Under the pieces are notes generated by a model that worked only from the letters and a program-made list of their open reading frames with translations, ran no database searches and had not been told where the DNA came from. DNA of 64,000 nt from Rhodococcus ruber NBRC 15591 (GTDB lineage: Bacteria; Actinomycetota; Actinomycetes; Mycobacteriales; Mycobacteriaceae). Position 1 is the first letter of the stretch. The number at the start of each line of letters is the position of its first letter. The position numbers were made by a program, and so were the translations under genes. This document shows, one piece after another, positions 1-64,000 of this stretch. The DNA is taken from assembly GCF_001894945.1 (NCBI RefSeq), contig NZ_BCXE01000025.1, positions 1 through 64,000 on the forward strand, in the 5' to 3' direction.

Positions 1-12
1 GACATTCGGCCG
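1..12. repeat. Truncated right arm of the dispersed GTCACAT palindrome
   Basis: The first bases of the window, GACATTCGGCC, match the right arm of the palindromes at 1682-1738 and 2300-2346. The rest lies outside the window. It sits just past the 3' end of cysE, so cysK-cysE would be bracketed by two copies. Only half the element is visible, so this is an inference from an 11-base match. Confidence 0.45.
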
Positions 13-29
13 TCACGCGGCGGCGGACG

Positions 30-608
30 TCAGATGTACATCGCGGGATCGATGTAGCACGCCGGGTCGACGAGTTCCTCGTGCGACTTGCGGGGCCGGA
101 TCGTCGCCGGGATGCCGACGGCGATCGAGTCGGCGGGGACGTCGCGCGTGACGACCGCGTTCGCGCCGATCGCGACGTCGTCGCCGATCACCACCGGCCC
201 GAGGACCTTCGCCCCCGCGCCGATGGTGACCCGATTGCCGATGGTCGGGTGCCGCTTGGTCCGTGCCAGCGACCGCCCGCCGAGCGTGACGCCGTGATAG
301 ATCATCACGTCGTCGCCGATCTCGGCGGTCTCCCCGATCACCACGCCCATGCCGTGGTCGACGAAGAATCGCCGGCCGATCGTCGCGCCGGGGTGGATCT
401 CGATGCCCGTGAGGAAGCGGGTGAACTGCGCCAGGACGCGAGCCGGTCCCCGCAGCGCCGGTCGCGCCCACATCCGGTGTGCCAGCCTGTGCGACCAGAT
501 CGCGTGCAGGCCCGAGTACACGAGGGCGTTCTCCATGTCACCACGCGAGGCCGGATCGTGGCCCCGGGCCGCCTGCAGGTCTTCCCGGAGGGTGCGCAGA
601 ACACTCAC
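30..608 (-). CDS. cysE: Serine O-acetyltransferase
   Basis: Transfers acetyl from acetyl-CoA to L-serine, giving O-acetylserine for cysteine synthesis in the cytoplasm. The 192-residue protein is the short CysE form. It has an N-terminal helical region followed by left-handed beta-helix hexapeptide repeats from about residue 75. The repeats include the catalytic-site stretch HPGATIG and [16 protein letters not shown], followed by [10 protein letters not shown]. The start is GTG and only 7 bases separate it from the end of cysK, so the two genes are co-transcribed, and cysteine synthase normally binds the CysE C-terminus. The C-terminus here ends in Ile (PAMYI), as expected for docking into the CysK active site. 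Confidence 0.93.
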
Positions 609-615
609 GATTCGT

Positions 616-1551
<936 letters not shown>

Positions 1552-1681
1552 GGGCCCGATCCTCCTCCCGGTCGCAGTGCCGACCGGATTGGTTCCGTCG
1601 TCACCTATTGCATCATTCCGCCGGATGTCCGATTCACGTGGGGAGCCGCACGGCGTGCCACGGCGAACCCGTCGCCGCGGA

Positions 1682-1738
1682 ACGGACCGAATGTCACATG
1701 GCTTCGATCGAATCGAACCCATGTGACATTCGGTCCGT
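1682..1738. repeat. Dispersed palindrome, copy 1 (perfect 20-bp arms)
   Basis: Bases 1682-1701 are the exact reverse complement of 1719-1738. The 17-base centre holds a further TTCGAT-CGA-ATCGAA hairpin, so the whole 57-base element can fold into one stem of about 27 pairs with one mismatch. It lies between the divergent starts of cysK (1551) and the VOC gene (1803), so it is not simply a terminator. Confidence 0.9.
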
Positions 1739-1802
1739 GGGCCGGGCGAACGATGTCGGAAACGTCCAATACTGCGGACGGTGACGACGCGAGACTGGTC
1801 GC

Positions 1803-2279
1803 ATGACGCATTCCGTGAAACCGATTCCCACCGGCTACACCGCCCTCACCCCGTTCCTCGTCGTGGACGGTGCGGCCCGCGCCGTCGAGTTCTACCGCAC
1901 CGTGTTCGGTGCCGAGGTCGTCGATCGCACCGACGGGCCCGACGGCACGATCGCGCACGCCGAACTGGACTTCGGCAGCGGCCGGCTCCAGCTGAGCGAC
2001 CCCGCGCCGGCCATGGGCCTGCGCGCCCCGGACGGGACGAACGTCGTCGACCACTCCTACGTGCTGTACTGCACCGACGTCGACACGACGTTCACCCGCG
2101 CCGTCGAGCAAGGGGCGCAGGTCTTCGAGGAACCGTCGACATTCGTCACCGGCGACCGGTTCGGGACGATCCTCGACCCGTTCGGGCACCGGTGGGCGAT
2201 CATGACGCGGGTCGAGGACGTCGCGCCCGAGGAGGCACGACGTCGCATCGACGAATGGCTCACGAGCCGGTCGTCCTGA
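1803..2279 (+). CDS. VOC (glyoxalase/bleomycin-resistance fold) protein, PhnB-like
   Basis: A 158-residue single-module VOC protein of the PhnB/YdfO type. It opens with [20 protein letters not shown] and carries the typical [11 protein letters not shown] segment, then [18 protein letters not shown] near residue 120-135. Members bind a divalent metal or a small hydrophobic ligand, and the substrate cannot be inferred. The ATG at 1803 has no strong ribosome-binding site. The gene stands alone, divergent from cysK and convergent with pckG, with a copy of the long palindrome on each side. Confidence 0.8.
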
Positions 2280-2299
2280 GCAACCGGCACCCTGAAACG

Positions 2300-2346
2300 C
2301 CGAATGTCACATCGGATCGATCCAAGCGATCCGATGTGACATTCGG
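2300..2346. repeat. Dispersed palindrome, copy 2 (perfect 20-bp arms, 7-nt loop)
   Basis: Bases 2300-2319 are the exact reverse complement of 2327-2346, with loop ATCCAAG. It shares the CCGAATGTCACAT core with copies 1 and 3. It lies between the convergent ends of the VOC gene (2279) and pckG (2370). There it could act as a bidirectional terminator, although no T-run follows. Confidence 0.9.
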
Positions 2347-2369
2347 TCGAGTATTCGGTCGGTCAGGCG

Positions 2370-4199
2370 TCAGCCGAGGCGCTGCTTCAGGGCCTCGAAC
2401 TCGTCACGGATGCCGGAGGGCACCTTCTCACCGAGGAATTCGAAGTACTCCTCGATCAGGGGCAGCTCTTCCTTCCACTCCGCCACGTCGACCTTCAGGG
2501 CCTCGTCGACGTCGTCGCGGTCGACGTCGAGGCCCTCGAGATCGAGGTCCGCGGCCGACGGCACGAAGCCGATCGGCGTGGACTGGGCGCCGGCCCGGTG
2601 CTCGATGCGGTCGACGATCCACTTGAGCACACGGGAGTTCTCCCCGAAGCCCGGCCACAGGAAACGGCCGTCGTCACCGCGACGGAACCAGTTCACGTAG
2701 AAGATCTTCGGCAGCTTGTCCGAGTCGGCGGACTTGCCGATGTTGATCCAGTGGTTCAGGTAGTCGCCGGCGTTGTAGCCGATGAACGGCAGCATCGCCA
2801 TGGGGTCACGACGGACGGTGCCGACCTTGCCCTCCGCGGCGGCGGTCTGCTCGGACGACAGCGTCGCACCGAGGAAGGTGCCGTGCTGCCAGTCGAGGGA
2901 CTCGCTCACCAGCGGCACGGTCGTCTTGCGGCGACCGCCGAACAGGATCGCGGAGATCGGCACGCCCTGCGGATCGTCCCACTCGGGGGCGAGGATCGGG
3001 CACTGCGACATCGGGGTGCAGTACCGCGAGTTCGGGTGCGCGGCCGGGGTGCCGGACTCGGGCGTCCAGTCGTTGCCCTTCCAGTCCGTGAGGTGCTGCG
3101 GATCGCCCTCGAGCCCCTCCCACCACACGTCGCCGTCGTCGGTCAGCGCGACGTTGGTGTACAGCGTGTTGCCGGCCTCCATCGTCTTCATGGCGTTGGG
3201 GTTGGAGCCGTGGTTGGTGCCGGGCGCGACGCCGAAGAAGCCGTACTCCGGGTTGACCGCGTACAGCCGGCCGTCCTCACCGAAGCGCATCCAGGCGATG
3301 TCGTCGCCGAGGGTCTCGGCGCGCCAGCCCGGGATGGTCGGCTGGATCATCGCGAGGTTGGTCTTGCCGCAGGCGCTGGGGAACGCGGCCGCGATGTAGT
3401 AGGCCTTGTCCTCCGGCGAGATCAGCTTGAGGATCAGCATGTGCTCGGCGAGCCAGCCCTCGTCGTGCGCCATGGCCGACGCGATCCGCAGCGAGTAGCA
3501 CTTCTTGCCGAGGAGGGCGTTGCCGCCGTAGCCGGAGCCGTAGCTCCAGATCTCGCGGTCCTCCGGGAAGTGGGTGATGTACTTGGTGTCGTTGCACGGC
3601 CACGGCACGTCCTTCTGGCCGGGCTCGAGCGGCGCACCCACGGAGTGCAGGGCCTTGACGAACGGCTTGTCGGTGCCCAGCTTCTCCAGAGCCGCGGCAC
3701 CCATGCGGGTCATGATCCGCATGGAGACGACGACGTACTCCGAGTCGGTGATCTCGACGCCGAGCTTCGGGTCGTCCGCGCCGAGCGGGCCCATGCAGAA
3801 CGGCACCACATACAGGGTGCGTCCGCGCATGCTGCCGCGGTACAGCTCGGTCATGGTGGCCCGCATCTCGGCCGGATCCATCCAGTTGTTGGTCGGTCCG
3901 GCATCGACCTCGTTGCGCGAGCAGATGAAGGTGCGCGACTCGACGCGCGCGACGTCCGACGGGTCGGAGTTACCCAGGAAGGAATTGGGCTTCTTCTCGT
4001 CGTTGAGGCGGGTGAAGGTCCCCGCCTCGACCAGCTGGGTGGTCAGCCGGTCCCATTCCTCGTCGGACCCGTCGGCCCAGACGACCCGGTCCGGCTGAGT
4101 GAGTTCGGCGACCTCCTGGACCCATGCGAGCAGCTCGGCATGCTGGGTCGGGGGTGTGCCGTCGGTGCCGTTCAGACCGGGAATGGTCACTGAGGTCAT
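2370..4199 (-). CDS. pckG: Phosphoenolpyruvate carboxykinase (GTP)
   Basis: Converts oxaloacetate and GTP to PEP, CO2 and GDP, the entry step of gluconeogenesis. At 609 residues it has the usual GTP-PEPCK length. The kinase-1a P-loop with the hyper-reactive cysteine reads [14 protein letters not shown], and the substrate-binding stretch [10 protein letters not shown] and the nucleotide-site region near [16 protein letters not shown] are present. The ATG at 4199 is preceded by AGGAG. Homologues do not have the 64 residues the frame would add upstream. The 278 bases upstream (4200-4477) are non-coding and relatively AT-rich in part, so the promoter is probably there. The position next to the GTPase pair and trmB matches Rv0211. 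Confidence 0.96.
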
Positions 4200-4477
4200 C
4201 AAACTCTCCTGGGGTGCGCCGGAACCGGATCCCTCCCCCGACCTGCGACGAACCGTCCCAGGGACCAGCGGCGGACCCGGACTCCCCCTCTCGGCAGGGG
4301 TACCACCCGCTTCCTCCGTGGCCGAACGGACGAGGCGGGCGCCGGATGTCCTATTCATAGAGGTTAACGCCGGACTTCGGGGTGATGGCAATCGGGGCCG
4401 GTCGGAAATGTCACAGAAACGATTCAGAGGGGCGACAGCGTACCCGCATCACACCCTCCCGGCACAGGCGATTTGCC

Positions 4478-4822
4478 TCACTTTCCCCCGTCCAGGTGAC
4501 CTTCGTCAATCCGGGTCCAGGACTCTGCCCCGTCGACGTCGCGCCGGAACTGCCACACGCCGAACCGTCCGTCGTCGCCGAGTTCGGTGACCCGGTCGAA
4601 CCAGCCGTCGGCGTCGGTGTCCGAGGCGACGACGAGAGCCTCCGCGGTGGTGAACGTGACGGTCTCGGGCAACCCGTCGCCGTCGACGTCCACGGCCGGG
4701 GGCAGCGCACCCGGACCGGCCGGGTCGAGCAGCGCCGGGGCCAGTCCCGGGACGAACGCCGGACGTCCCGGGGCGGGTGGGTCGGGTTCCCCGTCGTCGA
4801 TACCGATCGAACCGTCCACCAT
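4478..4822 (-). CDS. Small acidic protein, DUF6802-like
   Basis: A 114-residue acidic protein without signal peptide or membrane segment. It contains DVDGDGLPETV and SDTDADGWFDRV, Asp-rich loops that resemble calcium-binding EF-hand or dockerin-type loops, followed by WQFRRDVDGAESW. This is the pattern of the actinobacterial DUF6802 family, whose function is not known. It starts 10 bases after the dynamin-like gene and is the last gene of that operon, before pckG. The family call is from memory of the motif and is moderately sure. Confidence 0.65.
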   Translation of the reverse strand: MVDGSIGIDDGEPDPPAPGRPAFVPGLAPALLDPAGPGALPPAVDVDGDGLPETVTFTTAEALVVASDTDADGWFDRVTELGDDGRFGVWQFRRDVDGAESWTRIDEGHLDGGK

Positions 4823-4832
4823 CGTGCGCTCC

Positions 4833-6272
4833 TCACTCCCGCGTCACACCGTCGGACGCCGTCATCGCGTTGGACGCGCCCGCCCGGCCTCCGGTTCCCG
4901 CCCGGGCGAGTACCGCGAGATCGCGCTCGCAGGCCACCAGCTTCCCGGCCCGGTCCTCGGCGCGACGTCGCAGTTCGTCGTCGACGGCGGCGATGCGCTC
5001 CCGGGCGGCGGCGATCCGGGCGGCGCGCCCGGCGGCGACGGCGGCCCCGAGCCGCGCCTCGGCGTCGACGATCCGCTCGAGCGCGACTGCCTCGAGCTCG
5101 GCCCGCACGTCGACGAGTTCCTCGAGCGCCCACCGGCGCATCCGGTCCCGTTCGGCGAGCCGGCGCCGGATCCGCACCAGCCACCACGCCGCCGCCGCGC
5201 CGAGCAGCAGGCTCAGCGGTACCGTCGCCAGCTCGAGCCCGGGCACCAGGGACAGCGGGGACACCGCGACCCGCCCCAGCCCGGCCGCCGCCGAAGCACC
5301 GATCACCACGGTGAGGCGGTCCTCCACGGAACGTCGCGGGGACGGCGGCGCGAGACGCGGGGGCGCCACCGGCGGTCCGTCCGGTCGCTGTTCGGCCGGA
5401 CCGATGCGGGCCAGCCGCGCGGTGACGACCGCATCCACCCGGACGTACAGGTCGCGCACCGCGTCGCCGAGCAGGTCCGGCACGCGCGCCGGGTCCACCG
5501 ACTCGAGGGCGTCGCGGACCTCGGCGGACGCCGCCCGGACGGCCGCCGAGACGGCCTGTGCGGTGTCGAGGCGGGCCCGTTGCAGTTCGGCGCGGAGACC
5601 GCCGTCGTCGGCGGGAGTGGACGCGCGCGGGCTCCACCGCGCCCGTTCGGCGCGCAGCGCCGCGGTGTCGTCGCCGGCGCGCAACTCGGCGGCCGCGCGG
5701 GCCACGAGGTGGCGGGTCTCCGCGACGACGGCGGTGCGCAGGGCCCGGTCCGTGTGCGGGCCCGCGACGAGTGCCGCTGTCAGGGCCTCGTGCAGGTCCA
5801 CGATCCCGGATTCGAGCCGCAGCACCGCGCCCGCGTCGCCGCCGACGACGCGGGCGCGGGCGGCGAGCGACGTCCCGACGGGCAGCAGGGTCACCGGACC
5901 GAGCCAGGGCGCGTGCCGCTGCAGCAGCGCGACGTCCCGTTCGTGCACCTCCCGCCAGTCGGGGTGCGCGTCGATGCCGGTGAGGGCGCACACCACGCGG
6001 CCGGCGCCCCGTCCGGCGGACTCGAGGACGGCGAGTTCGGTCCGGCCGAGGTAGGCCGAGGCCTCGAACACCGTCAGCACGACGGTCGCGCGGCCGTCAC
6101 GGACGTACTCCGGGGCCGCGTCGAGCGCGGAGAGTTCGTCGACGAGCGCTGCGCAACCGCAGCCGTCCACCCCGGCGACCCGGACCCGCGGCGGGCCCGA
6201 CGGTGCCTGCAGCCGCGCCCATCCGTCCGGGTTCCAGCGGCGCACGACGTCGCCGACGTCGGCCGGGCCCAT
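4833..6272 (-). CDS. Dynamin-like protein with degenerate GTPase motifs and a membrane hairpin
   Basis: A 479-residue protein. The N-terminal domain reads VRVAGVDGCGCAALVDEL where a P-loop GxxxxGK(S/T) is expected, so the lysine is missing. The G4-like segment is ALTGIDAHPDWREV, which closely follows the TK(I/T)D-x-HPxWR pattern of IniA-type bacterial dynamins but lacks its lysine. A helical middle is followed near residue 345-385 by two hydrophobic segments, then a charged coiled-coil-rich C-terminus. The ATG at 6272 overlaps the upstream TGA (TGATG), so the two are translationally coupled. Its place between trmB and pckG equals Rv0210. Function is unknown. I infer a membrane-associated pseudo-GTPase. 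Confidence 0.7.
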   Translation of the reverse strand: MGPADVGDVVRRWNPDGWARLQAPSGPPRVRVAGVDGCGCAALVDELSALDAAPEYVRDGRATVVLTVFEASAYLGRTELAVLESAGRGAGRVVCALTGIDAHPDWREVHERDVALLQRHAPWLGPVTLLPVGTSLAARARVVGGDAGAVLRLESGIVDLHEALTAALVAGPHTDRALRTAVVAETRHLVARAAAELRAGDDTAALRAERARWSPRASTPADDGGLRAELQRARLDTAQAVSAAVRAASAEVRDALESVDPARVPDLLGDAVRDLYVRVDAVVTARLARIGPAEQRPDGPPVAPPRLAPPSPRRSVEDRLTVVIGASAAAGLGRVAVSPLSLVPGLELATVPLSLLLGAAAAWWLVRIRRRLAERDRMRRWALEELVDVRAELEAVALERIVDAEARLGAAVAAGRAARIAAARERIAAVDDELRRRAEDRAGKLVACERDLAVLARAGTGGRAGASNAMTASDGVTRE

Positions 6273-6946
6273 CACGCCGTCCCGAGGAGATCGTCGAGGG
6301 CGGCCTCGATGACGTCGCGGGCCTGCGGGCCGGCCGCGATGCCGGCCAGGTCGCGGGCGAGCGCGGCGGCACGGCGGCGGCGCGCGGATCCGAGCCGGTC
6401 GGCCACCGCCGCCGGCGCCGACCCGGGCGCGAGGACCGGCCGTCGCACCTGCGCGGCGGCACGGGCGAACGCGGCGTCGTCGTCGTCGAGTCCCTCGGTC
6501 CGATCGAGCACGACGACGAGGCGCTCGTCGTGGCCCGGGACCGGTGCCGCCGGATCCGCGGAGCGGGCGAGGGCCGCCAGATCGGCGGGGTGTGCCCGCG
6601 CGGCGAGGACGAGGAGGACGACGTCCGCGTCGAGGACCGGTTCGGGCCGGTCCGGCGAGTCGAGTTCCGCGGCTTCGACGTGCGCGGCTTCGACGTGCGC
6701 GGCTTCGACGTGCGCGGCTTCGACGTGCGCGGCTTCGACGTGCGCGACCGTCGCGACCGCCGACTCGACGGCGGTGCGGAGGGTGGGACGGACCGCACCG
6801 CCGCGGCCGGCGATCTGCACCCGCAGCGGGGCGTCGTGCCGCTCGAGGGCGCACTGGGCCTGTCGGCCGGCTCCGGCGTCGAACCGGCCGATGTCCTCGA
6901 CGATCTGCCGCCACCGAGCGTGCGCGGCCCCCGCATCCCCCACCAT
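6272..6946 (-). CDS. Short GTPase-like partner protein with AHVEA repeats
   Basis: A 224-residue soluble protein, the upstream member of the coupled pair. RVQIAGRGGAVRPTL stands where a P-loop would be but has no GK(S/T). ADVVLLVLAAR and ERLVVVLDRTEGLD occupy the positions of G3 and G4 strands. Between them, about residues 67-91, lie five perfect AHVEA pentapeptides encoded by a 15-bp tandem repeat. The ATG at 6946 is chosen, though a GTG just upstream is possible. It corresponds in position to Rv0209. It is divergent from trmB, with 180 bases holding a triple 20-bp repeat between them. Function unknown. Confidence 0.65.
   Translation of the reverse strand: MVGDAGAAHARWRQIVEDIGRFDAGAGRQAQCALERHDAPLRVQIAGRGGAVRPTLRTAVESAVATVAHVEAAHVEAAHVEAAHVEAAHVEAAELDSPDRPEPVLDADVVLLVLAARAHPADLAALARSADPAAPVPGHDERLVVVLDRTEGLDDDDAAFARAAAQVRRPVLAPGSAPAAVADRLGSARRRRAAALARDLAGIAAGPQARDVIEAALDDLLGTA
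6671..6745. repeat. 15-bp tandem repeat, 5 exact copies, in frame
   Basis: Unit GGCTTCGACGTGCGC repeats five times without change (6671, 6686, 6701, 6716, 6731). On the minus strand each unit encodes AHVEA in the GTPase-like gene. Identical copies point to recent expansion by slippage or unequal recombination. Confidence 0.97.
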
Positions 6947-7013
6947 GACCACCCCCGTGTGTCGCCGCCGATTCTGGCAGAGGAGGCCGCCGACGGCAGC
7001 GGCCCGGGGCGGG

Positions 7014-7073
7014 GCACCCCGAGAAAACCCGGGACACCCCGAGAAAACCCAGGGCACCCTGAGAAAACACTGT
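7014..7073. repeat. 20-bp direct repeat, 3 copies, in a divergent intergenic region
   Basis: Three consecutive 20-bp units share the core CACCCCGAGAAAACCC, the third being diverged. They lie at 7014-7033, 7034-7053 and 7054-7073, between the GTPase-like gene (start 6946) and trmB (start 7127). The 20-bp period is about two helical turns, so any protein bound to each unit would sit on the same face. Confidence 0.9.
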
Positions 7074-7126
7074 GGTCACATCAGTCCCTCCTGCCACACA
7101 CTCCGTCGATACGCGACAATGGTCGG

Positions 7127-7873
7127 GTGAACGACGCCGATCTGGACACGACCGAGACGCTGGAGCAGGGCCCGACCCGAGGAAACCGTCTGTACCCGCG
7201 GGTGACGAGTTTCCGCTCGCGGCGGGGTGCGCTGACGCTTCCGCAACAGGAGTCGTGGGACCGCTGCTGGCCCGAGCTGGGCCGCGACGTCGGCGACGAC
7301 CGGCTCGACGTCGACGCCTGGTTCGGCCGTTCGGCTCCGGTCGTGCTGGAGATCGGCTCCGGCACCGGCACCGCCGCGGTGACGATGGCCCGCGCCGAAC
7401 CGCACGTGAACCTCATCGCCGTCGAGGTCTACAAGCCCGGTATCGCGCAGACCCTGCAGCAGATCGAGCGCACCTACGACACCGACACGCCGATCCGGAA
7501 CCTGCGGATCCTGCGCGGCGACGCCGTCGAGGTGCTCGAGCACATGGTGGCGCCCGAGTCGCTGACCGGAGTGCGGGTGTTCTTCCCCGACCCGTGGCCC
7601 AAGGCCCGTCACCACAAGCGCCGGCTCCTGCAGCCGCCGACGTTCGCCCTGATCGCGAGCCGGCTGCAGCCGGGTGGCGTGCTGCACGTGGCGACCGACC
7701 ACGCCGAGTACGCCGAAGCCATCGCCGAGGCGGGCAACGCCGAGCCGTTGCTGACGAGCCTCGACTGGGACTCCCCCATCAGCCACGAACGCCCCGTCAC
7801 GAAGTTCGAGGACAAGGCGCAGCGGGTGGGCAGCAGCATCACGGAGCTCGTGTGGGGGAAGATCAGGGCATGA
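7127..7873 (+). CDS. trmB: tRNA (guanine-N7-)-methyltransferase
   Basis: Methylates G46 in the variable loop of tRNAs with SAM. The 248-residue protein has the SAM motif EIGSGTGTAAVTMAR, the acidic EVYKPGIAQTLQQIE, and the family signature FFPDPWPKARHHKRRL. The GTG at 7127 is preceded by GACAAT exactly 6 bases upstream and no Shine-Dalgarno, so the message is probably leaderless. The gene overlaps the NYN gene by ATGA. The trmB-NYN-mmpL3 order matches Rv0208c-Rv0206c. Confidence 0.93.
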   Translation: MNDADLDTTETLEQGPTRGNRLYPRVTSFRSRRGALTLPQQESWDRCWPELGRDVGDDRLDVDAWFGRSAPVVLEIGSGTGTAAVTMARAEPHVNLIAVEVYKPGIAQTLQQIERTYDTDTPIRNLRILRGDAVEVLEHMVAPESLTGVRVFFPDPWPKARHHKRRLLQPPTFALIASRLQPGGVLHVATDHAEYAEAIAEAGNAEPLLTSLDWDSPISHERPVTKFEDKAQRVGSSITELVWGKIRA

Positions 7874-8562
7874 GCGTCCACGAAGAACTGTCCGACGTGT
7901 CCGCGGCTCCCACGGCGGACGGCACCGAGCGGCGCGAGCGGGTGCTGCTCGTGTGGGACGCCCCGAACCTGGACATGGGTCTCGGTGCCATTCTGGGTGG
8001 CCGGCCCACCGCCGCGTACCGGCCGCGGTTCGACGCGCTCGGACGGTGGCTGCTCAGCCGCACGGCCGAACTCTCCCGCACCACGACGGCCACCCTCGAA
8101 CCCGAGGCGACGGTGTTCACGAACATCGCGCCGGGCAGCGCCGACGTGGTGCGCCCGTGGGTCGAGGCGTTGCGCAACGTGGGTTTCGCGGTGTTCGCCA
8201 AGCCGAAGATCGACGAGGACAGCGACGTAGACTCCGACATGTTGCGGCACATCGCGCTGCGACGCAGTGAGGGTCTGGCGGGGGTGATGGTCGCCTCCGC
8301 CGACGGACAGGCGTTCCGGGAACCGCTCGAGGAGATCGCCGCCACCGGCGTGGCGGTGCAGGTCCTCGGTTTCCGCGAGCACGCCAGCTGGGCGGTCACG
8401 TCCGAGGTGCTCGACTTCCTCGATCTCGAGGACATCCCGGGGGTGTTCCGCGAGCCGCTGCCACGCGTGAGCCTGGACTCGCTGCCCGACGAGGGCGCCT
8501 GGTTGCAGCCGTTCCGACCGCTGTCCGCCCTGCTCGTGGGCCGCAAGAGCGTGGCCGAATAG
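7870..8562 (+). CDS. NYN-domain protein (putative RNase), Rv0207c-like
   Basis: A 230-residue soluble protein with a NYN/PIN-like fold. VLLVWDAPNLDMGLGAIL near residue 22 gives the first acidic metal-site strand. KIDEDSDVDSDMLRHIALR and MVASADGQAFREPLEEIAATG give the later conserved acidic positions. NYN proteins are predicted RNA nucleases, but no substrate is known for this subgroup. ATG at 7870 overlaps the trmB stop by 4 bases and the gene ends 9 bases before mmpL3, so all three form one operon. Confidence 0.8.
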   Translation: MSVHEELSDVSAAPTADGTERRERVLLVWDAPNLDMGLGAILGGRPTAAYRPRFDALGRWLLSRTAELSRTTTATLEPEATVFTNIAPGSADVVRPWVEALRNVGFAVFAKPKIDEDSDVDSDMLRHIALRRSEGLAGVMVASADGQAFREPLEEIAATGVAVQVLGFREHASWAVTSEVLDFLDLEDIPGVFREPLPRVSLDSLPDEGAWLQPFRPLSALLVGRKSVAE

Positions 8563-8571
8563 GAGAGTTTC

Positions 8572-11500
8572 GTGTTCGACCGCTGGGGAGAGCTCGTCCA
8601 CCGCGCGCGCTTCACCGTCATCGCGGTGATGGTCGCCGGTCTGCTCGGGCTCGCCGGGTACGGCGCGGGCCTGAGCGATCATCTCAGCCAGAGCGGCTGG
8701 GACGATCCCGGCTCGGAGTCCGTCGCCGCGGCGAAGCTGGCCGACGGAACCTTCGGCCGGGACACGAACGGCGACGTCCTCGCGTTGTACACGGCGCCGG
8801 AGGGCCGGACGGTCGACGATCCGGAGTTCGCGGCGAAGGTCAAGGACAGCCTGAACTCGCTGGTCGAGGACCACTCCGAGCAGATCCTGAAGATCAACGG
8901 CGCGTACTGGCCGACCAACGGGGCGCCCGCGGTGCCCGCCCTCGCGGACGAGTCCCGGCAGCACGCGGTGGCGTCGATCGCCATCGCCGGTGACAACGAC
9001 ACCGAGCTGACCAACAACTTCCGCGACGTGAAGGACGAGTTCCTCATCGACGGGGTCGACGTGCAGCTCGCCGGCCTGCAACCGATCTCCGGCGCCCTCA
9101 ACGACACGATGGCGCAGGACATCAAGCGCATGGAACTGCTCGCCATTCCGGCGGTCGGCATCCTGCTGTTCTTCGTCTTCGGCGGCGTGATCGCGGCCGC
9201 GATGCCGCTGATCACCGGCGGACTGACGGTCGTCGCCGCCAACGGCATCGTGCGGCTCATCACGAACTTCACCGAGGTGAACTCGTTCGTCGCCCCGGTG
9301 GTGTCCCTGATCGGCCTGGGTCTGGCGATCGACTACGGCCTGTTCATGGTGTCCCGGTTCCGGGAGGAACTCGCCGAGGGTTACGCCACGCCCGCCGCGA
9401 TCCGGCGCACGGTGATGACGGCGGGACGCACCGTGGTGTTCTCCGCCACGATGGTCGTCACCAGCCTCGGCGGCCTGCTGCTGTTCCCGCAGGGATTCCT
9501 CAAGTCCGTCGCCTACGGCGCGATCGCGACGGTGTCCCTCGCGGCGATCACCTCGATCACACTGCTGCCCGCCATGCTGGCCATCCTCGGCAGGAACATC
9601 GACAAGTGGGGCTGGTCCCGGTTCGGGCAGATCCAGTCCAACGAACAGATCGAGAACAGCATCTGGGGACGCATCACCCGCTGGGTGATGCGCAACCCGC
9701 TCAAGGTCACGATTCCCACCGTGATCGGCCTGCTGCTGCTCATCGTGCCGCTGACCGGCATCAAGTTCGGCGGCATCAACGAGACCTACCTGCCGCCCGA
9801 CCATCCGACACGGCTCGCCCAGGAGCAGTTCGACGACCTGTTCCCCGGCCAGCGCGCCGAGCCGGTACGCATCGTCGTCCGCGGGGCCGAGGGGGGCGAC
9901 CTCAACCAGATCATCCAGACGGCCAGCTCGGCCCCCGGCCTGGTGGAGAAGTTCACCATCGAGGGCCCCGCCCGGGACGGCGTCCGCGTCGTCAAGGCCG
10001 GCCTCGAGGACCGCAACAACTCCGCGGAGACCATCGACTACCTGCATGCGGCGCAGTGGCCCGACGGCGTGGAGGTACTCGTCGGCGGGACACCGGCGAT
10101 CGAGCAGGATTCGATCGCCGCCCTGATGAACACGCTGCCGCTGATGGTGACGGTGGTCGTGGTGCTCACGACCCTGCTGATGTTCCTGGCCTTCGGGTCG
10201 CTGGTGCTGCCGATCAAGGCGGCGCTGATGAGCGCCCTGGGTCTGGGCTCGACCCTGGGCATCCTCACGTGGATCTTCATCGACGGCCACGGGGCCGGCC
10301 CACTGAACTTCACCCCCGGCCCCATCATGTCGCCGGTGCTCGTGCTCATCATCGCGATCATCTACGGCCTGTCCACCGACTACGAGGTGTTCCTGCTCTC
10401 CCGCATGGTCGAAGCCCGCTCGCAGGGGGCGAGCACCACCGAGTCCATCCGGATCGGCACGGCCCACACCGGCCGCATCATCACGGCCGCAGCGCTGATC
10501 CTGATCGTCGTGACCGGTGCCTTCGGCTTCTCCGAACTGGTGATGATGAAGTACATCGCCTACGGCATGATCGCGGCCCTGATCATCGACGCCACCGTCA
10601 TCCGCATGCTGCTCGTTCCGGCGACGATGAAACTGCTCGGCGACGACTGCTGGTGGGCGCCGGCGTGGATGAAACGCATCCAGGCCAAGATCGGGCTCGC
10701 CGAACCGATCCTCGACAACGAGCTCATGCCGCAGGACGTGCCGGAGCTGATCACCGTCGGCATGTTCGGCCCGGCCACCGTCGCAGCCACCGGATCGCAT
10801 CGACTGCCGACCGTCGCCGGCGTCGCCCTGGACGATCCGATGACGCAGCCGCTGCCGAAGATCGCCGCACCCCGCTCGGCCGCCGAACAGCGACGCGTGC
10901 GCGACCTGCAGCCGCCCGTCCGCCGGTCGGCGCCGCCGCGCCCCTCACGCCCGGTGGAGCCCCCGGCACGGGCACCGGAGGATCGGGACCGGCCGCCCCG
11001 CCGCCCGACCGGTGCCGCCCCGGCCTCGCCGGCACGGCCGCAGCAACCGGCGGCCCAGAATCCGTCGGGCCGGATCCCGGCACCGACGCCACCCCGGCCG
11101 GCTCCCGCCCAGGACAGTCCCCGTCCGCTCGCTCAGGACAGTCCCCGTCCGCCCGCCCAGGACAGTCCCCGTCCGCCGGCACCCGAACCGCGGCCACCGC
11201 GCGCCGAGCCGACGCAGGCGCCGCAACCGCTGCCGCAACGTCCCCTGCCCCAGCGGCCCCGCCCGCAGCAGGCCCCGGATCCGCAGGCGCCGTCCCCGGC
11301 CCCGAGCGGCGAGCCGGGCGGCGTTTCCCCCGCGGGGCGGCCCGCCACGCCCCCGTTGCCCCGTCGGCAACGCGGCGACGTGCCACCCCCGGTGACGCAG
11401 ACCTACGTGCGTCCACAACCGCCGCAACCGCGCTCTTCCGGCGCACCCGTCCGGGACCCGCAGGCGATCGAGAACTGGCTCTCACAGCTACGCCGGGCGA

Positions 11501-11703
11501 ATCCGCGGACGGCGGATCAGCCGGTCACCGGCGATCGGACGCAGACGACACCGCCGGCGGAGACCGGCGCCCCCACCGACGACGCCCCGGCCCAGCGGGC
11601 GCAGGCCGACGAGCAGCACGCGCAGGGCGGCCGGCACGGCGGAGCCGAGAACAGCCAGTCGATCAGCGTGAGCGAACTGATCGCGCGGCAGCGCCGCGAC
11701 TGA
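8572..11703 (+). CDS. mmpL3: MmpL3-type RND transporter for trehalose monomycolate
   Basis: Inner-membrane RND-superfamily protein (1043 residues). MmpL3 orthologues flip or export trehalose monomycolate to the periplasm for the mycolate layer. One membrane segment lies near residues 13-30, a periplasmic domain follows to about 188, and TM helices resume from there. The proton-relay pairs are visible as D254-Y255 (LAIDYGLFMVSRFR) and D603-Y604 (STDYEVFLLSR), matching D256/Y257 and D645/Y646 of the mycobacterial protein. From about residue 760 a long Pro/Gln/Arg-rich cytoplasmic tail follows. The GTG start has AGGAG 6 bases upstream. Orthology rests on the trmB-NYN context and tail as well as the motifs. 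Two repeat arrays lie in its 3' part. Confidence 0.92.
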   Translation: MFDRWGELVHRARFTVIAVMVAGLLGLAGYGAGLSDHLSQSGWDDPGSESVAAAKLADGTFGRDTNGDVLALYTAPEGRTVDDPEFAAKVKDSLNSLVEDHSEQILKINGAYWPTNGAPAVPALADESRQHAVASIAIAGDNDTELTNNFRDVKDEFLIDGVDVQLAGLQPISGALNDTMAQDIKRMELLAIPAVGILLFFVFGGVIAAAMPLITGGLTVVAANGIVRLITNFTEVNSFVAPVVSLIGLGLAIDYGLFMVSRFREELAEGYATPAAIRRTVMTAGRTVVFSATMVVTSLGGLLLFPQGFLKSVAYGAIATVSLAAITSITLLPAMLAILGRNIDKWGWSRFGQIQSNEQIENSIWGRITRWVMRNPLKVTIPTVIGLLLLIVPLTGIKFGGINETYLPPDHPTRLAQEQFDDLFPGQRAEPVRIVVRGAEGGDLNQIIQTASSAPGLVEKFTIEGPARDGVRVVKAGLEDRNNSAETIDYLHAAQWPDGVEVLVGGTPAIEQDSIAALMNTLPLMVTVVVVLTTLLMFLAFGSLVLPIKAALMSALGLGSTLGILTWIFIDGHGAGPLNFTPGPIMSPVLVLIIAIIYGLSTDYEVFLLSRMVEARSQGASTTESIRIGTAHTGRIITAAALILIVVTGAFGFSELVMMKYIAYGMIAALIIDATVIRMLLVPATMKLLGDDCWWAPAWMKRIQAKIGLAEPILDNELMPQDVPELITVGMFGPATVAATGSHRLPTVAGVALDDPMTQPLPKIAAPRSAAEQRRVRDLQPPVRRSAPPRPSRPVEPPARAPEDRDRPPRRPTGAAPASPARPQQPAAQNPSGRIPAPTPPRPAPAQDSPRPLAQDSPRPPAQDSPRPPAPEPRPPRAEPTQAPQPLPQRPLPQRPRPQQAPDPQAPSPAPSGEPGGVSPAGRPATPPLPRRQRGDVPPPVTQTYVRPQPPQPRSSGAPVRDPQAIENWLSQLRRANPRTADQPVTGDRTQTTPPAETGAPTDDAPAQRAQADEQHAQGGRHGGAENSQSISVSELIARQRRD
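11110..11181. repeat. 24-bp in-frame repeat (3 copies) in the MmpL3 tail
   Basis: Units at 11110, 11134 and 11158 begin CAGGACAGTCCCCGTCCG and encode QDSPRP(L/P)A three times in the proline-rich cytoplasmic tail. Copies differ at a few bases only. Confidence 0.95.
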
Positions 11704-11747
11704 CCCGCCGCGACTGACCCGCCGCGACTGACCGGCCGCGACTGACC
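11692..11747. repeat. 14-bp repeat (4 copies) spanning the mmpL3 stop codon
   Basis: Unit CGCCGCGACTGACC occurs at 11692, 11706, 11720 and 11734 (the last with one change). The first holds the real TGA at 11701. Because 14 is not a multiple of three, the TGAs at 11701, 11715 and 11729 fall in three different frames and the fourth (11743) is back in the first. Confidence 0.97.
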
Positions 11748-11755
11748 CGCACGGA

Positions 11756-13603
11756 TCAGTCCGCGTCGTGCCCCGACTCCGACGAGCCGGCTTCCCGGCC
11801 GGCGAACGCCTTGGCGTAGCGGGTGCCGACCGCGAGCAGTAGCAGGCCCACGACGATGAAGGCGACGACCCGCCACACCCCTTCGAGGGCGGCGAGGTCG
11901 AAGAGGAAGAGCTTGGCGAGGGCGGCACCGGTCAGCGACAGCCCGGCGGCCAGCGCGGCATGCGCATACTCGGTGCGGGCGAGACCGAACGCCAGCATCG
12001 CGGTCGCCGCGATCATCCAGCAGATGGTCGCGGCGGCGTGCCCGGCGACGAACCCCGCATCCGCGCCGCCCAGGAGGACGCCGGCCGTGACGAGGGCGGT
12101 GGTCACCGCGTACAGCACCACGAGCGCCGCGCCGCTCCACACCCAGGGCACGCCCCGGTCCCGGACGAGATGCAGTCGTGTCGCCGTCCACGCGAACAGC
12201 AGCGTGACCGCGGCGAGCAGGACCGACGTGACCAGCGTGGTCACGTCGAGGCGGTCCACCGCCTGCATCCGGTCGGTGAGATTCTCGATTTCGGCCCCGT
12301 CGTAGAACATCGCGCCGCCGAGCACCCAGAAGCCGAGGCCGGCGACGAACAGCAGACGTGAGCGCATCGATGCGGCCGCGCCTGCATAACCGGCGGCGAC
12401 GGCGAGCAGGACGGTGGCGGCCGCGTCGGGGCTCGCACCGGTGAGGCATGCGTGCAGCAGCGCGAACGCCGCCACCGCGGCGGACGCCACCCGAAGCGGG
12501 CGCGACCGGGGGCCGGCGAGCGCGAACAGCGCGAGGTACCCGGCGGCGGCCGTGGCTTCGAGTGCGACGGCGGGCCACCGGTCCAGCCTTGTTCCGACCG
12601 TGAGCAGCGGCAGTGCCGCGACCGCCAGGCACACCGCGGCGACGACGTCGCCCGGGTCCCGGCGCAGCAGCAGCACCGCGGTGCCGGCGACGAAGACGGC
12701 CACCGCCACCGGGAATCCGACCAGCCAGGCCTGCTCGCCGCGGTCGGCTAATTCGCCCCCGCCGATCGTCGCCTGCAGGACCGCGACGATCGGCACGACC
12801 CGCGCGAGATGCAGCAGCGCCCAGTTGCGCTGCCACTGGGCCGGGAAGCTCGCGACGAGCAACACCAGCAGGAAGCCGAGCAGCGGCAGCGGGTCGCCCT
12901 CCGACAGGACCGGGGCGAGCAGTGCGGCACCGAGCACGAGCAGCACGGCCAGGATCCGGTCCGACCAGCGCACCGCGAGCGCGACGCCCGCGCCGGCGAC
13001 GACGAGCGCGGCGGCCAGACCGACGACCGCCGGCACCCACCGGTAGTACGCGGTCGCGGCGAAGACCACCAGGTAGCCGCCCGCGAAACCGGTCGCGGCC
13101 AGGGCGGCCCCGCCGACGCGTCCGCCCTCGCGGCGGTGCACCCGGATCCCGGCAGCCACGAGCGCGGCCGACAGCACCGCACCGGAGACGACGCGGGGCA
13201 CGGGACCGAAGATCCCGGCCTGTGCGGCGAGCACGAGCAGCATCACGACGCCGATGAGGGTGACCGCCACCCCGGCGACGGCGAGCAGGCGGCTGATCAC
13301 GCCGTCGCGCTGCCACCACGGTTCCCGCGCCGGTGCCGACGGTTTCGGTGGGGCCACCGGCGGGACCGGCCGTCGGGGTGGCGGCGGGGTCCGCGTCATG
13401 GACGGCGCCGGCGGCGGGGCCGGCACCGGGCTCGGGGTCGGGGCCGGTACGGGCGCCGGTACGACAGCGAGGCGGTCGAGCTGGGCCCGTAGGTGTGCGA
13501 CGTGCGCGCCGACGGCGTGCAGGTGCTGTTCGAGCGCGTAGCACTCGCCGGACAGCTGGGCGACGAGCCGCGGATCGAGACCGGGCGGAGTCGGCGTACT
13601 CAT
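11756..13603 (-). CDS. DUF2339 polytopic membrane protein
   Basis: A 615-residue protein with an N-terminal cytoplasmic part and then many (probably about 18) hydrophobic helices to the C-terminus. The N-terminus has a heptad-like segment (about residues 12-45, LSGECYALEQHLHAVGAH) and a Pro/Ala-rich linker to residue 85. This is the architecture of DUF2339. No enzymatic motif is visible and the function is unknown. The ATG at 13603 is chosen because the extra upstream residues are not family-like. It converges on mmpL3, with the repeat array between their ends, and lies downstream of the DUF1707 gene. Confidence 0.8.
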   Translation of the reverse strand: MSTPTPPGLDPRLVAQLSGECYALEQHLHAVGAHVAHLRAQLDRLAVVPAPVPAPTPSPVPAPPPAPSMTRTPPPPRRPVPPVAPPKPSAPAREPWWQRDGVISRLLAVAGVAVTLIGVVMLLVLAAQAGIFGPVPRVVSGAVLSAALVAAGIRVHRREGGRVGGAALAATGFAGGYLVVFAATAYYRWVPAVVGLAAALVVAGAGVALAVRWSDRILAVLLVLGAALLAPVLSEGDPLPLLGFLLVLLVASFPAQWQRNWALLHLARVVPIVAVLQATIGGGELADRGEQAWLVGFPVAVAVFVAGTAVLLLRRDPGDVVAAVCLAVAALPLLTVGTRLDRWPAVALEATAAAGYLALFALAGPRSRPLRVASAAVAAFALLHACLTGASPDAAATVLLAVAAGYAGAAASMRSRLLFVAGLGFWVLGGAMFYDGAEIENLTDRMQAVDRLDVTTLVTSVLLAAVTLLFAWTATRLHLVRDRGVPWVWSGAALVVLYAVTTALVTAGVLLGGADAGFVAGHAAATICWMIAATAMLAFGLARTEYAHAALAAGLSLTGAALAKLFLFDLAALEGVWRVVAFIVVGLLLLAVGTRYAKAFAGREAGSSESGHDAD

Positions 13604-13676
13604 GCCTACATGGTCCGCGGCCCGGCGTCCGTGGGCATGAGTATCACTACCGCACATGCGGCTCGGGTACTGCTGC

Positions 13677-14351
13677 CTAGCCCAGCAGTTTGCGCAAGGT
13701 CGTCCCCAGCGGGTGCTTGACGTTGACGGAACCGAGGCGGACGGTCCCGTCGACGATCAGGTGCAGCGGACCGAACGGGGGTCCGTTGCGCACCTTCGAC
13801 TGGGCACTCGCGGCGACCGTGTCGAGACCGTTGATGTCGGCCGTGGCCTCGGCGGGGACGATCAGGGTGAGGGAGCTGAGGTAGTCGTCGACCTGGATCC
13901 GCACGACCTGGGTGCGCATGACGGCCTCGGTGAAGTCGAGGGTCACCGAGGACATCAGGGTGTCGAGCCGCAGCACCGGTGGCACCTCCCACCGGCCCTT
14001 GCGGCTGAGGGTGGACATCCGGCCACGGATGGTGGGTACCTGCATGTGCGGGGACGGCGCGGGATACACCGGGCCGGACACGGGTGGGGCGGAATGCCCC
14101 GGGCCGGGCACGGGTGGCGCCGGGACGGGACCGGGCTGGGCGGGGTGCGGCAGGTATTCGGGCCGCACCTGCACGCCGGGCAGGTCGACGAGCACGGCGT
14201 TCAGTTCTCCGCGGGTCTTCGCGGCCAGCGCGGTGTCCATCCGCTCGGTGAACTCCCCCAGCGACAGCATCCCCTGCCCCACCGCCCGTTGCAGCAACGT
14301 TCCGACGTGTTCGCGCTCGGCGTCCGAAACACGCAGATCCCTCGACTCCAT
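13677..14351 (-). CDS. DUF1707 (SHOCT-like) protein with LiaF-like C-terminal domain
   Basis: A 224-residue protein starting RDLRVSDAEREHVGTLLQRA, the signature of DUF1707, with LSLGEFTERMDTALAAKTRGEL completing it by about residue 50. A Pro/Gly linker (residues 60-105) leads to a beta-rich C-terminal domain of the kind seen in cell-wall-stress LiaF proteins. No membrane helix is evident. Such proteins are common in actinobacteria and have no assigned function. ATG at 14351 is the natural start of the DUF1707 domain. Confidence 0.8.
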   Translation of the reverse strand: MESRDLRVSDAEREHVGTLLQRAVGQGMLSLGEFTERMDTALAAKTRGELNAVLVDLPGVQVRPEYLPHPAQPGPVPAPPVPGPGHSAPPVSGPVYPAPSPHMQVPTIRGRMSTLSRKGRWEVPPVLRLDTLMSSVTLDFTEAVMRTQVVRIQVDDYLSSLTLIVPAEATADINGLDTVAASAQSKVRNGPPFGPLHLIVDGTVRLGSVNVKHPLGTTLRKLLG

Positions 14352-14412
14352 GATCGACAGGGTAGGCGCTGCCGCGCTTGCCGGACGATCATGAAGCGAG
14401 GAATCGTCGGGC

Positions 14413-15822
14413 TCAGACCGCCGAGGCGGGCCACCGCGCCGCGGACGCGAAGACCCCGGCGGGGTCGTAGGCCGCGCGGATCCCGGCGAGCCGCGCACGC
14501 TGGGCCGGGGTCCACGCCCTCGCCACCCGAGCGGCAGGGACACCGTCCGCCGCGCCGGCGAAGTTCGTCGATGCGCCCCCGGTTCCCCACGGCGCGAGTG
14601 CCTCGACGACGGACTCGAGGGCACCGGGCACCGCGTCGGCGACGGGCGGCGCCAGCACACCGACCGTGAACAGATTGAACGCGGCGTCGCGACCCCCGAC
14701 CGCGTTGGTGGTCTCCGGCGGAGCGCTCAGGGCGCCACCCATCGCGCGGAGCTCGGCGAACGCGATCGGCAGCCCGCCGGCGGGACCGGCGACCGCGAGC
14801 AGGGCGTCGAGGGCGGCGTCCGGGAGTTCCCGCAACAACACGGAACGTTCCGCGGCGGGCATCGGATCGGTGGGGTCGGCATGGATCGAGCCCAGCGCCG
14901 GGTACACGATCTCGGCGACGGTGTCGAGGATCGGGGTGGCCGCCGCCCGCATCGGGGCGAGCACTTCCACCCCGTCCTCGTGGTCGTCGACGTGCGCGAA
15001 CCGCACGTGCACGGCGGTGCGGCCGCGCAGCGGCTCGGGCAGGACGGGCAGGGGCGGGAAGTTGACGATCGCCAGCGAGCTGGACACGGACATCGGCGCC
15101 GCGGAGATCCAGTCCCGCCAGCGGCGCAGCACGGCCGGTGCGTCGGCGATGTCGTAGAAGAGGCCGCCGCCGTCGAGGGTCTGGATGGGGAGCAGCTCGA
15201 AGGTCATCTGGGTGACGATCCCGAACGCCGCGCCGCCGCCGAGCAGCGCCCAGAACAGGTCGGGTTCCTCGTCGGGGGTGACCCGCCGCAGCTGTCCGTC
15301 GGCGGTGACGACCTCCATCCGCAGCACCCGGTCGGCCGCGAAGCCGTGGGTGCGGGCGATCGGTCCGAGACCACCGCCGAGGGTGTACCCCACCACGCCG
15401 ACGTCGGGCGACGACCCGGCCAGCGGTGCCAGCCCGTGCGGGGCGGCCGCATCGAGCACCTGCCGCCAGCGGACCCCGGCCTCGACGGTGGCGGTGCGCT
15501 CGGCCCGGTTGATGCTCACCCCGTCGAGGAGGGCGGTGTCGACGAGGATGCTGTTCTCCGGTGCGGGGGCCGCGCCGTGGCCGGTGGCCTGCACCGCGAC
15601 GGTCAGTCCGCACTCGGCCGCGATCCGGACGGTGGTGGCGACGTCGGCGGCACTCGAGGCGACCACCACCGCGGCGCTGCGGTGCACGGTGGCGACGTTG
15701 AAGCCGGTGGCGGACAGGCGGTAACCCTCGTCGTCGGGGGCGTGGACCGCGCCGGCGACGGCGGTGCGGAGGCGGTCGGCGACGGACGTGGCGGCCAGGG
15801 TCGGGGACGGCTGGTGGGACAT
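14413..15822 (-). CDS. FAD-binding PCMH-type oxidoreductase (berberine-bridge-like)
   Basis: A 469-residue flavoprotein. The PCMH FAD domain shows VAVQATGHGAAPA, where the His may carry FAD covalently, then SPDVGVVGYTLGGGLGPIARTHGFAADRV. The BBE-type C-terminus ends with AYDPAGVFASAARWPAS. Family members oxidise sugars, alcohols or aromatic secondary metabolites, and the substrate is unknown here. The ATG at 15822 has GAGGAG 7-8 bases upstream. It lies 53 bases downstream of a SARP-family regulator on the same strand, so that regulator may control it. Confidence 0.85.
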   Translation of the reverse strand: MSHQPSPTLAATSVADRLRTAVAGAVHAPDDEGYRLSATGFNVATVHRSAAVVVASSAADVATTVRIAAECGLTVAVQATGHGAAPAPENSILVDTALLDGVSINRAERTATVEAGVRWRQVLDAAAPHGLAPLAGSSPDVGVVGYTLGGGLGPIARTHGFAADRVLRMEVVTADGQLRRVTPDEEPDLFWALLGGGAAFGIVTQMTFELLPIQTLDGGGLFYDIADAPAVLRRWRDWISAAPMSVSSSLAIVNFPPLPVLPEPLRGRTAVHVRFAHVDDHEDGVEVLAPMRAAATPILDTVAEIVYPALGSIHADPTDPMPAAERSVLLRELPDAALDALLAVAGPAGGLPIAFAELRAMGGALSAPPETTNAVGGRDAAFNLFTVGVLAPPVADAVPGALESVVEALAPWGTGGASTNFAGAADGVPAARVARAWTPAQRARLAGIRAAYDPAGVFASAARWPASAV

Positions 15823-15875
15823 GATGCTCCTCGGTGGGGACGACTCGGGGTCCCCTCCAGGACAGCGAACGGGGC

Positions 15876-18746
15876 TTAGCTGCCGCTTAGCTCCGGCTGG
15901 GCACCGACGTGCCCCGTCCGGCACAGCCGGTCGAGCAGCGCGCTCACCTCCGCGCGGTCCAGGCCGGCGCCGAGACCGACGTACCGTTCGAACTCGGTCC
16001 CCCCGAGCGCATCGCGGACGACCGCCACCTCGCGCGGCCCGTCGACGGGATCCATCACCTCGGGCAGGAAGCCGATGCGGCCACCGAGGGCACGGACCGC
16101 GCCGAGCAGCATCGCGCCGACGTCGGGTGTGCCGAGCCGGGCCACCAGGGCCGCGGCGCTGTGGACGAGTACCAGCCACGACGTCACGTCACCCTCGGCC
16201 TCGAGAACCGGCTGCATCACCCGGACCGCGTCGAGCGCCGCATCCGTGTCCCCGACGTCCATCGCGGTGCGCATGAGGGTCCACGACGCCGAGCCGACCG
16301 CCCAGCCGTGGCCGCAGCGCTCGCCCGTCTCGACGGCCTCGCGCAACACCTGCTGGGCCCGCTCGGGCCGGCCGAGGAAGCGCAGGATCATGCCCTCGAT
16401 GAGCAGCGCGTCGGCGCGCTGCCACACGGCACCCTCCCGGCGCAGGACGTCGGCACTCTCGTGGGCTGCGCGCAGGAACTCCTCGGACGGTCCCGTGATC
16501 GCGGAGCAGTACGCCCACCAGGAGCGCATCCATGCCTCGGTGACGGCATCGCCGGTGCGCGCCGCGGTCTCGGCGGACCGGAGCAGCGCGGCCGCCGCGG
16601 TGGCCGGGTCGCCCGCCAGGTAGGTGAGTCCGCCCAGTCCGGTCAGCGCCGACGACAGGGTCGCATCCGGGACGACGGCGGCGGACCCCTCCACCGCCCC
16701 GAGCCCCGCCGAGATCACCTCGAGGCCCTCCCGGATGTGCCCGCGCCGGTACCAGAACCAGTAGAGCGCTCCGGCGAGTTCGAGCAGGTAGACGGCGTCG
16801 CCGGCGGCTGCGGCGGACGCCGCCGCGGCGCGGTGCTCGGCGATGTCCGCCGTCAGGGCGTCGAACGTCTGCCGCGCCCGGGAGCCGCGCAGGTGCGGCG
16901 TCGCCGCGAGGGCCCGCCGCAGCACGAACCGGCGGTGCACGACGGCGGTCCGGTCCCGTTCGGACGCGTCCACGCGTTCCAGGGCGAACTCCCGGATCGT
17001 CTGCAGCATCGAGTACCGCCGCGGCGACGACGCCGGTTCCACGCGTAGCAGCGACCGTCGCACGAGGGCGGTCAGCGGCGGCAGGACGCTCAGCGGCGGC
17101 GCGCTGCCGTGCACGGCGGCGGCGCCCTCGAGATCGAAGCTGCCGGCGAACACCGCCACCTCGCGCAGCAACCGCGCCTGCTCGTCGTCGAGGAGCCGGT
17201 AGCTCCACTCGATCGCGTCGGCGAGTCCGCGTTGCCGAGGCGGAGCGGTGCGAGAGCCGCCCTGCAGCAGCGCGAACCGGTCGCTCAGCCCCTCCGCGAT
17301 CTGCTGCTCGGACAGCACCCGCAGCTGTGCCGCCGCCAGCTCGATGCCCAGCGGGATCCCGTCGAGCTCGGTGCAGATGCGGCGCACGGGCTCGGTCACC
17401 GCGTCGTGGATCGTCCAGCCCGGCACCACCCCGGCGGCCCGGACGCCGAACAGCTCGACGGCCGCGTCCTCGTCCAACGGCGGCACCTCGTAGACCCATT
17501 CGCCGTCGAGGCCGAGCGGCTCCCGGCTCGTCGCCAGGATCCGCACGCCGGGGCAGCGCTCGAGCAGCGCCGTCACCAGCTCCACGACCCCGTCGAGCAG
17601 GTGCTCACAGTTGTCCAGGACGAGGACGAACTCGCGGGGGGCGAGGACCGTCGCCAGGTGATCGACGGTTCCGGGGCCGAGGATCTGCAGGGCGGCCGCC
17701 ACGGTCGCGGCGACCAGCGCGTCGGCGCGCACCGCCCCCAGGTCCACGAACCACGGTCCGTCGGCGCGGCGTTCACCGCCGTGGCGGCACACCTCCACCG
17801 CCAGACGTGTCTTGCCGACCCCGCCGGGGCCGACGAGCGTGACCAACGGTTCCCGGGCCACCGCCGCACCGACCTCCGCGAGTTCACGGCCGCGGGCGAC
17901 GAGGGCGGTGCGTGGGCACGGCAGAGTGGAGTTCGGGTTCCGCGGGGCCGCGGCCGCCGGCGGGATCGCCGTGCCGAGCAGCCGCGCGTCGTCCTGCCGC
18001 AGCACCGCCGTTTCGAGTTCGCGCAGTCCGGTGCCCGGTTCGATGCCGAGTTCACCGTCGAGCACGGTGCGCACGCGGCGCAGCGCCGCCAGCGCGTCCG
18101 CCTGCCGGCCCGCCCGGTAGAGGGCGACGACCAGCAGTTCCCAGGCCCGTTCGTCGAGCGGGTGCGCGGCGACGAGCCGCTCGGCGGTCTCGACGACGTC
18201 GGCGCCGCCCAGGTCCAGCCGGATCTGCAGCAGGGCCTTGCGGGTGCGCAACTCGACCGCCGTCAGCCGGGCGACTTCGGGGCGCACGAACTCGGCGTCG
18301 GCGACGTCGGCGTAGGGCGACCCGCGCCAGCACGAGAGGGCTGTCGCGTACGCCTCGGCGGCGGCCTGAGCGGCGCCCTGCTCGCGCAGCCGGTCGCCCC
18401 GCGCGACGAGGTCGGTGAACCGGACGGCATCGATCTGCTCGGCGGCGACGGCGAGCCGGTACCGCGAGCCCTCCCGGACGATCACGCCCTCGTCCCCGCG
18501 CGGCCGCTGCGGGCTGAGCCGGTCGCGCAGTTTGGAGACGGCGAAGTGCAGCGAGCTCGTCTTCGGGTCGTCGACGTCGTGCCAGACCTGCTCGAGCAGC
18601 CGCTCACCCGACACGTCGCCCGGGAACGCGACGACGAGCGCGGCAAGCAGGGCGCGCTGCCGGATGCCACCGAGGTCGACGGGTCGTCCGTCGACGCTGA
18701 CGGCGAAGCCTCCGAGTACGCCGAGCGCCACGCCAGGGGTAGTCAT
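15876..18746 (-). CDS. AfsR/SARP-family transcriptional regulator with NTPase domain
   Basis: A 956-residue regulator. An OmpR-type winged helix (about residues 5-95, with GGIRQRALLAALVV) is followed by a BTAD domain to about 245 (LDGELGIEPGTGLRELE). Next comes an NB-ARC/STAND ATPase with Walker A VTLVGPGGVGKTRLA and Walker B-like VLVLDNCEHLLDGV. A TPR-like helical C-terminus follows, without a LuxR HTH. AfsR-type proteins activate secondary-metabolite or stress genes and are gated by ATP. The start at 18746 gives the family N-terminus. The adjacent flavoprotein is the obvious candidate target. Confidence 0.88.
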   Translation of the reverse strand: MTTPGVALGVLGGFAVSVDGRPVDLGGIRQRALLAALVVAFPGDVSGERLLEQVWHDVDDPKTSSLHFAVSKLRDRLSPQRPRGDEGVIVREGSRYRLAVAAEQIDAVRFTDLVARGDRLREQGAAQAAAEAYATALSCWRGSPYADVADAEFVRPEVARLTAVELRTRKALLQIRLDLGGADVVETAERLVAAHPLDERAWELLVVALYRAGRQADALAALRRVRTVLDGELGIEPGTGLRELETAVLRQDDARLLGTAIPPAAAAPRNPNSTLPCPRTALVARGRELAEVGAAVAREPLVTLVGPGGVGKTRLAVEVCRHGGERRADGPWFVDLGAVRADALVAATVAAALQILGPGTVDHLATVLAPREFVLVLDNCEHLLDGVVELVTALLERCPGVRILATSREPLGLDGEWVYEVPPLDEDAAVELFGVRAAGVVPGWTIHDAVTEPVRRICTELDGIPLGIELAAAQLRVLSEQQIAEGLSDRFALLQGGSRTAPPRQRGLADAIEWSYRLLDDEQARLLREVAVFAGSFDLEGAAAVHGSAPPLSVLPPLTALVRRSLLRVEPASSPRRYSMLQTIREFALERVDASERDRTAVVHRRFVLRRALAATPHLRGSRARQTFDALTADIAEHRAAAASAAAAGDAVYLLELAGALYWFWYRRGHIREGLEVISAGLGAVEGSAAVVPDATLSSALTGLGGLTYLAGDPATAAAALLRSAETAARTGDAVTEAWMRSWWAYCSAITGPSEEFLRAAHESADVLRREGAVWQRADALLIEGMILRFLGRPERAQQVLREAVETGERCGHGWAVGSASWTLMRTAMDVGDTDAALDAVRVMQPVLEAEGDVTSWLVLVHSAAALVARLGTPDVGAMLLGAVRALGGRIGFLPEVMDPVDGPREVAVVRDALGGTEFERYVGLGAGLDRAEVSALLDRLCRTGHVGAQPELSGS

Positions 18747-18835
18747 CCGCGCTCCGCCTTTCGATCGAGCACGCCACCGCCGCAACCGGACTGCGGAAGC
18801 GGTCGAATTCTAGAGGACCGGTGACGCCCGGTGCG

Positions 18836-19528
18836 CTAGTCCAGTCCCTGTTCGATCGCGTACCGGGTCAGCTCGACGCGGTTGGCCAGCTGCAGCTTGC
18901 GCAGCGTGGCCTGGACGTGGTTCTCCACCGTGCGGTGGCTGAGGGTGAGCCGGGCGGCGATCTGCTTGGCCGACAGTCCCTTCGCGACGAGCCGCAGCAC
19001 CTCGGTCTCGCGTTCGGTGAGGGTGGGCGGGGCGGGGGCGCGCCGGCCGGAGTCCGACGACATGCGGCGGTACTCGCCGGAGGACATGCGGCGGTACTCG
19101 CCGAGGACCAGACCGGCCAGGCCGGGCGTGAACACCGCCTGCCCGGCAGCGGTCGCCCGCACGGCCTCGGCCAGCTCGGCGGCCGACGCGCTCTTGACCA
19201 GGTACCCGCAGGCACCGGCCTTCACGGCCCCGAGGACGTCGTCCCGCTCGGAGGACGCGGACAGCACCAGCACGCGGCTGGCCGGGGAGGCCCGGAGCAC
19301 GGCGACGGTGGCCTCGGTGCCGGTGCCGTCGGGCAGCGTCATGTCCATCAGCACGACGGCCGGCTGCACCGCCGCGGCCCGGCGCGCGGCCGCACCGACG
19401 CCGTCGGCGGTGGCGACGACCCGGAAGCCGGCCGCGTCGAGGTCCCGCGAGACGCCGTCGCGCCACATCGGGTGGTCGTCGACGACCATCACCGTGATCG
19501 GGCCGCTCGTCGCGCTGTCCTCACCCAC
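18836..19528 (-). CDS. NarL/LuxR-family response regulator (MacR-like)
   Basis: A 230-residue regulator with a receiver domain (acidic pair D17-D18, phospho-acceptor D62 in VVLMDMTLPDG, conserved Lys in GYLVKSAS) and a C-terminal LuxR HTH (LTERETEVLRLVAKGLS to NHVQATLRKL). The linker holds a duplicated octapeptide, GEYRRMSS twice. The GTG at 19528 overlaps the kinase gene by 8 bases and has GGGGAG upstream. The pair resembles the MacRS systems of actinobacteria, which control cell-envelope lipoproteins in Streptomyces. That match is from memory of the family and is not certain. Confidence 0.87.
   Translation of the reverse strand: MGEDSATSGPITVMVVDDHPMWRDGVSRDLDAAGFRVVATADGVGAAARRAAAVQPAVVLMDMTLPDGTGTEATVAVLRASPASRVLVLSASSERDDVLGAVKAGACGYLVKSASAAELAEAVRATAAGQAVFTPGLAGLVLGEYRRMSSGEYRRMSSDSGRRAPAPPTLTERETEVLRLVAKGLSAKQIAARLTLSHRTVENHVQATLRKLQLANRVELTRYAIEQGLD
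19059..19106. repeat. 24-bp in-frame duplication in the response-regulator linker
   Basis: Two near-identical 24-bp units (19059-19082 and 19083-19106, GACATGCGGCGGTACTCGCC...) encode GEYRRMSS twice between receiver and HTH domains. Confidence 0.95.
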
Positions 19529-20729
19529 CTCGTGCTCCCCTCTTCGGAATCCGGATCTCCCATTCGGTGCCCGCACCGGGCGCGCTGTCGAGCACCGCGA
19601 CGCCACCGAGCCACTGCGCGCGGCCGACGATCGACTTCGACACACCCATCCGGCCCTCGGCGCGGGCCTCGGCGAGCCGCCCGTCCGCGATGCCCTTCCC
19701 GTCGTCGCGGACGCTGAGGATCACCTCGTCGCCGAGGTCCTCGACCAGCACGTACGCCTTCGCCCCGGCACCCGCGTGCAGCGTGGTGTTGGTCAGCGCC
19801 GTGGTGGCGATCGCCGCCAGTTCCGCGGCGCGGACGCGGTCGAGCAGGACCGGGTCGGCGGGCGCCGAAACGGTGACGCCGGCACCGGCCTGGCCCCGCA
19901 GCAGCGCCCGCAGGTCCACGAGTTCGTCGCCGCGGTCGAGCCGGGTGCCCTGTTCGGAGACGAGCATCCGCAGCGCGGCCTCCTGTTCCCCGGCGAGCCG
20001 GGCGAGTTCGGCGGCCTCCCCGCCGAGAGCGGTGCCCCGGCGCCGCACCAGGGCCAGGACCTGCAGCACCCCGTCGTGCACCTCGCGGGCGAGCCGGTCG
20101 CGTTCCTCGGTGGCGGCCGCCACCCGCACGGCCTGTTCGAGCTGCCGGTGCGCGCGCCGGGCGGTGGTGGTGGCGAATCCCATCGCGACGCCGACCGCGA
20201 CGAGGACGGGGGCGGTCGCGTCCCGCCACAGGTCGAGGTTGATCTGGTCGCGGACCACCGCGCTGACCGAGGCCATCGCCAGCGCGGATGCCACGCCGGC
20301 GGCGGGACCGCCGAGGATCGCGGCCGAGAGCACCGCGTTGGCGACCCAGAGGGTGGTGGGCAGCGTCTGATGGGCGCTGTACCAGTCGTGGTCGGCGACG
20401 AGCCGCGTCGCGCCCATGAGTGCGACCGCGACGACCTGATCCATCCCGACCACCACGGCGCGCCGGCCGACTCCCTGCGACAGCAGCACCGCCGACACGC
20501 CGGACCACACCGCCAGCAGCGCGACGAAGAACCAGCTGAGCTGCGGGGAGGTGTAGTGGGTGACGGTGGAGAACTGGGAGCTCACGGCGTAGACGACGGT
20601 GACGAGCCGGAACACCTGCGCGGCCCGCCACAGCGGCGCGTCCGGGTCGGCGCCGATCCGGTCCCGGGCGGGTGCGGCGGGCACGGCGACGCGACGCGGC
20701 GGCCTGTCGTCGGCTCTGCGCCGGACCAT
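19521..20729 (-). CDS. Membrane sensor histidine kinase (MacS-like, HisKA_3)
   Basis: A 402-residue kinase. About six hydrophobic segments between residues 40 and 205 form the sensor. The dimerisation/phosphoacceptor motif is RDRLAREVHDGVLQVLALV, and the HATPase domain carries the N-box-like TTALTNTTLHA and the G-box VRDDGKGIADG, ending near residue 398. It autophosphorylates on His and passes phosphate to the overlapping response regulator. The ATG at 20729 follows GAAGGGGAAC. No extracytoplasmic ligand domain is seen, so the signal is probably membrane-borne. Confidence 0.88.
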   Translation of the reverse strand: MVRRRADDRPPRRVAVPAAPARDRIGADPDAPLWRAAQVFRLVTVVYAVSSQFSTVTHYTSPQLSWFFVALLAVWSGVSAVLLSQGVGRRAVVVGMDQVVAVALMGATRLVADHDWYSAHQTLPTTLWVANAVLSAAILGGPAAGVASALAMASVSAVVRDQINLDLWRDATAPVLVAVGVAMGFATTTARRAHRQLEQAVRVAAATEERDRLAREVHDGVLQVLALVRRRGTALGGEAAELARLAGEQEAALRMLVSEQGTRLDRGDELVDLRALLRGQAGAGVTVSAPADPVLLDRVRAAELAAIATTALTNTTLHAGAGAKAYVLVEDLGDEVILSVRDDGKGIADGRLAEARAEGRMGVSKSIVGRAQWLGGVAVLDSAPGAGTEWEIRIPKRGARGG

Positions 20730-20840
20730 GCGGACGTTCCCCTTCCCGGTCGGTCGTCGCGCCGAGGGTAACCGCCCGAAACGCCCGGATCACGACCATG
20801 GTGCGCTGTGACGGTGGGCACAGTGGTTTGATTTGATGTC

Positions 20841-22367
20841 GTGTTGGGGTCCTATCGAGCCGTCGCGGCGACGTTGCGTAGTCGCTGGCCGCTCTACATG
20901 GCCTCGATGGGGGCGTCGAACCTGTTCGGCGCGCTGCTGGTGTTCGCGTTCGTCCGGTACGGCATCCCGCTGTCCGAGAACGAGAACATCATCGCGGACC
21001 GGGTCCGCAACTTCGCGGTGTTCGCGGTGTATCTGGTGTTCGCCGGGATCGTGAGCCTGACGGCCGCGGCCCTGATGCTGCGGGCGGTGGTGCGTTGGCA
21101 GCTGCGCGGCGGCCCGCCGACCCGATCCGAGCAGATGTCCGCGCTGCACGCGCCGCTGCGGCAGGCGATCGTGCACCTGGTCCTGTGGATCCTCGGCGGC
21201 GTGCTGTTCGTGTTCCTCACCGCGGAGGAGATGCCGGAGCTGGCGGTGGCGGTGGCGATCACCGTCGCGATGGCCGCCACGAGCACGTTCGGGTTCACGT
21301 ACATGCTCGGCGAGCGGATCCTGCGGCCGGTGGCGGCGCGGGCCCTGAGCGAGGGGGAGTTCGACCGGACCCTCGCGCCGGGTGTCGGTACGCGCCTCGC
21401 CATGACGTGGGGGCTCGGCACGCTGATGCCGGCCGGCGGCATCGCCCTGCTGTGCGTCACGCAGCTGACCACCGACGTCGAGTTCCCGGTGGACGCGATG
21501 GCCTGGGCGGTGCTGGCCCTGTCGGTGATGGCGATCGGTCTGGCGGGGGTGCTGTCGTCGCTCACCGCGGCCCAGATCTCCGACCCGGTCAAGCAGCTGC
21601 GCTGGGCCATCGAGCGGGCCCAGCGCGGCGCGACGGACGTGCAGGTCGAGGTGTTCGACGGCAGCGAGATCGGCCGCCTGCAGGTCGGCTTCAACCGGAT
21701 GATGGCCGAGTCCGACGAGCGGCGGCGGCTGCGCCAGCTGTTCGGTCAGCACGTCGGCGAGGACGTGGCCCGCCGTGCCCTGCAGTACGGCACCGAGCTC
21801 GGCGGGGAGACCCGCTACGTCGCAGTGCTGTTCGTGGACATGGTGGGATCGACGGCGACGGCGGCCGAACGCCCGCCGGGCGAGGTCGTCGAGCTGCTCA
21901 ACGAGTTCTTCCGGGTCGTGGTGGACGTCGTCGACCGGCACCACGGCTTCGTCAACAAGTTCATGGGCGACGCGGCGCTGGCGATCTTCGGCGCTCCGCT
22001 GGACCGGCCCGACGCGCCCACCGCCGCGCTCGCGGCGGCCCGGGAGCTGCGATTCGCGCTGGACGAGATCACCGATCTCGACATCGGCATCGGGGTCTCG
22101 GCGGGGCTGGCGGTGGCCGGCAACATCGGCGCGGCCGAACGGTTCGAGTACACCGTCATCGGCGATCCGGTGAACGAGGCGTCGCGGCTGACCGAACTGG
22201 CGAAGCTGCGGCCGAGCCGGGTGCTCGCGTCGTCGAGCGCGTTGTACTTCGCCGACGACGAGGAACGGGCCCACTGGGAGCTCGGCGACGAGGTGCAGCT
22301 GCGGGGCCGCCGCCGGGTGACGCATCTCGCCTGGCCGGTGCGGTATCCGGAATCGGGCCACGAGTGA
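20841..22367 (+). CDS. HAMP-containing class III adenylate cyclase
   Basis: Makes cAMP from ATP at the inner membrane. The 508-residue protein has about six TM segments (residues 15-230), a HAMP linker (QISDPVKQLRWAIERAQRG) and a C-terminal cyclase domain. The metal aspartates are D333 (FVDMVGST) and D377 (FMGDAALAIFG), and the adenine-specifying lysine is K373. The transition-state Asn and Arg lie in DPVNEASRL. This is the architecture of mycobacterial Rv1319c/Rv1320c/Rv3645. The GTG at 20841 has no Shine-Dalgarno. It is divergent from the histidine kinase. Confidence 0.9.
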   Translation: MLGSYRAVAATLRSRWPLYMASMGASNLFGALLVFAFVRYGIPLSENENIIADRVRNFAVFAVYLVFAGIVSLTAAALMLRAVVRWQLRGGPPTRSEQMSALHAPLRQAIVHLVLWILGGVLFVFLTAEEMPELAVAVAITVAMAATSTFGFTYMLGERILRPVAARALSEGEFDRTLAPGVGTRLAMTWGLGTLMPAGGIALLCVTQLTTDVEFPVDAMAWAVLALSVMAIGLAGVLSSLTAAQISDPVKQLRWAIERAQRGATDVQVEVFDGSEIGRLQVGFNRMMAESDERRRLRQLFGQHVGEDVARRALQYGTELGGETRYVAVLFVDMVGSTATAAERPPGEVVELLNEFFRVVVDVVDRHHGFVNKFMGDAALAIFGAPLDRPDAPTAALAAARELRFALDEITDLDIGIGVSAGLAVAGNIGAAERFEYTVIGDPVNEASRLTELAKLRPSRVLASSSALYFADDEERAHWELGDEVQLRGRRRVTHLAWPVRYPESGHE

Positions 22368-22424
22368 CGGACGGCCGGACGAGTCGGCGACGAAAAGGAC
22401 GATCCACCCTCCGGTCCGCTTGGC

Positions 22425-22430
22425 TACGCT
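22425..22430 (+). promoter_or_regulatory. -10 box TACGCT, leaderless start
   Basis: TACGCT lies exactly 7 bases before the GTG at 22438 and no ribosome-binding site is present. Transcription would therefore begin at or next to the start codon. Confidence 0.5.
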
Positions 22431-22437
22431 GAATCCT

Positions 22438-23571
22438 GTGGCGCAGCCCCGACGTGATCCGCCAGCACCCGACGCCACGCGGCGCCGGGGTCGCTTCGGG
22501 CGGGTGAAGTGGCTGCTCGCCGTGGCGCTGGTCGCCCTGCTGGTCGTCGAGGGCATCTACCTGTGGCCGACGCTGGCCGACTCCTGGCGCGCTCTGACCG
22601 AACTGCACTGGGGCTGGCTGGCCGCGTGCATCCTCGCGCAGGCCCTGTCGCTGAGCGGCTTCGCGGAAGTCCAGCGACGGCTGCTGCGCGCCGGGGAGGT
22701 CGTCGTCGGGCACGTGCGCTCGGCGTCGGTGATCTATGCGAGCACGGCGATGGCGGTGACGTTGCCGGCCGGTCCGGTGTTCTCCACCGCGTTCACCTAC
22801 CAGCAGACCCGGCGCTGGGGTGCGACGCCGGTGGTGGCGTCGTGGCAACTCGCGGTCTCGGGGGTGATCGCGGCGGTGACGCTCGCAGCGGTCGGCGTGG
22901 GCGGCGCGTTCGCGGTCGGTACGCGGGTGAGCCCGGTGACGCTGGTGCTGTCGGTGGCCGGGGTGATCGCGTTGATCGTCGGCGTCCGGTACGCGTCCCG
23001 CAATCCGTCGTCCGTCGAGTCGGCCGGGGCGTGGGTTCTCGCGCGCGTCAACCGCCTGCTGCGCAAGCCGGCCGACACCGGGTTGGAGAAGTTCGAGCAG
23101 GTCCTCGGGCAGATCGAGGCGGTGCACCTGGGTCGGCGCGACGGGCTCGCCACGATCGGCTGGTCGGCCGTGCACCGGGTCTTCGACGTCGCGTGTCTGG
23201 GGTTCGCGTGCTGGGCGGTGGGCGGGGAGCCGTCGCTGCCGGGACTGCTGATCGCGTTCGCGGCCGCCAAGGCGGTGGGGAGCATTCCGCTCGCGCCCGG
23301 CGGGCTGGGTTTCGTCGACGGCACGTTGATCGCCACGCTCACCGCGGCCGGGATGAGTGCCTCGCAGGCCCTGGCGGCGGTGTTCGTGTACCGGGGCGTG
23401 AGCTTCATCCTGGTCGCGCTCGTGGGGTGGACGGTGGTGGCTTTCAAGTTCCGGACGAGCCGGCACGAGGAGGACATCGACGCCGATCTCGAACGCGAGG
23501 AACACGCCCGTTCGGTGCTCGAACGACGTCGCGGCCGGGCCGCGAGCGAGGGCACCCCCGCGCCGGAGTGA
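22438..23571 (+). CDS. YbhN/UPF0104 (lysylphosphatidylglycerol synthase TM-like) membrane protein
   Basis: A 377-residue protein with about eight TM helices from residue 22 to 325, then a charged cytoplasmic tail. It has the segments typical of the LPG_synthase_TM family, SIPLAPGGLGFVDGTLIATL and the preceding AFAAAKAVG. The family includes the transmembrane part of MprF and flippase-like proteins. No aminoacyl-transferase domain is attached here. GTG at 22438 is chosen from the leaderless -10 box. A TTG 18 bases upstream is the alternative. Confidence 0.82.
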   Translation: MAQPRRDPPAPDATRRRGRFGRVKWLLAVALVALLVVEGIYLWPTLADSWRALTELHWGWLAACILAQALSLSGFAEVQRRLLRAGEVVVGHVRSASVIYASTAMAVTLPAGPVFSTAFTYQQTRRWGATPVVASWQLAVSGVIAAVTLAAVGVGGAFAVGTRVSPVTLVLSVAGVIALIVGVRYASRNPSSVESAGAWVLARVNRLLRKPADTGLEKFEQVLGQIEAVHLGRRDGLATIGWSAVHRVFDVACLGFACWAVGGEPSLPGLLIAFAAAKAVGSIPLAPGGLGFVDGTLIATLTAAGMSASQALAAVFVYRGVSFILVALVGWTVVAFKFRTSRHEEDIDADLEREEHARSVLERRRGRAASEGTPAPE

Positions 23572-23636
23572 GATCCACCTCACATCAAAAGTAGTTGCGG
23601 AATCAACCATTGGATGCGATCGTTGACTGCATCGAA

Positions 23637-23652
23637 GGTTGAAACTTCAACC
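23637..23652. promoter_or_regulatory. Inverted repeat GGTTGAA-AC-TTCAACC before yceI
   Basis: Perfect 7-bp arms with a 2-bp spacer, 25 bases before the yceI start. A weaker GTTG...CAAC pair lies about 40 bases upstream (about 23594-23607). The size and sequence fit a MarR- or TetR-type operator, and no such regulator is adjacent. Confidence 0.55.
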
Positions 23653-23676
23653 AATACTCGACCAGGAGGAGCACCC

Positions 23677-24237
23677 ATGACCACCGCCGCCACCACCGCC
23701 ACCTTCCCCGGGCTCACCGCCGGCACCTGGGTCATCGACTCGGTCCACTCCACGGTGGGCTTCACCGTCCGGCACCTCGTCGTCAGCAAGGTGCGCGGCA
23801 CGTTCGACGACTTCTCGGGCGCCGTCACCGTCGCCGAGGACGGCACGGTCGCCGTCGCCGCCGAGATCCAGGTCGCGTCCATCGACACCAGGAACGCCGA
23901 TCGCGACGCCCACATCCGCTCCGCCGACTTCTTCGACGCCGAGCAGTTCCCGACCGCGACCTTCCGGTCCACCGGCGTGCGCACCGCCGGGAGCGACTAC
24001 GTGGTCGACGGCGAGTTCACCCTGCACGGCGTCACCAAGCCCGTCGAACTGAAGCTCGAGTTCAACGGAGTGAACCCGGGTATGGGCCAGGGCCCGGTCG
24101 CCGGCTTCGAGGCCACCACCGTCCTCAACCGCAAGGACTTCGGCATCTCCATCGACATGCCGCTCGAGGGCGGCGGCGCCGTCGTCGGCGACAAGATCAC
24201 CATCAACCTCGAGATCGAGGCCGGCCTGCAGGCCTGA
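23677..24237 (+). CDS. YceI-family lipid-binding protein
   Basis: A 186-residue lipocalin-like beta-barrel protein of the YceI family, which binds polyisoprenoid chains. Conserved features are TWVIDSVHSTVGFTVRHLVVSKVRG, FDDFSGAV, ASIDTRNADRDAHIRSADFFD and the terminal KITINLEIEA. No signal peptide is present, so it is likely cytoplasmic, as in other actinobacterial members. The ATG at 23677 has AGGAGGA 8 bases upstream. The inverted repeat just upstream suggests it is repressed or induced on its own, and a strong hairpin follows the gene. Confidence 0.9.
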   Translation: MTTAATTATFPGLTAGTWVIDSVHSTVGFTVRHLVVSKVRGTFDDFSGAVTVAEDGTVAVAAEIQVASIDTRNADRDAHIRSADFFDAEQFPTATFRSTGVRTAGSDYVVDGEFTLHGVTKPVELKLEFNGVNPGMGQGPVAGFEATTVLNRKDFGISIDMPLEGGGAVVGDKITINLEIEAGLQA

Positions 24238-24249
24238 TCCCGTCCCGCA

Positions 24250-24285
24250 CAGCGAGCGCTCTCCCGTCCCGGAGGGCGCTCGCTG
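24250..24285 (+). terminator. Hairpin after yceI
   Basis: CAGCGAGCGC (24250-24259) pairs perfectly with GCGCTCGCTG (24276-24285), and inner bases extend the stem to about 15 pairs with a 6-nt loop. It lies 13 bases past the yceI stop and just upstream of the promoter of the next gene. No long T-run follows. Confidence 0.6.
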
Positions 24286-24297
24286 TCGTCGTCGCCC

Positions 24298-24303
24298 TAC
24301 GCT
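24298..24303 (+). promoter_or_regulatory. -10 box TACGCT, leaderless start
   Basis: The same hexamer and the same 7-base spacing to a GTG start (24311) as at 22425, without a Shine-Dalgarno sequence. Confidence 0.5.
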
Positions 24304-24310
24304 GGACGAC

Positions 24311-24688
24311 GTGAAGAAGTACGCACCCGCCCTGATCGACGTCGTCCTGGTCATCGTGTTCGCCGCGCTCGGACGCGCGAGTCACGACGAGGGGGTCGAT
24401 CTGGTCGGACTCGCGAGCACGGCATGGCCGTTCCTGGCCGGCCTGACCGCGGGATGGATCGCGACGGCTGCGCTCTACAAGGAGAAGTTCGATCCGTGGC
24501 TGGTCGTCCCGACCGGCGTGCTCGCCTGGCTGTCCACCGTGGTCGTCGGGATGCTGTTGCGGGTCGTCACCGGCCAGGGCACCGCCGGGTCGTTCATCGT
24601 CGTCGCATCGATCGTGCTCGCGGTGTTCCTGCTCGGGTGGCGCCTGCTGGCGGGCCTCTGGGCGCGCCGACGCGTCGACGCCGCCTGA
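24311..24688 (+). CDS. DUF3054 small membrane protein
   Basis: A 125-residue protein with four hydrophobic helices. It opens YAPALIDVVLVIVFAALGRASH and contains AWPFLAGLTAGW, which is characteristic of the actinobacterial DUF3054 family. No function is known. The GTG start is set by the -10 box 7 bases upstream, indicating a leaderless message separate from yceI. Confidence 0.82.
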   Translation: MKKYAPALIDVVLVIVFAALGRASHDEGVDLVGLASTAWPFLAGLTAGWIATAALYKEKFDPWLVVPTGVLAWLSTVVVGMLLRVVTGQGTAGSFIVVASIVLAVFLLGWRLLAGLWARRRVDAA

Positions 24689-24781
24689 CCGTTCCGCCCC
24701 GTCCGAGCCGTAGTGCGCATATCGGACAGGGTCCGGGGCGAACGCCGTCCGGGAGACCGGGGCTGTGCGAGAGTGACAGCC

Positions 24782-26248
<1,467 letters not shown>

Positions 26249-26254
26249 CCCGGC

Positions 26255-26369
26255 GGTGTCACCGACCGTAGGTCGACGGTGTCACCGACCGTAGGTCGAC
26301 GGTGTCACCGACCGTAGGCCGACGGTGTCACCGACCGTAGGTCGACGATGTCACCGACCGTAGGTCGAC
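26255..26369. repeat. 23-bp tandem repeat, 5 copies, between convergent genes
   Basis: Unit GGTGTCACCGACCGTAGGTCGAC repeats at 26255, 26278, 26301, 26324 and 26347. Copy 3 has one change and copy 5 has one. Each unit contains a GGTGTCACC palindrome. The array lies between the stops of the POT transporter and the TauE/SafE gene. It has no spacers, so it is not a CRISPR. Confidence 0.97.
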
Positions 26370-26391
26370 GGTGTGCACGGGCGCGGCGGGC

Positions 26392-27138
26392 TCACCGGAG
26401 GGCCAGCCACACCGCCAGCCCGAATCCGGCGAGTGCGACCCCCACCCGCAGCACGTCGGGCGGGATGCGCCGGACCACCGGCGGTCCGCACCACCCGCCC
26501 GCGACGGCCCCCAGCGCCATCGCCGCGGCCGCACCCCAGTGCACCGGGCCGAATGCGGCGAACCCGATCGCCGCGACGAGGTTGGCCACCCCGAGCAGGT
26601 AGCTCTTGAGGATGGTGGCGCGCCAGATGTGCTCGGAGGTGCAGATCAGGGTCACGGCGAGGAAGACGACGCCCGCCCCGGCCCCGAAGTAGCCTCCGTA
26701 CACGGCGACGACGAACAGCAGCGCCGAGTACGGTCCCGGCAGGTCCCGGCCGCCGGACAGGGCGCGGATCCGCGGCTGGAGCAGCAGCGCGAGAGCCGCG
26801 AACGCCACCATGTAGGGCACCACCGCCTCGAACGACCCCGCCGGCGCCCACAGCAGCACGACGGCGCCGACGAGGCCGCCGAGCGCCGAGTACGCGGTCC
26901 ACCGCCACAGCCGTGGGCCGGTGTCGACGACCTCGCGGGTCGAGTTGGCGAGTGCCCCCACGCCGACCCCCACCATCGCGACGGTGTTGGTGACGTTGGC
27001 GGCGACGGGTGGCAGCCCCGCGGCGAGCAGCGCCGGGTACGACACGATGGACGCAAGGCCGGTGACGAACCCGATGAGCCCGGCGAAGAACCCCGCGACC
27101 GCGAGCAGCAGCAGGTCGACGGGGGTCACGAGCGACAA
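26392..27138 (-). CDS. TauE/SafE-family sulfite/anion exporter
   Basis: A 248-residue protein with about eight TM helices and the family features AGLIGFVTGLASIVSYPALL near the N-terminus and VYGGYFGAGAGVVFLAV in the second half. Members export sulfite, sulfoacetate or related organosulfur anions, and the substrate cannot be told here. The frame begins with TTG at 27138, and a GTG three codons later is equally possible. It is 45 bases downstream of the pseudo-PBP gene on the same strand. Confidence 0.82.
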   Translation of the reverse strand: MSLVTPVDLLLLAVAGFFAGLIGFVTGLASIVSYPALLAAGLPPVAANVTNTVAMVGVGVGALANSTREVVDTGPRLWRWTAYSALGGLVGAVVLLWAPAGSFEAVVPYMVAFAALALLLQPRIRALSGGRDLPGPYSALLFVVAVYGGYFGAGAGVVFLAVTLICTSEHIWRATILKSYLLGVANLVAAIGFAAFGPVHWGAAAAMALGAVAGGWCGPPVVRRIPPDVLRVGVALAGFGLAVWLALR

Positions 27139-27183
27139 ACGTACCCGGGTCCGCTCCGACGGGACCGTCGAGGTCCGCGGCGG

Positions 27184-28860
27184 TCAGCCGTCGGTGGGCG
27201 GCTTGGCCAGCTCCCGCAGGAACATGTCGGCCATCTTCACCGCACGGTCGCCGCCGTCGGCGTTGGCGACGAACACCGCGAACGCCAGATCGCCGGTGTA
27301 TCCGTAGAACCACCGGTCGTCGCCGCTCGCGGCCGCGATGCCGGCCAGTCCCGGGTGGCCCTTCAGGAACGATGCGGGGCCGCTGCGCACGTTCTCGGCC
27401 ATCGCGGCGCGCAACGCGTCGGTCACCTGCGGTGGCAGCGGTTCGACGCTCTCGTCGACCTTCGCCGACCTGCCCTGCACGATCGCCGGCAGCGGCGCTT
27501 CCCCCCGCGCGACGGACGCGGCGAGCAGCGCGGCCCCGAACGGACTGACGAGCGCCTCGCTGCCGCCGTCCGAGCCGGAGAACTGCACCACGCCCGACCG
27601 GTTGTCCCCGATCTGCGCGGTCTCGAAGTCGAACCCCGGAACGTCGTAGTCGAGTCCGAGCCCGAGCCGGCGGGCGGTGGCGGCCAGATCGTCGGTGCTC
27701 ACCGAGACCGGATCGACGCCCCGGTCGAGGCCCGCGGCCAGGCGCACCGGATCCAGTACCTGTCCGGCCGGGTACAGCCCGCGCGAGGCGACCGGTCCGA
27801 GTTCCATCGCCCAGTTGTTCACGTCCAGGGCCAGGACGCCGCCGGTGGACGGCTGGATGGCCACGATGGCCGCGGGGGTACCCACGCTGACCACGGCTTC
27901 CTTGGCGGCGAGCTGGACGTGCGAATCGAGGGTCGCCTGCAGGTCCGGCGGCGGCGGGCCCTGGAAGCCGGCGAGCTGCACGGGGTCGGCGCCGGGTTCT
28001 TCGAGGGTGACGGCCCAGCCGGCGGTGGCGTCGCGTTCGAGCTGCCAGGCCGCGCGCAACGGGTCGAGCAGGGGTGTGGAGATCCGCCGGTCCGCGCTGA
28101 TCAGGGTCGGTGTCTCGACCACCACGACGCCCGGGATGGACACGATGTCGTCCTCGAGGAACTGGTAGTCCTGGTCGCGCAGCTTCACCGCGGTGATGCG
28201 CGCGCCCGGGTCGGCCGCGAGGTTGCGCTGCAGCAGGTCGGCGGTGATGACCGGGGCGACCGGTTCGAGTACCTTCGCGAGCCGTGTCGTGGTGTCGACC
28301 GGATCGGACGTGAGGGCCGGGTCGACGACGACGGCGTTGATGGTCTGTTCGGCCATGAGCAGCCGACCGGTGCGGTCGAAGATCTTCGGCGGGGCGGCGT
28401 CGGTGCGCACGTGGTGCACGGTGCGGGTCCGGTTCAGGTCGGGCACCAGCACCTGCGGGTCCCAGGAGATCCGCCAGCCGACGGCGAGGTTCTTGGCCAC
28501 GCCGTCCACCTGGTAGCCCCAGTCCTTGCCGGGCCCGAAGTTCCAGTCGGCTCCGAGGGAGAAGAATCCCGTCTGCTCGTTGAGTTCGACGAACTGGGCG
28601 ACGTCGAACTCGACGTCACCGTCCTTCATGCCCTCGAACATCTGGCTGATCGACGTCTCGGCGGCGTTCGGGTACGAGGTGAGGGCGGCCGCGCCGGCGG
28701 CGTCGCGTTCGTTCAGTTCCGCGACGAAGTCGTCGACGAGTCGCTGCGCGTCGCTCCGGGAGTCGTCGAACACGCAGGACGCCATGCCCGCGGCGAGAAC
28801 CACGACGGAGACCAGGGCTGTCACGCGGCCGCGCATCCTGCGCCAGTCCCGAAAACCCAT
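27184..28860 (-). CDS. Lipoprotein PBP paralogue lacking all catalytic motifs
   Basis: A 558-residue predicted lipoprotein (signal peptide to residue 28, C29 in AAGMASC). It is collinear with the adjacent PBP: MecA-N-like NTF2 domain (about residues 35-150), PBP-dimer region and transpeptidase-like fold. The SxxK serine and lysine are replaced: LYPAGQVLD puts Gln at 367 and Asp at 370. About 50 residues around SxN are absent, and the KTG strand reads GIAAASGDD. It cannot acylate beta-lactams or crosslink peptidoglycan by the known mechanism, yet the frame is intact over its whole length. I infer a retained pseudo-enzyme with a structural, regulatory or decoy role. Confidence 0.85.
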   Translation of the reverse strand: MGFRDWRRMRGRVTALVSVVVLAAGMASCVFDDSRSDAQRLVDDFVAELNERDAAGAAALTSYPNAAETSISQMFEGMKDGDVEFDVAQFVELNEQTGFFSLGADWNFGPGKDWGYQVDGVAKNLAVGWRISWDPQVLVPDLNRTRTVHHVRTDAAPPKIFDRTGRLLMAEQTINAVVVDPALTSDPVDTTTRLAKVLEPVAPVITADLLQRNLAADPGARITAVKLRDQDYQFLEDDIVSIPGVVVVETPTLISADRRISTPLLDPLRAAWQLERDATAGWAVTLEEPGADPVQLAGFQGPPPPDLQATLDSHVQLAAKEAVVSVGTPAAIVAIQPSTGGVLALDVNNWAMELGPVASRGLYPAGQVLDPVRLAAGLDRGVDPVSVSTDDLAATARRLGLGLDYDVPGFDFETAQIGDNRSGVVQFSGSDGGSEALVSPFGAALLAASVARGEAPLPAIVQGRSAKVDESVEPLPPQVTDALRAAMAENVRSGPASFLKGHPGLAGIAAASGDDRWFYGYTGDLAFAVFVANADGGDRAVKMADMFLRELAKPPTDG

Positions 28861-28943
28861 AACGACCAACTTTCACTTCTGTCACTTCAGCAACAAGCAC
28901 GTCCTGCCTACGATGCGATCACGATTGCGCCTCGAACCGCGTA

Positions 28944-30734
28944 TCACCCCCTCAGCAGGCGTCCCGCCACGTCCACTGCCGGCGCCGAACTGCCCGCTCC
29001 CGCAACGAAAACCGCGAATGCGAGGTCTCCCTGCGAGCCGACGAACCACCCGTGGGCACCGGTGCCATCACCGTACTCTGCCGTCCCCGTCTTACCGACG
29101 AGTTCGGGGATGTCCCGCAGCGCACTCGCGGTTCCCCCCGTGACAGTCTCCCGCATCATCGTCCGTAACGCGGCAGTGACCTCCTCCGGCGCGGCGCCGG
29201 GCGCGCGATCGGCCACCCCCGGCCGGCCCTCGACGAGCATCGGCAGCGGTGTCGACCCGTGCGCGATGGACGCCGCCACGAGTGCCATCCCGAACGGGGA
29301 CGCCGTCACCCGGCCCTGGCCGATCGCGGACTCGACGCGCTCCGCCGGCGTCCGCGCCTCGGGCACGTTGCCGGTGACCGTGACCAGTCCGGGCGTGACG
29401 TAGTCCACCCCGAGCCCGAACTGTGCGGCCGCGTCGGTGAGCGCGGTCGCCGGCAGTCCCACGGCGAGCCGGCCCATCGTGGTGTTGCACGAGAAGGCGA
29501 AGGCGGTGTGCAACGGGACGGAGCCGAGGTCGAAGCTGTCGTCGTTGGGGATGACGCGGCCCTCGATGTTCGCGGTCCCGGGGCACGGCACCACCGTGTC
29601 GGGGGTCGTGGCCCCGGCCTGCAGCGCGGCCGAGGTGGTGACGGTCTTGAACGTCGAGCCGGGCGGATACAGCCCGGTCAGGGCGAGCGGCCCCTCGGCG
29701 TCGGCGGCGGCGTTCTGCGCCACCGCCCGCACCGCCCCGGTGGACGGCTCGATCGCGACGATCACCGCCGGTTGCTGCATCGGCGCCAGGACCGCCTCGG
29801 CGCGCGTCTGCAGGTCCAGGTCGAGCGTGGTCTGCAGGTCCGGCGCCGGTGGACCGTCGGCCCCGGCGACGCGGCGCGCGCTGCCGTCCCCGGACACGAG
29901 CCGCACGGCCCAACCGGCGGACGCGTCCTGCCCCTCCTGCCACAGCTCGCCCAGCCCGGACAGCACCGGCGAGGCCAGGGTTCGGTCGACCGTCAGCAAC
30001 CGGGTCTGCCGGACGAGGGTCACCCCGGGCAGCGCGGCGAGCTGCGCTTCGATCGGCGCGAGGTCGGTCTCCCGGAGGGTCACCGCCGTCACGGGCTTGC
30101 CCGCCGCGGCGGCGACGTCGGCGGCAAGCGACTGCGCGGTGATCGTGGGCGCGGCCGTCGCCAGCAGGGGCGCGACGGCCGCCGGGTCGGCGGTGGCATC
30201 GAGGCTCACCAGCGTCACGACCTGTTGTTCGAGGATCGGCTGCCCGCGGCGGTCGAGCACCGACGGCGCCGGACCCACCGTGGTCGTGTAGCTCAGGGTG
30301 GTGCCGGCGGTCAGGTCCGGGGCGAGCAGCGCCGGATCCCACTCGATGCGCCAGCCCTGCGGGTCGAGGTCCACCGCACTGCCGGACGTGCGGTACGCCC
30401 AGTCCCGCCCGGCGCCGAAGGTCCACGCGACGTCGAGGTCGAACGTGCCCGCGTCCCCCGTGCCGGCGAGGTTCACGTCGGGGCGGACCGTGCCGGACCC
30501 GTCGACGCCGAGACCGTCGAACACGTCGCCGATCGTCGTGGCCGCCGCCGCGGGGTCGGTGGTGAGGTCCGCCGCGGCCTGCACGTCGCCGGCCTCGAGC
30601 GCCGCCGCGAACTCGCCCACGACGGTCTCGGGCTGGTCGGGCCCGAAGGAGCACCCGGCGGCCGCGAGCGCGGCGACTACGGTCGTCAGGAGCGGAACCG
30701 GTCGGCGTCGAAGGATGGGCACGACCACGATCAT
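28944..30734 (-). CDS. Lipoprotein class B penicillin-binding protein (PBP-lipo type)
   Basis: D,D-transpeptidase anchored as a lipoprotein (596 residues, lipobox AAAGC with C28). The N-terminal MecA-N/NTF2-like domain (about 33-145) and dimerisation domain precede the transpeptidase. Catalytic motifs are S360-T-F-K363, S415-C-N417 and K548-T-G. The closest known type is mycobacterial PBP-lipo (Rv2864c), also related to MecA/PBP3 of low beta-lactam affinity. The ATG at 30734 starts the signal peptide. The gene lies 83 bases upstream of its motif-less paralogue and probably shares its transcript. Confidence 0.9.
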   Translation of the reverse strand: MIVVVPILRRRPVPLLTTVVAALAAAGCSFGPDQPETVVGEFAAALEAGDVQAAADLTTDPAAAATTIGDVFDGLGVDGSGTVRPDVNLAGTGDAGTFDLDVAWTFGAGRDWAYRTSGSAVDLDPQGWRIEWDPALLAPDLTAGTTLSYTTTVGPAPSVLDRRGQPILEQQVVTLVSLDATADPAAVAPLLATAAPTITAQSLAADVAAAAGKPVTAVTLRETDLAPIEAQLAALPGVTLVRQTRLLTVDRTLASPVLSGLGELWQEGQDASAGWAVRLVSGDGSARRVAGADGPPAPDLQTTLDLDLQTRAEAVLAPMQQPAVIVAIEPSTGAVRAVAQNAAADAEGPLALTGLYPPGSTFKTVTTSAALQAGATTPDTVVPCPGTANIEGRVIPNDDSFDLGSVPLHTAFAFSCNTTMGRLAVGLPATALTDAAAQFGLGVDYVTPGLVTVTGNVPEARTPAERVESAIGQGRVTASPFGMALVAASIAHGSTPLPMLVEGRPGVADRAPGAAPEEVTAALRTMMRETVTGGTASALRDIPELVGKTGTAEYGDGTGAHGWFVGSQGDLAFAVFVAGAGSSAPAVDVAGRLLRG

Positions 30735-30856
30735 GCCCGAATTCGGACGGTGCCGTCGGGCACGACCCGGGAGGGCGTGCCGTACAGGCGGCACGTTGTG
30801 ACGCGGGTCGCGGTCGCGCAGAAAACCGGTTGCCGCTCCGCGATCACCGATCTACC

Positions 30857-30907
30857 GTGGATTCTCGTCACGTTCCCGCCGATCGGAGAAGGCCGTTGCT
30901 CCTGTAG
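30857..30907 (+). other. Possible 16-codon leader ORF before the ABC-F gene
   Basis: GTG at 30857 to TAG at 30905 encodes VDSRHVPADRRRPLLL. It has no ribosome-binding site and would need to be leaderless. Leader peptides that sense ribosome stalling are known upstream of resistance ABC-F genes. That precedent, and not the sequence itself, is the main reason to list it. Confidence 0.2.
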
Positions 30908-30970
30908 AGGTTTCGCCCGCCGCGCCGCACCCTGCGCGCGGTACGTCGTCACCTACTGCCGGGAGCAGCC

Positions 30971-32506
30971 ATGTCACACCCTTCCCCGATTCTCTCGGAC
31001 CTCGCGTTCACCTGGCCGGACGGCACCGTGGTGTTCGACGGTCTCGACACCACCCTCCCCACCGGCCGCACCGGACTCGTCGGGCGCAACGGGTCCGGCA
31101 AATCGACTCTGCTGCACATCATGTCGGGCGATCTGCCCCCGACCCGCGGTTCCGTCACGATACGTGGCCGGGTCTCGCTGCTGCCGCAGGACATCGTCCT
31201 CGACCGGCACCGCACCGTCGACGCCGTCCTCGGCATCGACGGCGTGCGTGCGGCACTGCGGCGCATCGAGGCCGGCTCGACCGCCGCCCGCGACTTCGAC
31301 ACCGTCGGCGAGCGCTGGGACGTCGAGGAGCGCGCCCTGGCCACCCTGCACCACCTCGGCCTCGACCGAATCGTCCGATCCCCCAGCGACTTCGATCGCA
31401 CCGTCGGCACCCTCTCCGGCGGCGAGACCGTCCTGCTGGCCCTCACGGCCCGTCTGCTCGACGAGCCCGACGTCCTGCTGCTCGACGAACCGACGAACAA
31501 CCTGGATCCGGCGGCCCGCACGCGTCTGTACGACGTGCTGCGGGAGTTCCCCGGGACCCTCGTCGTCGCGACCCACGACCGCGACCTGCTCGAACGGGTC
31601 GACACCGTCGCCGAGGTACGGGACGGAGACCTGCGGCTGTTCGGCGGCAACTACAGCGAGTACGAACGCATCGTCGCGGCCGAGCAGGAGGCCGCGCTGG
31701 CCGCGGTGCGCGACGCCCGCGCGGACGTGCGCCGGCAGGCGCGCGAACTGCGCGACTCGCACGTCAAGCTCGCCCGGCGAGAGCGCTACGGCCGCAAGAT
31801 GTTCGAGAACAAGCGGGAGCCGAAGATCGTGATGGGCGCCCGCAAGCGGCAGGCCCAGGAGTCGGCGGGCCGGCTGCGGCGCGAACACGAGGGCAAGCTC
31901 GCCGGCGCGCGTGAGACCCTCGAGCAGGCCCAGGACACCGTGCGCGACGACCGGGAGATCCGGGTGGACCTGCCGGAGACGGAGGTGCACGCCGGGGCGC
32001 GCGTCGCCGAGGGGCCGCTCGAGATCGTCGGCCCGGAGCGGATCGCGCTGCGCGGACCCAACGGTTCGGGCAAGACGACGTTGCTGCACGCCGTCGTCGC
32101 GGCCGGCCCCCGGGTGCCGTTCGCGGTGCTGCCGCAGCGGCTGGACATCTTCGACGGGACGCTGTCGGTGGCGGACAACGTCGCGCTGCGTGCCCCGCAC
32201 CTGTCGGCGCAGCAGGTCCGGGCGTTGCTCGCCCGGTTCCTGTTCCGCGGTGCCGACGCGGACGTGCCGGCGGCCGCCCTCTCGGGCGGCGAGCGCCTGC
32301 GGGCGGCGCTGGCGACCCTGCTGGCGGCGGACCCGGCGCCGCGACTGCTGCTCCTCGACGAACCGACCAACAACCTGGACCTGCCCGGCCTCACACACCT
32401 GGTGCAGGCGCTGCGTGCCTACCGGGGCGCCCTCGTGGTGGTCAGCCACGACGAGCGGTTCCTGGCCGACATCGGCGTGACCCGGTCGGTCAGACTGGAG
32501 CGGTGA
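30971..32506 (+). CDS. ABC-F ATPase (ribosome-protection type)
   Basis: A 511-residue soluble protein with two ABC modules and no membrane domain. First Walker A GRNGSGKSTLL, signature TLSGGE, Walker B VLLLDEPTNN. Second Walker A GPNGSGKTTLL, signature ALSGGE, Walker B LLLLDEPTNN. A charged coiled-coil linker (about 235-330) joins them. ABC-F proteins bind the ribosomal E site, and some displace antibiotics from the 50S subunit. Whether this one confers resistance is open. The ATG at 30971 has GGGAG upstream. Its stop overlaps the next gene by 4 bases (GTGA). Confidence 0.88.
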   Translation: MSHPSPILSDLAFTWPDGTVVFDGLDTTLPTGRTGLVGRNGSGKSTLLHIMSGDLPPTRGSVTIRGRVSLLPQDIVLDRHRTVDAVLGIDGVRAALRRIEAGSTAARDFDTVGERWDVEERALATLHHLGLDRIVRSPSDFDRTVGTLSGGETVLLALTARLLDEPDVLLLDEPTNNLDPAARTRLYDVLREFPGTLVVATHDRDLLERVDTVAEVRDGDLRLFGGNYSEYERIVAAEQEAALAAVRDARADVRRQARELRDSHVKLARRERYGRKMFENKREPKIVMGARKRQAQESAGRLRREHEGKLAGARETLEQAQDTVRDDREIRVDLPETEVHAGARVAEGPLEIVGPERIALRGPNGSGKTTLLHAVVAAGPRVPFAVLPQRLDIFDGTLSVADNVALRAPHLSAQQVRALLARFLFRGADADVPAAALSGGERLRAALATLLAADPAPRLLLLDEPTNNLDLPGLTHLVQALRAYRGALVVVSHDERFLADIGVTRSVRLER

Positions 32507-33324
32507 GCCATGCGATCAACCCTGTCGACGGAACCCGCATCGCCTTCTCGGTGATCGACTCCGACGCCGGCGCCGGCAGCCCGTCGCTGCTGCTCGCGCA
32601 CGGCAGCGCCCTCTCGTCCGCCATCTGGCGGGGATTCGGGTACGTGCGTCCCCTGCGGGAGCGGTACCGGCTCATCCTGCCCGACCTGCGCGGACACGGC
32701 CGCAGCGACAAGCCCCACGTCCCGGACGCCTACGCGATGGACCTGATCGTCGACGACGTGCTGGCGGTACTGGACGCCGCCGGCACCGACCGCGTCCACT
32801 ACCTCGGATACTCGTTCGGAGCCCGGGTCGGCCTGTCGCTGGCGGTGCGGGACACCGGGCGGCTACGGACGCTCACCGTGGGCGGTGGCAGCGCCCGTGC
32901 GCAGGCCGGGACGTTCGACCGGTTGTTCTTCCCGGGATGCGCCGACGTGCTCGGTCACTACGGCATCGACGGGTTCCTCGAGGCATGGGCGGAACACCTC
33001 GGTGCACCCGTCGACGCGGCGACACAGGCCGCGTTCCGGGCGAACGACGCAACCGCCCTCGCCGCGTACATGCGGCGGTCGGATCGCGAACCCGGCATCG
33101 ACGACGCCGCCCTCGCCGCGCTGGACGTACCGACGCTGGCATTCGTCGGTTCGGAGGACGGCGAACGGATCGACGACACCCGAGAGCTGTCGCGGACGAT
33201 CCCCGGGGCCCTGCTCGCCGTCATCCGGGGGTACGACCACGCGACGACGATCGCGGCGGCGCCGGAGGTACTGTCCGTGATCGAACCGTTCCTCGCGGCG
33301 CACGCCGACGACTCGTCCGGCTAA
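32503..33324 (+). CDS. Alpha/beta-hydrolase
   Basis: A 273-residue alpha/beta hydrolase. The oxyanion/first-strand segment is LLLAHGSALSSAIW, the nucleophile elbow is GYSFGARVGL and the catalytic His lies in RGYDHATT near the C-terminus, with an acid expected near VGSEDGERIDD. The substrate is unknown. GTG at 32503 overlaps the ABC-F stop, so the two are translationally coupled. The 3' end overlaps the stop of the convergent VOC gene by 4 bases. Confidence 0.85.
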   Translation: MSHAINPVDGTRIAFSVIDSDAGAGSPSLLLAHGSALSSAIWRGFGYVRPLRERYRLILPDLRGHGRSDKPHVPDAYAMDLIVDDVLAVLDAAGTDRVHYLGYSFGARVGLSLAVRDTGRLRTLTVGGGSARAQAGTFDRLFFPGCADVLGHYGIDGFLEAWAEHLGAPVDAATQAAFRANDATALAAYMRRSDREPGIDDAALAALDVPTLAFVGSEDGERIDDTRELSRTIPGALLAVIRGYDHATTIAAAPEVLSVIEPFLAAHADDSSG

Positions 33325-33719
33325 CTCGCCGAGGACGGCTCGTCCACCCACTGCACGAGCTGGTAGACGATGCCGTTCGGGTCGCGCATCTGGAAGTACC
33401 GCTCGCCCCACGGCTCGGTCTCGATCGGGGTGACGATCGGTACTCCTTCGGCCTGCAGGCGTTCGTACTCGTCGTCGATCGTGTCGACGACGAAGGCGAC
33501 GAGCGTCCCCTGCCCGGCGTCGCCCGCGATGCTCGCGGGCTTGAAGCTGCCGAGCCCGGTCCGCAGGAAGACGAGGTTGAAGCCGGCGTCCTCACGGGTG
33601 AGGGAGACGAACCCGTCCTCGGCCATCGCTTCGGTGAACCCGAGGTGGCGGGTTGCGAAGTCGGCCGACGCGGCCACGTCGGGAACGTTGAGGGACAGGG
33701 CACTGGCGGTGATCTGCAC
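33321..33719 (-). CDS. VOC-fold protein, glyoxalase-like
   Basis: A 132-residue single VOC module with SLNVPDVAASADFATRHLGF at the start and YFQMRDPNGIVYQLVQWVDE at the end, typical of glyoxalase/dioxygenase-superfamily proteins. No metal set can be assigned with certainty. GTG at 33719 has AAGGAG 8 bases upstream. The open frame continues upstream through the palindrome but is not protein-like. It is divergent from the methyltransferase, with palindrome copy 3 between them. Confidence 0.8.
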   Translation of the reverse strand: MQITASALSLNVPDVAASADFATRHLGFTEAMAEDGFVSLTREDAGFNLVFLRTGLGSFKPASIAGDAGQGTLVAFVVDTIDDEYERLQAEGVPIVTPIETEPWGERYFQMRDPNGIVYQLVQWVDEPSSAS

Positions 33720-33796
33720 GGTGAACTCCTTCCGGTTGCACGACTCCGAACGTCCGGCGGACGCATCTGGTTCCCGCACCCCGCTGCGTGGGGGTG

Positions 33797-33844
33797 GCCG
33801 AATGTCACATCGCTTCGATCTGATCGACGGGATGTCACATTCGG
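33797..33844. repeat. Dispersed palindrome, copy 3 (imperfect)
   Basis: GGCCGAATGTCACATCG (from 33797) is opposed by GGATGTCACATTCGGCC (to 33845). The arms pair except at the central C/G of GTCAC, where both arms carry GTCACAT in the same strand sense, and around the inner GATC. It lies between divergent VOC (33719) and methyltransferase (33923) starts. Confidence 0.8.
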
Positions 33845-33922
33845 CCCCCAAGGGGGTGTTGTCCGCCGCCCGGAGTCGGAGGACTCTCGGAATCACCCCT
33901 GTCCCCTCCGGAAGGCCCCACC

Positions 33923-34993
33923 GTGACGCACACCGTCTCCCCCGTCGACACCGCTGCTCAGCGCGTCCTCGACTCCGCGCTCGGCGCCGTCGATCTGATC
34001 GCGATCTACCTCGGCGACCGGCTCGGCTGGTACCGCAGCCTCGTCACCGACGGCCCCGCCACCGCCGACGAACTCGCGACGCGCACCGGAACCGACCCGC
34101 GCTACGCCCGCGAGTGGCTCGAGCAGCAGGCGGTGACCGGTCTGCTCGAGGTCGACGACGACGATCCGCCGCGCTTCACGCTCCCGCCCGCGGTGGCCGA
34201 GGTCCTCACCGACGAGCAGAGTCTCAACTACCTCGGGCCGCTGGCCCGCATGTTCGCCGGGGTGTCCGTGCAACTCCCGGCTCTGCTCGACGCCTACCGC
34301 ACCGGCGGCGGCGTGAGCTGGGCGCAGCTCGGCACCGATGCGCGCGAGAGCCAGGCGGACATGAACCGGCCGTGGTACGAGAAGGCGCTTCCGGGTGCCC
34401 TGGCGTCCGTGCCGGACCTGGACGCCCTGCTACGCCGGCCGGGGGCCGTGATCGCCGACATCGGCTGTGGCGGAGCATGGTCCACGATCGCGCTGGCCCG
34501 CGCGTACCCGCAGGCCCGGTTGTTCGCCGTCGACATAGATCCGGCGACGGTCGCCCTGGCCCGGACGAACGTCGCGGCGTGCCCCGACGTCGCCGACCGG
34601 GTCACCGTCGTCGAGGCCGACGCGGCCGGCCTGCCCCACGAACGCTTCACCGCCGCGTTCGCCTTCGAGTGCGTCCACGACATGCCGCGCCCCGTCGAGG
34701 TGCTCTCCGCGGTGCGGGGTGCACTCGCGCCCGACGGTGTCATGGTCGTCATGGACGAGGCCGTCGCCGACCGGTTCACCGCGCCCGGCGACGAGGTCGA
34801 GCGGCTGATGTACGGGTTCAGCATCGTGTGCTGCCTGCCGGACGGCATGAGCCATCCGCCGAGCGCGGGAACCGGCACGGTGATGCGCGCGGACACCCTG
34901 CGCCGGTATGCGCTCGACGCGGGCTTCTCGGACGTGTCGGTGCTGCCGATCGAGGACTTCGGGTTCTGGCGGTTCTACCGGCTGGCCCCCTGA
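33923..34993 (+). CDS. SAM-dependent methyltransferase with winged-helix N-domain (Rv2258c-like)
   Basis: A 356-residue protein. The N-terminal helical/winged-helix domain (about 10-100, ATADELATRTGTDPRYAREWLEQQ) resembles the dimerisation domain of small-molecule O-/C-methyltransferases. The Rossmann domain follows with motif I VIADIGCGGAWSTIALA and motif II LFAVDIDPATVALAR. The substrate is unknown, and Rv2258c is the nearest type I can name. GTG at 33923. It ends 6 bases before the stop of the convergent TetR gene. Confidence 0.83.
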   Translation: MTHTVSPVDTAAQRVLDSALGAVDLIAIYLGDRLGWYRSLVTDGPATADELATRTGTDPRYAREWLEQQAVTGLLEVDDDDPPRFTLPPAVAEVLTDEQSLNYLGPLARMFAGVSVQLPALLDAYRTGGGVSWAQLGTDARESQADMNRPWYEKALPGALASVPDLDALLRRPGAVIADIGCGGAWSTIALARAYPQARLFAVDIDPATVALARTNVAACPDVADRVTVVEADAAGLPHERFTAAFAFECVHDMPRPVEVLSAVRGALAPDGVMVVMDEAVADRFTAPGDEVERLMYGFSIVCCLPDGMSHPPSAGTGTVMRADTLRRYALDAGFSDVSVLPIEDFGFWRFYRLAP

Positions 34994-34999
34994 CCGGTC

Positions 35000-35716
35000 T
35001 CAGCACGACGCCGGCCGGCGTGCCTCCGACGGGTGTGCCTCCGACAGTGCCGGCGGGCCGGCCTCGGACAGTGCCGGCGAGCGGGCCTCGGACAGTGCCG
35101 GCGGGCGGGCCTCGGACAGTGCCGGCGAGCCGGCCTCGGACAACAGCGCGGTGACGGTGTGCTTCATCAGCTCGGTGGCTTCGGCGACCGGCAGGCCGAG
35201 CACGTCGCGCAGCGCCACCCACGATCCCCAGGTGCTCGCCACCGCCACGGACCGCACCAGCCGGCCCCGGTGCGACGGGTCGAGCGCGGTCAGCTCCGCC
35301 GCGAACAGCGCGTCGACCTCTTCGACCACCCGGGCGATGTGCCGCAACTTGTTTCGCCGGATCCGTTCGGACTGCGGCGCTCTCATCGCGGACGAGCGCG
35401 CGAACGGCGCCATCAGTTCGAGCAGTTCGGCGCGCTGCCGGCAGAACGCGTCGATCCGCTCGCCGAGCGGCAGGTCGACGGGGACCGGGGCGAACGCGGA
35501 GTCCTGTCGCCGCAGCAACTCCGCCCCGGTCTCCGCGAACAGCGTCTCCAGATCGTTGAAGTTCGCCCACAGCGCCCGGAGCGAGACCCCGGCCCGGGCG
35601 GCGATCTGCGCCCCCGTCGGTTTCAGCTCCCCGGCCTCGATCAGGGCGATGTGTGCCTCTATCACTGCGTGGCGGGTCCGTTCGGCCCGCGCGACGCGTC
35701 CGTCGGTGACGGTCAC
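35000..35716 (-). CDS. TetR-family regulator with repetitive C-terminal tail
   Basis: A 238-residue regulator. The TetR HTH spans about residues 10-58 (TGAQIAARAGVSLRALWANFNDLETLF). The ligand domain ends near 190 with ELMKHTVTALL. The last 45 residues consist of LSEA(G/R)xPA octapeptides encoded by a 24-bp tandem repeat, and look like an appended low-complexity tail. GTG at 35716 has GGGAGGAG upstream. An imperfect inverted repeat at about 35735-35765 could be its operator. The downstream neighbour is the convergent methyltransferase, and the upstream one is the esterase-like gene on the same strand. Confidence 0.85.
   Translation of the reverse strand: MTVTDGRVARAERTRHAVIEAHIALIEAGELKPTGAQIAARAGVSLRALWANFNDLETLFAETGAELLRRQDSAFAPVPVDLPLGERIDAFCRQRAELLELMAPFARSSAMRAPQSERIRRNKLRHIARVVEEVDALFAAELTALDPSHRGRLVRSVAVASTWGSWVALRDVLGLPVAEATELMKHTVTALLSEAGSPALSEARPPALSEARSPALSEAGPPALSEAHPSEARRPASC
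35043..35138. repeat. 24-bp in-frame tandem repeat, 4 copies, at the tetR 3' end
   Basis: GACAGTGCCGGCG(G/A)GC... units begin at 35043, 35067, 35091 and 35115, with a partial fifth at 35139. Each encodes eight residues around LSEA in the TetR C-terminal tail. Confidence 0.96.
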
Positions 35717-35824
35717 GTGTCTCTCCTCCCGTGTCGCCGACCGGCTCCTCCCAACCGGTGCGGCGAACCCAATTGTGCCAGGGCCTGTGTCACCGAGGAG
35801 CGCGGCGCCGCGCGGGGGGGCGGT

Positions 35825-36727
35825 TCAGTCGGGATCGAGAACGGGGGTGCGGGCCGTGGCCCGGACGATCGCGTCGCACAGCGCGCGAGTGGCACGGGCG
35901 CCGGCATCCCGGGCGAGGAGGGATCCGGGGAACGCGCCGCGGTGGCAGTGCAGTTCGACGGGCACGCCGGCCTGCAGGAGCCGTCGGGCGTAGTCGGTTG
36001 CCGCGTCCCGGAAGGGGCCGTGCTCGTCGACGGCGAGGTAGGTCGACGGCAGTCCGGTCAGGTCGATCCGGTGCGCGGGCCCGGACTGCTCGGTGGCCTC
36101 CCGGCCGCCGAGGTGGTGCCGCCGGTCCCGGGTGGCGTCGAGGTCGTCCCGTCCGGCGGCACCGTCGCGCACGGAGCCGGTCCGGTCGTCGAGTCCGGGT
36201 TCGAGCAGGGCCTGCAGCGCGATGTGCGGGCCGTCCTCGTCCCGTGCCCGCAGGGCGACGGCCGCGGCGAGGGCGCCGCCTGCGGCGTCGCCGAGGACGA
36301 CGATGCGGTCCGGATCCATGTCCAGGCAGGCCGCGCCGGAGGCAACCCACTCGAGGACCGCGTAGCAGTCGTCCGCCGCAGCGGGAGGGTCCTCGGGCAC
36401 GAGCCGGTAGTCGACGGAGACGACGATCGCGCCGGTCGCGCGGGCGACGGCGGCGGCGAAGGCCTCGTCGGGGGCGGCGCTGCCGGGGCCCGATCCGCGG
36501 CCGGGGATCTCGAGCACGACGGGCCGCGCCGCGGGGTTGCCGTCCGGGCAGGTGTCGGGCGTGTGTATCCGCACGGGCACCTCGGGGTCGCCGAGCGCGC
36601 CGGGAACGAGCCATTCCTCGACGGTGACACCGGTGGTGTGGGGGGCCGCGAGGACCGGGTCGGGGAAGGGTGTCGCGTCGGCCGGTACGGGGTCGACGTC
36701 GGGCGAGTCCGGCATGAGCTCGGGCAT
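35825..36727 (-). CDS. HSL-type esterase-like protein with the nucleophile replaced
   Basis: A 300-residue alpha/beta-hydrolase of the hormone-sensitive-lipase (GDXG) group: VVVSVDYRLVPEDPPAAADDCYAVLEWVA is the family segment. The nucleophile motif GDSAGG reads GDAAGG, so residue 148 is Ala. The oxyanion HGGG region reads PGRGSG, and the C-terminal His region is HRGAFPGS. All known GDXG esterases need that Ser, so hydrolysis is unlikely. It probably uses a leaderless start (TATCGT 6 bases before ATG 36727). It lies 83 bases downstream of the acyl-CoA dehydrogenase, possibly one transcript. Confidence 0.8.
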   Translation of the reverse strand: MPELMPDSPDVDPVPADATPFPDPVLAAPHTTGVTVEEWLVPGALGDPEVPVRIHTPDTCPDGNPAARPVVLEIPGRGSGPGSAAPDEAFAAAVARATGAIVVSVDYRLVPEDPPAAADDCYAVLEWVASGAACLDMDPDRIVVLGDAAGGALAAAVALRARDEDGPHIALQALLEPGLDDRTGSVRDGAAGRDDLDATRDRRHHLGGREATEQSGPAHRIDLTGLPSTYLAVDEHGPFRDAATDYARRLLQAGVPVELHCHRGAFPGSLLARDAGARATRALCDAIVRATARTPVLDPD

Positions 36728-36733
36728 GGCGAC

Positions 36734-36739
36734 ACGATA
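36734..36739 (-). promoter_or_regulatory. -10 box TATCGT, leaderless start
   Basis: On the minus strand TATCGT lies exactly 6 bases before the ATG at 36727, and no ribosome-binding site is present. The same hexamer and spacing occur before the MocR gene. Confidence 0.45.
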
Positions 36740-36810
36740 GTGGAACCTGCAGCCCGAGTGCAGATACCTGTCCCGGGTACCGGGACCGCACGGCGCGGCC
36801 CGGACCGCGG

Positions 36811-38037
36811 TCACCCGGAGAGCAGACCCTTGGCGATGTGCGTCACCTGGATCTCGTTGCTGCCCGCGTAGATCATCAGCGACTTCGCGTCCCGCGCGAG
36901 CTGCTCGACGCGGTACTCGGCCATGTAGCCGTTGCCGCCGAAGAGCTGCACCGCCTCCATCGCGACCTCGGTGGCCGCACGCGAGGAGTACAGCTTCATC
37001 GCCGACGCCTCGGCGAGAGCGACGGGCTTACCGGCCTCGGCACGCTCGATGGCGCTGAACACCATGTTGCGGACGTTGATGCGGGCGATCTCCATCTCGG
37101 CGAGCTTGAGCTGGATCAGCTGGAACTGCGCGATCTCGCGGCCCCACAGGGTGCGGCTGCGCGCGTAGTCCTTGCACAGGCGCAGGCACTCCTCGATGAT
37201 GCCGAGGGCCAGGTAGGCGATGCCGATCCGCTCGGCGGCGAACGACTCCCGCGCGCTCTCCTTGCCGTCGCTGCGGCCACCCTCCTCGGTCTCACCGAGC
37301 AGCCGGTCGCGCGTGAGGCGCACGTTGTCGAAGAACAGCTCGCCGGTGGGTGAGGAGTTCATGCCCATCTTCTTGAACGGCGGACTCTGGGTGAGCCCCT
37401 CCATGCCCTTCTCGAGCACGAAGGCCAGCACCTTGCGGTCGCGCCGGTCGACGCTCGGGTCACCCTCGTCGAGCTTGGCGTACACGACGACGACGTCGGC
37501 GTAGGGACCGTTGGTGATGAACGTCTTCTGCCCGTTGAGGATGTAGTCCTCGCCGTCGCGCCGGACCGTGGACTTCATCCCCCCGAAGGCGTCCGACCCG
37601 GAGTCGGGTTCGGTGATGGCCCAGGCGCCGACCTTCTCGAACGTCACGAGTTCGGGCAGCCACCGCTTCTTCTGGGCGAGGGTGCCGCGGCTGCGGATGG
37701 TGCCGGCGGTGAGACCGAGGCTGACCCCCATCGAGGCGACGAGCCCGAGGCTGACGCCGGCGATCTCGCTGTTGAGCAGGGCCGCCATGCCGCCCGAGCC
37801 CATGCCGCCACCCGACTTTGCCGACGGCACCTCACCGGCCTCCTCCCGGGCGAGGGCCTTGTTCAGGCCGTCGCGGGCGAGCTCGTCGATGCCGAAGGCG
37901 GCGAACAGCTTGCGGATGATGTCGTAGGGCGGCAGCTCACCGCTCTCGAGCCGATCCACGTGCGGGCGGATCTCCTTTTCGATGAATCCGCGCAGGGCGT
38001 CACGGAACATGAGATCGGTGTCGGACCACGCGTACAT
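36811..38037 (-). CDS. Acyl-CoA dehydrogenase (FadE)
   Basis: FAD-dependent alpha,beta-desaturase of acyl-CoA thioesters (408 residues). Conserved elements are WAITEPDSGSDAFGGM (FAD/substrate), GQKTFITNGPYAD and the C-terminal QLFGGNGYMAEYRVEQLARD. The position equivalent to MCAD's catalytic Glu reads IYAGSNEIQ, so the base must lie elsewhere, as in isovaleryl-type enzymes. ATG at 38037 is supported by a -10 TATATT exactly 6 bases upstream (leaderless). A KstR-like palindrome overlaps that box, so the gene is probably repressed by a TetR-type lipid or steroid regulator. Confidence 0.88.
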   Translation of the reverse strand: MYAWSDTDLMFRDALRGFIEKEIRPHVDRLESGELPPYDIIRKLFAAFGIDELARDGLNKALAREEAGEVPSAKSGGGMGSGGMAALLNSEIAGVSLGLVASMGVSLGLTAGTIRSRGTLAQKKRWLPELVTFEKVGAWAITEPDSGSDAFGGMKSTVRRDGEDYILNGQKTFITNGPYADVVVVYAKLDEGDPSVDRRDRKVLAFVLEKGMEGLTQSPPFKKMGMNSSPTGELFFDNVRLTRDRLLGETEEGGRSDGKESARESFAAERIGIAYLALGIIEECLRLCKDYARSRTLWGREIAQFQLIQLKLAEMEIARINVRNMVFSAIERAEAGKPVALAEASAMKLYSSRAATEVAMEAVQLFGGNGYMAEYRVEQLARDAKSLMIYAGSNEIQVTHIAKGLLSG

Positions 38038-38043
38038 GAACGA

Positions 38044-38049
38044 AATATA
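38044..38049 (-). promoter_or_regulatory. -10 box TATATT, leaderless start of the fadE gene
   Basis: TATATT on the minus strand, 6 bases before ATG 38037. It is the best -10 match in the window and overlaps the operator at 38048-38061. Confidence 0.6.
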
Positions 38050-38061
38050 GAACACGTTCTC
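38048..38061. promoter_or_regulatory. KstR-like operator (T-NN-AAC-NN-GTT-NN)
   Basis: TAGAACACGTTCTC has the AGAAC/GTTCT dyad with a 2-bp centre. It fits the KstR consensus tnnAACnnGTTnna except the last base. KstR represses sterol and side-chain catabolism in Rhodococcus and mycobacteria. Other TetR proteins bind similar dyads, so the regulator is an inference. Confidence 0.55.
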
Positions 38062-38185
38062 GAAAAGGTACACAGGCCGGCGCGGCGTGAGCGTGACGTC
38101 GGACATATTTAGCCTGCTATTAGTTAACGCACTATCTAAATGTCTAGACTCCGAGGTGCCACTCCCGCACGAAAGGCCCGAGAGA

Positions 38186-38569
38186 ATGCACACCCGCCCC
38201 GGACCGTTCCAATGGCTCGCCTACGCCTTCGGCCGTCCCCTCCCGGCCTCGATGCGCGAATGGGTGCGCAACGACCTGGTCGGCGACCACGCCGTCGCCC
38301 GCCACATGATCCGCAGCCAGATCCCGTTCCTCCCGCTGTACGCCGCCTTCCTGCTGCTACCCGGCCCGGTGTGGCTGCGCCTGTCGACGATGGGGCTCGG
38401 CGTCGCGCTCGCCCTGTTCTTCTCCGCCGCCTACATGGCACAGAACCGTCGTCGCCGGCTCGAGCGCAACGGCCTGCCGGGCGACCTCGAGAACCCCCGG
38501 CGCGTCCGGCAGCGCGACGCCGAGAAGGCCGCCTACGAGGCGATGCATTCCGCGATGCGCGCCGGCTGA
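38186..38569 (+). CDS. DUF5313 small membrane protein
   Basis: A 127-residue protein beginning PGPFQWLAYAFGRPLPASMREWVRNDL, the hallmark of actinobacterial DUF5313, with two TM helices (about residues 44-80) and a basic C-terminus. Function unknown. ATG at 38186 is favoured over the upstream frame because the family signature starts right after it. It is divergent from the fadE gene, with an unusually AT-rich 150-bp region between them that holds ATTTAG...CTAAAT inverted arms. Confidence 0.82.
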   Translation: MHTRPGPFQWLAYAFGRPLPASMREWVRNDLVGDHAVARHMIRSQIPFLPLYAAFLLLPGPVWLRLSTMGLGVALALFFSAAYMAQNRRRRLERNGLPGDLENPRRVRQRDAEKAAYEAMHSAMRAG

Positions 38570-38613
38570 CGGCCCCGACGCACGGCCGTCCGGGTACCGG
38601 GCTGCAGGAGCCG

Positions 38614-38639
38614 TTCCGGATCTGCTCGCCGATCCGGAA
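38614..38639. terminator. Hairpin between convergent genes
   Basis: TTCCGGATC (38614-38622) and GATCCGGAA (38631-38639) are a perfect 9-bp inverted repeat with an 8-nt loop, in the 145 bases between the DUF5313 and Ddn-like gene ends. Could terminate both. Confidence 0.5.
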
Positions 38640-38714
38640 TCCGCTCGCGCCGCGGCGGGGGCGAATTCCGGTTCGGCGCAGGAATTTCCGTGGACCCCGA
38701 GGGCGGTGAGTCCC

Positions 38715-39185
38715 TCAGTCCTTCGGTGTCAACAGGTAGACCGGGATCTCCCGCTCGGTGCGCCGGGCGTACAGCTCGTAATTGGGCCACACCTGCACCA
38801 GCACCTCCCAGTGCACGTCGCGCTCGACGCCGCGCGCGCGGCGCGGCACGACCACGGTGTCCTCCCCCCGGTAGGTCACCAGTGCCTCGTCGGCGGCCTC
38901 GAGGTTGTGCGCCCAGCCCGGCAGTTCGGGCATCCCCCAGTTGCTTCCGGCGACGAGCCAGCCGTCGTCGCGCGGAGCGCACAGCAGGGGGGTGCGGCGC
39001 TCCACCCCGCTCTTGCGGCCGCGGACCGTGAGCACCAGTTCCGGCAGCCCGGCGAGCGTCAACAGCGTGACCCGGCCGGACGTCACCCGCTGGAGGGTGT
39101 GGTCGACGGTGACGATCTGCGGGGTGAACCGCGGCAGCCACGGTTGCCGGCCGAGCTGCACCGCGACGGGACGCAGCGGGTTCAC
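38715..39185 (-). CDS. F420-dependent nitroreductase-family (Ddn-like) protein
   Basis: A 156-residue split-barrel protein of the deazaflavin-dependent nitroreductase family, with LTVRGRKSGVERRTPLLCAPRDDGWLV, GWAHNLEAADEALV and VWPNYELYARRTEREIPVYLL. Members use F420H2 to reduce quinones, nitro groups or enones. The electron acceptor here is unknown. GTG at 39185 overlaps the hydrolase stop (GTGA). Last gene of the four-gene amidohydrolase operon. Confidence 0.85.
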   Translation of the reverse strand: MNPLRPVAVQLGRQPWLPRFTPQIVTVDHTLQRVTSGRVTLLTLAGLPELVLTVRGRKSGVERRTPLLCAPRDDGWLVAGSNWGMPELPGWAHNLEAADEALVTYRGEDTVVVPRRARGVERDVHWEVLVQVWPNYELYARRTEREIPVYLLTPKD

Positions 39186-40060
39186 GGCGCCGCCCATCCG
39201 GCCAGGACCGTCCGCACGGCGGTCACCACCGCGAGCGGCTGGTCGATCATCGGATGGTGCCCCGCGGCGGGCAGTTCGGCCACGAGCACACCCGGACCGA
39301 ACTGCGGCCGCATGCGACCGAGCAGATCGAGGGCGACGATCCCGTTCTCGGAACGGAAATACGCGACGCGGCACTTCGCCTCGAAGCTCTCGAGGCTGGT
39401 GCGCCGGTCCTTGGTCATCCGCAGGGCATCGAACTTCCAGCTCCAGCCGCCGGGCACCTGCCGCATGGACTGACGGGCGATGTGCTCGAGCACGTACGGC
39501 TCGGCGGTGTCCTGCGGCGGGACGAGCCGGAAACGGGCCATCGCCTCCTCCGCCGTCGGATACACCTTCGTGCCGCTGCGCTCGCGGGCCACCTGAGCGC
39601 GCATCTCGATCTCCTCGGGCGTCAGGTCCCGGATCGGCGAGTCGAGGATCATCACCCCGTCCAGCCGGTCGCCGTACAGGTGAGAGGCCACGAAGGACAC
39701 GATCCCGCCCATGCTGTGCCCGACCAGGACCGGAGCTCCGGCGATCCCACCCGCCTGCGCCGCCGCGAGGACCTCGCGCGCCCACGTCTCGAGGGAGTAG
39801 TGCTCGCGGTGGTCGCTGTCCCCGTGCCCGCTCATGTCCAGCGCGACGACGCGCCGGTCCTCGGCGAGCTGGGGTGCGACGTGATCCCACCAGCGCGAGT
39901 GCGCCATCCCGCCGTGCACCAGCACGATGCCGGGGCGGCCCTCCTCACCCCACGCGCGATACGCGATCGAGGCGCCGTCGACCTCGACGCTGCCCGTTTC
40001 CACCGGCGTGGACAGGGCCTCGACGAACCACTTCGGCGCCGAATCGTTGTCGATGCTCAT
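39182..40060 (-). CDS. Alpha/beta-hydrolase
   Basis: A 292-residue hydrolase with LVHGGMAHSRWWDHV (oxyanion), VALDMSGHGDSDHR, the nucleophile elbow LVGHSMGGIVS and catalytic His in AAGHHPMIDQP. The triad is complete. The substrate is unknown, and the operon context of acyl-amino-acid hydrolysis would suit an ester or amide. The ATG overlaps the TetR stop (TAATG). Confidence 0.87.
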   Translation of the reverse strand: MSIDNDSAPKWFVEALSTPVETGSVEVDGASIAYRAWGEEGRPGIVLVHGGMAHSRWWDHVAPQLAEDRRVVALDMSGHGDSDHREHYSLETWAREVLAAAQAGGIAGAPVLVGHSMGGIVSFVASHLYGDRLDGVMILDSPIRDLTPEEIEMRAQVARERSGTKVYPTAEEAMARFRLVPPQDTAEPYVLEHIARQSMRQVPGGWSWKFDALRMTKDRRTSLESFEAKCRVAYFRSENGIVALDLLGRMRPQFGPGVLVAELPAAGHHPMIDQPLAVVTAVRTVLAGWAAP

Positions 40061-40695
40061 TACCTGAATCTACTGCGTGGCGTGGCCCCGGTCACCAGGC
40101 GGGCCATCAGTTCGAGGCGCGGTTCCTCCTGCTCGGGTTGCGGGTGCACGACCGCCGCGACGGCCTCCCCGTCGAGCAGGTGCACCAGCGTGAACAGCAG
40201 CGTGTCGAACTCCGCCGGTTCGAATCGCGAGGCGATCGGCAGAGTGCGCCCGAATTCGGCGATCCGGCCGTGGTATCGCTGTGCCATGGGGGCCAGGCGT
40301 TCGCGCAGCGCGGGGTCGGTGCGCGCCGCGCCGAGCAGTTCGTACCAGGCGGCGTTGATCGGGGCACGGCACGCGGCCCGCAGCAGGCGCAGGCACTCGC
40401 GGACCGATTCGGGGCTTTCGTCGGGCCCGCCGAGTTGCGTCAACCCCAGCCGGAAGTTCGCGAACTGCCGTTCGCGGACGGCGTCGGCGGCCGCGATCAT
40501 CAGGTCGAGCCGGGTCGGGAAGTGCCGGAACACCCCTCCGGAGGACACCCCCGAGCGGCGGCACACCTCCCCGATGGTGGTGGCCGTGTAACCCAGCTCG
40601 CCCAGCGACGCGACGGTCGCGTCGAGGATCCGTTCGATCGTCGCCGTGCGCCGCTGCTGCTGGGTGCGGCGCGACGGTGCCGCGGTCCCGGTCAC
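40060..40695 (-). CDS. TetR-family regulator
   Basis: A 211-residue regulator with HTH at about residues 16-63 (TTIGEVCRRSGVSSGGVFRHFPTRLDLM). The ligand domain is all-helical. GTG at 40695 overlaps the amidohydrolase stop (GTGA), and its own stop overlaps the next ATG, so it sits in the middle of a fully coupled operon. It probably controls its own operon, perhaps through the AGAG-N8-CTCT dyad at 42600-42615 in the divergent promoter region. Confidence 0.87.
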   Translation of the reverse strand: MTGTAAPSRRTQQQRRTATIERILDATVASLGELGYTATTIGEVCRRSGVSSGGVFRHFPTRLDLMIAAADAVRERQFANFRLGLTQLGGPDESPESVRECLRLLRAACRAPINAAWYELLGAARTDPALRERLAPMAQRYHGRIAEFGRTLPIASRFEPAEFDTLLFTLVHLLDGEAVAAVVHPQPEQEEPRLELMARLVTGATPRSRFR

Positions 40696-42560
40696 GGCGC
40701 CGCGCTGCCGGCCGGGGCGGTGGCGGGCGGAACGGTGGCGGGCGGAACGGCGGCGGGCGGAGCGGGGCGTCGCGCCGGCACGGGTCCGCGCGCGTCGGTG
40801 CCCGCGCGCAGGAACCGGCCGGTGCCGACGGTGGCGCCGTACCCGGGGACGAACTCGCCCGCGCGGAACACCACGCGACCGGCCACCGCGGTCGCGGTGA
40901 CGGCGGCGTCGTTGCGGTTGACCATGCGGCTCAGCCCGCCGAACTCGGGCATGGGCGCCTCGTGGTAGGCGTCGGTGTCCTGGTTCAGCCCGGCCGGGTC
41001 GACGACCACGAGGTCCGCCCGGTCGCCGACGCGCAGGTGCCCGGCGTCGATGCCGTAGAAGTCGCCGAGTTCGCCGGTGAGCTTGTGGATCGCCGATTCC
41101 AAGGGCATGACGGGCTTGCCGCGCCGTGCGTACTCGTGGATGCGGCGCAGCATGCAGATGCCGTAGTTGTAGAACGCCATGTTGCGCAGGTGCGCACCGG
41201 CGTCGGAGAAGCCGACGGTCACGCCGGGCTGCCGGAGCAGCCGGTTGGCCACCTCGGGCCGGTCGTTCGCGATCACCGTGTGCCAGCGGAACTTCCGTCC
41301 GTGCTCGACGACGAGGTCCAGGAAGGTGTCCACCGGATGCACGGCGCGGTCGCGGGCCACGTCGCCGATCGAGCGACCGACGAGCGACGCGTCGGGGCAC
41401 TCGACGATAGTGGTGTCGTCGAAGTCGCGGTGCCACACGCGCGGCGAGAACTTCTTGTCGAAGTCCTGCCGGAACCAGCGCCGGTACGCCTCGTCGCGCA
41501 GCAGTTCGTTGCGGGCGACCTCCTCCTTCAGGTGCAGCGCGGCGCGCCCCGAACCGAACTCCTCGAACACGACGAGGTCGATCCCGTCGGAGTACACCTC
41601 GAACGTGGTGGGCAGGTGCTGCCAGCGGAACGCGCCGCGCCCGATCCGGTTGGCGGCGAAGGCGATCGGACCGAAGATGCGGTGCACCCAGCGCTCGGCC
41701 TTGGTGTCGGCGGCGGCGAGCACGGCCGCCTTCATCGGCTTGCGGCCCACACCCGTGGTGGCGAGGGCGAAGAAGGCCACGTCGTACTTGGTGTTGAGGT
41801 TCGGCACGGCCTGCAGGACGCGGCCGCGGCGGCGCAGGATGCGGTGGATCCGGCGGAACTCGGACCACGACGCGTGGGTCGAGGGCAGGGTGCGGGAGCG
41901 GTAGCGATCGCCGTCGAGCTTGTCCCAGGGATTCGTCATGGTGGACACGCCCAGGAAGCCGGCGTCGAGGGCGTCCTCGACGCCGGCCTCGATCGCGGCG
42001 AGTTCGGCCCGGCTCGGCCGGCTCGAGGGATCGGTGGAGCGGCCCAGGCCCAGGACGGCCGCCCGCACGTCGGAGTGCCCGATGAACGCGGCGACGTTCG
42101 GGCCGAGCGGCAGGGCGTCCAGCGCGGCGACGTACTCCCGGGGCGACGACCAGGTCCGGCCCTGTTCGAGTGCCGTCAGGACGTGCTCGCGGGGCAGCGC
42201 CTCGACCCGGCTGAACAGGTCCGCGGCGTCGAGCGGCGGCACGAACACCGTCGAGAGCGAGCAGTTGCCCATGAGGACGGTGGTGACGCCGTGCCGCACC
42301 GATTCCGGCAGGCCGGGCGAGACGAGCACCTCGGCGTCGTAGTGCGTGTGCGGGTCCACGAAGCCGGGCATCACCCAGCGGCCGGCCGCCTCGATCACCT
42401 CGGTGCCCGGTCCGACGGGCAGTGGGTCGGCGCTCGCCGTCGCCACCACCCCGTCCTTGATGCCCAGGTCGCGGACCACGCCGGGGGCGCCGGTGCCGTC
42501 GAACCACAGTCCGCCGCGGACGACCAGGTCGAACTCGGTGGGCGCCGGTGTCGTGTTCAT
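40692..42560 (-). CDS. N-acyl-D-amino-acid deacylase family amidohydrolase
   Basis: A 622-residue metal-dependent amidohydrolase of the D-aminoacylase/dihydroorotase-like group. It has an N-terminal beta-sandwich strand FDLVVRGGLWFDGTGAPGVV, then the metal HxH motif PGFVDPHTHYDAEV, SFDAGAHLRNM-like (here VTVGFSDAGAHLRN) and RVGDRADLVVVDPAGL at the C-terminal sandwich. It would release D-amino acids from N-acyl forms. The last residues (PPATVPPAT...) are a 15-bp repeat tail. ATG at 42560 has GAGGGAGAT upstream. First gene of the operon, divergent from a D-threonine aldolase. Confidence 0.85.
   Translation of the reverse strand: MNTTPAPTEFDLVVRGGLWFDGTGAPGVVRDLGIKDGVVATASADPLPVGPGTEVIEAAGRWVMPGFVDPHTHYDAEVLVSPGLPESVRHGVTTVLMGNCSLSTVFVPPLDAADLFSRVEALPREHVLTALEQGRTWSSPREYVAALDALPLGPNVAAFIGHSDVRAAVLGLGRSTDPSSRPSRAELAAIEAGVEDALDAGFLGVSTMTNPWDKLDGDRYRSRTLPSTHASWSEFRRIHRILRRRGRVLQAVPNLNTKYDVAFFALATTGVGRKPMKAAVLAAADTKAERWVHRIFGPIAFAANRIGRGAFRWQHLPTTFEVYSDGIDLVVFEEFGSGRAALHLKEEVARNELLRDEAYRRWFRQDFDKKFSPRVWHRDFDDTTIVECPDASLVGRSIGDVARDRAVHPVDTFLDLVVEHGRKFRWHTVIANDRPEVANRLLRQPGVTVGFSDAGAHLRNMAFYNYGICMLRRIHEYARRGKPVMPLESAIHKLTGELGDFYGIDAGHLRVGDRADLVVVDPAGLNQDTDAYHEAPMPEFGGLSRMVNRNDAAVTATAVAGRVVFRAGEFVPGYGATVGTGRFLRAGTDARGPVPARRPAPPAAVPPATVPPATAPAGSAAP
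40722..40766. repeat. 15-bp in-frame tandem repeat, 3 copies, at the amidohydrolase 3' end
   Basis: GGCGGGCGGAACGGT units at 40722, 40737 and 40752 (the last diverged) encode a Pro-Pro-Ala-rich tail close to the stop. Confidence 0.9.
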
Positions 42561-42599
42561 GTGATCTCCCTCACGTCGATGCACGAAGCATAGCCAGAA

Positions 42600-42615
42600 A
42601 GAGGACGACCGCTCT
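42600..42615. promoter_or_regulatory. Possible TetR operator in the divergent promoter region
   Basis: AGAG-GACGACCG-CTCT (with near-symmetric flanks AAAGAG/CTCTCT) lies a few bases upstream of TATGCT (minus strand, 42587-42592), a plausible -10 for the amidohydrolase operon. A short dyad, so low certainty. Confidence 0.35.
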
Positions 42616-42665
42616 CTATTTTCGGGCAACCCGGGGTGCGGACCGTCGCGGGACAGCGCCGCGAA

Positions 42666-42671
42666 TAGAGT
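42666..42671 (+). promoter_or_regulatory. -10 box TAGAGT, leaderless start
   Basis: TAGAGT lies exactly 6 bases before ATG 42678 and no ribosome-binding site is visible. Confidence 0.45.
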
Positions 42672-42677
42672 GCGGCC

Positions 42678-43748
42678 ATGCCCGCGTTCCCGGCGGTTCC
42701 CGCCACCCCCGCCCTCCTCGTCGACCGTGACGTCCTCGACCGCAACATCGCGCGGATGGCCGACGCGGCACGTACCCGCGGGGTGGCCCTGCGCCCCCAC
42801 GCGAAGACCCACAAGTGCGTCGAGATCGCCCGGCGTCAGCTCGCCGCCGGCGCCGTCGGGCTCACCGTCGCGACGGTCTCCGAGGCCGAGGTCTTCGCCG
42901 ATGCCGGCTTCCGTGACCTGTTCGTCGCGTATCCGCTGTGGACGGATGCCGCGCGCGGTGCCCGGCTGCGCGCGCTCGCCGCGGAGGTCCGGCTGACCGT
43001 GGGCGTGGACTCGGCGGAGGGCGCGCGGGCCCTCGCCGAGCACGCCCGGCCGGGCCTGACCGTGCTCGTCGAGGTCGACAGCGGTCATCACCGCACCGGC
43101 GTCGCGCCGGAGCGGGCCGGGTCGGTCGCCGTCGCGGCGGCGTCCGTCGGGCTCGAGGTGCGCGGCGTGTTCACCTTTCCGGGGCACTCGTACGGCCCGG
43201 GACGGCCGGCGGTCGCGGCGACGGACGAGGCGGCAGCGCTGAGCCGGGCGGTGGCGGCCCTGGAGGCCACCGGGCACGACGCCGAGGTGATCAGCGGCGG
43301 CTCGACCCCCACCGCTCACCTCGACGTGCCGGCCGCCACCGAACTGCGCCCGGGCGTGTACGTCTTCGGCGACGCCCAGCAGCTCGAACTGGGCACGATC
43401 GACGAGGACGCGATCGCGCTGACCGCGTTGGCGACGGTGGTGTCGGCGCGTGACGACACCGTCGTGCTGGACGCCGGCAGCAAGGTGCTCGGCGCCGACC
43501 GCGCCCCGTGGGCGACGGGCTACGGCCGCATCCTCGGCGCCCCGGACGCGCGCATCGTCGCGCTGTCCGAACACCACGCCACCGTGCTGTGGCCGGACGA
43601 CTCCGACCGCCCCACCCTCGGCACACGCCTCCGGGTGATCCCCAACCACGTGTGCTCCACGGTCAACCTCGCCGACGACCTGACTGTCGTCGCCGGGGAC
43701 ACGGCGGTCGACCGGTGGGCAGTCGCCGCGCGGGGCCGCAACACGTAG
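42678..43748 (+). CDS. D-threonine aldolase / D-serine dehydratase-like PLP enzyme
   Basis: A 356-residue fold-III PLP enzyme (alanine-racemase N-domain). The PLP lysine is K43 in RPHAKTHKC, the characteristic DTA sequence. VEVDSGHHRTGV and VISGGSTPT line the cofactor site, and the C-terminal domain has the metal-site-type VIPNHVCSTVNL. It would cleave D-threonine or D-3-hydroxy amino acids to glycine and an aldehyde, or dehydrate D-serine. Sequence alone does not separate these. Divergent from the N-acyl-D-amino-acid deacylase, which fits a shared D-amino-acid pathway. Confidence 0.87.
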   Translation: MPAFPAVPATPALLVDRDVLDRNIARMADAARTRGVALRPHAKTHKCVEIARRQLAAGAVGLTVATVSEAEVFADAGFRDLFVAYPLWTDAARGARLRALAAEVRLTVGVDSAEGARALAEHARPGLTVLVEVDSGHHRTGVAPERAGSVAVAAASVGLEVRGVFTFPGHSYGPGRPAVAATDEAAALSRAVAALEATGHDAEVISGGSTPTAHLDVPAATELRPGVYVFGDAQQLELGTIDEDAIALTALATVVSARDDTVVLDAGSKVLGADRAPWATGYGRILGAPDARIVALSEHHATVLWPDDSDRPTLGTRLRVIPNHVCSTVNLADDLTVVAGDTAVDRWAVAARGRNT

Positions 43749-43768
43749 CACGCAGGCGGCTCCGCCGC

Positions 43769-43812
43769 CGGTGTGCCTTTTGGGCTGCTAGGGCAACCCA
43801 AAGGGCACACCG
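43769..43812. terminator. Strong hairpin across the MocR stop codon, between convergent genes
   Basis: CGGTGTGCCTTTTGGG (43769-43784) pairs with CCCAAAGGGCACACCG (43797-43812) over 16 bp with one G-T wobble and a 12-nt loop. It lies 21 bases after the aldolase stop and includes the MocR stop (43788-43790). Likely a bidirectional terminator. Confidence 0.75.
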
Positions 43813-45230
43813 CCGGGTAGGGCGGCTCCGATCGCGTCGGCGGCGGCCGCCGCCCGCGATTCCGGCAACCGCGCATACCCGCACACCAGGCCGCTCGGAC
43901 CACCGGGGCCGGCGCTGTACCTGCTGAGGGGCGTGGTCTCCACGCCGAGCCGTCGCGCTGCGGCGGCGATCGCGACGTCGTCGACACCCTCCGGAAACCG
44001 GAGCACCACATGCAGACCCGCTTCGATGCCGGTCACCGACACCCCGGACCGTTCGAGACCATGAAGCGCACCGACGAACGCCGCCCGACGGGCGCGGTAG
44101 GTGCGGGACGCACGCGCCAGATGCCGAGACAGCGCCCCCGACTCGATCAGCCGGGCCAGCGCGGACGCGGCGACCGAGCCGGCCACCTCCCCGCTCTCGG
44201 CCACGGCCGCCGCGATGCGCGAGCGCAACGGGGCCGGTGGGATCAGCCACGCGAGCCGCAGATCCGGCGACAGGATCTTCGAGGCCGTCCCCACGTAGGC
44301 GACGCACTCGCGGCCGCCGTCGATGCTGCGCAGCGCCGGCAGGGCCGACACGTCGTACCGGAACTCCCCGTCGTAGTCGTCCTCGACGACGATCGTTCCG
44401 CTCTCGGCGGCACGGGCAACGAGCCGGGCGCGGTGGGACACGGGCATGCGCGCCCCCAACGGATACTGATGTGCGGGCGTGCAGTACACCGCGGCGTCCG
44501 TGTCCCGCAGCAGGTCGGGATCCAGACCGTCCTCCCCCACCGGGACCGGACGCGGCCGGGCGCCCTCACCGACGAGCGCCCGTCGCGCACGGAGGTATCC
44601 CGGATCCTCGAACGCGACGTCGCGGTCTCGCAGCCGCGCCGCGATTGCGAGGACCCGCACCGCGGCGGCGACGCCCGGCAGCACGACGATCTCGTCCGCC
44701 CCGCAGGCGAGGCCCCGCGTCCGCCGGAGATGGTCGGCCAGCGCCCGGCGCAGATCCGGATGAGCCTCCGGATCCGCGACGCCGAGGGCCCGCGGCGCCG
44801 CGGCGGCCGCCCGCCACGCGCGACGCCACTCCGGTTCCGAGATCAGCGCCGGATCCGGGATCCCCGGCCGCAGGTCCAGTGCGGGCGCGCGCCGCACCGG
44901 ATCCGGCTCCGTCGCCGCCGCGGGCACGACGGGATGGGATGCGGCGTGCGCCCGCGCCGCGACGTCGGCACCGGGCGCGACGCGCGTGCCCGAACCCGCC
45001 CGCGCCACAGCGAATCCCGAGGCACACAGCTCGTCGTAGGCGTCGACGACGCACCCGCGGGACACCCCGAGCTCGGCGGCCAGCACGCGGGTCGACGGCA
45101 GCGGATCGCCGACCCGGATGCGGCCGTACCGGATCTGGTCGACGACGGCCTCGGCGAGGCGCTGCCGGAGGGGCGCGTCGGTGTCGGGCAGTTCGAAGGC
45201 CGGATGGACCGGGGGCGCGACACGGGGCAC
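43788..45230 (-). CDS. MocR-family (GntR-aminotransferase) regulator, PdxR-like
   Basis: A 480-residue regulator. The GntR winged helix (about residues 15-80) has IRVGDPLPSTRVLAAELGVSRGCV. A linker leads to a fold-I aminotransferase-like domain with IVVEDDYDGEFRYD and the PLP lysine in YVGTASKILSPDLRLAW. MocR proteins use PLP as effector or cofactor, and many activate vitamin B6 genes. GTG at 45230 has TATCGT exactly 6 bases upstream. The divergent gene is a PNPOx-fold protein, probably its target. Confidence 0.88.
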   Translation of the reverse strand: MPRVAPPVHPAFELPDTDAPLRQRLAEAVVDQIRYGRIRVGDPLPSTRVLAAELGVSRGCVVDAYDELCASGFAVARAGSGTRVAPGADVAARAHAASHPVVPAAATEPDPVRRAPALDLRPGIPDPALISEPEWRRAWRAAAAAPRALGVADPEAHPDLRRALADHLRRTRGLACGADEIVVLPGVAAAVRVLAIAARLRDRDVAFEDPGYLRARRALVGEGARPRPVPVGEDGLDPDLLRDTDAAVYCTPAHQYPLGARMPVSHRARLVARAAESGTIVVEDDYDGEFRYDVSALPALRSIDGGRECVAYVGTASKILSPDLRLAWLIPPAPLRSRIAAAVAESGEVAGSVAASALARLIESGALSRHLARASRTYRARRAAFVGALHGLERSGVSVTGIEAGLHVVLRFPEGVDDVAIAAAARRLGVETTPLSRYSAGPGGPSGLVCGYARLPESRAAAAADAIGAALPGGVPFGLP

Positions 45231-45236
45231 GGCGCC

Positions 45237-45242
45237 ACGATA
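45237..45242 (-). promoter_or_regulatory. -10 box TATCGT, leaderless start of the MocR gene
   Basis: Minus-strand TATCGT 6 bases before GTG 45230, without Shine-Dalgarno. Confidence 0.5.
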
Positions 45243-45244
45243 CT

Positions 45245-45286
45245 GGTCCTGGACTGTGCGCGCTTTGTGGACCTGTTCAGTGGACC
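45245..45286. promoter_or_regulatory. MocR-type operator: two direct repeats and one inverted
   Basis: GTGGACC occurs at 45267-45273 and 45280-45286, and the opposed GGTCC at 45245-45249. MocR proteins typically bind two direct repeats plus an inverted copy. The array lies between the two divergent starts. Confidence 0.5.
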
Positions 45287-45309
45287 GGATAACCGACAGA
45301 CTCACCGGC

Positions 45310-46005
45310 ATGGAGAACATCAGGCGCTATCCCGAACGGGCCCGCACCCGACGGGCCGACCTCGACGCGGTGCTGGACGCGGCCGTCACCTGCACCTTCG
45401 CGACCGTCGTCGACGGCCTGCCGTGGGTGGTACCGATGCTGTACGCGCGCGACGGCGACCGGATCCTGCTGCACGGCTCCACCGGCGCGGGCGCACTGCG
45501 CCTGGCCGCATCCGGTGCGCCGGTGGCCGTGTGCGTCTCGCTCCTCGACGGTGTCGTCGTCGCGCAGGATCTGTTCCACTCGTCCGCGAACTACCGATCC
45601 GCCGTCGTCCGGGGCGAGGTCACGGCCCTGCCCGCGGAGGAGTCCGCCGCCGCCCTGGATGCCCTGTCGGACGGCCTCATTCCGGGGCGCAGCACCGAGA
45701 CCCGGGCACACACCAGGAAGGAACTGGCGGCCACCGCCACCCTGGTCCTGCCCATCCGCGCCGGACAGTGGACGGTCAAGATCCGCGACGCACCCCCGTC
45801 CGCGCCCGACGTGAGCGACGGCTCGTGGGCGGGTGTGGTCCCGTTGCGGACGGTCGCGGACCGTCCGGTCGCCGCGCCGTGGGTCGCGGACGACGTACCG
45901 GTTCCCGAGTCCGTCCGCAGGCTGGTGGACCGTTACGCCACGAGCACGGCAATGGTCTCGGCGACGAGCGCCGGCTTCTCGGCGCCCTCGGCCTCGACGG
46001 CGTAG
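45310..46005 (+). CDS. Pyridoxamine 5'-phosphate oxidase-fold (FMN-binding) protein
   Basis: A 231-residue split-barrel flavoprotein. ATVVDGLPWVVPMLYARDGDRILLHGSTGAG and SANYRSAVVRGEVT are typical of the PNPOx-like group often found next to MocR regulators. No specific substrate is known. Being divergent from a MocR gene suggests B6 or related metabolism. ATG at 45310 follows CAGACT by 7 bases and has no ribosome-binding site, so it may be leaderless. The last 73 bases overlap the convergent MaoC gene, and the C-terminal 24 residues may be read-through into that gene's antisense. Confidence 0.82.
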   Translation: MENIRRYPERARTRRADLDAVLDAAVTCTFATVVDGLPWVVPMLYARDGDRILLHGSTGAGALRLAASGAPVAVCVSLLDGVVVAQDLFHSSANYRSAVVRGEVTALPAEESAAALDALSDGLIPGRSTETRAHTRKELAATATLVLPIRAGQWTVKIRDAPPSAPDVSDGSWAGVVPLRTVADRPVAAPWVADDVPVPESVRRLVDRYATSTAMVSATSAGFSAPSASTA

Positions 46006-46385
46006 GTGACGGTGAGGTTCGCGCCCTTCGCGGTGCGCTGGAGCGAGGTGAATTTCGCGGTCGCCCGCACCTTCGATCCCACCGGAACCGGCGACGGGAA
46101 TCGAACCTTGTTGGCACCGTAGTTGATCCGCATCTTCAGTCCCTCGGCGGCGAAGATCTGCGATCCGAGGACGGGCAGGAGCGAGAGGGTGAGGTAGCCG
46201 TGGGCGATGGTCGTGCCGAACGGTCCGTCCTTCGCGCGCTCGGGGTCGACGTGGATCCACTGGTGGTCCCCCGTCGCCTCGGCGAACAGGTTCACCCGCT
46301 CCTGGGTGATCTCGAGCCACTCGCTGTGGCCGAGATCCTCGCCGACGGCCGCCTCGATCTCGTCGATTCCGTGGAAGGTGCGCAT
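45933..46385 (-). CDS. MaoC-like hotdog dehydratase
   Basis: A 150-residue single-hotdog enoyl-CoA hydratase of the (R)-specific MaoC type. The hydratase signature is AEATGDHQWIHVDPERA, with the Asp/His dyad, then FGTTIAHGYLTLSLLP. It hydrates enoyl-CoA in the cytoplasm. It is the last gene of the acyl-CoA dehydrogenase-GntR-MaoC operon, 17 bases after GntR. Rv2499c beside fadE19 and citE in M. tuberculosis is a plausible analogue. Converges on the PNPOx-like gene with a 73-bp overlap. Confidence 0.87.
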   Translation of the reverse strand: MRTFHGIDEIEAAVGEDLGHSEWLEITQERVNLFAEATGDHQWIHVDPERAKDGPFGTTIAHGYLTLSLLPVLGSQIFAAEGLKMRINYGANKVRFPSPVPVGSKVRATAKFTSLQRTAKGANLTVTYAVEAEGAEKPALVAETIAVLVA

Positions 46386-46402
46386 GATTCGTTTCTCCTG
46401 GG

Positions 46403-47158
46403 TCAGGGCCGCTGCGGACGGTGTCCGGCGCGACGGAGGGTGACGCGATACGTGTAGTGCTCGGGCAGAAAGTAACTGACGGACAGCTCGGCGGGTTCGC
46501 CCAGATCGTTCGAGTACAGCCGGTCCACCCGCAGCAGGGGATGCCCCGCGGTGCAGTTCAGCTCGCGCGCAACCTCGTCCGTGGCCCGCGCGACGGTGAT
46601 CGTCTGTGCCGCCTCGACGATGGGATGCTCGAGGTGCGGTTCGAGCAGACCCATCACAGTGTTCCGGCTCGACGCCCCGGCCGCGAGCTCCGGGGCATCG
46701 AGCACGTGCGCGGCCACGTGATCGGGCAGGTACACGGTGGTCAGCGCGAACGGGATCCCGTCGTGCACGCGGCGCAGCGCCACCGAATGCACCAGATCGG
46801 TGTCCAGTCGCAGCCGGCTCGCGGCCTCGATGTGCACGCCGCGTCTCAGTGGCGCGACGATCTCCATCGTGGTGTCGGCGGCGAGGTCGAGCAGGTCCTC
46901 GATGGAGCCGAGCTGGCGCCGGTAGCGCCGCCCGCCCTCGTCGGCGAATGTGCCGCGGCCGGGCACCCGGTAGACGACGCCGTCGGCGACGAGGTCCTGG
47001 AACGCCCGCCGCACCGTCTGCCGGCTCAGTCCGTAGCGCTGCGCGAGTTCGGCCTCGGTGGGCAGCCGCACGCCGCCGCGGTACTCGCCGGCGTCGACGG
47101 CCTCGCGCAGCCGTCGCGACAGCTGCGCGTACGCCGGTTCCGTGTCGCGTTCGCCCAT
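46403..47158 (-). CDS. GntR-family regulator (HutC subfamily, UTRA domain)
   Basis: A 251-residue regulator. The winged helix spans about residues 8-75 (RLPTEAELAQRYGLSRQTVRRAFQDLVADGVVYRVPGRGTF in three pieces) and a UTRA effector domain follows to the end (HPLLRVDRLYSNDLGEPAELSVSYFLPEHY). UTRA domains bind small carboxylates, sugars or acyl-CoAs. It lies inside the acyl-CoA operon (28 bases after the dehydrogenase), so it most likely controls the twin promoters at 48386 and 48514. ATG 47158 is chosen, and a GTG three codons upstream is possible. Confidence 0.86.
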   Translation of the reverse strand: MGERDTEPAYAQLSRRLREAVDAGEYRGGVRLPTEAELAQRYGLSRQTVRRAFQDLVADGVVYRVPGRGTFADEGGRRYRRQLGSIEDLLDLAADTTMEIVAPLRRGVHIEAASRLRLDTDLVHSVALRRVHDGIPFALTTVYLPDHVAAHVLDAPELAAGASSRNTVMGLLEPHLEHPIVEAAQTITVARATDEVARELNCTAGHPLLRVDRLYSNDLGEPAELSVSYFLPEHYTYRVTLRRAGHRPQRP

Positions 47159-47186
47159 GACGATCACGGATCCTAGTGACGGGCGG

Positions 47187-48338
47187 TCACAGGCCGCCGC
47201 GGGCCACCAGTTGGGACGCGATGACGCCCTTCTGGATCTCGTTGGTGCCCTCGCCGACGATCATCAGCGGGGCGTCGCGGAAGTAGCGTTCGACGTCGTA
47301 CTCGGTGGAGTAGCCGTAGCCGCCGTGGATGCGCACCGCGTTCAGCGCGATCTCCATCGCGATCTCCGAGCAGTACAGCTTGGCCATGCCGGCCTCCATG
47401 TCGCACCGCTCGCCACTGTCGAAGCGCTCGGCCGCGTAGCGGGTCAGCTGCCGTGCCGCGGTGAGCTTGGTGGCCATCTCCGCCAGGTAGTTGCCGATCG
47501 ACTGGTGCTTCCAGATGGGCTGGCCGAAGCTCTCGCGCTGCTGCGCGTAGGCCAGGGAGTCCTCGAGCGCGGCCGCGGCGACGCCGAGGGCGCGGCACGC
47601 GACCTGGATGCGGCCGGTCTCGAGGCCCTTCATCATCTGCCCGAAACCCCGGCCGGGCTCGCTGCCGAGGATCGCCGTCGCCGGGGCGCGGTAGCCGTCG
47701 AAGCTCAGCTCACAGGACTCGACGCCCTTGTAGCCGAGCTTGGGCAGATCCCGCGAGACGGTCAGGCCGGGCCCGTGCTCGACCAGGACGATGGAGATGC
47801 CCTTGTGCCGGGGGGTGGCGGCCGGGTCGGTCTTGCACAGCAGCGCGATCAGCCCGGCGCGACGGGCGTTGGTGATCCACGTCTTGGCGCCAGTGATCAC
47901 CAGGTCGTCGCCGTCCCGGCGGGCGGTGGTGGTCATCGCCTGCAGGTCCGAGCCGCCGCCCGGCTCGGTCAGCGCCATCGTCGCGCGCACCTCACCGGTC
48001 GCGAGCTTCGGCAGCCAACGCTGCTTCTGCTCCTCGGTGCCGAACAGCACCAGCAGCTTGGCGACGACGGTGTGCCCGCCCATCGCCCCGGCCAGACTCA
48101 TCCAGCCGCGGGCGAGTTCCTCGGTGACCTGCGCGTAGCACGGCATCGACACCGGCATCCCGCCGTACTCCTCCGGCACGGCCAGCCCGTAGATCCCGAT
48201 CTGCTTCATCTGCTCGATCCACTTCTCGGGGTACTCGCCTGAGTGCTCGACCTCCTGCACCGACGGCTTGACCTCCCGGTCGATGAACTCGCGCACCGTC
48301 TTGACCAGGTAGGTCTCTTCGTCGCTCAGGTAGCTCAC
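47187..48338 (-). CDS. Acyl-CoA dehydrogenase (FadE19-like)
   Basis: A 383-residue acyl-CoA dehydrogenase: MALTEPGGGSDLQAM, GAKTWITNARRAG, RIHGGYGYSTEYDVERYFRD and the C-terminal VGEGTNEIQ, in which Glu occupies the catalytic-base position of the short/medium-chain enzymes. The substrate is not readable from sequence. With CitE and two MaoC proteins nearby, branched-chain (leucine, methylsuccinate or itaconate-type) acyl-CoAs are likely. GTG at 48338 has GAGGAT upstream. First gene of the operon. Confidence 0.88.
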   Translation of the reverse strand: MSYLSDEETYLVKTVREFIDREVKPSVQEVEHSGEYPEKWIEQMKQIGIYGLAVPEEYGGMPVSMPCYAQVTEELARGWMSLAGAMGGHTVVAKLLVLFGTEEQKQRWLPKLATGEVRATMALTEPGGGSDLQAMTTTARRDGDDLVITGAKTWITNARRAGLIALLCKTDPAATPRHKGISIVLVEHGPGLTVSRDLPKLGYKGVESCELSFDGYRAPATAILGSEPGRGFGQMMKGLETGRIQVACRALGVAAAALEDSLAYAQQRESFGQPIWKHQSIGNYLAEMATKLTAARQLTRYAAERFDSGERCDMEAGMAKLYCSEIAMEIALNAVRIHGGYGYSTEYDVERYFRDAPLMIVGEGTNEIQKGVIASQLVARGGL

Positions 48339-48385
48339 GGAAAAATCCTCGAATCGACACGGGACCTGCGATCCCACCCGTCATT

Positions 48386-48397
48386 TGTACGGCCATT
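48386..48397 (-). promoter_or_regulatory. Twin promoter element, copy facing the fadE-gntR-maoC operon
   Basis: On the minus strand AATGGCCGTACA followed by AAT. It is the exact 12-bp inverted counterpart of 48514-48525. The TACAAA within it can serve as -10, 48 bases before GTG 48338. Confidence 0.6.
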
Positions 48398-48513
48398 TTT
48401 CGTGGCGCACCCGGCCGTGTCAACACCATCCGGTCGCACGACACCCCTCGAACCGCCTATACGTCGACCCTGCCGTCGCCTATAGGTCCGCTCCGGGTAG
48501 CGCCGGACCGGAC

Positions 48514-48525
48514 AATGGCCGTACA
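48514..48525 (+). promoter_or_regulatory. Twin promoter element, copy facing the citE operon
   Basis: AATGGCCGTACA followed by TTTAG. TACATT (48522-48527) can be the -10 of citE, 38 bases before its GTG. The identical element in front of each divergent operon suggests one regulator, probably the GntR protein. Confidence 0.6.
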
Positions 48526-48565
48526 TTTAGCGCGTTCCCGACCGCCCCACAGCAGAGGTTGATCC

Positions 48566-49426
48566 GTGACTCTCGCCCAGCCCCGCCGCCGGCGAGCCGT
48601 GCTCGTCGCCCCCGGCTCCGACGACCGCAAGGCCGGCAAGGCTCTGGCCTCCCCGGCCGACGAGGTGGTTCTCGACCTCGAGGACGCCGTCGCCACCGGC
48701 CACAAGGACACCGCCCGCGACCTCGTCGCCGACCTGGTGTCCGCGCACGGCACCGGTCGCACGATCGCGGTGCGTGTCAACGGTCCCGGCACGCCGTGGT
48801 TCGCCGACGACCTGCGCGCCTGCGCCGCCCTCGGATCGGCCCTGTCGTCGGTGGTGGTGCCCAAGGTCGAGGGCCCGGCCGACCTCGCCGAGACCGACCG
48901 GATCCTCACGGCGGCAGGCGATACCGACCTGGCCGTGCAGGCGCTGATCGAGACGCCGGCCGGGGTGACCCGCCTCGACGAGATCGTCACCGGCCCGCGA
49001 CTGGCCGCGGTGATCCTCGGTTACGCCGACCTCGGCGCCGCGCTCGGCCGCACCCGCACCGCCGCCCCCGAGCACTGGCTGTACGTGCAGGACCGGATCC
49101 TGCACGCCGCCCGCGCCGCGGGCGTGCAGGCGATCGACGGCCCGTTCCTCGGCATCACCGACGACGATCGGTTCCGTCACGCCGCCCGCTGGACCGCCGA
49201 CCTCGGCTTCGACGGCAAATGGGTCATCCACCCTGCCCAGATCGACTCGGCCGCAGCGGCCTTCACCCCGAACGACGAGCAGGCCGAGCAGGCGCGGCGG
49301 GTGCTGGCCGCCCTGGCCGAGGCCGAGGCCCGCGGCGCGGGCGCCGCCCAGCTCGACGGACAGATGCTCGACGAGGCGGTCGCCGTCGCCGCCCGCCGCA
49401 CCCTCGCCCTGATCGGAGAGAACTGA
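48566..49426 (+). CDS. CitE-like CoA-ester lyase (malyl/methylmalyl/citramalyl-CoA lyase family)
   Basis: A 286-residue TIM-barrel lyase of the HpcH/HpaI-CitE family, with DEVVLDLEDAVATGHKDTAR (metal Glu/Asp), VRVNGPGTPW, QALIETPAGV and KWVIHPAQIDSAAAAF. It reversibly cleaves beta-hydroxyacyl-CoA esters such as (S)-citramalyl-CoA or beta-methylmalyl-CoA. Rv2498c is the mycobacterial counterpart. GTG at 48566. First of three genes and 1 base apart from the MaoC gene, so the products likely act in sequence. Confidence 0.87.
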   Translation: MTLAQPRRRRAVLVAPGSDDRKAGKALASPADEVVLDLEDAVATGHKDTARDLVADLVSAHGTGRTIAVRVNGPGTPWFADDLRACAALGSALSSVVVPKVEGPADLAETDRILTAAGDTDLAVQALIETPAGVTRLDEIVTGPRLAAVILGYADLGAALGRTRTAAPEHWLYVQDRILHAARAAGVQAIDGPFLGITDDDRFRHAARWTADLGFDGKWVIHPAQIDSAAAAFTPNDEQAEQARRVLAALAEAEARGAGAAQLDGQMLDEAVAVAARRTLALIGEN

Positions 49427-49427
49427 G

Positions 49428-50435
49428 ATGACCACCGCGAACGCCGCCACCGAGGTCGGCGGCCCCTACTTCGACGAGCTGACCGTCGGCCAGGTCTTCG
49501 ACACCGCCCCCGCGGTCACGATCACCGACGGCCTCGCCGCCGCCCACCAGGCGATCCTCGGCGACCGGCTGCGCCTGCCCCTCGATGCGCACCTGTCGGC
49601 GGCCGTCGCCGGTGGGCCCGTCGCGCACGCCGGGCTCGTCACCGATCTCGCGATCGGCCAGTCCACCCTGGTCACCCACCACGTCAAGGCCAACCTGTTC
49701 TACCGCGGCCTGCGCTTCCACCGCTTCCCGCACCTCGGTGACACGCTCTACACGACCACCGAAGTGGTTGGTCTGAAGGAGAATTCGGTCAAGCCCGGCC
49801 GCAAACCCACCGGCCTGGCGGCGCTGCGGATGAACACCGTCGACCAGAACGGACGGACCGTCCTCGACTTCTACCGGTGCGCGATGCTGCCGCTGAGCGA
49901 AAACCCCGATCCCGAACGCGTCGTGGCCGCCGACGACCTGTCCGCGATCGGCCCGCAGGAGCCGCCGCGGTGGTCCGCGCCCGCCGACTGGGATCTCGCC
50001 GCCTACCGGACACGGGTTCCAGGAACGCATTTCGATCCGTCGCTGGCCGGTGCGGTGCTGCGGTCGAGCGGCGACGTCGTGACCAGCGCACCCGAGCTGG
50101 CGCGGCTGACCCTCAACATCGCCGCCACCCATCACGACGAACGTGTCGGTGCCGCAGGGCGACTGGTGTACGGGGGTCACACCATCGGTCTCGCCCTGGC
50201 CCAGGCCACCCGCGCCCTGCCGAACCTCGTCACCGTCCTCGGCTGGCACTCGTGCGACCACACCGGTCCGGTCCACGAGGGCGACACCCTCACCAGCGAC
50301 CTGCACATCGACTCCGCCCACCCCCTCGACAGCGGAGGGGGCGTCCTCGAACTGCGCTCGATCGTCCACGCCCACCGCGGCACCGACGCGCCGGCAGCCG
50401 TGCTGGACTGGCGCTTCACCGCACTCATGGCCTGA
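49428..50435 (+). CDS. Double-hotdog MaoC protein, mesaconyl-CoA hydratase-like
   Basis: A 335-residue protein with two MaoC-type hotdog domains. The N-terminal one has YFDELTVGQVFDTAP and the C-terminal one YGGHTIGLALAQATRALPNL. Length and the FHRFPHLGDTLYTTTEVVGLKENSVKPGRK segment resemble mesaconyl-CoA (beta-methylmalyl-CoA) hydratases of about 340 residues. Acting with the adjacent lyase it could convert mesaconyl-CoA to methylmalyl-CoA and then glyoxylate and propionyl-CoA. The pathway is an inference. ATG at 49428. Confidence 0.8.
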   Translation: MTTANAATEVGGPYFDELTVGQVFDTAPAVTITDGLAAAHQAILGDRLRLPLDAHLSAAVAGGPVAHAGLVTDLAIGQSTLVTHHVKANLFYRGLRFHRFPHLGDTLYTTTEVVGLKENSVKPGRKPTGLAALRMNTVDQNGRTVLDFYRCAMLPLSENPDPERVVAADDLSAIGPQEPPRWSAPADWDLAAYRTRVPGTHFDPSLAGAVLRSSGDVVTSAPELARLTLNIAATHHDERVGAAGRLVYGGHTIGLALAQATRALPNLVTVLGWHSCDHTGPVHEGDTLTSDLHIDSAHPLDSGGGVLELRSIVHAHRGTDAPAAVLDWRFTALMA

Positions 50436-50448
50436 CCCCGGAACCGAC

Positions 50449-50763
50449 ATGACTTCTCCTGCCCCGGCACCGGACCCCATCGTCGCCCCCGACGCACCCG
50501 ACTGGCGTCTGCACGCCCGCTGCCGGTTCATCGGACCGGACACCTTCTACGCCCCCGAGGGCGAGACCCTGGGCGAGCGGCAACGCCGGGAACGAGCGGC
50601 CCGGGACATCTGCGCACCCTGCCCCGTTCGTATCGCGTGCCGCGACCATGCCGTGAAGAACAAGGAACAGCACGGAATCTGGGGCGGACTCACCGAGAGG
50701 GAACGCCGCGGACTGCGGTACGTCCGCTGGCTGCCGGACCGTGCTACGTCGGCGGCCGGCTGA
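50449..50763 (+). CDS. WhiB-family [4Fe-4S] transcriptional regulator
   Basis: A 104-residue WhiB protein. The four cluster cysteines are C25, C55, C58 and C64 (ICAPCPVRIAC), followed by the GIWGG turn and the basic C-terminus GLTERERRGLRYVRW. WhiB proteins bind the principal sigma factor and sense O2 or NO. It begins 13 bases after the MaoC gene, so it is likely expressed with the citE operon, which is unusual for WhiB genes. The subclass cannot be assigned. Confidence 0.9.
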   Translation: MTSPAPAPDPIVAPDAPDWRLHARCRFIGPDTFYAPEGETLGERQRRERAARDICAPCPVRIACRDHAVKNKEQHGIWGGLTERERRGLRYVRWLPDRATSAAG

Positions 50764-51015
50764 CCCTACCCGCGGTCGCTCACTCCCCCCGGCGTGGCGA
50801 TCTCGTCGCAGGTCCCATTCGAGCGCCCACGGCGTGTGCGTCCGCGCTGCATGACGAGGTCGTTCAGGTAGGGCGCGATCTTCGCCTCCTGCGCCTTCTC
50901 TCGACTACACAGTCGAGCGATCTGTTCGACCGACGACGACCTTCCAGTCCCGTGGACGGTCAGTCCGATCGCGGGTATGAACCATCCGGGCAGCGCACCG
51001 CCCAGGTGGGCAGGC
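50764..51015. other. Intergenic region with a possible degraded reading frame
   Basis: 252 bases between whiB and the ABC permease stop. On the minus strand one frame stays open for about 70 codons and reads QEAKIAPYLNDLVMQRGR near its end, which looks helical and protein-like. It has no convincing start and I do not recognise it. It may be a gene remnant. Confidence 0.3.
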
Positions 51016-51828
51016 TCAACGCGCGACCGACGCGCGCAACCGGCGCGCGATGCCGGGCAGGAGCGTCACCGTCGCCCACAGCGCGACCGCGGCGACAACG
51101 GCAGTGGCCGTGTCGCCGAACGTGGCGGTGCCGAGCTCGTATCCGCGCAGGGCATCGGTGGCGTGGGCGACCGGGTTGAGCGTCGCGGCGGCCTGCATCC
51201 AACCCGGCATGGTCTCGAGCGGGGCGAACGCGCTCGAGACGAACATCAGCGGCATCATCACCATCATCCCGGCGAACTGCACCACATCGGGACGGCGGAG
51301 CCGGTCACCGATGAGCCCGAACAGGGCACTCATCGCCGCGGCCAGCACGGCGAGCACGACGATGCCGGCCAGGGCGTCGACGACGGTGCCATGGAATTCG
51401 AACCCGAGTACGACGGCGGCGACACCGAGGAGCGCGGCCCGGGCGAGTGTGAACGCGGCTTCGTTGAGCGTGCGCGCCACACCGGGCAGCGCCGCCCGCA
51501 TGGGAAGCGCGGCGAAGCGGTCGTGCAGGCCGTTGGTGTGATCGATCGCCGCGGACACCCCCGCGTTGGTGCCGGCCATCACGGTGGAGACTGCCAGCAT
51601 GGCGGGGGTGAGGAAGTCGATGTAGCTGACCCCGGGAGGGAAACCGGGTCCGGCCGCCACACTGCGGAACACCTGACTGAACAGGACCAACATCGCCATC
51701 GGCATCGTCAGCGAGAACATCAGCAACTGCGGGACGCGGGCACTGGTGCGCAGATTGCGGACCACAAGGGCCGCGAGCTGGTCTGCGGCGGGTGACCGCC
51801 CGGATCGGGTGGTGAGCATGGCGTTCAT
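51016..51828 (-). CDS. ABC-2 type permease (DrrB-like)
   Basis: A 270-residue membrane protein with six TM helices and the ABC-2 signature near MVMMPLMFVSSAFAPLETMPGW. LNPVAHATDALRGYELG follows, typical of DrrB-type daunorubicin exporters. It would form the membrane channel for the adjacent ATPase and export a hydrophobic compound. ATG at 51828 overlaps the ATPase stop (ATGA). Confidence 0.88.
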   Translation of the reverse strand: MNAMLTTRSGRSPAADQLAALVVRNLRTSARVPQLLMFSLTMPMAMLVLFSQVFRSVAAGPGFPPGVSYIDFLTPAMLAVSTVMAGTNAGVSAAIDHTNGLHDRFAALPMRAALPGVARTLNEAAFTLARAALLGVAAVVLGFEFHGTVVDALAGIVVLAVLAAAMSALFGLIGDRLRRPDVVQFAGMMVMMPLMFVSSAFAPLETMPGWMQAAATLNPVAHATDALRGYELGTATFGDTATAVVAAVALWATVTLLPGIARRLRASVAR

Positions 51829-52751
51829 GGGGTGGCTCCGTCGTGGGTGAGGTGGGTGAAGACGTCGTCGAGGCTGGGCGAGGCGACATCGAGGTCGCTG
51901 ACGTCGACGCGGTCCCGGGCGAGCTGGGCGACGAGTTCGGCAGCGGTCATCGCGTCGCCGACGGTGAGCGAGACACGGACCCGACCGCCGTCGACGGGAT
52001 TCTCGGTCTCGGGCCCGAACGGCAGGCCGCCGAGCTGGTGCGTGGGAATCGTGGCGGTCACCACCTTGCCGCCGACAATCCGCTTCAGCTCGGCGGGCGT
52101 ACCGCGGGCGGCGACCCGCCCCCGGTTGAGCACGACAATGTGGTCGGCAAGCCGGTCGGCCTCTTCGAGGTACTGGGTCGTGAGCACGACGGTGGTGCCG
52201 TTGGTGGTGAGTTCGTCGACGACGTCCCACAGCGCGCTGCGGGCGATGGGATCCAGGCCGGTGGTCGGCTCGTCGAGGAACAGTACCGACGGAGATCCGA
52301 CCAGGCTGGCGGCCAGGTCGACCCGACGTCGTGACCCACCGGAGAGTTCACCGACCCGCCGCGACGCGAGGTCGAGCAACCCGAGCCGGTCGATCAGAGT
52401 GTCGGCCCGAGCCCGTGCCCGGCCGCGCAGACCGGCGAGGCGGCCTATCAGTTCCAAATTCTCTCGGGCAGTGAGGAACTCGTCGAGTCCGGCATACTGG
52501 CCGGTGACTCCGATCCGGCGGCGCACGTCCATCGCGTCGGTGACGACGTCGAGGCCCTCGACCAGCGCCCGGCCGACGGTCGGCCGCACCAGCGTGGTGA
52601 GCACGCGAATCAAGGTCGTCTTACCGGCGCCGTTGTGGCCGAGCACGCCGAGCGTCGTGCCCGCCCGCACCTCGAGGTCGAGGCCGTCGAGCGCCCACGT
52701 CTTGTCGTAGGCGACATGGAGATCGTCCACTACTACTGCAGGGGCGTTCAT
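51825..52751 (-). CDS. ABC transporter ATPase (DrrA-like)
   Basis: A 308-residue ATPase: Walker A GHNGAGKTTLIRVL, signature ELSGGSRRRVDLA, Walker B VLFLDEPTTGLDP, and the DrrA-type C-terminal domain after residue 220 (SPSLDDVFTHLT). It energises the overlapping permease. ATG at 52751 has GGAGGCG upstream and lies 1 base after a 47-codon ORF that may be translated first. Confidence 0.9.
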   Translation of the reverse strand: MNAPAVVVDDLHVAYDKTWALDGLDLEVRAGTTLGVLGHNGAGKTTLIRVLTTLVRPTVGRALVEGLDVVTDAMDVRRRIGVTGQYAGLDEFLTARENLELIGRLAGLRGRARARADTLIDRLGLLDLASRRVGELSGGSRRRVDLAASLVGSPSVLFLDEPTTGLDPIARSALWDVVDELTTNGTTVVLTTQYLEEADRLADHIVVLNRGRVAARGTPAELKRIVGGKVVTATIPTHQLGGLPFGPETENPVDGGRVRVSLTVGDAMTAAELVAQLARDRVDVSDLDVASPSLDDVFTHLTHDGATP

Positions 52752-52752
52752 C

Positions 52753-52896
52753 TCACGCCTCCGAACCGGTGCCGGGCACGTGCACTGCCGGCGCGCTCCG
52801 GCGTCGCCGGCCCGAACGTCGGGGCACCCCCGCAGGGAGGGGCGGTGCGTCGGTGTCGTCGGCGTCGAGCGCGATGTGGACACGGATGGTCGTCAT
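52753..52896 (-). CDS. 47-residue hypothetical leader protein of the ABC operon
   Basis: ATG at 52896 with GGAAGGAC 8 bases upstream. It encodes MTTIRVHIALDADDTDAPPL followed by an Arg-rich segment and ends with TGA just 1 base before the ATPase ATG. No family is recognised. The good ribosome-binding site and tight spacing suggest real translation, coupling the ATPase gene. Confidence 0.45.
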   Translation of the reverse strand: MTTIRVHIALDADDTDAPPLPAGVPRRSGRRRRSAPAVHVPGTGSEA

Positions 52897-52974
52897 CTGA
52901 GGGTCCTTCCGAGACGGCGCTCCCCTGGGTTGGGAAGTCGACATCTCTGACGAGCGACCCGCGATTTGGACGCA

Positions 52975-53094
52975 TCACACCGACAGCGACCGCTCGAGCG
53001 CGGCCCGGAAGAACCGAACGAGTGGACGTGAGGGGAGCCCGTCGGCCAACCACACACGACGCATCTCCCAGCGCAGCCACTGGCGCGGAACTAC
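52975..53094 (-). pseudogene. C-terminal remnant resembling a LysR-type regulator
   Basis: A minus-strand frame ends WEMRRVWLADGLPSRPLVRF, then FRAALERSL and a stop. This resembles the last strand and helix of LysR effector domains. Nothing upstream continues the similarity, and the azoreductase gene follows within 70 bases. Probably the remnant of a regulator once adjacent to it. Recognition rests on about 40 residues. Confidence 0.35.
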
Positions 53095-53161
53095 CTTTGA
53101 AGACCTCGGAGCCGCCGCCGGATTCGCCTGAGAGCCGACGAGAGGACCGGCCGCGCCCGGC

Positions 53162-53806
53162 TCAGGCGCCGAGACCGTGCGCGAGCCGCTGCACCTTCGC
53201 ACGCGCCGCGTCCAGGCTTGCCGTGGAGCGCTCGGTCATCGGCTCCAGTGCCGGAATACGTCCCGCCAGGGTGTATTCGGCGGTCACGACCGTGACGTCC
53301 ATGCCCAGCGACGTGCCGAGCACCTGCTGCAGCGGCGGCACGGTGTGGTCGAGGCCCTCGTCCGGATCGCCGGGACCGTAGGCCAGCCCGCGGCTCGAGA
53401 TCACGACGACGGGCGTGCCCGCGAACGGCTGGTCCGGGGTGTCGAACGGCACGGTGGTGCCGAGTACGTGGATGTGGTCGATCCACGCCTTCAGCGTCGA
53501 CGGGAGCGACCAGTTGTACATCGGGGCACCGATCACGACGGCATCGGCGCTCCGGACCTCGGCGATCAGCTCCGTCTGCAAGGCCTCCGCCGCGGGATCG
53601 ACGGAGGCGCCGGGTGCCCGCAGGCGTGGCGCGTAGTGCAGTTCCGCGTCCCCGAGATGCGGGACCGGGTCTCGGTGCAGGTCCCGTTGGATCACGGTGT
53701 GGCCGGGTCCGCGCCGGCGCCACGTGTCGGCGAAGAGACGGGTCAGCTCGCGGGAGACGGACATCTCGAGGTTCGCGGACGAATCGAGCTGCAACAGCTG
53801 GGGCAC
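53162..53806 (-). CDS. azoR: FMN-dependent NADH azoreductase / quinone reductase
   Basis: A 214-residue flavodoxin-fold enzyme of the AzoR/NQO type: [19 protein letters not shown] at the FMN phosphate site, [23 protein letters not shown] and [14 protein letters not shown]. It reduces quinones or azo compounds with NAD(P)H and protects against electrophiles. GTG at 53806 has AAGGAG 8 bases upstream. It lies 94 bases after the CaiB gene on the same strand, with a 16-bp duplication between, so it may or may not belong to that operon. Confidence 0.87.
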
Positions 53807-53838
53807 GTCGGGCTCCTTCGGGTTCGAGTACTGCACCT

Positions 53839-53870
53839 GTGGATCACTGCGCCGGTGGATCACTGCGCCG
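53839..53870. repeat. 16-bp direct duplication in the caiB-azoR gap
   Basis: GTGGATCACTGCGCCG occurs twice head to tail (53839-53854, 53855-53870), directly before the azoR ribosome-binding region. Confidence 0.95.
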
Positions 53871-53900
53871 GGTCGATGACCGTGCCGGGTCGGCTACCGG

Positions 53901-55118
53901 CTATTGCACGATGCCGGCGGCACGCAGCCCGGCGATCTGCTCGTCGGTGAGGCCGAGATCGGTGAGCACCGCGTCGGTGTGCTGGCCCAGCGCCGGGACC
54001 GCCCCCATGCGCATCTCCACGTCGGAGAACGTCATGGGCGGCAGCACGGCCCGCACCGGGCCCGCCTCGGTGCCCACCTCCCGCCAGCGGTTCCGTTCCT
54101 CGAGCTGCGGGTGCTCGATCAGATCCTTCATCTCGTTCAGCCGGGCGGCGGGTACCCCCGCGGCGGCGAGCCGTTTGTCGAGTTCGGCGGTCTCGAAGCG
54201 GCGCGTGTGCTCGGCGACGACCGCGTCGGTCTCGGCGCGGTGCTGCACCCGCAGGATGTTCGTCGCGAACTTCGGGTGCCCGGCGAGATCCGGGCGGCCG
54301 AACACCTCGGTGACCAGCGCCCGCCAGCCGCGGTCGTTCTGCACGCCGATGAGGATCTTCCCGTCGACGGTCGGGTACGCGTCGTAGGGCGCGATCGACG
54401 CGTGGCTCAGACCCATCCGCTGGACCTGCGTGTCCTGATACATCTGCAGGTACATCGGGTGGCCGAGCCACTCGACGGTCGCATCGAACATCGACACGTC
54501 GATCGTCGCACCCGCTCCGGTGCGCTCGCGCCGGAACAGCGCCGCCTGGATCGACGTGAGCGCGTACATGCCGGCGGCGATGTCGGAGGTCGGGATGCCG
54601 GTCTTCGTGGCGGTCTCCGGGGTGCCGGTGATCGAGCACAGCCCGGTCTCGGCCTGGACCAGCATGTCGTAGGCCTTGCGCTCGCGCAGCGGGCCCTCGG
54701 TGCCGTAACCGGTCATGTTCACCACGATCAGCTCGGGCCGCGCGCGCCGCAGCTCGTCGGCGCCGAGCCCGAGCCGCGCCGCCGCGCCGGGCGCGAAGTT
54801 CTGGAGCACCACGTCGGCGTCGTCGACGAGGCGACGCACCGTGGCGAGGCCCTCGGCGGCCTTGAGGTCGATGCAGATCGACTCCTTGCCGCGGTTGAGC
54901 CACACGAAGTGCGACGCCAGCCCGTGGACGGCGGCGTCGTAGTTGCGGGCGAAGTCGCCCTCCCCGATGCGTTCGATCTTGATGACGCGGGCGCCGAGAT
55001 CGGCGAGGTGGCGGGTCGCGATGGGGGCGGCGACCGCCTGCTCGAGGCTGACGACGGTGATGCCCGCCAGCGGCAGGCCCGTCGATGCCTCGCTTCCCGG
55101 CTCGCTGTGCTCGCTCAT
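53901..55118 (-). CDS. CaiB/BaiF-family (class III) CoA transferase
   Basis: A 405-residue class III CoA transferase. LAGITVVSLEQAVAAPIATRHLADLGARVIKIER opens the fold, and the catalytic Asp lies in RKAYDMLVQAETGLCSITG. It moves CoA between acyl groups, for example activating a carboxylate for the upstream beta-oxidation genes. ATG at 55118 overlaps the phosphatase stop (ATGA). The specific acid is unknown. Confidence 0.88.
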   Translation of the reverse strand: MSEHSEPGSEASTGLPLAGITVVSLEQAVAAPIATRHLADLGARVIKIERIGEGDFARNYDAAVHGLASHFVWLNRGKESICIDLKAAEGLATVRRLVDDADVVLQNFAPGAAARLGLGADELRRARPELIVVNMTGYGTEGPLRERKAYDMLVQAETGLCSITGTPETATKTGIPTSDIAAGMYALTSIQAALFRRERTGAGATIDVSMFDATVEWLGHPMYLQMYQDTQVQRMGLSHASIAPYDAYPTVDGKILIGVQNDRGWRALVTEVFGRPDLAGHPKFATNILRVQHRAETDAVVAEHTRRFETAELDKRLAAAGVPAARLNEMKDLIEHPQLEERNRWREVGTEAGPVRAVLPPMTFSDVEMRMGAVPALGQHTDAVLTDLGLTDEQIAGLRAAGIVQ

Positions 55119-55876
55119 CGCGTGTGCGCCTTCCTGTCTTCGTATGCCGTCGCGGCCTCTCCCCGGGCACGGCAGCGCCACCGTCGCACATCGTCCTCCG
55201 GCGCGCCGTGGTCGATCAGCCACGCCTCCGGCCCGCCGGGATGCGCGACGAGGCGTTCCACGATCGGAGTGATCGCCTCGGCGGGCGCGCGGAACAGTTC
55301 CGACGGTACCGCCCGGCCACCGCCCGGGGACGAGCCGCCCACGCGCAGGCCGACGGCCTCCCAGCGACGGTACAGACGGGGCATGTTCGTGTCGGTGGCC
55401 ACGTAGTCGTCGACGACGGCCTGCGGTTCCACCCCCGCCGCGAGCAGCAGGACGGCGACGGCGAGGCCGGTGCGGTCCTTGCCGGCGGTGCAGTGCACGA
55501 GGACCGGGCCCGCGGCCCGCGCGACGACCGGCACGAGCCCGGCGAACAGCGGTGCGGCCACGTCGACCACGCGGCCGTAGAGTTCGGCGAGGCCGGTGCG
55601 CCCGCCCGGCGCGGCGTCCGCGTGCAGCGACAGCCGGTGCACGTGCGTGCCGTCCGGCCAGGTGTAGGTGCGGTGGCCGCGCTCGGCGTCGGAGCGCAGG
55701 TCGACGACCGTCGTGGGTGGCCGCTCGGCGAGGAGTCCGCGAACCACGTCGCCGGTGTAGCAGGCATCGCCGCGGTACAGCACACCGGCGGCGGTGCGGC
55801 CGCCGTCGGTCAGCGGCAGCCCACCGAGGTCCCGCAGGTTCACCGGCCCGGGTCCGGACTGCTCTTCGTCCTGCAC
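55115..55876 (-). CDS. PtpB-type tyrosine/lipid phosphatase
   Basis: A 253-residue phosphatase of the triple-specificity PtpB group. NLRDLGGLPLTDGGRTAAGVLYRGD is the N-terminal signature, and the P-loop HCTAGKDRTG has C129 and R135. Mycobacterial PtpB (Rv0153c) removes phosphate from Tyr, Ser/Thr and phosphoinositides and lies beside fadE2 (Rv0154c). Here too it lies between fadE genes and caiB. No signal peptide. GTG at 55876 has GAAGGGG upstream. Confidence 0.87.
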   Translation of the reverse strand: MQDEEQSGPGPVNLRDLGGLPLTDGGRTAAGVLYRGDACYTGDVVRGLLAERPPTTVVDLRSDAERGHRTYTWPDGTHVHRLSLHADAAPGGRTGLAELYGRVVDVAAPLFAGLVPVVARAAGPVLVHCTAGKDRTGLAVAVLLLAAGVEPQAVVDDYVATDTNMPRLYRRWEAVGLRVGGSSPGGGRAVPSELFRAPAEAITPIVERLVAHPGGPEAWLIDHGAPEDDVRRWRCRARGEAATAYEDRKAHTR

Positions 55877-55971
55877 GTGCGCCCCTTCTCGTTCGCCCGG
55901 GACCCCGTGCCCCGTCGCCCCACAGTCGATACCCGACCGGCGGTCCCTGTCCAGCGGGGTCCCGGTACGGA

Positions 55972-57036
55972 CTACTCCGGCCGGCCGTCGGTGATCAGCG
56001 GCCAGAGCCCCCGGGAACCGGCCTCGACGGCCGCCGCGGTGAGCCTGTCGTCCCAGAACCGGACGGAGCCGAATTCCCGGCGCCACGACAGCAGCCGGTT
56101 CGCGTGCCGGTGCAGCTCGTGCTCCATGGTGAAGCCGATCGCGCCGAGACTCTGGTGGGCGTTGCGCACCACCGCCGACGCGGCGTGCCCCGCACAGGAC
56201 TTCGCGGCGGCGATCGCGAATCCCGCTTCGTCGCTGCCGAATCCGGAATCCTCGGCGATCGTCACGGCGGCCTGCGCGGCGGCGCGGGCGAGCGCCCCCT
56301 CGGCGGCGATGTCCGACACCAGGTGCTGCACCGCCTGGAACTTGGCGAGCGGACGGCCGAACTGGACGCGGGCGGTGGTGTGGCCGACCACCAGGTCGAG
56401 CACCCGCTCCATCGCGCCGCTCATCGCCAGCGCCCGGGCGAGCGCGCCCCGGCGCAGGAACTCCTCCGCGGTGCCGTCCGGCACCTCGGCACCGGAGAGC
56501 GCGGCGACGTCGACGCGGATGTGGTCGCGCGGCTCGGACGCGACGTCGACCGCCTCGGTGACCTCGACGTCGGCGCGGGCGACGTCGGCGACCCGCCACG
56601 TGCCGTCCGTCTCCCACAGCACGACGACGGCGTCGACGTCGCGGGCCCACGGCACGTGCCGGGCCGAGCCGTCGGCGGTCAGCACGGCGGCGGTGCGTGC
56701 CGCCGCCGGATCGGTCACCGCGCGCTCGCAGCCGGACAGCTGCAGCAGCCAGCCGGCGAGGAGGTCGTTCTCGGCAACCGGCACCGCCGCGGCACCGGCG
56801 CCCGCGGCGCCGAGCAGGTAGGCGGCTTCTGCCCAGCCCGCCTCACTGCCCCCGTCCGCCTCCGGACCGGTGAGCCGGGCGAGACCGAGTTCGGCCAGGG
56901 TCGACCACAGTTCGCGGTCGAGACGCAGCGGCCCGTCGAGGCGGTGATCGTCGCCGCGGCGCTCACCGAAGAGCTGTTCGAGCATCTGCGCGAGTTCGCG
57001 CATCTCGACGTCGTTGCCAGTAGTCGCGTTACTCAT
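55972..57036 (-). CDS. Acyl-CoA dehydrogenase, short heteromeric-type subunit
   Basis: A 354-residue FadE. The middle domain is shortened and lacks the TEPxxGSD motif, while the C-terminal helical domain (VQFGRPLAKFQAVQHLVSDIAAE) is normal. This is typical of the partner subunit in alpha2-beta2 acyl-CoA dehydrogenases of sterol-side-chain type. Its ATG overlaps the stop of the full-length fadE upstream (TGATG), supporting co-assembly of the two. Confidence 0.83.
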   Translation of the reverse strand: MSNATTGNDVEMRELAQMLEQLFGERRGDDHRLDGPLRLDRELWSTLAELGLARLTGPEADGGSEAGWAEAAYLLGAAGAGAAAVPVAENDLLAGWLLQLSGCERAVTDPAAARTAAVLTADGSARHVPWARDVDAVVVLWETDGTWRVADVARADVEVTEAVDVASEPRDHIRVDVAALSGAEVPDGTAEEFLRRGALARALAMSGAMERVLDLVVGHTTARVQFGRPLAKFQAVQHLVSDIAAEGALARAAAQAAVTIAEDSGFGSDEAGFAIAAAKSCAGHAASAVVRNAHQSLGAIGFTMEHELHRHANRLLSWRREFGSVRFWDDRLTAAAVEAGSRGLWPLITDGRPE

Positions 57037-58184
57037 CAGCGCATCCCCAATCCCCGCGCGATGACCCCGCGCAGAATCTCACTCGTGCCGCCTCGGAGGG
57101 TGAATCCGGGACGCTGCATGACGCCGGCTCGGACCAGTTCGGCGAACCCCTCCCCGGCGGTGTCGCTCTCGTCGGCCAGTTCGTCGGCGAGGTCGGCGAT
57201 GTCGCCCTCGGTCTGGGTGCCGAGCACCTTGACCACCGACGCGGCGACCTCCGCGTTCTCGTGCCGCTGCAGTGCCTCGGACACCCCGCGGGACATGTGG
57301 TGCAGGCCGAAGATCCGGCCGACGAACGCGCCGATGCGGGGGTCGGCCGGCAGACGGCCGGCGCCGGCCTCGTCCACCGCCCCGGCGAGCACCCCGAACG
57401 TGGACATGAAGCGTTCCGGGCCGCTGCGCTCGTAGCCGAGTTCGGAGGTGACCTGCGCCCAGCCGTCGCCGACGGTGCCGAGCACGAGGTCGTCGGGCAC
57501 GAACACGTCGTCGAGGACGACCTCGTTGAAGTGGTGCTCACCGGACATCGACAGCACGGGCCGGATCTCCACGCCGGGCGAGTCCAGCAGGACGATGAAC
57601 TGGCTCAGTCCGGCGTGCCGGTGCGCCGGGTCGAGCGGCGCGGAGCGGGCCAGCGCGAAGAAGGCGTCGGCGTGGTGGGCGCCGGAGGTCCACAGCTTGG
57701 TGCCGGTGATGCGCCAGCCGCCGTCGACCTCCACGGCCCTGGTCTTCACGCTCGCCAGGTCGGATCCGGACTCGGGTTCGCTCATGCCGATGGCCCAGCA
57801 GATCTCGCCGCGGGCGATGCCGGGCAGGAACCGCCGTTTCTGCTCCTCGGTGCCGTACTTGAGCAGCGACGGCGCCGCCTGCCGGTCCGCGACCCACTGG
57901 GCGGCGACCGGTGCGCCGACCGCGAGGAGTTCCTCGGTGACGACGAAACGCTCCATGAAGGTGCGGCCGTGCCCGCCGTACTCGGTGGGGATGGTCATGC
58001 CGACCCAGCCGCGGGCGGCGAGGGCCTTGGTGAAGTCGGTGTTCCAGCGGGCGAGCCAGGTGTCCACGCCGGGGGTGAACACGCCTGCGTCGATCTGCTC
58101 GCGCAGGAAGGCGCGCACCTCGGCTCGCAACGCGGCGAGGCTCGGGTCGGGGGCACCGGCGGACGGCACCAGTGATGTACGCAT
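57036..58184 (-). CDS. Acyl-CoA dehydrogenase, full-length partner subunit
   Basis: A 382-residue FadE with IGMSEPESGSDLASVK, GTKLWTSGAHHAD and the C-terminal RGGTSEILRGVIARGLGMR. The Glu position of medium-chain enzymes is Gly here, as in many heteromeric FadEs. Coupled by TGATG to the short subunit. Start ATG 58184 has GGAAGAAG upstream, 23 bases after the TetR gene. Confidence 0.87.
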   Translation of the reverse strand: MRTSLVPSAGAPDPSLAALRAEVRAFLREQIDAGVFTPGVDTWLARWNTDFTKALAARGWVGMTIPTEYGGHGRTFMERFVVTEELLAVGAPVAAQWVADRQAAPSLLKYGTEEQKRRFLPGIARGEICWAIGMSEPESGSDLASVKTRAVEVDGGWRITGTKLWTSGAHHADAFFALARSAPLDPAHRHAGLSQFIVLLDSPGVEIRPVLSMSGEHHFNEVVLDDVFVPDDLVLGTVGDGWAQVTSELGYERSGPERFMSTFGVLAGAVDEAGAGRLPADPRIGAFVGRIFGLHHMSRGVSEALQRHENAEVAASVVKVLGTQTEGDIADLADELADESDTAGEGFAELVRAGVMQRPGFTLRGGTSEILRGVIARGLGMR

Positions 58185-58207
58185 CGTCGTCTTCTTCCGT
58201 GAGGGGG

Positions 58208-58831
58208 TCAGGGTCGCGGTTGCAGCAGCAGCAGGGCCAGGTCGCCGTATCGGGCCGCGATGTCGGCGGGGGTGTCCGGACCGTCCGGGTCGTACCAGTT
58301 CGCGATCGAGGTCGTCATCGCCAGGATCGAGCGGCGGCAGTCCTCCGGGTACGGGGTGGTGAACGCTCCGGATTTCACGCCGTCCTCGATGATGCTGCCC
58401 AGCAACTCGTTTCCGGAACGTCGCCGCTGCTCGTAGACCGCCGCGTTCTCCGGTTCCAGGTTGCGGACCTCGGTGCCGATCATCAGGCTCTGCTCCTGGC
58501 AGGTGGTGCGGAACCGGACGAGGGCGATCACCAGGGCCCGCAGTCGCTCCACCGGGTCGTCCCCGACACGCGAGAGTTCCTCGTCGCACATCGCGTCGAA
58601 GGCGTTGACGCCGTCGATCAGGATGGCCAGCAGCAGGTCCTGCTTGTTCTTGTAGTGGTAGTACAGCGCGGACAGGCTGACGCCGGCCTCCTGGGCGATC
58701 GTCCGGATCGACGAGGCCCCGTATCCGTTGCGGACGAACTCGCGACGGGCCGCCTCGATGAACACCCGTTGCCGCTCCGAGGGGACGACGGTGTCTCCCT
58801 GTCGTGCATAGGTGCCCCGCCGGACGCTCAT
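58208..58831 (-). CDS. TetR-family regulator of the acyl-CoA operon
   Basis: A 207-residue regulator with HTH at about residues 20-68 (SSIRTIAQEAGVSLSALYYHYKNKQDLL). It is embedded in the operon and overlaps the FadD stop (ATGA), so it is co-expressed with the genes it probably represses. The palindrome GAACGATCGTTC before the first gene (62472-62483) is a good candidate operator. Confidence 0.88.
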   Translation of the reverse strand: MSVRRGTYARQGDTVVPSERQRVFIEAARREFVRNGYGASSIRTIAQEAGVSLSALYYHYKNKQDLLLAILIDGVNAFDAMCDEELSRVGDDPVERLRALVIALVRFRTTCQEQSLMIGTEVRNLEPENAAVYEQRRRSGNELLGSIIEDGVKSGAFTTPYPEDCRRSILAMTTSIANWYDPDGPDTPADIAARYGDLALLLLQPRP

Positions 58832-60378
58832 CGGTCACCTCCGGCGGTCACGGGGCGCAGCGCCCCCTTGACGAGCTTGCCGGTGGGCGTCCGGGGCAGC
58901 GCAGCGACGAAGTCGACGCTGCGCGGGCACTTGTACCCGGCGATGCGGTCGCGGCAGTAGGCGATCAACTCGGCGGCGAGCGCCTCGTCGCCGGCAACGC
59001 CCACCGCCGGCTGGACGACCGCCCGGACCGATTCGCCCATCTCGGCGTCGGGCACGCCGATCACCGCGACGTCGAACACCTTGGGGTGCAAGGCGAGTGC
59101 GTTCTCGATCTCCTGCGGGTAGATGTTGACCCCGCCGGAGATGATGGTGAACATGGCCCGGTCGGTGAGGAAGAGGTAGCCGTCCTCGTCGAGATATCCG
59201 ATGTCCCCGGTCGTCGCCCAGGTGGGGTGGAGCGGGTGGCGCGACTCGGCCGTCTTCTCCGGATCGTTGTGGTACTCGAAGCTGTACCCGGGACGTTCGA
59301 AGTAGATCGACCCGATCTGCCCGGGCGGCAACTCCGTTCCGTCCTCGGCGCAGATGCGGGCACGGCTGGGGTGGCCGTGACCGGTGCGGCCCACGGTGCC
59401 GGGTTTGCGGAGCCACTCCTGCGGCGAGACGAGGGTGCTGCCGACGGATTCGGTGGACGAGTAGTACTCGTAGATCCGCTCACCCCACCAGTCGATCATG
59501 GCGCGCTTGACCTCGACCGGGCACGGCGCGGCCGAGTGGATGGCCACCCGCATCGCGGACAGATCGTAGCGGCCGCGGGCCCGTTCGGACAGCTTCAGCA
59601 ACCGGACGAAATGCGTGGGCACCCACTGACTGTGGGTGACGCGGTGGCGCTCGAGGTCGGCGAGGCAGGTCTCGGCGTCGAACCTGCCCGCGACGATCGC
59701 GGTGCCCCCGAGGGCCTGCGCCGCGGCCCCGAACCGCAGCGGCGCAGCGTGGTAGATCGGCGCCGGGGAGTAGTACACGCAACCGTCGTCGAAGCCGAAA
59801 CTCTGCAGCAGGCCGACCGCGTTGGAGGCCGCCTGCTCACCGACCTGCACTCCGCTGAGCGCGGGCTTGATCCCCTTCGGCCGGCCGGTCGTGCCCGACG
59901 AGTAGAGCATGTCCGTGCCGCCGGGCTGGTCGGCCGGCGGGGTGGTGCTCATCGCGGCGATCTCGGCTTCGTATCCGAGGTGTCCGGGTATGTCGCCGCC
60001 GAATGCCAAGCGGTGCCGCACCTTCGGCGTGTCGTCGGTAACGGCGACGGCAAGGTCGGCGAGCGGCGCGGAGACCACGAGTGCGGTGGCGTCGCAGTCG
60101 TCGACGATGTAGGCGACCTCGGAGGGGGCGAGATGCGTGTTGACGAACGTCACGTACATTCCGGAACGTACTGCCGCCCAGTACAGTTCGAATGCGGTGG
60201 CGTCGTTGACCGACAGCACCGCGAGGTGGTCCCCGAGGCCGAGGCCGTGGGCGCGGAGCCAGTGTGCGAACTGCACCGAACGGTCCTCGAGCTCACGGTA
60301 GCTCACCACACGGCCGGTGGCGGCCTCGATCGCCGCCGGCTTGTCCGGGGTGACCGACGCGTAGCGTCCGGGATACAT
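58828..60378 (-). CDS. Acyl-CoA synthetase (FadD, AMP-forming)
   Basis: A 516-residue adenylate-forming ligase: P-loop YSSGTTGRPKGIKP, YYSSTESVG, TGDIGYLDEDGYLFLTDR and the C-terminal catalytic lysine in RTPTGKLVKG. It activates a carboxylic acid to acyl-CoA for the surrounding dehydrogenases and hydratase. ATG at 60378 has AAGGAG upstream. The chain length or ring nature of the substrate cannot be told. Confidence 0.9.
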   Translation of the reverse strand: MYPGRYASVTPDKPAAIEAATGRVVSYRELEDRSVQFAHWLRAHGLGLGDHLAVLSVNDATAFELYWAAVRSGMYVTFVNTHLAPSEVAYIVDDCDATALVVSAPLADLAVAVTDDTPKVRHRLAFGGDIPGHLGYEAEIAAMSTTPPADQPGGTDMLYSSGTTGRPKGIKPALSGVQVGEQAASNAVGLLQSFGFDDGCVYYSPAPIYHAAPLRFGAAAQALGGTAIVAGRFDAETCLADLERHRVTHSQWVPTHFVRLLKLSERARGRYDLSAMRVAIHSAAPCPVEVKRAMIDWWGERIYEYYSSTESVGSTLVSPQEWLRKPGTVGRTGHGHPSRARICAEDGTELPPGQIGSIYFERPGYSFEYHNDPEKTAESRHPLHPTWATTGDIGYLDEDGYLFLTDRAMFTIISGGVNIYPQEIENALALHPKVFDVAVIGVPDAEMGESVRAVVQPAVGVAGDEALAAELIAYCRDRIAGYKCPRSVDFVAALPRTPTGKLVKGALRPVTAGGDR

Positions 60379-60410
60379 CCGAGCTCCTTCCACCTGCCCT
60401 GACGGGACGG

Positions 60411-61568
60411 TTACAGGCCGAGGTCCTTGGCAATGATCGTCTTCATGACTTCGCTGGTGCCGCCGTAGATCCGGCTGACGCGGGTGTCGGCGTAGAGCCG
60501 GGCGATCGGATACTCGGTGATGTAGCCGTACCCGCCGTGCAGCTGCAGGCACCTGTCGATCACGCGACCGGCGACCTCGGTGCAGAACAGCTTCGCCCGG
60601 GCGGCGTCGGCGACCGACAGCTCGCCCCGGTCGAGCAGCTCGAGGCAGTGGTCGGCGAAGACCCGTGCCGCCTGCACCTCGGCGGAACATTCCGCGAGAA
60701 CGAACTTGGTGTTCTGGAAGGAGGCCACCGGCTTGCCGAACACCGTGCGGTCCCGGGTGTACGCGAGGGCATGCTCGATCGCGGCCGCGGCCTGGCCCAC
60801 CTGGTTCAACGCGATGCTCAGACGTTCCTGGGGCAGGTTGTGGGCGAGATAGCCGAAGGCCTTGCCCTCCTCGCCGAGGAGATTCTCCACCGGCACCTTC
60901 ACGTCCTGGTACGACAGCTCGGCGGTGTCCTGCTGGTGCAGACCGAGCTTGTCGAGCTTGCGGCCGACGGAGAACCCCTCGGCGTCGGTGGGGACGCAGA
61001 GGATCGACAGTCCGGCGCGACGGTCCTCCGGGTCGAACGGGGCGGTGCGGCACACGGTGAGGACCAGGTCGGCGGTGACGCCGCCGGTGATGAACGTCTT
61101 CGCGCCGTTGACGACGTAGTGCGAGCCGTCGGCGGACAGCGTGGCCGTGGTGGCGATGCTGGCCAGGTCGGAGCCGGTGCCGGGCTCGGTCATCGCGACG
61201 GCGGTCATCATCCGCCCGGACGCGAAGTCCGGCAACCAGCGCTTCCGCTGCTCGTCGGTACCGTATTCGAGCAGGTACGGCAGGATCAGGCAGGAGTGCA
61301 CGGTATAGGAGCCGAAGGACACCCCGGCCCGCGCCACTTCCTCGAACACGATGGCGTTGTACTTGAAGCTCGCCTCGCCGCCACCGCCGAACTCCTCGGG
61401 CACCTGGATGCCGAGGATGCCGAGTTCACCGAGGCGGTGGAAGAACTCGCGCGGGGGCCGGCCCAGCTCGTCCCACTCCTCGCGATGCGGCAGCACCTCT
61501 CGCGCGATGAAATCGCGCACCATGGACCGGAATTCGTCGTGCTCCCGGCTGAAGATCGTCCGCTCCAC
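60411..61568 (-). CDS. Acyl-CoA dehydrogenase (FadE)
   Basis: A 385-residue FadE: VAMTEPGTGSDLASIA, GAKTFITGGVTADLV, QLHGGYGYITEYPIARLYAD and IYGGTSEVMKTIIAKDLGL, with Gly at the medium-chain Glu position. GTG at 61568 has GAAGGGAAT upstream. Second gene of the operon, 47 bases after the crotonase. Confidence 0.9.
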   Translation of the reverse strand: MERTIFSREHDEFRSMVRDFIAREVLPHREEWDELGRPPREFFHRLGELGILGIQVPEEFGGGGEASFKYNAIVFEEVARAGVSFGSYTVHSCLILPYLLEYGTDEQRKRWLPDFASGRMMTAVAMTEPGTGSDLASIATTATLSADGSHYVVNGAKTFITGGVTADLVLTVCRTAPFDPEDRRAGLSILCVPTDAEGFSVGRKLDKLGLHQQDTAELSYQDVKVPVENLLGEEGKAFGYLAHNLPQERLSIALNQVGQAAAAIEHALAYTRDRTVFGKPVASFQNTKFVLAECSAEVQAARVFADHCLELLDRGELSVADAARAKLFCTEVAGRVIDRCLQLHGGYGYITEYPIARLYADTRVSRIYGGTSEVMKTIIAKDLGL

Positions 61569-61615
61569 GGCCGTATTCCCTTCGTTGCGTGCGGCGACCC
61601 GCGAGGGCGCGGCGG

Positions 61616-62425
61616 TCAGTTCCCGGTGAAGTTCCCGCCGCGGCGTTCGAGGAACGCCGAGAGGGCCTCGCCGTGGTCGGCGGTGTGGTGCGAGAGGGCC
61701 TGGAACGCCGCCGAGAGCTCGAGGATGCTGTCGAGATCCTGGCGCTGCCCCTCGCGCATCAGCTTCTTGGTCATGCGCAGTGCGTGCGGCGGGTTCGAGG
61801 CGACGCGGGCGGCGAGCTCACCGGCCGCGGCGAGCAGCTGATCGGGTTCGACGACCCGGGAGACCATGCCCCACTCGAGCGCGGTGGCGGCGTCGACGCG
61901 GTCGCCGGTGAAGGCCATCTCCGCGGCCCGCGCCGCACCGATGGCGCGGGGCAGCAGCCAGGCGCCGCCGTCGCCGGGGATGATGCCGAGCTTGACGAAG
62001 CTCTCGGCGAAGAACGCGGTGTTCGAGGCGATCCGCATGTCGCACATCATGGCCAGGTCGCAGCCGGCGCCGACCGCGGGACCGTTGACGGCGGCGATGA
62101 TCGGCACCTCGCAGTGGTAGATCGCCTTGGGCAGCCGTTGGATTCCGCGACGGTAGCCCTCCCGCAGCTGATGCGGGGCGCCCCCGAACATCCCCGTACG
62201 GTCGGCCATGTCCTTGACGTTGCCGCCGGCCGAGAACGCGCTCCCGGCGCCGGTGAGGATCACCACGCGGGTCTCGTAGTCCGCGTTCGCCTCGTCCACG
62301 AGCTGCACCAGCCGCTCGACGACGTCGTCGCCGGAGATCGGATTGCGCGCCTCGGGCAGGTTGATCGTCCACGTCGTGACGTGGCCTTCGCGGCTGGAGA
62401 GTACGACGTCCTCGGGTGCGCTCAT
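61616..62425 (-). CDS. Enoyl-CoA hydratase/isomerase (crotonase)
   Basis: A 269-residue crotonase. The oxyanion-hole glycines are in FSAGGNVKDM and PAVGAGCDLAMMCD, and the acidic catalytic residues lie in FFAESFVKLGIIPGDGG. It hydrates enoyl-CoA from the neighbouring FadEs. ATG at 62425 has AAAGGACC upstream. First gene of the operon, with a perfect 12-bp palindrome 47 bases before the start. Confidence 0.9.
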   Translation of the reverse strand: MSAPEDVVLSSREGHVTTWTINLPEARNPISGDDVVERLVQLVDEANADYETRVVILTGAGSAFSAGGNVKDMADRTGMFGGAPHQLREGYRRGIQRLPKAIYHCEVPIIAAVNGPAVGAGCDLAMMCDMRIASNTAFFAESFVKLGIIPGDGGAWLLPRAIGAARAAEMAFTGDRVDAATALEWGMVSRVVEPDQLLAAAGELAARVASNPPHALRMTKKLMREGQRQDLDSILELSAAFQALSHHTADHGEALSAFLERRGGNFTGN

Positions 62426-62471
62426 GCGGAGGTCCTTTCGGCCGACGGAACGGCAGGCAGCAGATTAGGTC

Positions 62472-62483
62472 GAACGATCGTTC
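62472..62483. promoter_or_regulatory. Palindrome GAACGATCGTTC before the acyl-CoA operon
   Basis: Perfect 12-bp palindrome (CGAACGATCGTTCA in context) in the promoter region of the crotonase gene. Its size and AACG/CGTT arms fit TetR operators, and a TetR gene is in the operon. Confidence 0.6.
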
Positions 62484-62542
62484 AAATTACTGTGCCGAGG
62501 ACCCGTTGTAAAGAGGGGGACGCCGCGACGGCCGGGCCGGCC

Positions 62543-62634
62543 GCGCTCACGCGAAGTCGAACGCCCGCGCTCACGCGAAGTCGAACGCCCGCGCTCACGC
62601 GAAGTCGAACGCCCGCGCTCACGCGAAGTCGAAC
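62543..62634. repeat. 24-bp repeat (3.8 copies) multiplying the end of the permease gene
   Basis: GCGCTCACGCGAAGTCGAAC + GCCC repeats at 62543, 62567, 62591 and 62615 (last incomplete). On the minus strand every unit encodes FDFA and TGA, all in one frame. The first-read copy (TGA at 62621-62619) is the true gene end. Confidence 0.97.
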
Positions 62635-63959
62635 AGGGGTGGGAGCACGCACACCACCAGCGCCGCCCAGATCCCGAAGACCGGCAGGTAGCGGGTCTGC
62701 CAGCGTTCGACGGAGCCGAACCCGCGGCGGCCACGGACGAACCCGAACAGGAGCCGAGCCGACCAGGTGAGACCGACCAGCAGAACCAGGTTCATCCCGA
62801 GTGCGGCCACCTTGTTCGGAGTGAAGCCGAACTCCGCGATTCGCGTGAGCATGGCGGTCAGCATGAGCACGTCGACCACGAGCGCAAGGACGACGAGGAC
62901 GAGTTGCAGGCGGTCGAACAGGTCGGGCGGCAGATGCGGCTCGCGGGCGGAGACCGCGTACAGCAACAGGCCCAGGACGACGACGAGGATGAGGTCCATC
63001 AGGATCAACAGATTCCGGTCGACGTCGACGACGCTTCCCGTCGTCGCGAGGGCCGCGAGCAACACCAGCAGCATGACGATCGTGACGGGGGTGAACACGC
63101 GGGTGAGGACGGGCGCGATGTTCTCCACCACGTTCTGCTTCGCCTCGACCAGCCAGGCGGCGACGACGACCGCGCCCGCCGCGCCGAACGGCAGCACCCA
63201 CTCCTCGACGACCCACTCGGCATCCGTGCCGAGCGCATCGAACGCGCCGATCGTCAGACCCACCAGCACACCCCCGCCGAGGGCGAGAAGGGTGAGATAG
63301 ACGACCCATTCGCCGGTGAACCGGATGAAGTCCATCCGGCGCCGGTCGGACCGCCACTCGCCACCGACGTAGGCGAGACCGACGACGAACCACAACACGA
63401 TCGGGGTGTGGATCGCGACGATCACCTCGGTCGAACCGCTCGGGACGAAGGGGTATCCGTTAGTCACGGCCGCCGCCAGCGCGAACGGCACCAGCAGCGC
63501 CACGGCGCCGCGGGGCGACATCCGGCGCTTCCACGCGAAGTAGGCGGCGAGGAACGGGAGCACGAGCAGGCCGAGGTTGCGCGCGACGACGCCCTCGTCC
63601 AGGGTCGCCAGTCCCGCCTTCAGTGCGACGGCGCCGCCGACGGCGAGCGCGAGAACGACGAGCAACTCACGTCTGGGCCGGGGACCGCTGCCGTCCGCGG
63701 CGACGGACGTCAGGACGAGTTGCTTCCAGAGCCGATCGGAATGCTCGCGCGCGAACTCCCGGGAGATGTCGTCCACGCTGCCCATGCGCTTGACCGCGAC
63801 CAGGAAAGCCTCGTCGGCCGCCAGACCCGCGGCGGACAGATCCGAGATCTGGTCCCGCAGATGATCTTCCATCTCGTCGGCGTCGGCGGTGGAGATCACG
63901 CGACGCCGTTCGACGTAACCTCGCCATCGGCCGATCTGCGTCTCCAACGCGGCGTCCAT
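62619..63959 (-). CDS. Permease-prefix-domain polytopic membrane protein
   Basis: A 446-residue protein. The N-terminal cytoplasmic region (residues 1-80, RRRVISTADADEMEDHLRDQISDLSAAGLAADEAFLVAVKRMGS in sections) is the permease prefix domain seen in proteins linked to PadR regulators. About ten TM helices follow (residues 88-446), without transport motifs. Function unknown. ATG 63959 is chosen. The gene ends in a 24-bp repeat that copies its last four codons and stop. Confidence 0.8.
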   Translation of the reverse strand: MDAALETQIGRWRGYVERRRVISTADADEMEDHLRDQISDLSAAGLAADEAFLVAVKRMGSVDDISREFAREHSDRLWKQLVLTSVAADGSGPRPRRELLVVLALAVGGAVALKAGLATLDEGVVARNLGLLVLPFLAAYFAWKRRMSPRGAVALLVPFALAAAVTNGYPFVPSGSTEVIVAIHTPIVLWFVVGLAYVGGEWRSDRRRMDFIRFTGEWVVYLTLLALGGGVLVGLTIGAFDALGTDAEWVVEEWVLPFGAAGAVVVAAWLVEAKQNVVENIAPVLTRVFTPVTIVMLLVLLAALATTGSVVDVDRNLLILMDLILVVVLGLLLYAVSAREPHLPPDLFDRLQLVLVVLALVVDVLMLTAMLTRIAEFGFTPNKVAALGMNLVLLVGLTWSARLLFGFVRGRRGFGSVERWQTRYLPVFGIWAALVVCVLPPLFDFA

Positions 63960-64000
63960 CACGACCACCCGGGGGCCGCGGGCATCTCCGCGCAGCGCCA
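63959..64000 (-). CDS. 3' end of an upstream gene, possibly a PadR regulator (partial)
   Basis: On the minus strand a frame that ends with TGA at 63961-63959 overlaps the ATG of the membrane protein (TGATG). The visible C-terminus reads WRCAEMPAAPGWS. Permease-prefix genes usually follow a coupled padR gene, which is the only reason for the suggested identity. The rest is outside the window. Confidence 0.3.
   Translation of the reverse strand, partial: WRCAEMPAAPGWS

Follow-up and report, generated by a model that had tools for sequence, protein, structure and literature searches.

A conserved PBP without catalytic motifs, encoded beside an active MecA_N-type PBP in Rhodococcus ruber, is a candidate adaptor of peptidoglycan synthases

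Why would a full-length PBP gene be kept beside an active one after its catalytic motifs have gone? The question arises in a 64,000-nucleotide stretch of Rhodococcus ruber NBRC 15591 (the window), where two collinear genes, both on the reverse strand like all features of the window given below, encode an active PBP upstream (ACT, positions 28944 to 30734) and a pseudo-PBP downstream (PSE, 27184 to 28860). ACT is a MecA_N-type class B PBP of 596 amino acids and a predicted lipoprotein, in which Pfam finds both a MecA_N domain (PF05223, E = 3.6e-06) and a transpeptidase domain (PF00905, E = 1.5e-32). Letters and alignment bear out the three motifs that the initial annotation had read in it, S360-T-F-K363 (29646 to 29657), S415-C-N (29484 to 29492) and K548-T-G (29085 to 29093). 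PSE shares 35% identity with ACT (204 of 578 alignment columns) and, as annotated, has an open frame of 558 codons from an ATG at 28860 (561 codons from an alternative TTG at 28869), which is kept open in relatives. Downstream of it lies a gene for a TauE/SafE-type permease (26392 to 27138; PF01925, E = 2.6e-33), found at 19 of the 61 other PSE loci, and a third full-length MecA_N-type PBP match lies distally in the genome, at about 190005-191765 of contig C21. An Rfam search of the window gave no match; a promoter and terminator scan returned 0 and 0 and carries no information.

The motifs of PSE proved to be as damaged as had been described. The former SxxK reads LYPAGQ367VLD370, with Gln and Asp at the Ser and Lys positions (Q367-V-L-D370, 27751 to 27762); the loss of about 50 residues around SxN appears in the alignment as 50 columns filled in ACT and 6 filled in PSE (27688 to 27717, the exact place being alignment-dependent); and I508-A-A stands where KTG should be (27331 to 27339). 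The annotated MecA_N domain, which is NTF2-like (28426 to 28749, E = 7.2e-05), scores 23.5 bits in PSE and 27.7 in ACT, above the Pfam cut-off of 22 for PF05223 in both. It is followed by a pedestal or dimerisation-like domain (27940 to 28425) that falls below the PF03717 cut-off (12.1 versus 24.4 bits) and is folded in the structural model. No Pfam match to the transpeptidase domain PF00905 was found in PSE at E<=1, and by motifs and domain match ACT belongs to the class B PBPs whereas PSE does not. Nor is PSE a low-affinity resistance PBP of the PBP2a type, an active transpeptidase, since the catalytic residues are absent. The reading of both genes as lipoproteins held for ACT and weakened for PSE, whose candidate lipobox (MASC, Cys at 28774 to 28776) is poor, with Met at -3; under a permissive pattern a lipobox-like Cys occurs in 44 of 63 aligned PSE copies versus all 31 tandem ACT copies, and in sequence terms the lipobox does not appear to be a family feature of PSE.

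Loss of the catalytic residues extends across the aligned copies. Among the 63, none has SxxK, the KTG Lys or a full SxN, and the SxN segment is cut to 6 or fewer of its 50 columns in 62; Ser is retained at the catalytic position in 23. Residues that are at least 95% conserved are mostly Gly, Pro, Trp and Ala, with a few Arg, Asp, Asn and Gln dispersed over the fold. An apparent KTG in a distant PSE group (~34% identity) was rejected: the true box there reads LVG, and the [KRT]-S-G motif is found a good way downstream of it.

A frameshift, a sequencing artefact or decay, any of which would have undone the initial annotation, was looked for and not found. The PSE match is free of stops in 17 of 18 Rhodococcus genomes, and dN/dS, computed with our own Nei-Gojobori-type script on 11 genome pairs chosen by hand, together with 10 pairs for PSE alone and 4 for ACT alone, stayed far below 1, at 0.066-0.246 for PSE in the 11 paired comparisons (lower than for ACT in 9); the PSE-only pairs gave 0.037-0.401. 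One could point, in favour of a decaying pseudogene or assembly artefact, to the three in-frame TGA in the PSE match of G004, to the 14 PSE-type rows with one stop inside the match, and to the L071/L072 pair, with a dN/dS of 0.40. However, G004 is a low-quality assembly (75% complete, ~950 contigs) in which the ACT match is fragmented too, and the six stop-bearing rows that were read (L061, L068, L074, L084, L098, L099) hold frames of 540-570 amino acids, making decay or artefact extremely improbable. By its sequence PSE is neither, and the retained full-length pseudo-enzyme that had been proposed stands as a conserved pseudoenzyme, its catalytic residues lost throughout the clade and its open frame under purifying selection.

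We compared column identity between PSE and ACT at 30 tandem loci (L049, on the same contig as L038, was left out of the domain-conservation and distance-correlation sets), and found constraint inverted, with the NTF2-like and pedestal domains of PSE above those of ACT (+0.064 and +0.075) and the former catalytic half far below (-0.312 for the SxxK region, -0.226 for the post-gap region and -0.163 for the C-terminus). Column-bootstrap intervals exclude zero for all five differences and include it for the segment where the transpeptidase domain begins (+0.081). The two gains are of modest size (Wilcoxon p = 0.039 and 0.013 with columns treated as independent), mean identity over the whole mature protein is lower in PSE (0.556) than in ACT (0.617), and dN/dS differs only weakly between domains in a second close pair. 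The pedestal domain holds most of the residues that are fixed in PSE yet different in ACT. Because constraint lies mainly on the NTF2-like and pedestal domains, we infer that PSE works by binding; the loss of all catalytic motifs under strong selection likewise indicates that its job is probably binding rather than chemistry.

The predicted structure of PSE has a PBP fold (pLDDT 84.3; the model's alignment included ACT rows). PBP5fm (Foldseek E = 7.7e-26), PBP2a (E = 2.2e-24) and B. subtilis PBP 3 are all among its best 25 Foldseek matches, and PBP chains match it at Z 26.7-28.3, covering no more than model residues 115-530. These three proteins are active transpeptidases, whereas PSE, though matching them in fold, is without the acylation residues. 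A viral structure library gave nothing at E<=0.001.

By our own count from the match listing, a PSE-type match is present in 108 of 151 family genomes and 21 of 30 genera; PSE was not found in the other 9 genera among the 151 genomes searched, and such envelopes can therefore do without it. PSE forms one clade both in a tree of 108 of 122 proteins, with redundant Rhodococcus loci left out (55 rows, support 100), and in a tree of 65 of 133 proteins (26 rows, support 100/100). In neither its own position nor that of ACT is there grouping with the distal paralogue, the C21 gene L063, from which branches of 100/100 separate the two and which we infer to be the orthologue of Rv2864c. The best tree joins a clade from genera g42 and g46 to PSE (support 70/52); its grouping with ACT is not rejected (p-AU 0.3). 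If catalysis is never regained, the 65-protein tree requires four losses, namely PSE, two within the g42/g46 clade and L114/L130 in g14, so that catalysis also disappeared elsewhere in the subfamily, independently of PSE. No SEDS gene tracking PSE was found among 61 genomes, because PF01098 counts are similar with and without it, at 2 to 4 in the 43 genomes that carry PSE and 2 or 3 in the remaining 18. A full-length match to the active protein accompanies PSE in all 43. We dropped a wider statement that six whole genera are without ACT, four genomes of g9 (G161, G182) and g19 (G116, G164) carrying an unlinked ACT-like gene at 48-51%.

The initial annotation had offered three roles for PSE, as a regulator of the active copy, a scaffold or a beta-lactam-insensitive decoy. 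Were PSE a dedicated regulator of the ACT beside it, or its obligate partner (for example in a heterodimer from one operon), the arrangement of the genes would fit: the two share a strand, a median of 75 nt separates the ACT stop from the PSE start codon used (range 44-869 nt at 30 tandem loci), and ACT also stands at 30 of the 61 other PSE loci, the R. jostii record L046 being one example of the tandem pair; the four unlinked ACT-like genes of g9 and g19 agree with such a pairing, and a PSE-ACT partial distance correlation of 0.29-0.73 persists after control genes. However, no ACT is found at the other 31 loci (some of which are short contigs), and ten examined genomes of six genera have PSE with only the 36-40% distal paralogue (G023, G025, G077, G095, G029, G033, G035, G083, G100, G071; genera g7, g9, g13, g17, g19, g52). 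PSE-bearing genomes in other genera have an ACT-like gene that is unlinked, and one genome (G144, L095) keeps ACT and no PSE. Two neighbours also equal or surpass ACT in how well their distances correlate with those of PSE (ABC-F 0.91 versus 0.87 for ACT, TauE 0.92 versus 0.88), POT correlating less (0.83 versus 0.89), and the comparison did not single out ACT. Because PSE persists where an ACT-like gene is missing or unlinked, regulation of the tandem enzyme is not supported as its general role, and we regard this reading as unlikely.

The non-catalytic lobes, in which PBP2a has its allosteric site, are the conserved parts of PSE, and PSE could have a structural part in the cell wall by binding directly to peptidoglycan, for instance at such a site, with no need of a protein partner. 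The fold matches to PBP5fm and PBP2a speak for this, and one listed Foldseek entry is titled '... peptidoglycan analogue at allosteric'; TM-scores to PBP2a of just 0.39-0.51 among the matches listed speak against it, and we judge it rather improbable. That PSE has gained a different enzymatic activity would explain why an exported fold is held under strong purifying selection, but the former active-site half is its least conserved part and the dispersed invariant residues form no evident new catalytic set, leaving this a very unlikely origin of the constraint. That PSE senses beta-lactams or stem peptides, or serves as a decoy for them, is more doubtful still: the predicted exported PBP fold and the catalytic-position Ser of 23 copies are compatible with it, but with SxxK and the KTG Lys gone from every copy, the SxN segment lost or cut, and the SxxK, post-gap and C-terminal regions the least conserved, the decoy is unsupported because the ligand groove itself is dismantled.

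The scaffold suggestion fared better, a scaffold or adaptor also being our best explanation. With moderate confidence we read PSE as an old, conserved pseudo-PBP acting as a non-catalytic adaptor of peptidoglycan synthases via its NTF2 and pedestal domains. A MecA_N-type class B PBP would have been duplicated before the 21 carrier genera diverged, as tree and synteny suggest. In one copy the Lys of SxxK, the Lys of KTG and the SxN segment are gone, and sequence and model show this copy kept as an open frame under purifying selection, with a predicted PBP fold and its constraint now mainly on the NTF2-like and pedestal domains. The product may be an adaptor attached to the membrane outside the cytoplasm, where it would dock onto a complex of peptidoglycan synthases in order to recruit, position or tune that complex, and would neither bind beta-lactams nor cross-link. 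Its partners would likely be the active MecA_N-type PBPs, whether tandem, unlinked or distal, or else the core of the divisome or elongasome.

A search of the literature found no description of a PSE-type protein. PBP-lipo (Rv2864c/MAB_3167c) is a class B PBP with MecA_N and transpeptidase domains and has a 'distal duplication', MSMEG_6319, in environmental mycobacteria (PMC3987819); most meropenem-selected M. smegmatis mutants carry mutations just upstream of MSMEG_6319 (PMC9485614), and a predicted inactive S364A variant of MAB_3167c gave no rescue (PMC9170245). By description these proteins are of the same kind as ACT and are active, in contrast to PSE, which has no catalytic motif and forms a separate clade. 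B. subtilis offers a precedent: PBP 2B deprived of its catalytic activity still gives division structural support, the activity coming from PBP 3, a relative of PBP 2A (PMC5656894). A class B PBP can thus have a structural part in the divisome that needs no catalysis, but PBP 2B is a natural enzyme inactivated in the laboratory, whereas the inactive state of PSE is natural and old. The conserved fold and lost catalysis of PSE also recur in a different enzyme class, the bacterial pseudokinases, which are reportedly pseudoenzymes of this kind.

Few drug targets have been studied as thoroughly as PBPs, and what they do beyond catalysis is difficult to tease apart from it. Inventories resting on PF00905 would miss the PSE of the window, since it has no match to that domain, and similarity-based annotation may wrongly list PSE as a drug target. 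More tentatively, MecA_N-type PBPs may have an ancestral second function that can be uncoupled from catalysis, the binding and tuning of other synthases via the NTF2 and pedestal domains; the subfamily would for that reason have repeatedly yielded dedicated non-catalytic members, and in most of the family's genera PSE would be a hitherto unrecognised adaptor of peptidoglycan synthesis. A natural, old and catalysis-free PBP beside active ones gives a direct handle on the roles of the MecA_N and pedestal domains, and this extends to resistance proteins of the PBP2a kind.

On the minus strand lie, in order, ACT, an intact MecA_N-type class B penicillin-binding protein (PBP) gene (28944-30734, with Pfam MecA_N and transpeptidase domains), its full-length paralogue PSE (27184-28860, with MecA_N and no transpeptidase match), and a TauE/SafE permease gene. 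The two proteins are 35% identical (204/578 alignment columns). ACT carries the catalytic motifs S360-TFK, S415-CN and K548-TG; in PSE, Q367 and D370 replace the Ser and Lys of SxxK, the SxN-bearing segment (50 alignment columns filled in ACT) is missing, and the KTG position reads I508-A-A. The coordinates and residues given for both genes in the initial annotation proved correct on re-reading the sequence. A contig search placed Rhodococcus aetherivorans DSM 44752 as the closest named relative, with a PSE 94% identical.

We then investigated the spread of PSE, and found that a PSE query matched 118 of 151 family genomes (E<=1e-40). A PSE yields a single match spanning almost the full length of the protein and an active copy yields two, split at the SxN segment; by this pattern PSE occurs in 108 genomes from 21 genera. 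For two of these genomes the assignment has a narrower basis: in G072 the match is divided between contigs, and in G066 it covers the N-terminal part (its locus, L082, was read). The remaining 10 genomes match via ACT-like genes (four in genus g42, three in g46, two in g50, and G144). One stop falls within the match in 14 of the 108 PSE rows, and the six of these that were fetched have full frames. In the poorly assembled G004, PSE is broken by three in-frame TGA codons and ACT is also in pieces; we read the broken PSE as sequencing error. An order-wide search returned 33 genomes from other families, and the full-length PSE pattern appeared in none of them. The final alignment comprised 133 proteins, 63 of them PSE; none of the 63 has SxxK or the KTG lysine, a Ser at the catalytic position is found in 23 and the Lys alone in one. 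The SxN segment fills at most 6 of its 50 columns in 62 of the 63. The exception, L082 (genus g47), fills 23 and is a possible intermediate of the deletion.

PSE forms one clade with support of 100 in a 108-row tree (55 PSE rows) and again in a careful 65-row tree (26 PSE rows, support 100/100), both built without the motif and SxN-segment columns. The distal paralogue of the window's genome, a third full-length MecA_N-type match (contig C21, L063), falls outside it. Catalysis is also lost in six of seven proteins of a g42/g46 clade (L094, L096, L104, L127, L128 and L129; L093 is intact) and in L114/L130 of genus g14; these degenerate proteins lack the SxxK and KTG lysines and keep the SxN segment. 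Parsimony on catalytic state needs 3 changes; if catalysis is never regained, we read the 65-row tree as probably recording 4 losses. Of the seven loci of the g42/g46 clade, the four that were checked (L093, L094, L096, L104) lie close to the LPG-type and cyclase genes that also neighbour PSE.

The initial annotation had taken the second gene to be retained, and its dN/dS of 0.066-0.246 in 11 genome pairs bears this out, with values below those of ACT in 9 of the 11; ten further PSE-only pairs gave 0.037-0.401, the highest for L071/L072. Mean column identity over 30 tandem loci, with column-bootstrap intervals, was greater for PSE than for ACT in the NTF2 domain (0.560 versus 0.496) and pedestal (0.611 versus 0.536), and lower in the SxxK region (0.496 versus 0.808), post-gap region (0.469 versus 0.695) and C-terminus (0.520 versus 0.684), each interval excluding zero. 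At the beginning of the transpeptidase domain, a short region (0.671 versus 0.590), the interval included zero, and the whole mature protein gave 0.556 for PSE versus 0.617 for ACT. These data indicate that constraint has shifted off the catalytic half onto the other half. Residues fixed in tandem PSE and different in ACT, which include Y66, R155, D157, R262, D269, R272 and R279 (561-residue numbering), sit mostly in the pedestal.

The predicted PSE structure retains the PBP fold (pLDDT 84.3, pTM 0.72; ACT model pLDDT 91.9), although its input alignment of 24 sequences included 12 ACT rows, which leans the model to that fold. Foldseek ranked PBP5fm first, with PBP2a and B. subtilis PBP3 among the best 25, and a structural aligner gave Z of 26.7-28.3 against PBP chains. 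By a permissive pattern, a lipobox-like Cys is present in 31/31 tandem ACT, and in PSE at 17/31 tandem loci and 44/63 overall. In several Rhodococcus PSE the Cys is replaced inside a hydrophobic stretch, which suggests an uncleaved anchor.

Beyond the window, 61 PSE loci were fetched and scanned (L136 left out); ACT is present at 30 and absent from 31, some being short contigs. An LPG_synthase_TM-type gene (Pfam; window 22420-23571) is found at 47 of the 61 and at 22 of the 31 ACT-less ones among these, indicating that PSE has mostly been kept at one ancestral place; the other nine ACT-less loci, g43 among them, show no such gene. Also near PSE in the window are HAMP/cyclase, histidine kinase and LuxR-type regulator genes, which among them occupy 18836-19645, 19521-20729 and 20841-22367; within the fetched stretches, these three are found at 28, 24 and 12 of the 61 loci, respectively.

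PSE occurs in 43 of 61 genomes surveyed, and in each of the 43 the active protein also finds a full-length match, by which some active relative appears to be present in every PSE genome of this survey. In 10 of the 43 (G023, G025, G077, G095, G029, G033, G035, G083, G100 and G071, from g7, g9, g13, g17, g19 and g52) that match is only a distal paralogue, 36-40% identical. Other g9/g19 genomes (G161, G182, G116, G164) have an unlinked ACT-like gene (48-51%); among the intact genes read away from PSE, those from g43 and g44 (L124, L125, L137) fall in the clade of the tandem ACT, and those from g11, g14 and g51 (L107, L113, L138) in a neighbouring clade. Conversely, G144 (L095, genus g45) keeps ACT and is missing PSE. 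Together, these cases indicate that PSE is not tied to its tandem neighbour. At L095, PSE is absent from its place between ACT and the TauE gene and the neighbouring genes retain their order, which marks a natural loss. Elsewhere in the window's genome (G000:C1:543184-544155; L139:2098-4947), a 950-aa open frame combines the PBP dimerisation and transpeptidase domains with a SEDS glycosyltransferase (FTSW_RODA_SPOVE). In g10, g42, g43, g45, g46 and g48, too, a third SEDS match lies in a frame of about 900-1050 aa, a candidate for a similar fusion.

Among the matches listed, titles and abstract starts of open-access literature gave no description of PSE, nor did passages on actinobacterial PBPs in PMC6273383 and PMC9146315, the latter of which mentions a Streptomyces PBP with FTG instead of KTG. 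PMC3987819 notes duplication of mycobacterial PBP-lipo, without experimental data. Carbapenem susceptibility in mycobacteria is linked to MSMEG_6319 in PMC9485614; as a g50 gene is 63% identical to ACT, MSMEG_6319 would belong to the ACT clade, which would tie the ACT kind to this susceptibility. A class B PBP with a non-catalytic role has precedent, as PMC5656894 describes. PSE is thus a naturally non-catalytic PBP whose constraint has shifted to its other lobes, in genomes that also carry an active relative; the best explanation is that it serves peptidoglycan synthesis as an adaptor, where we infer binding from conservation.
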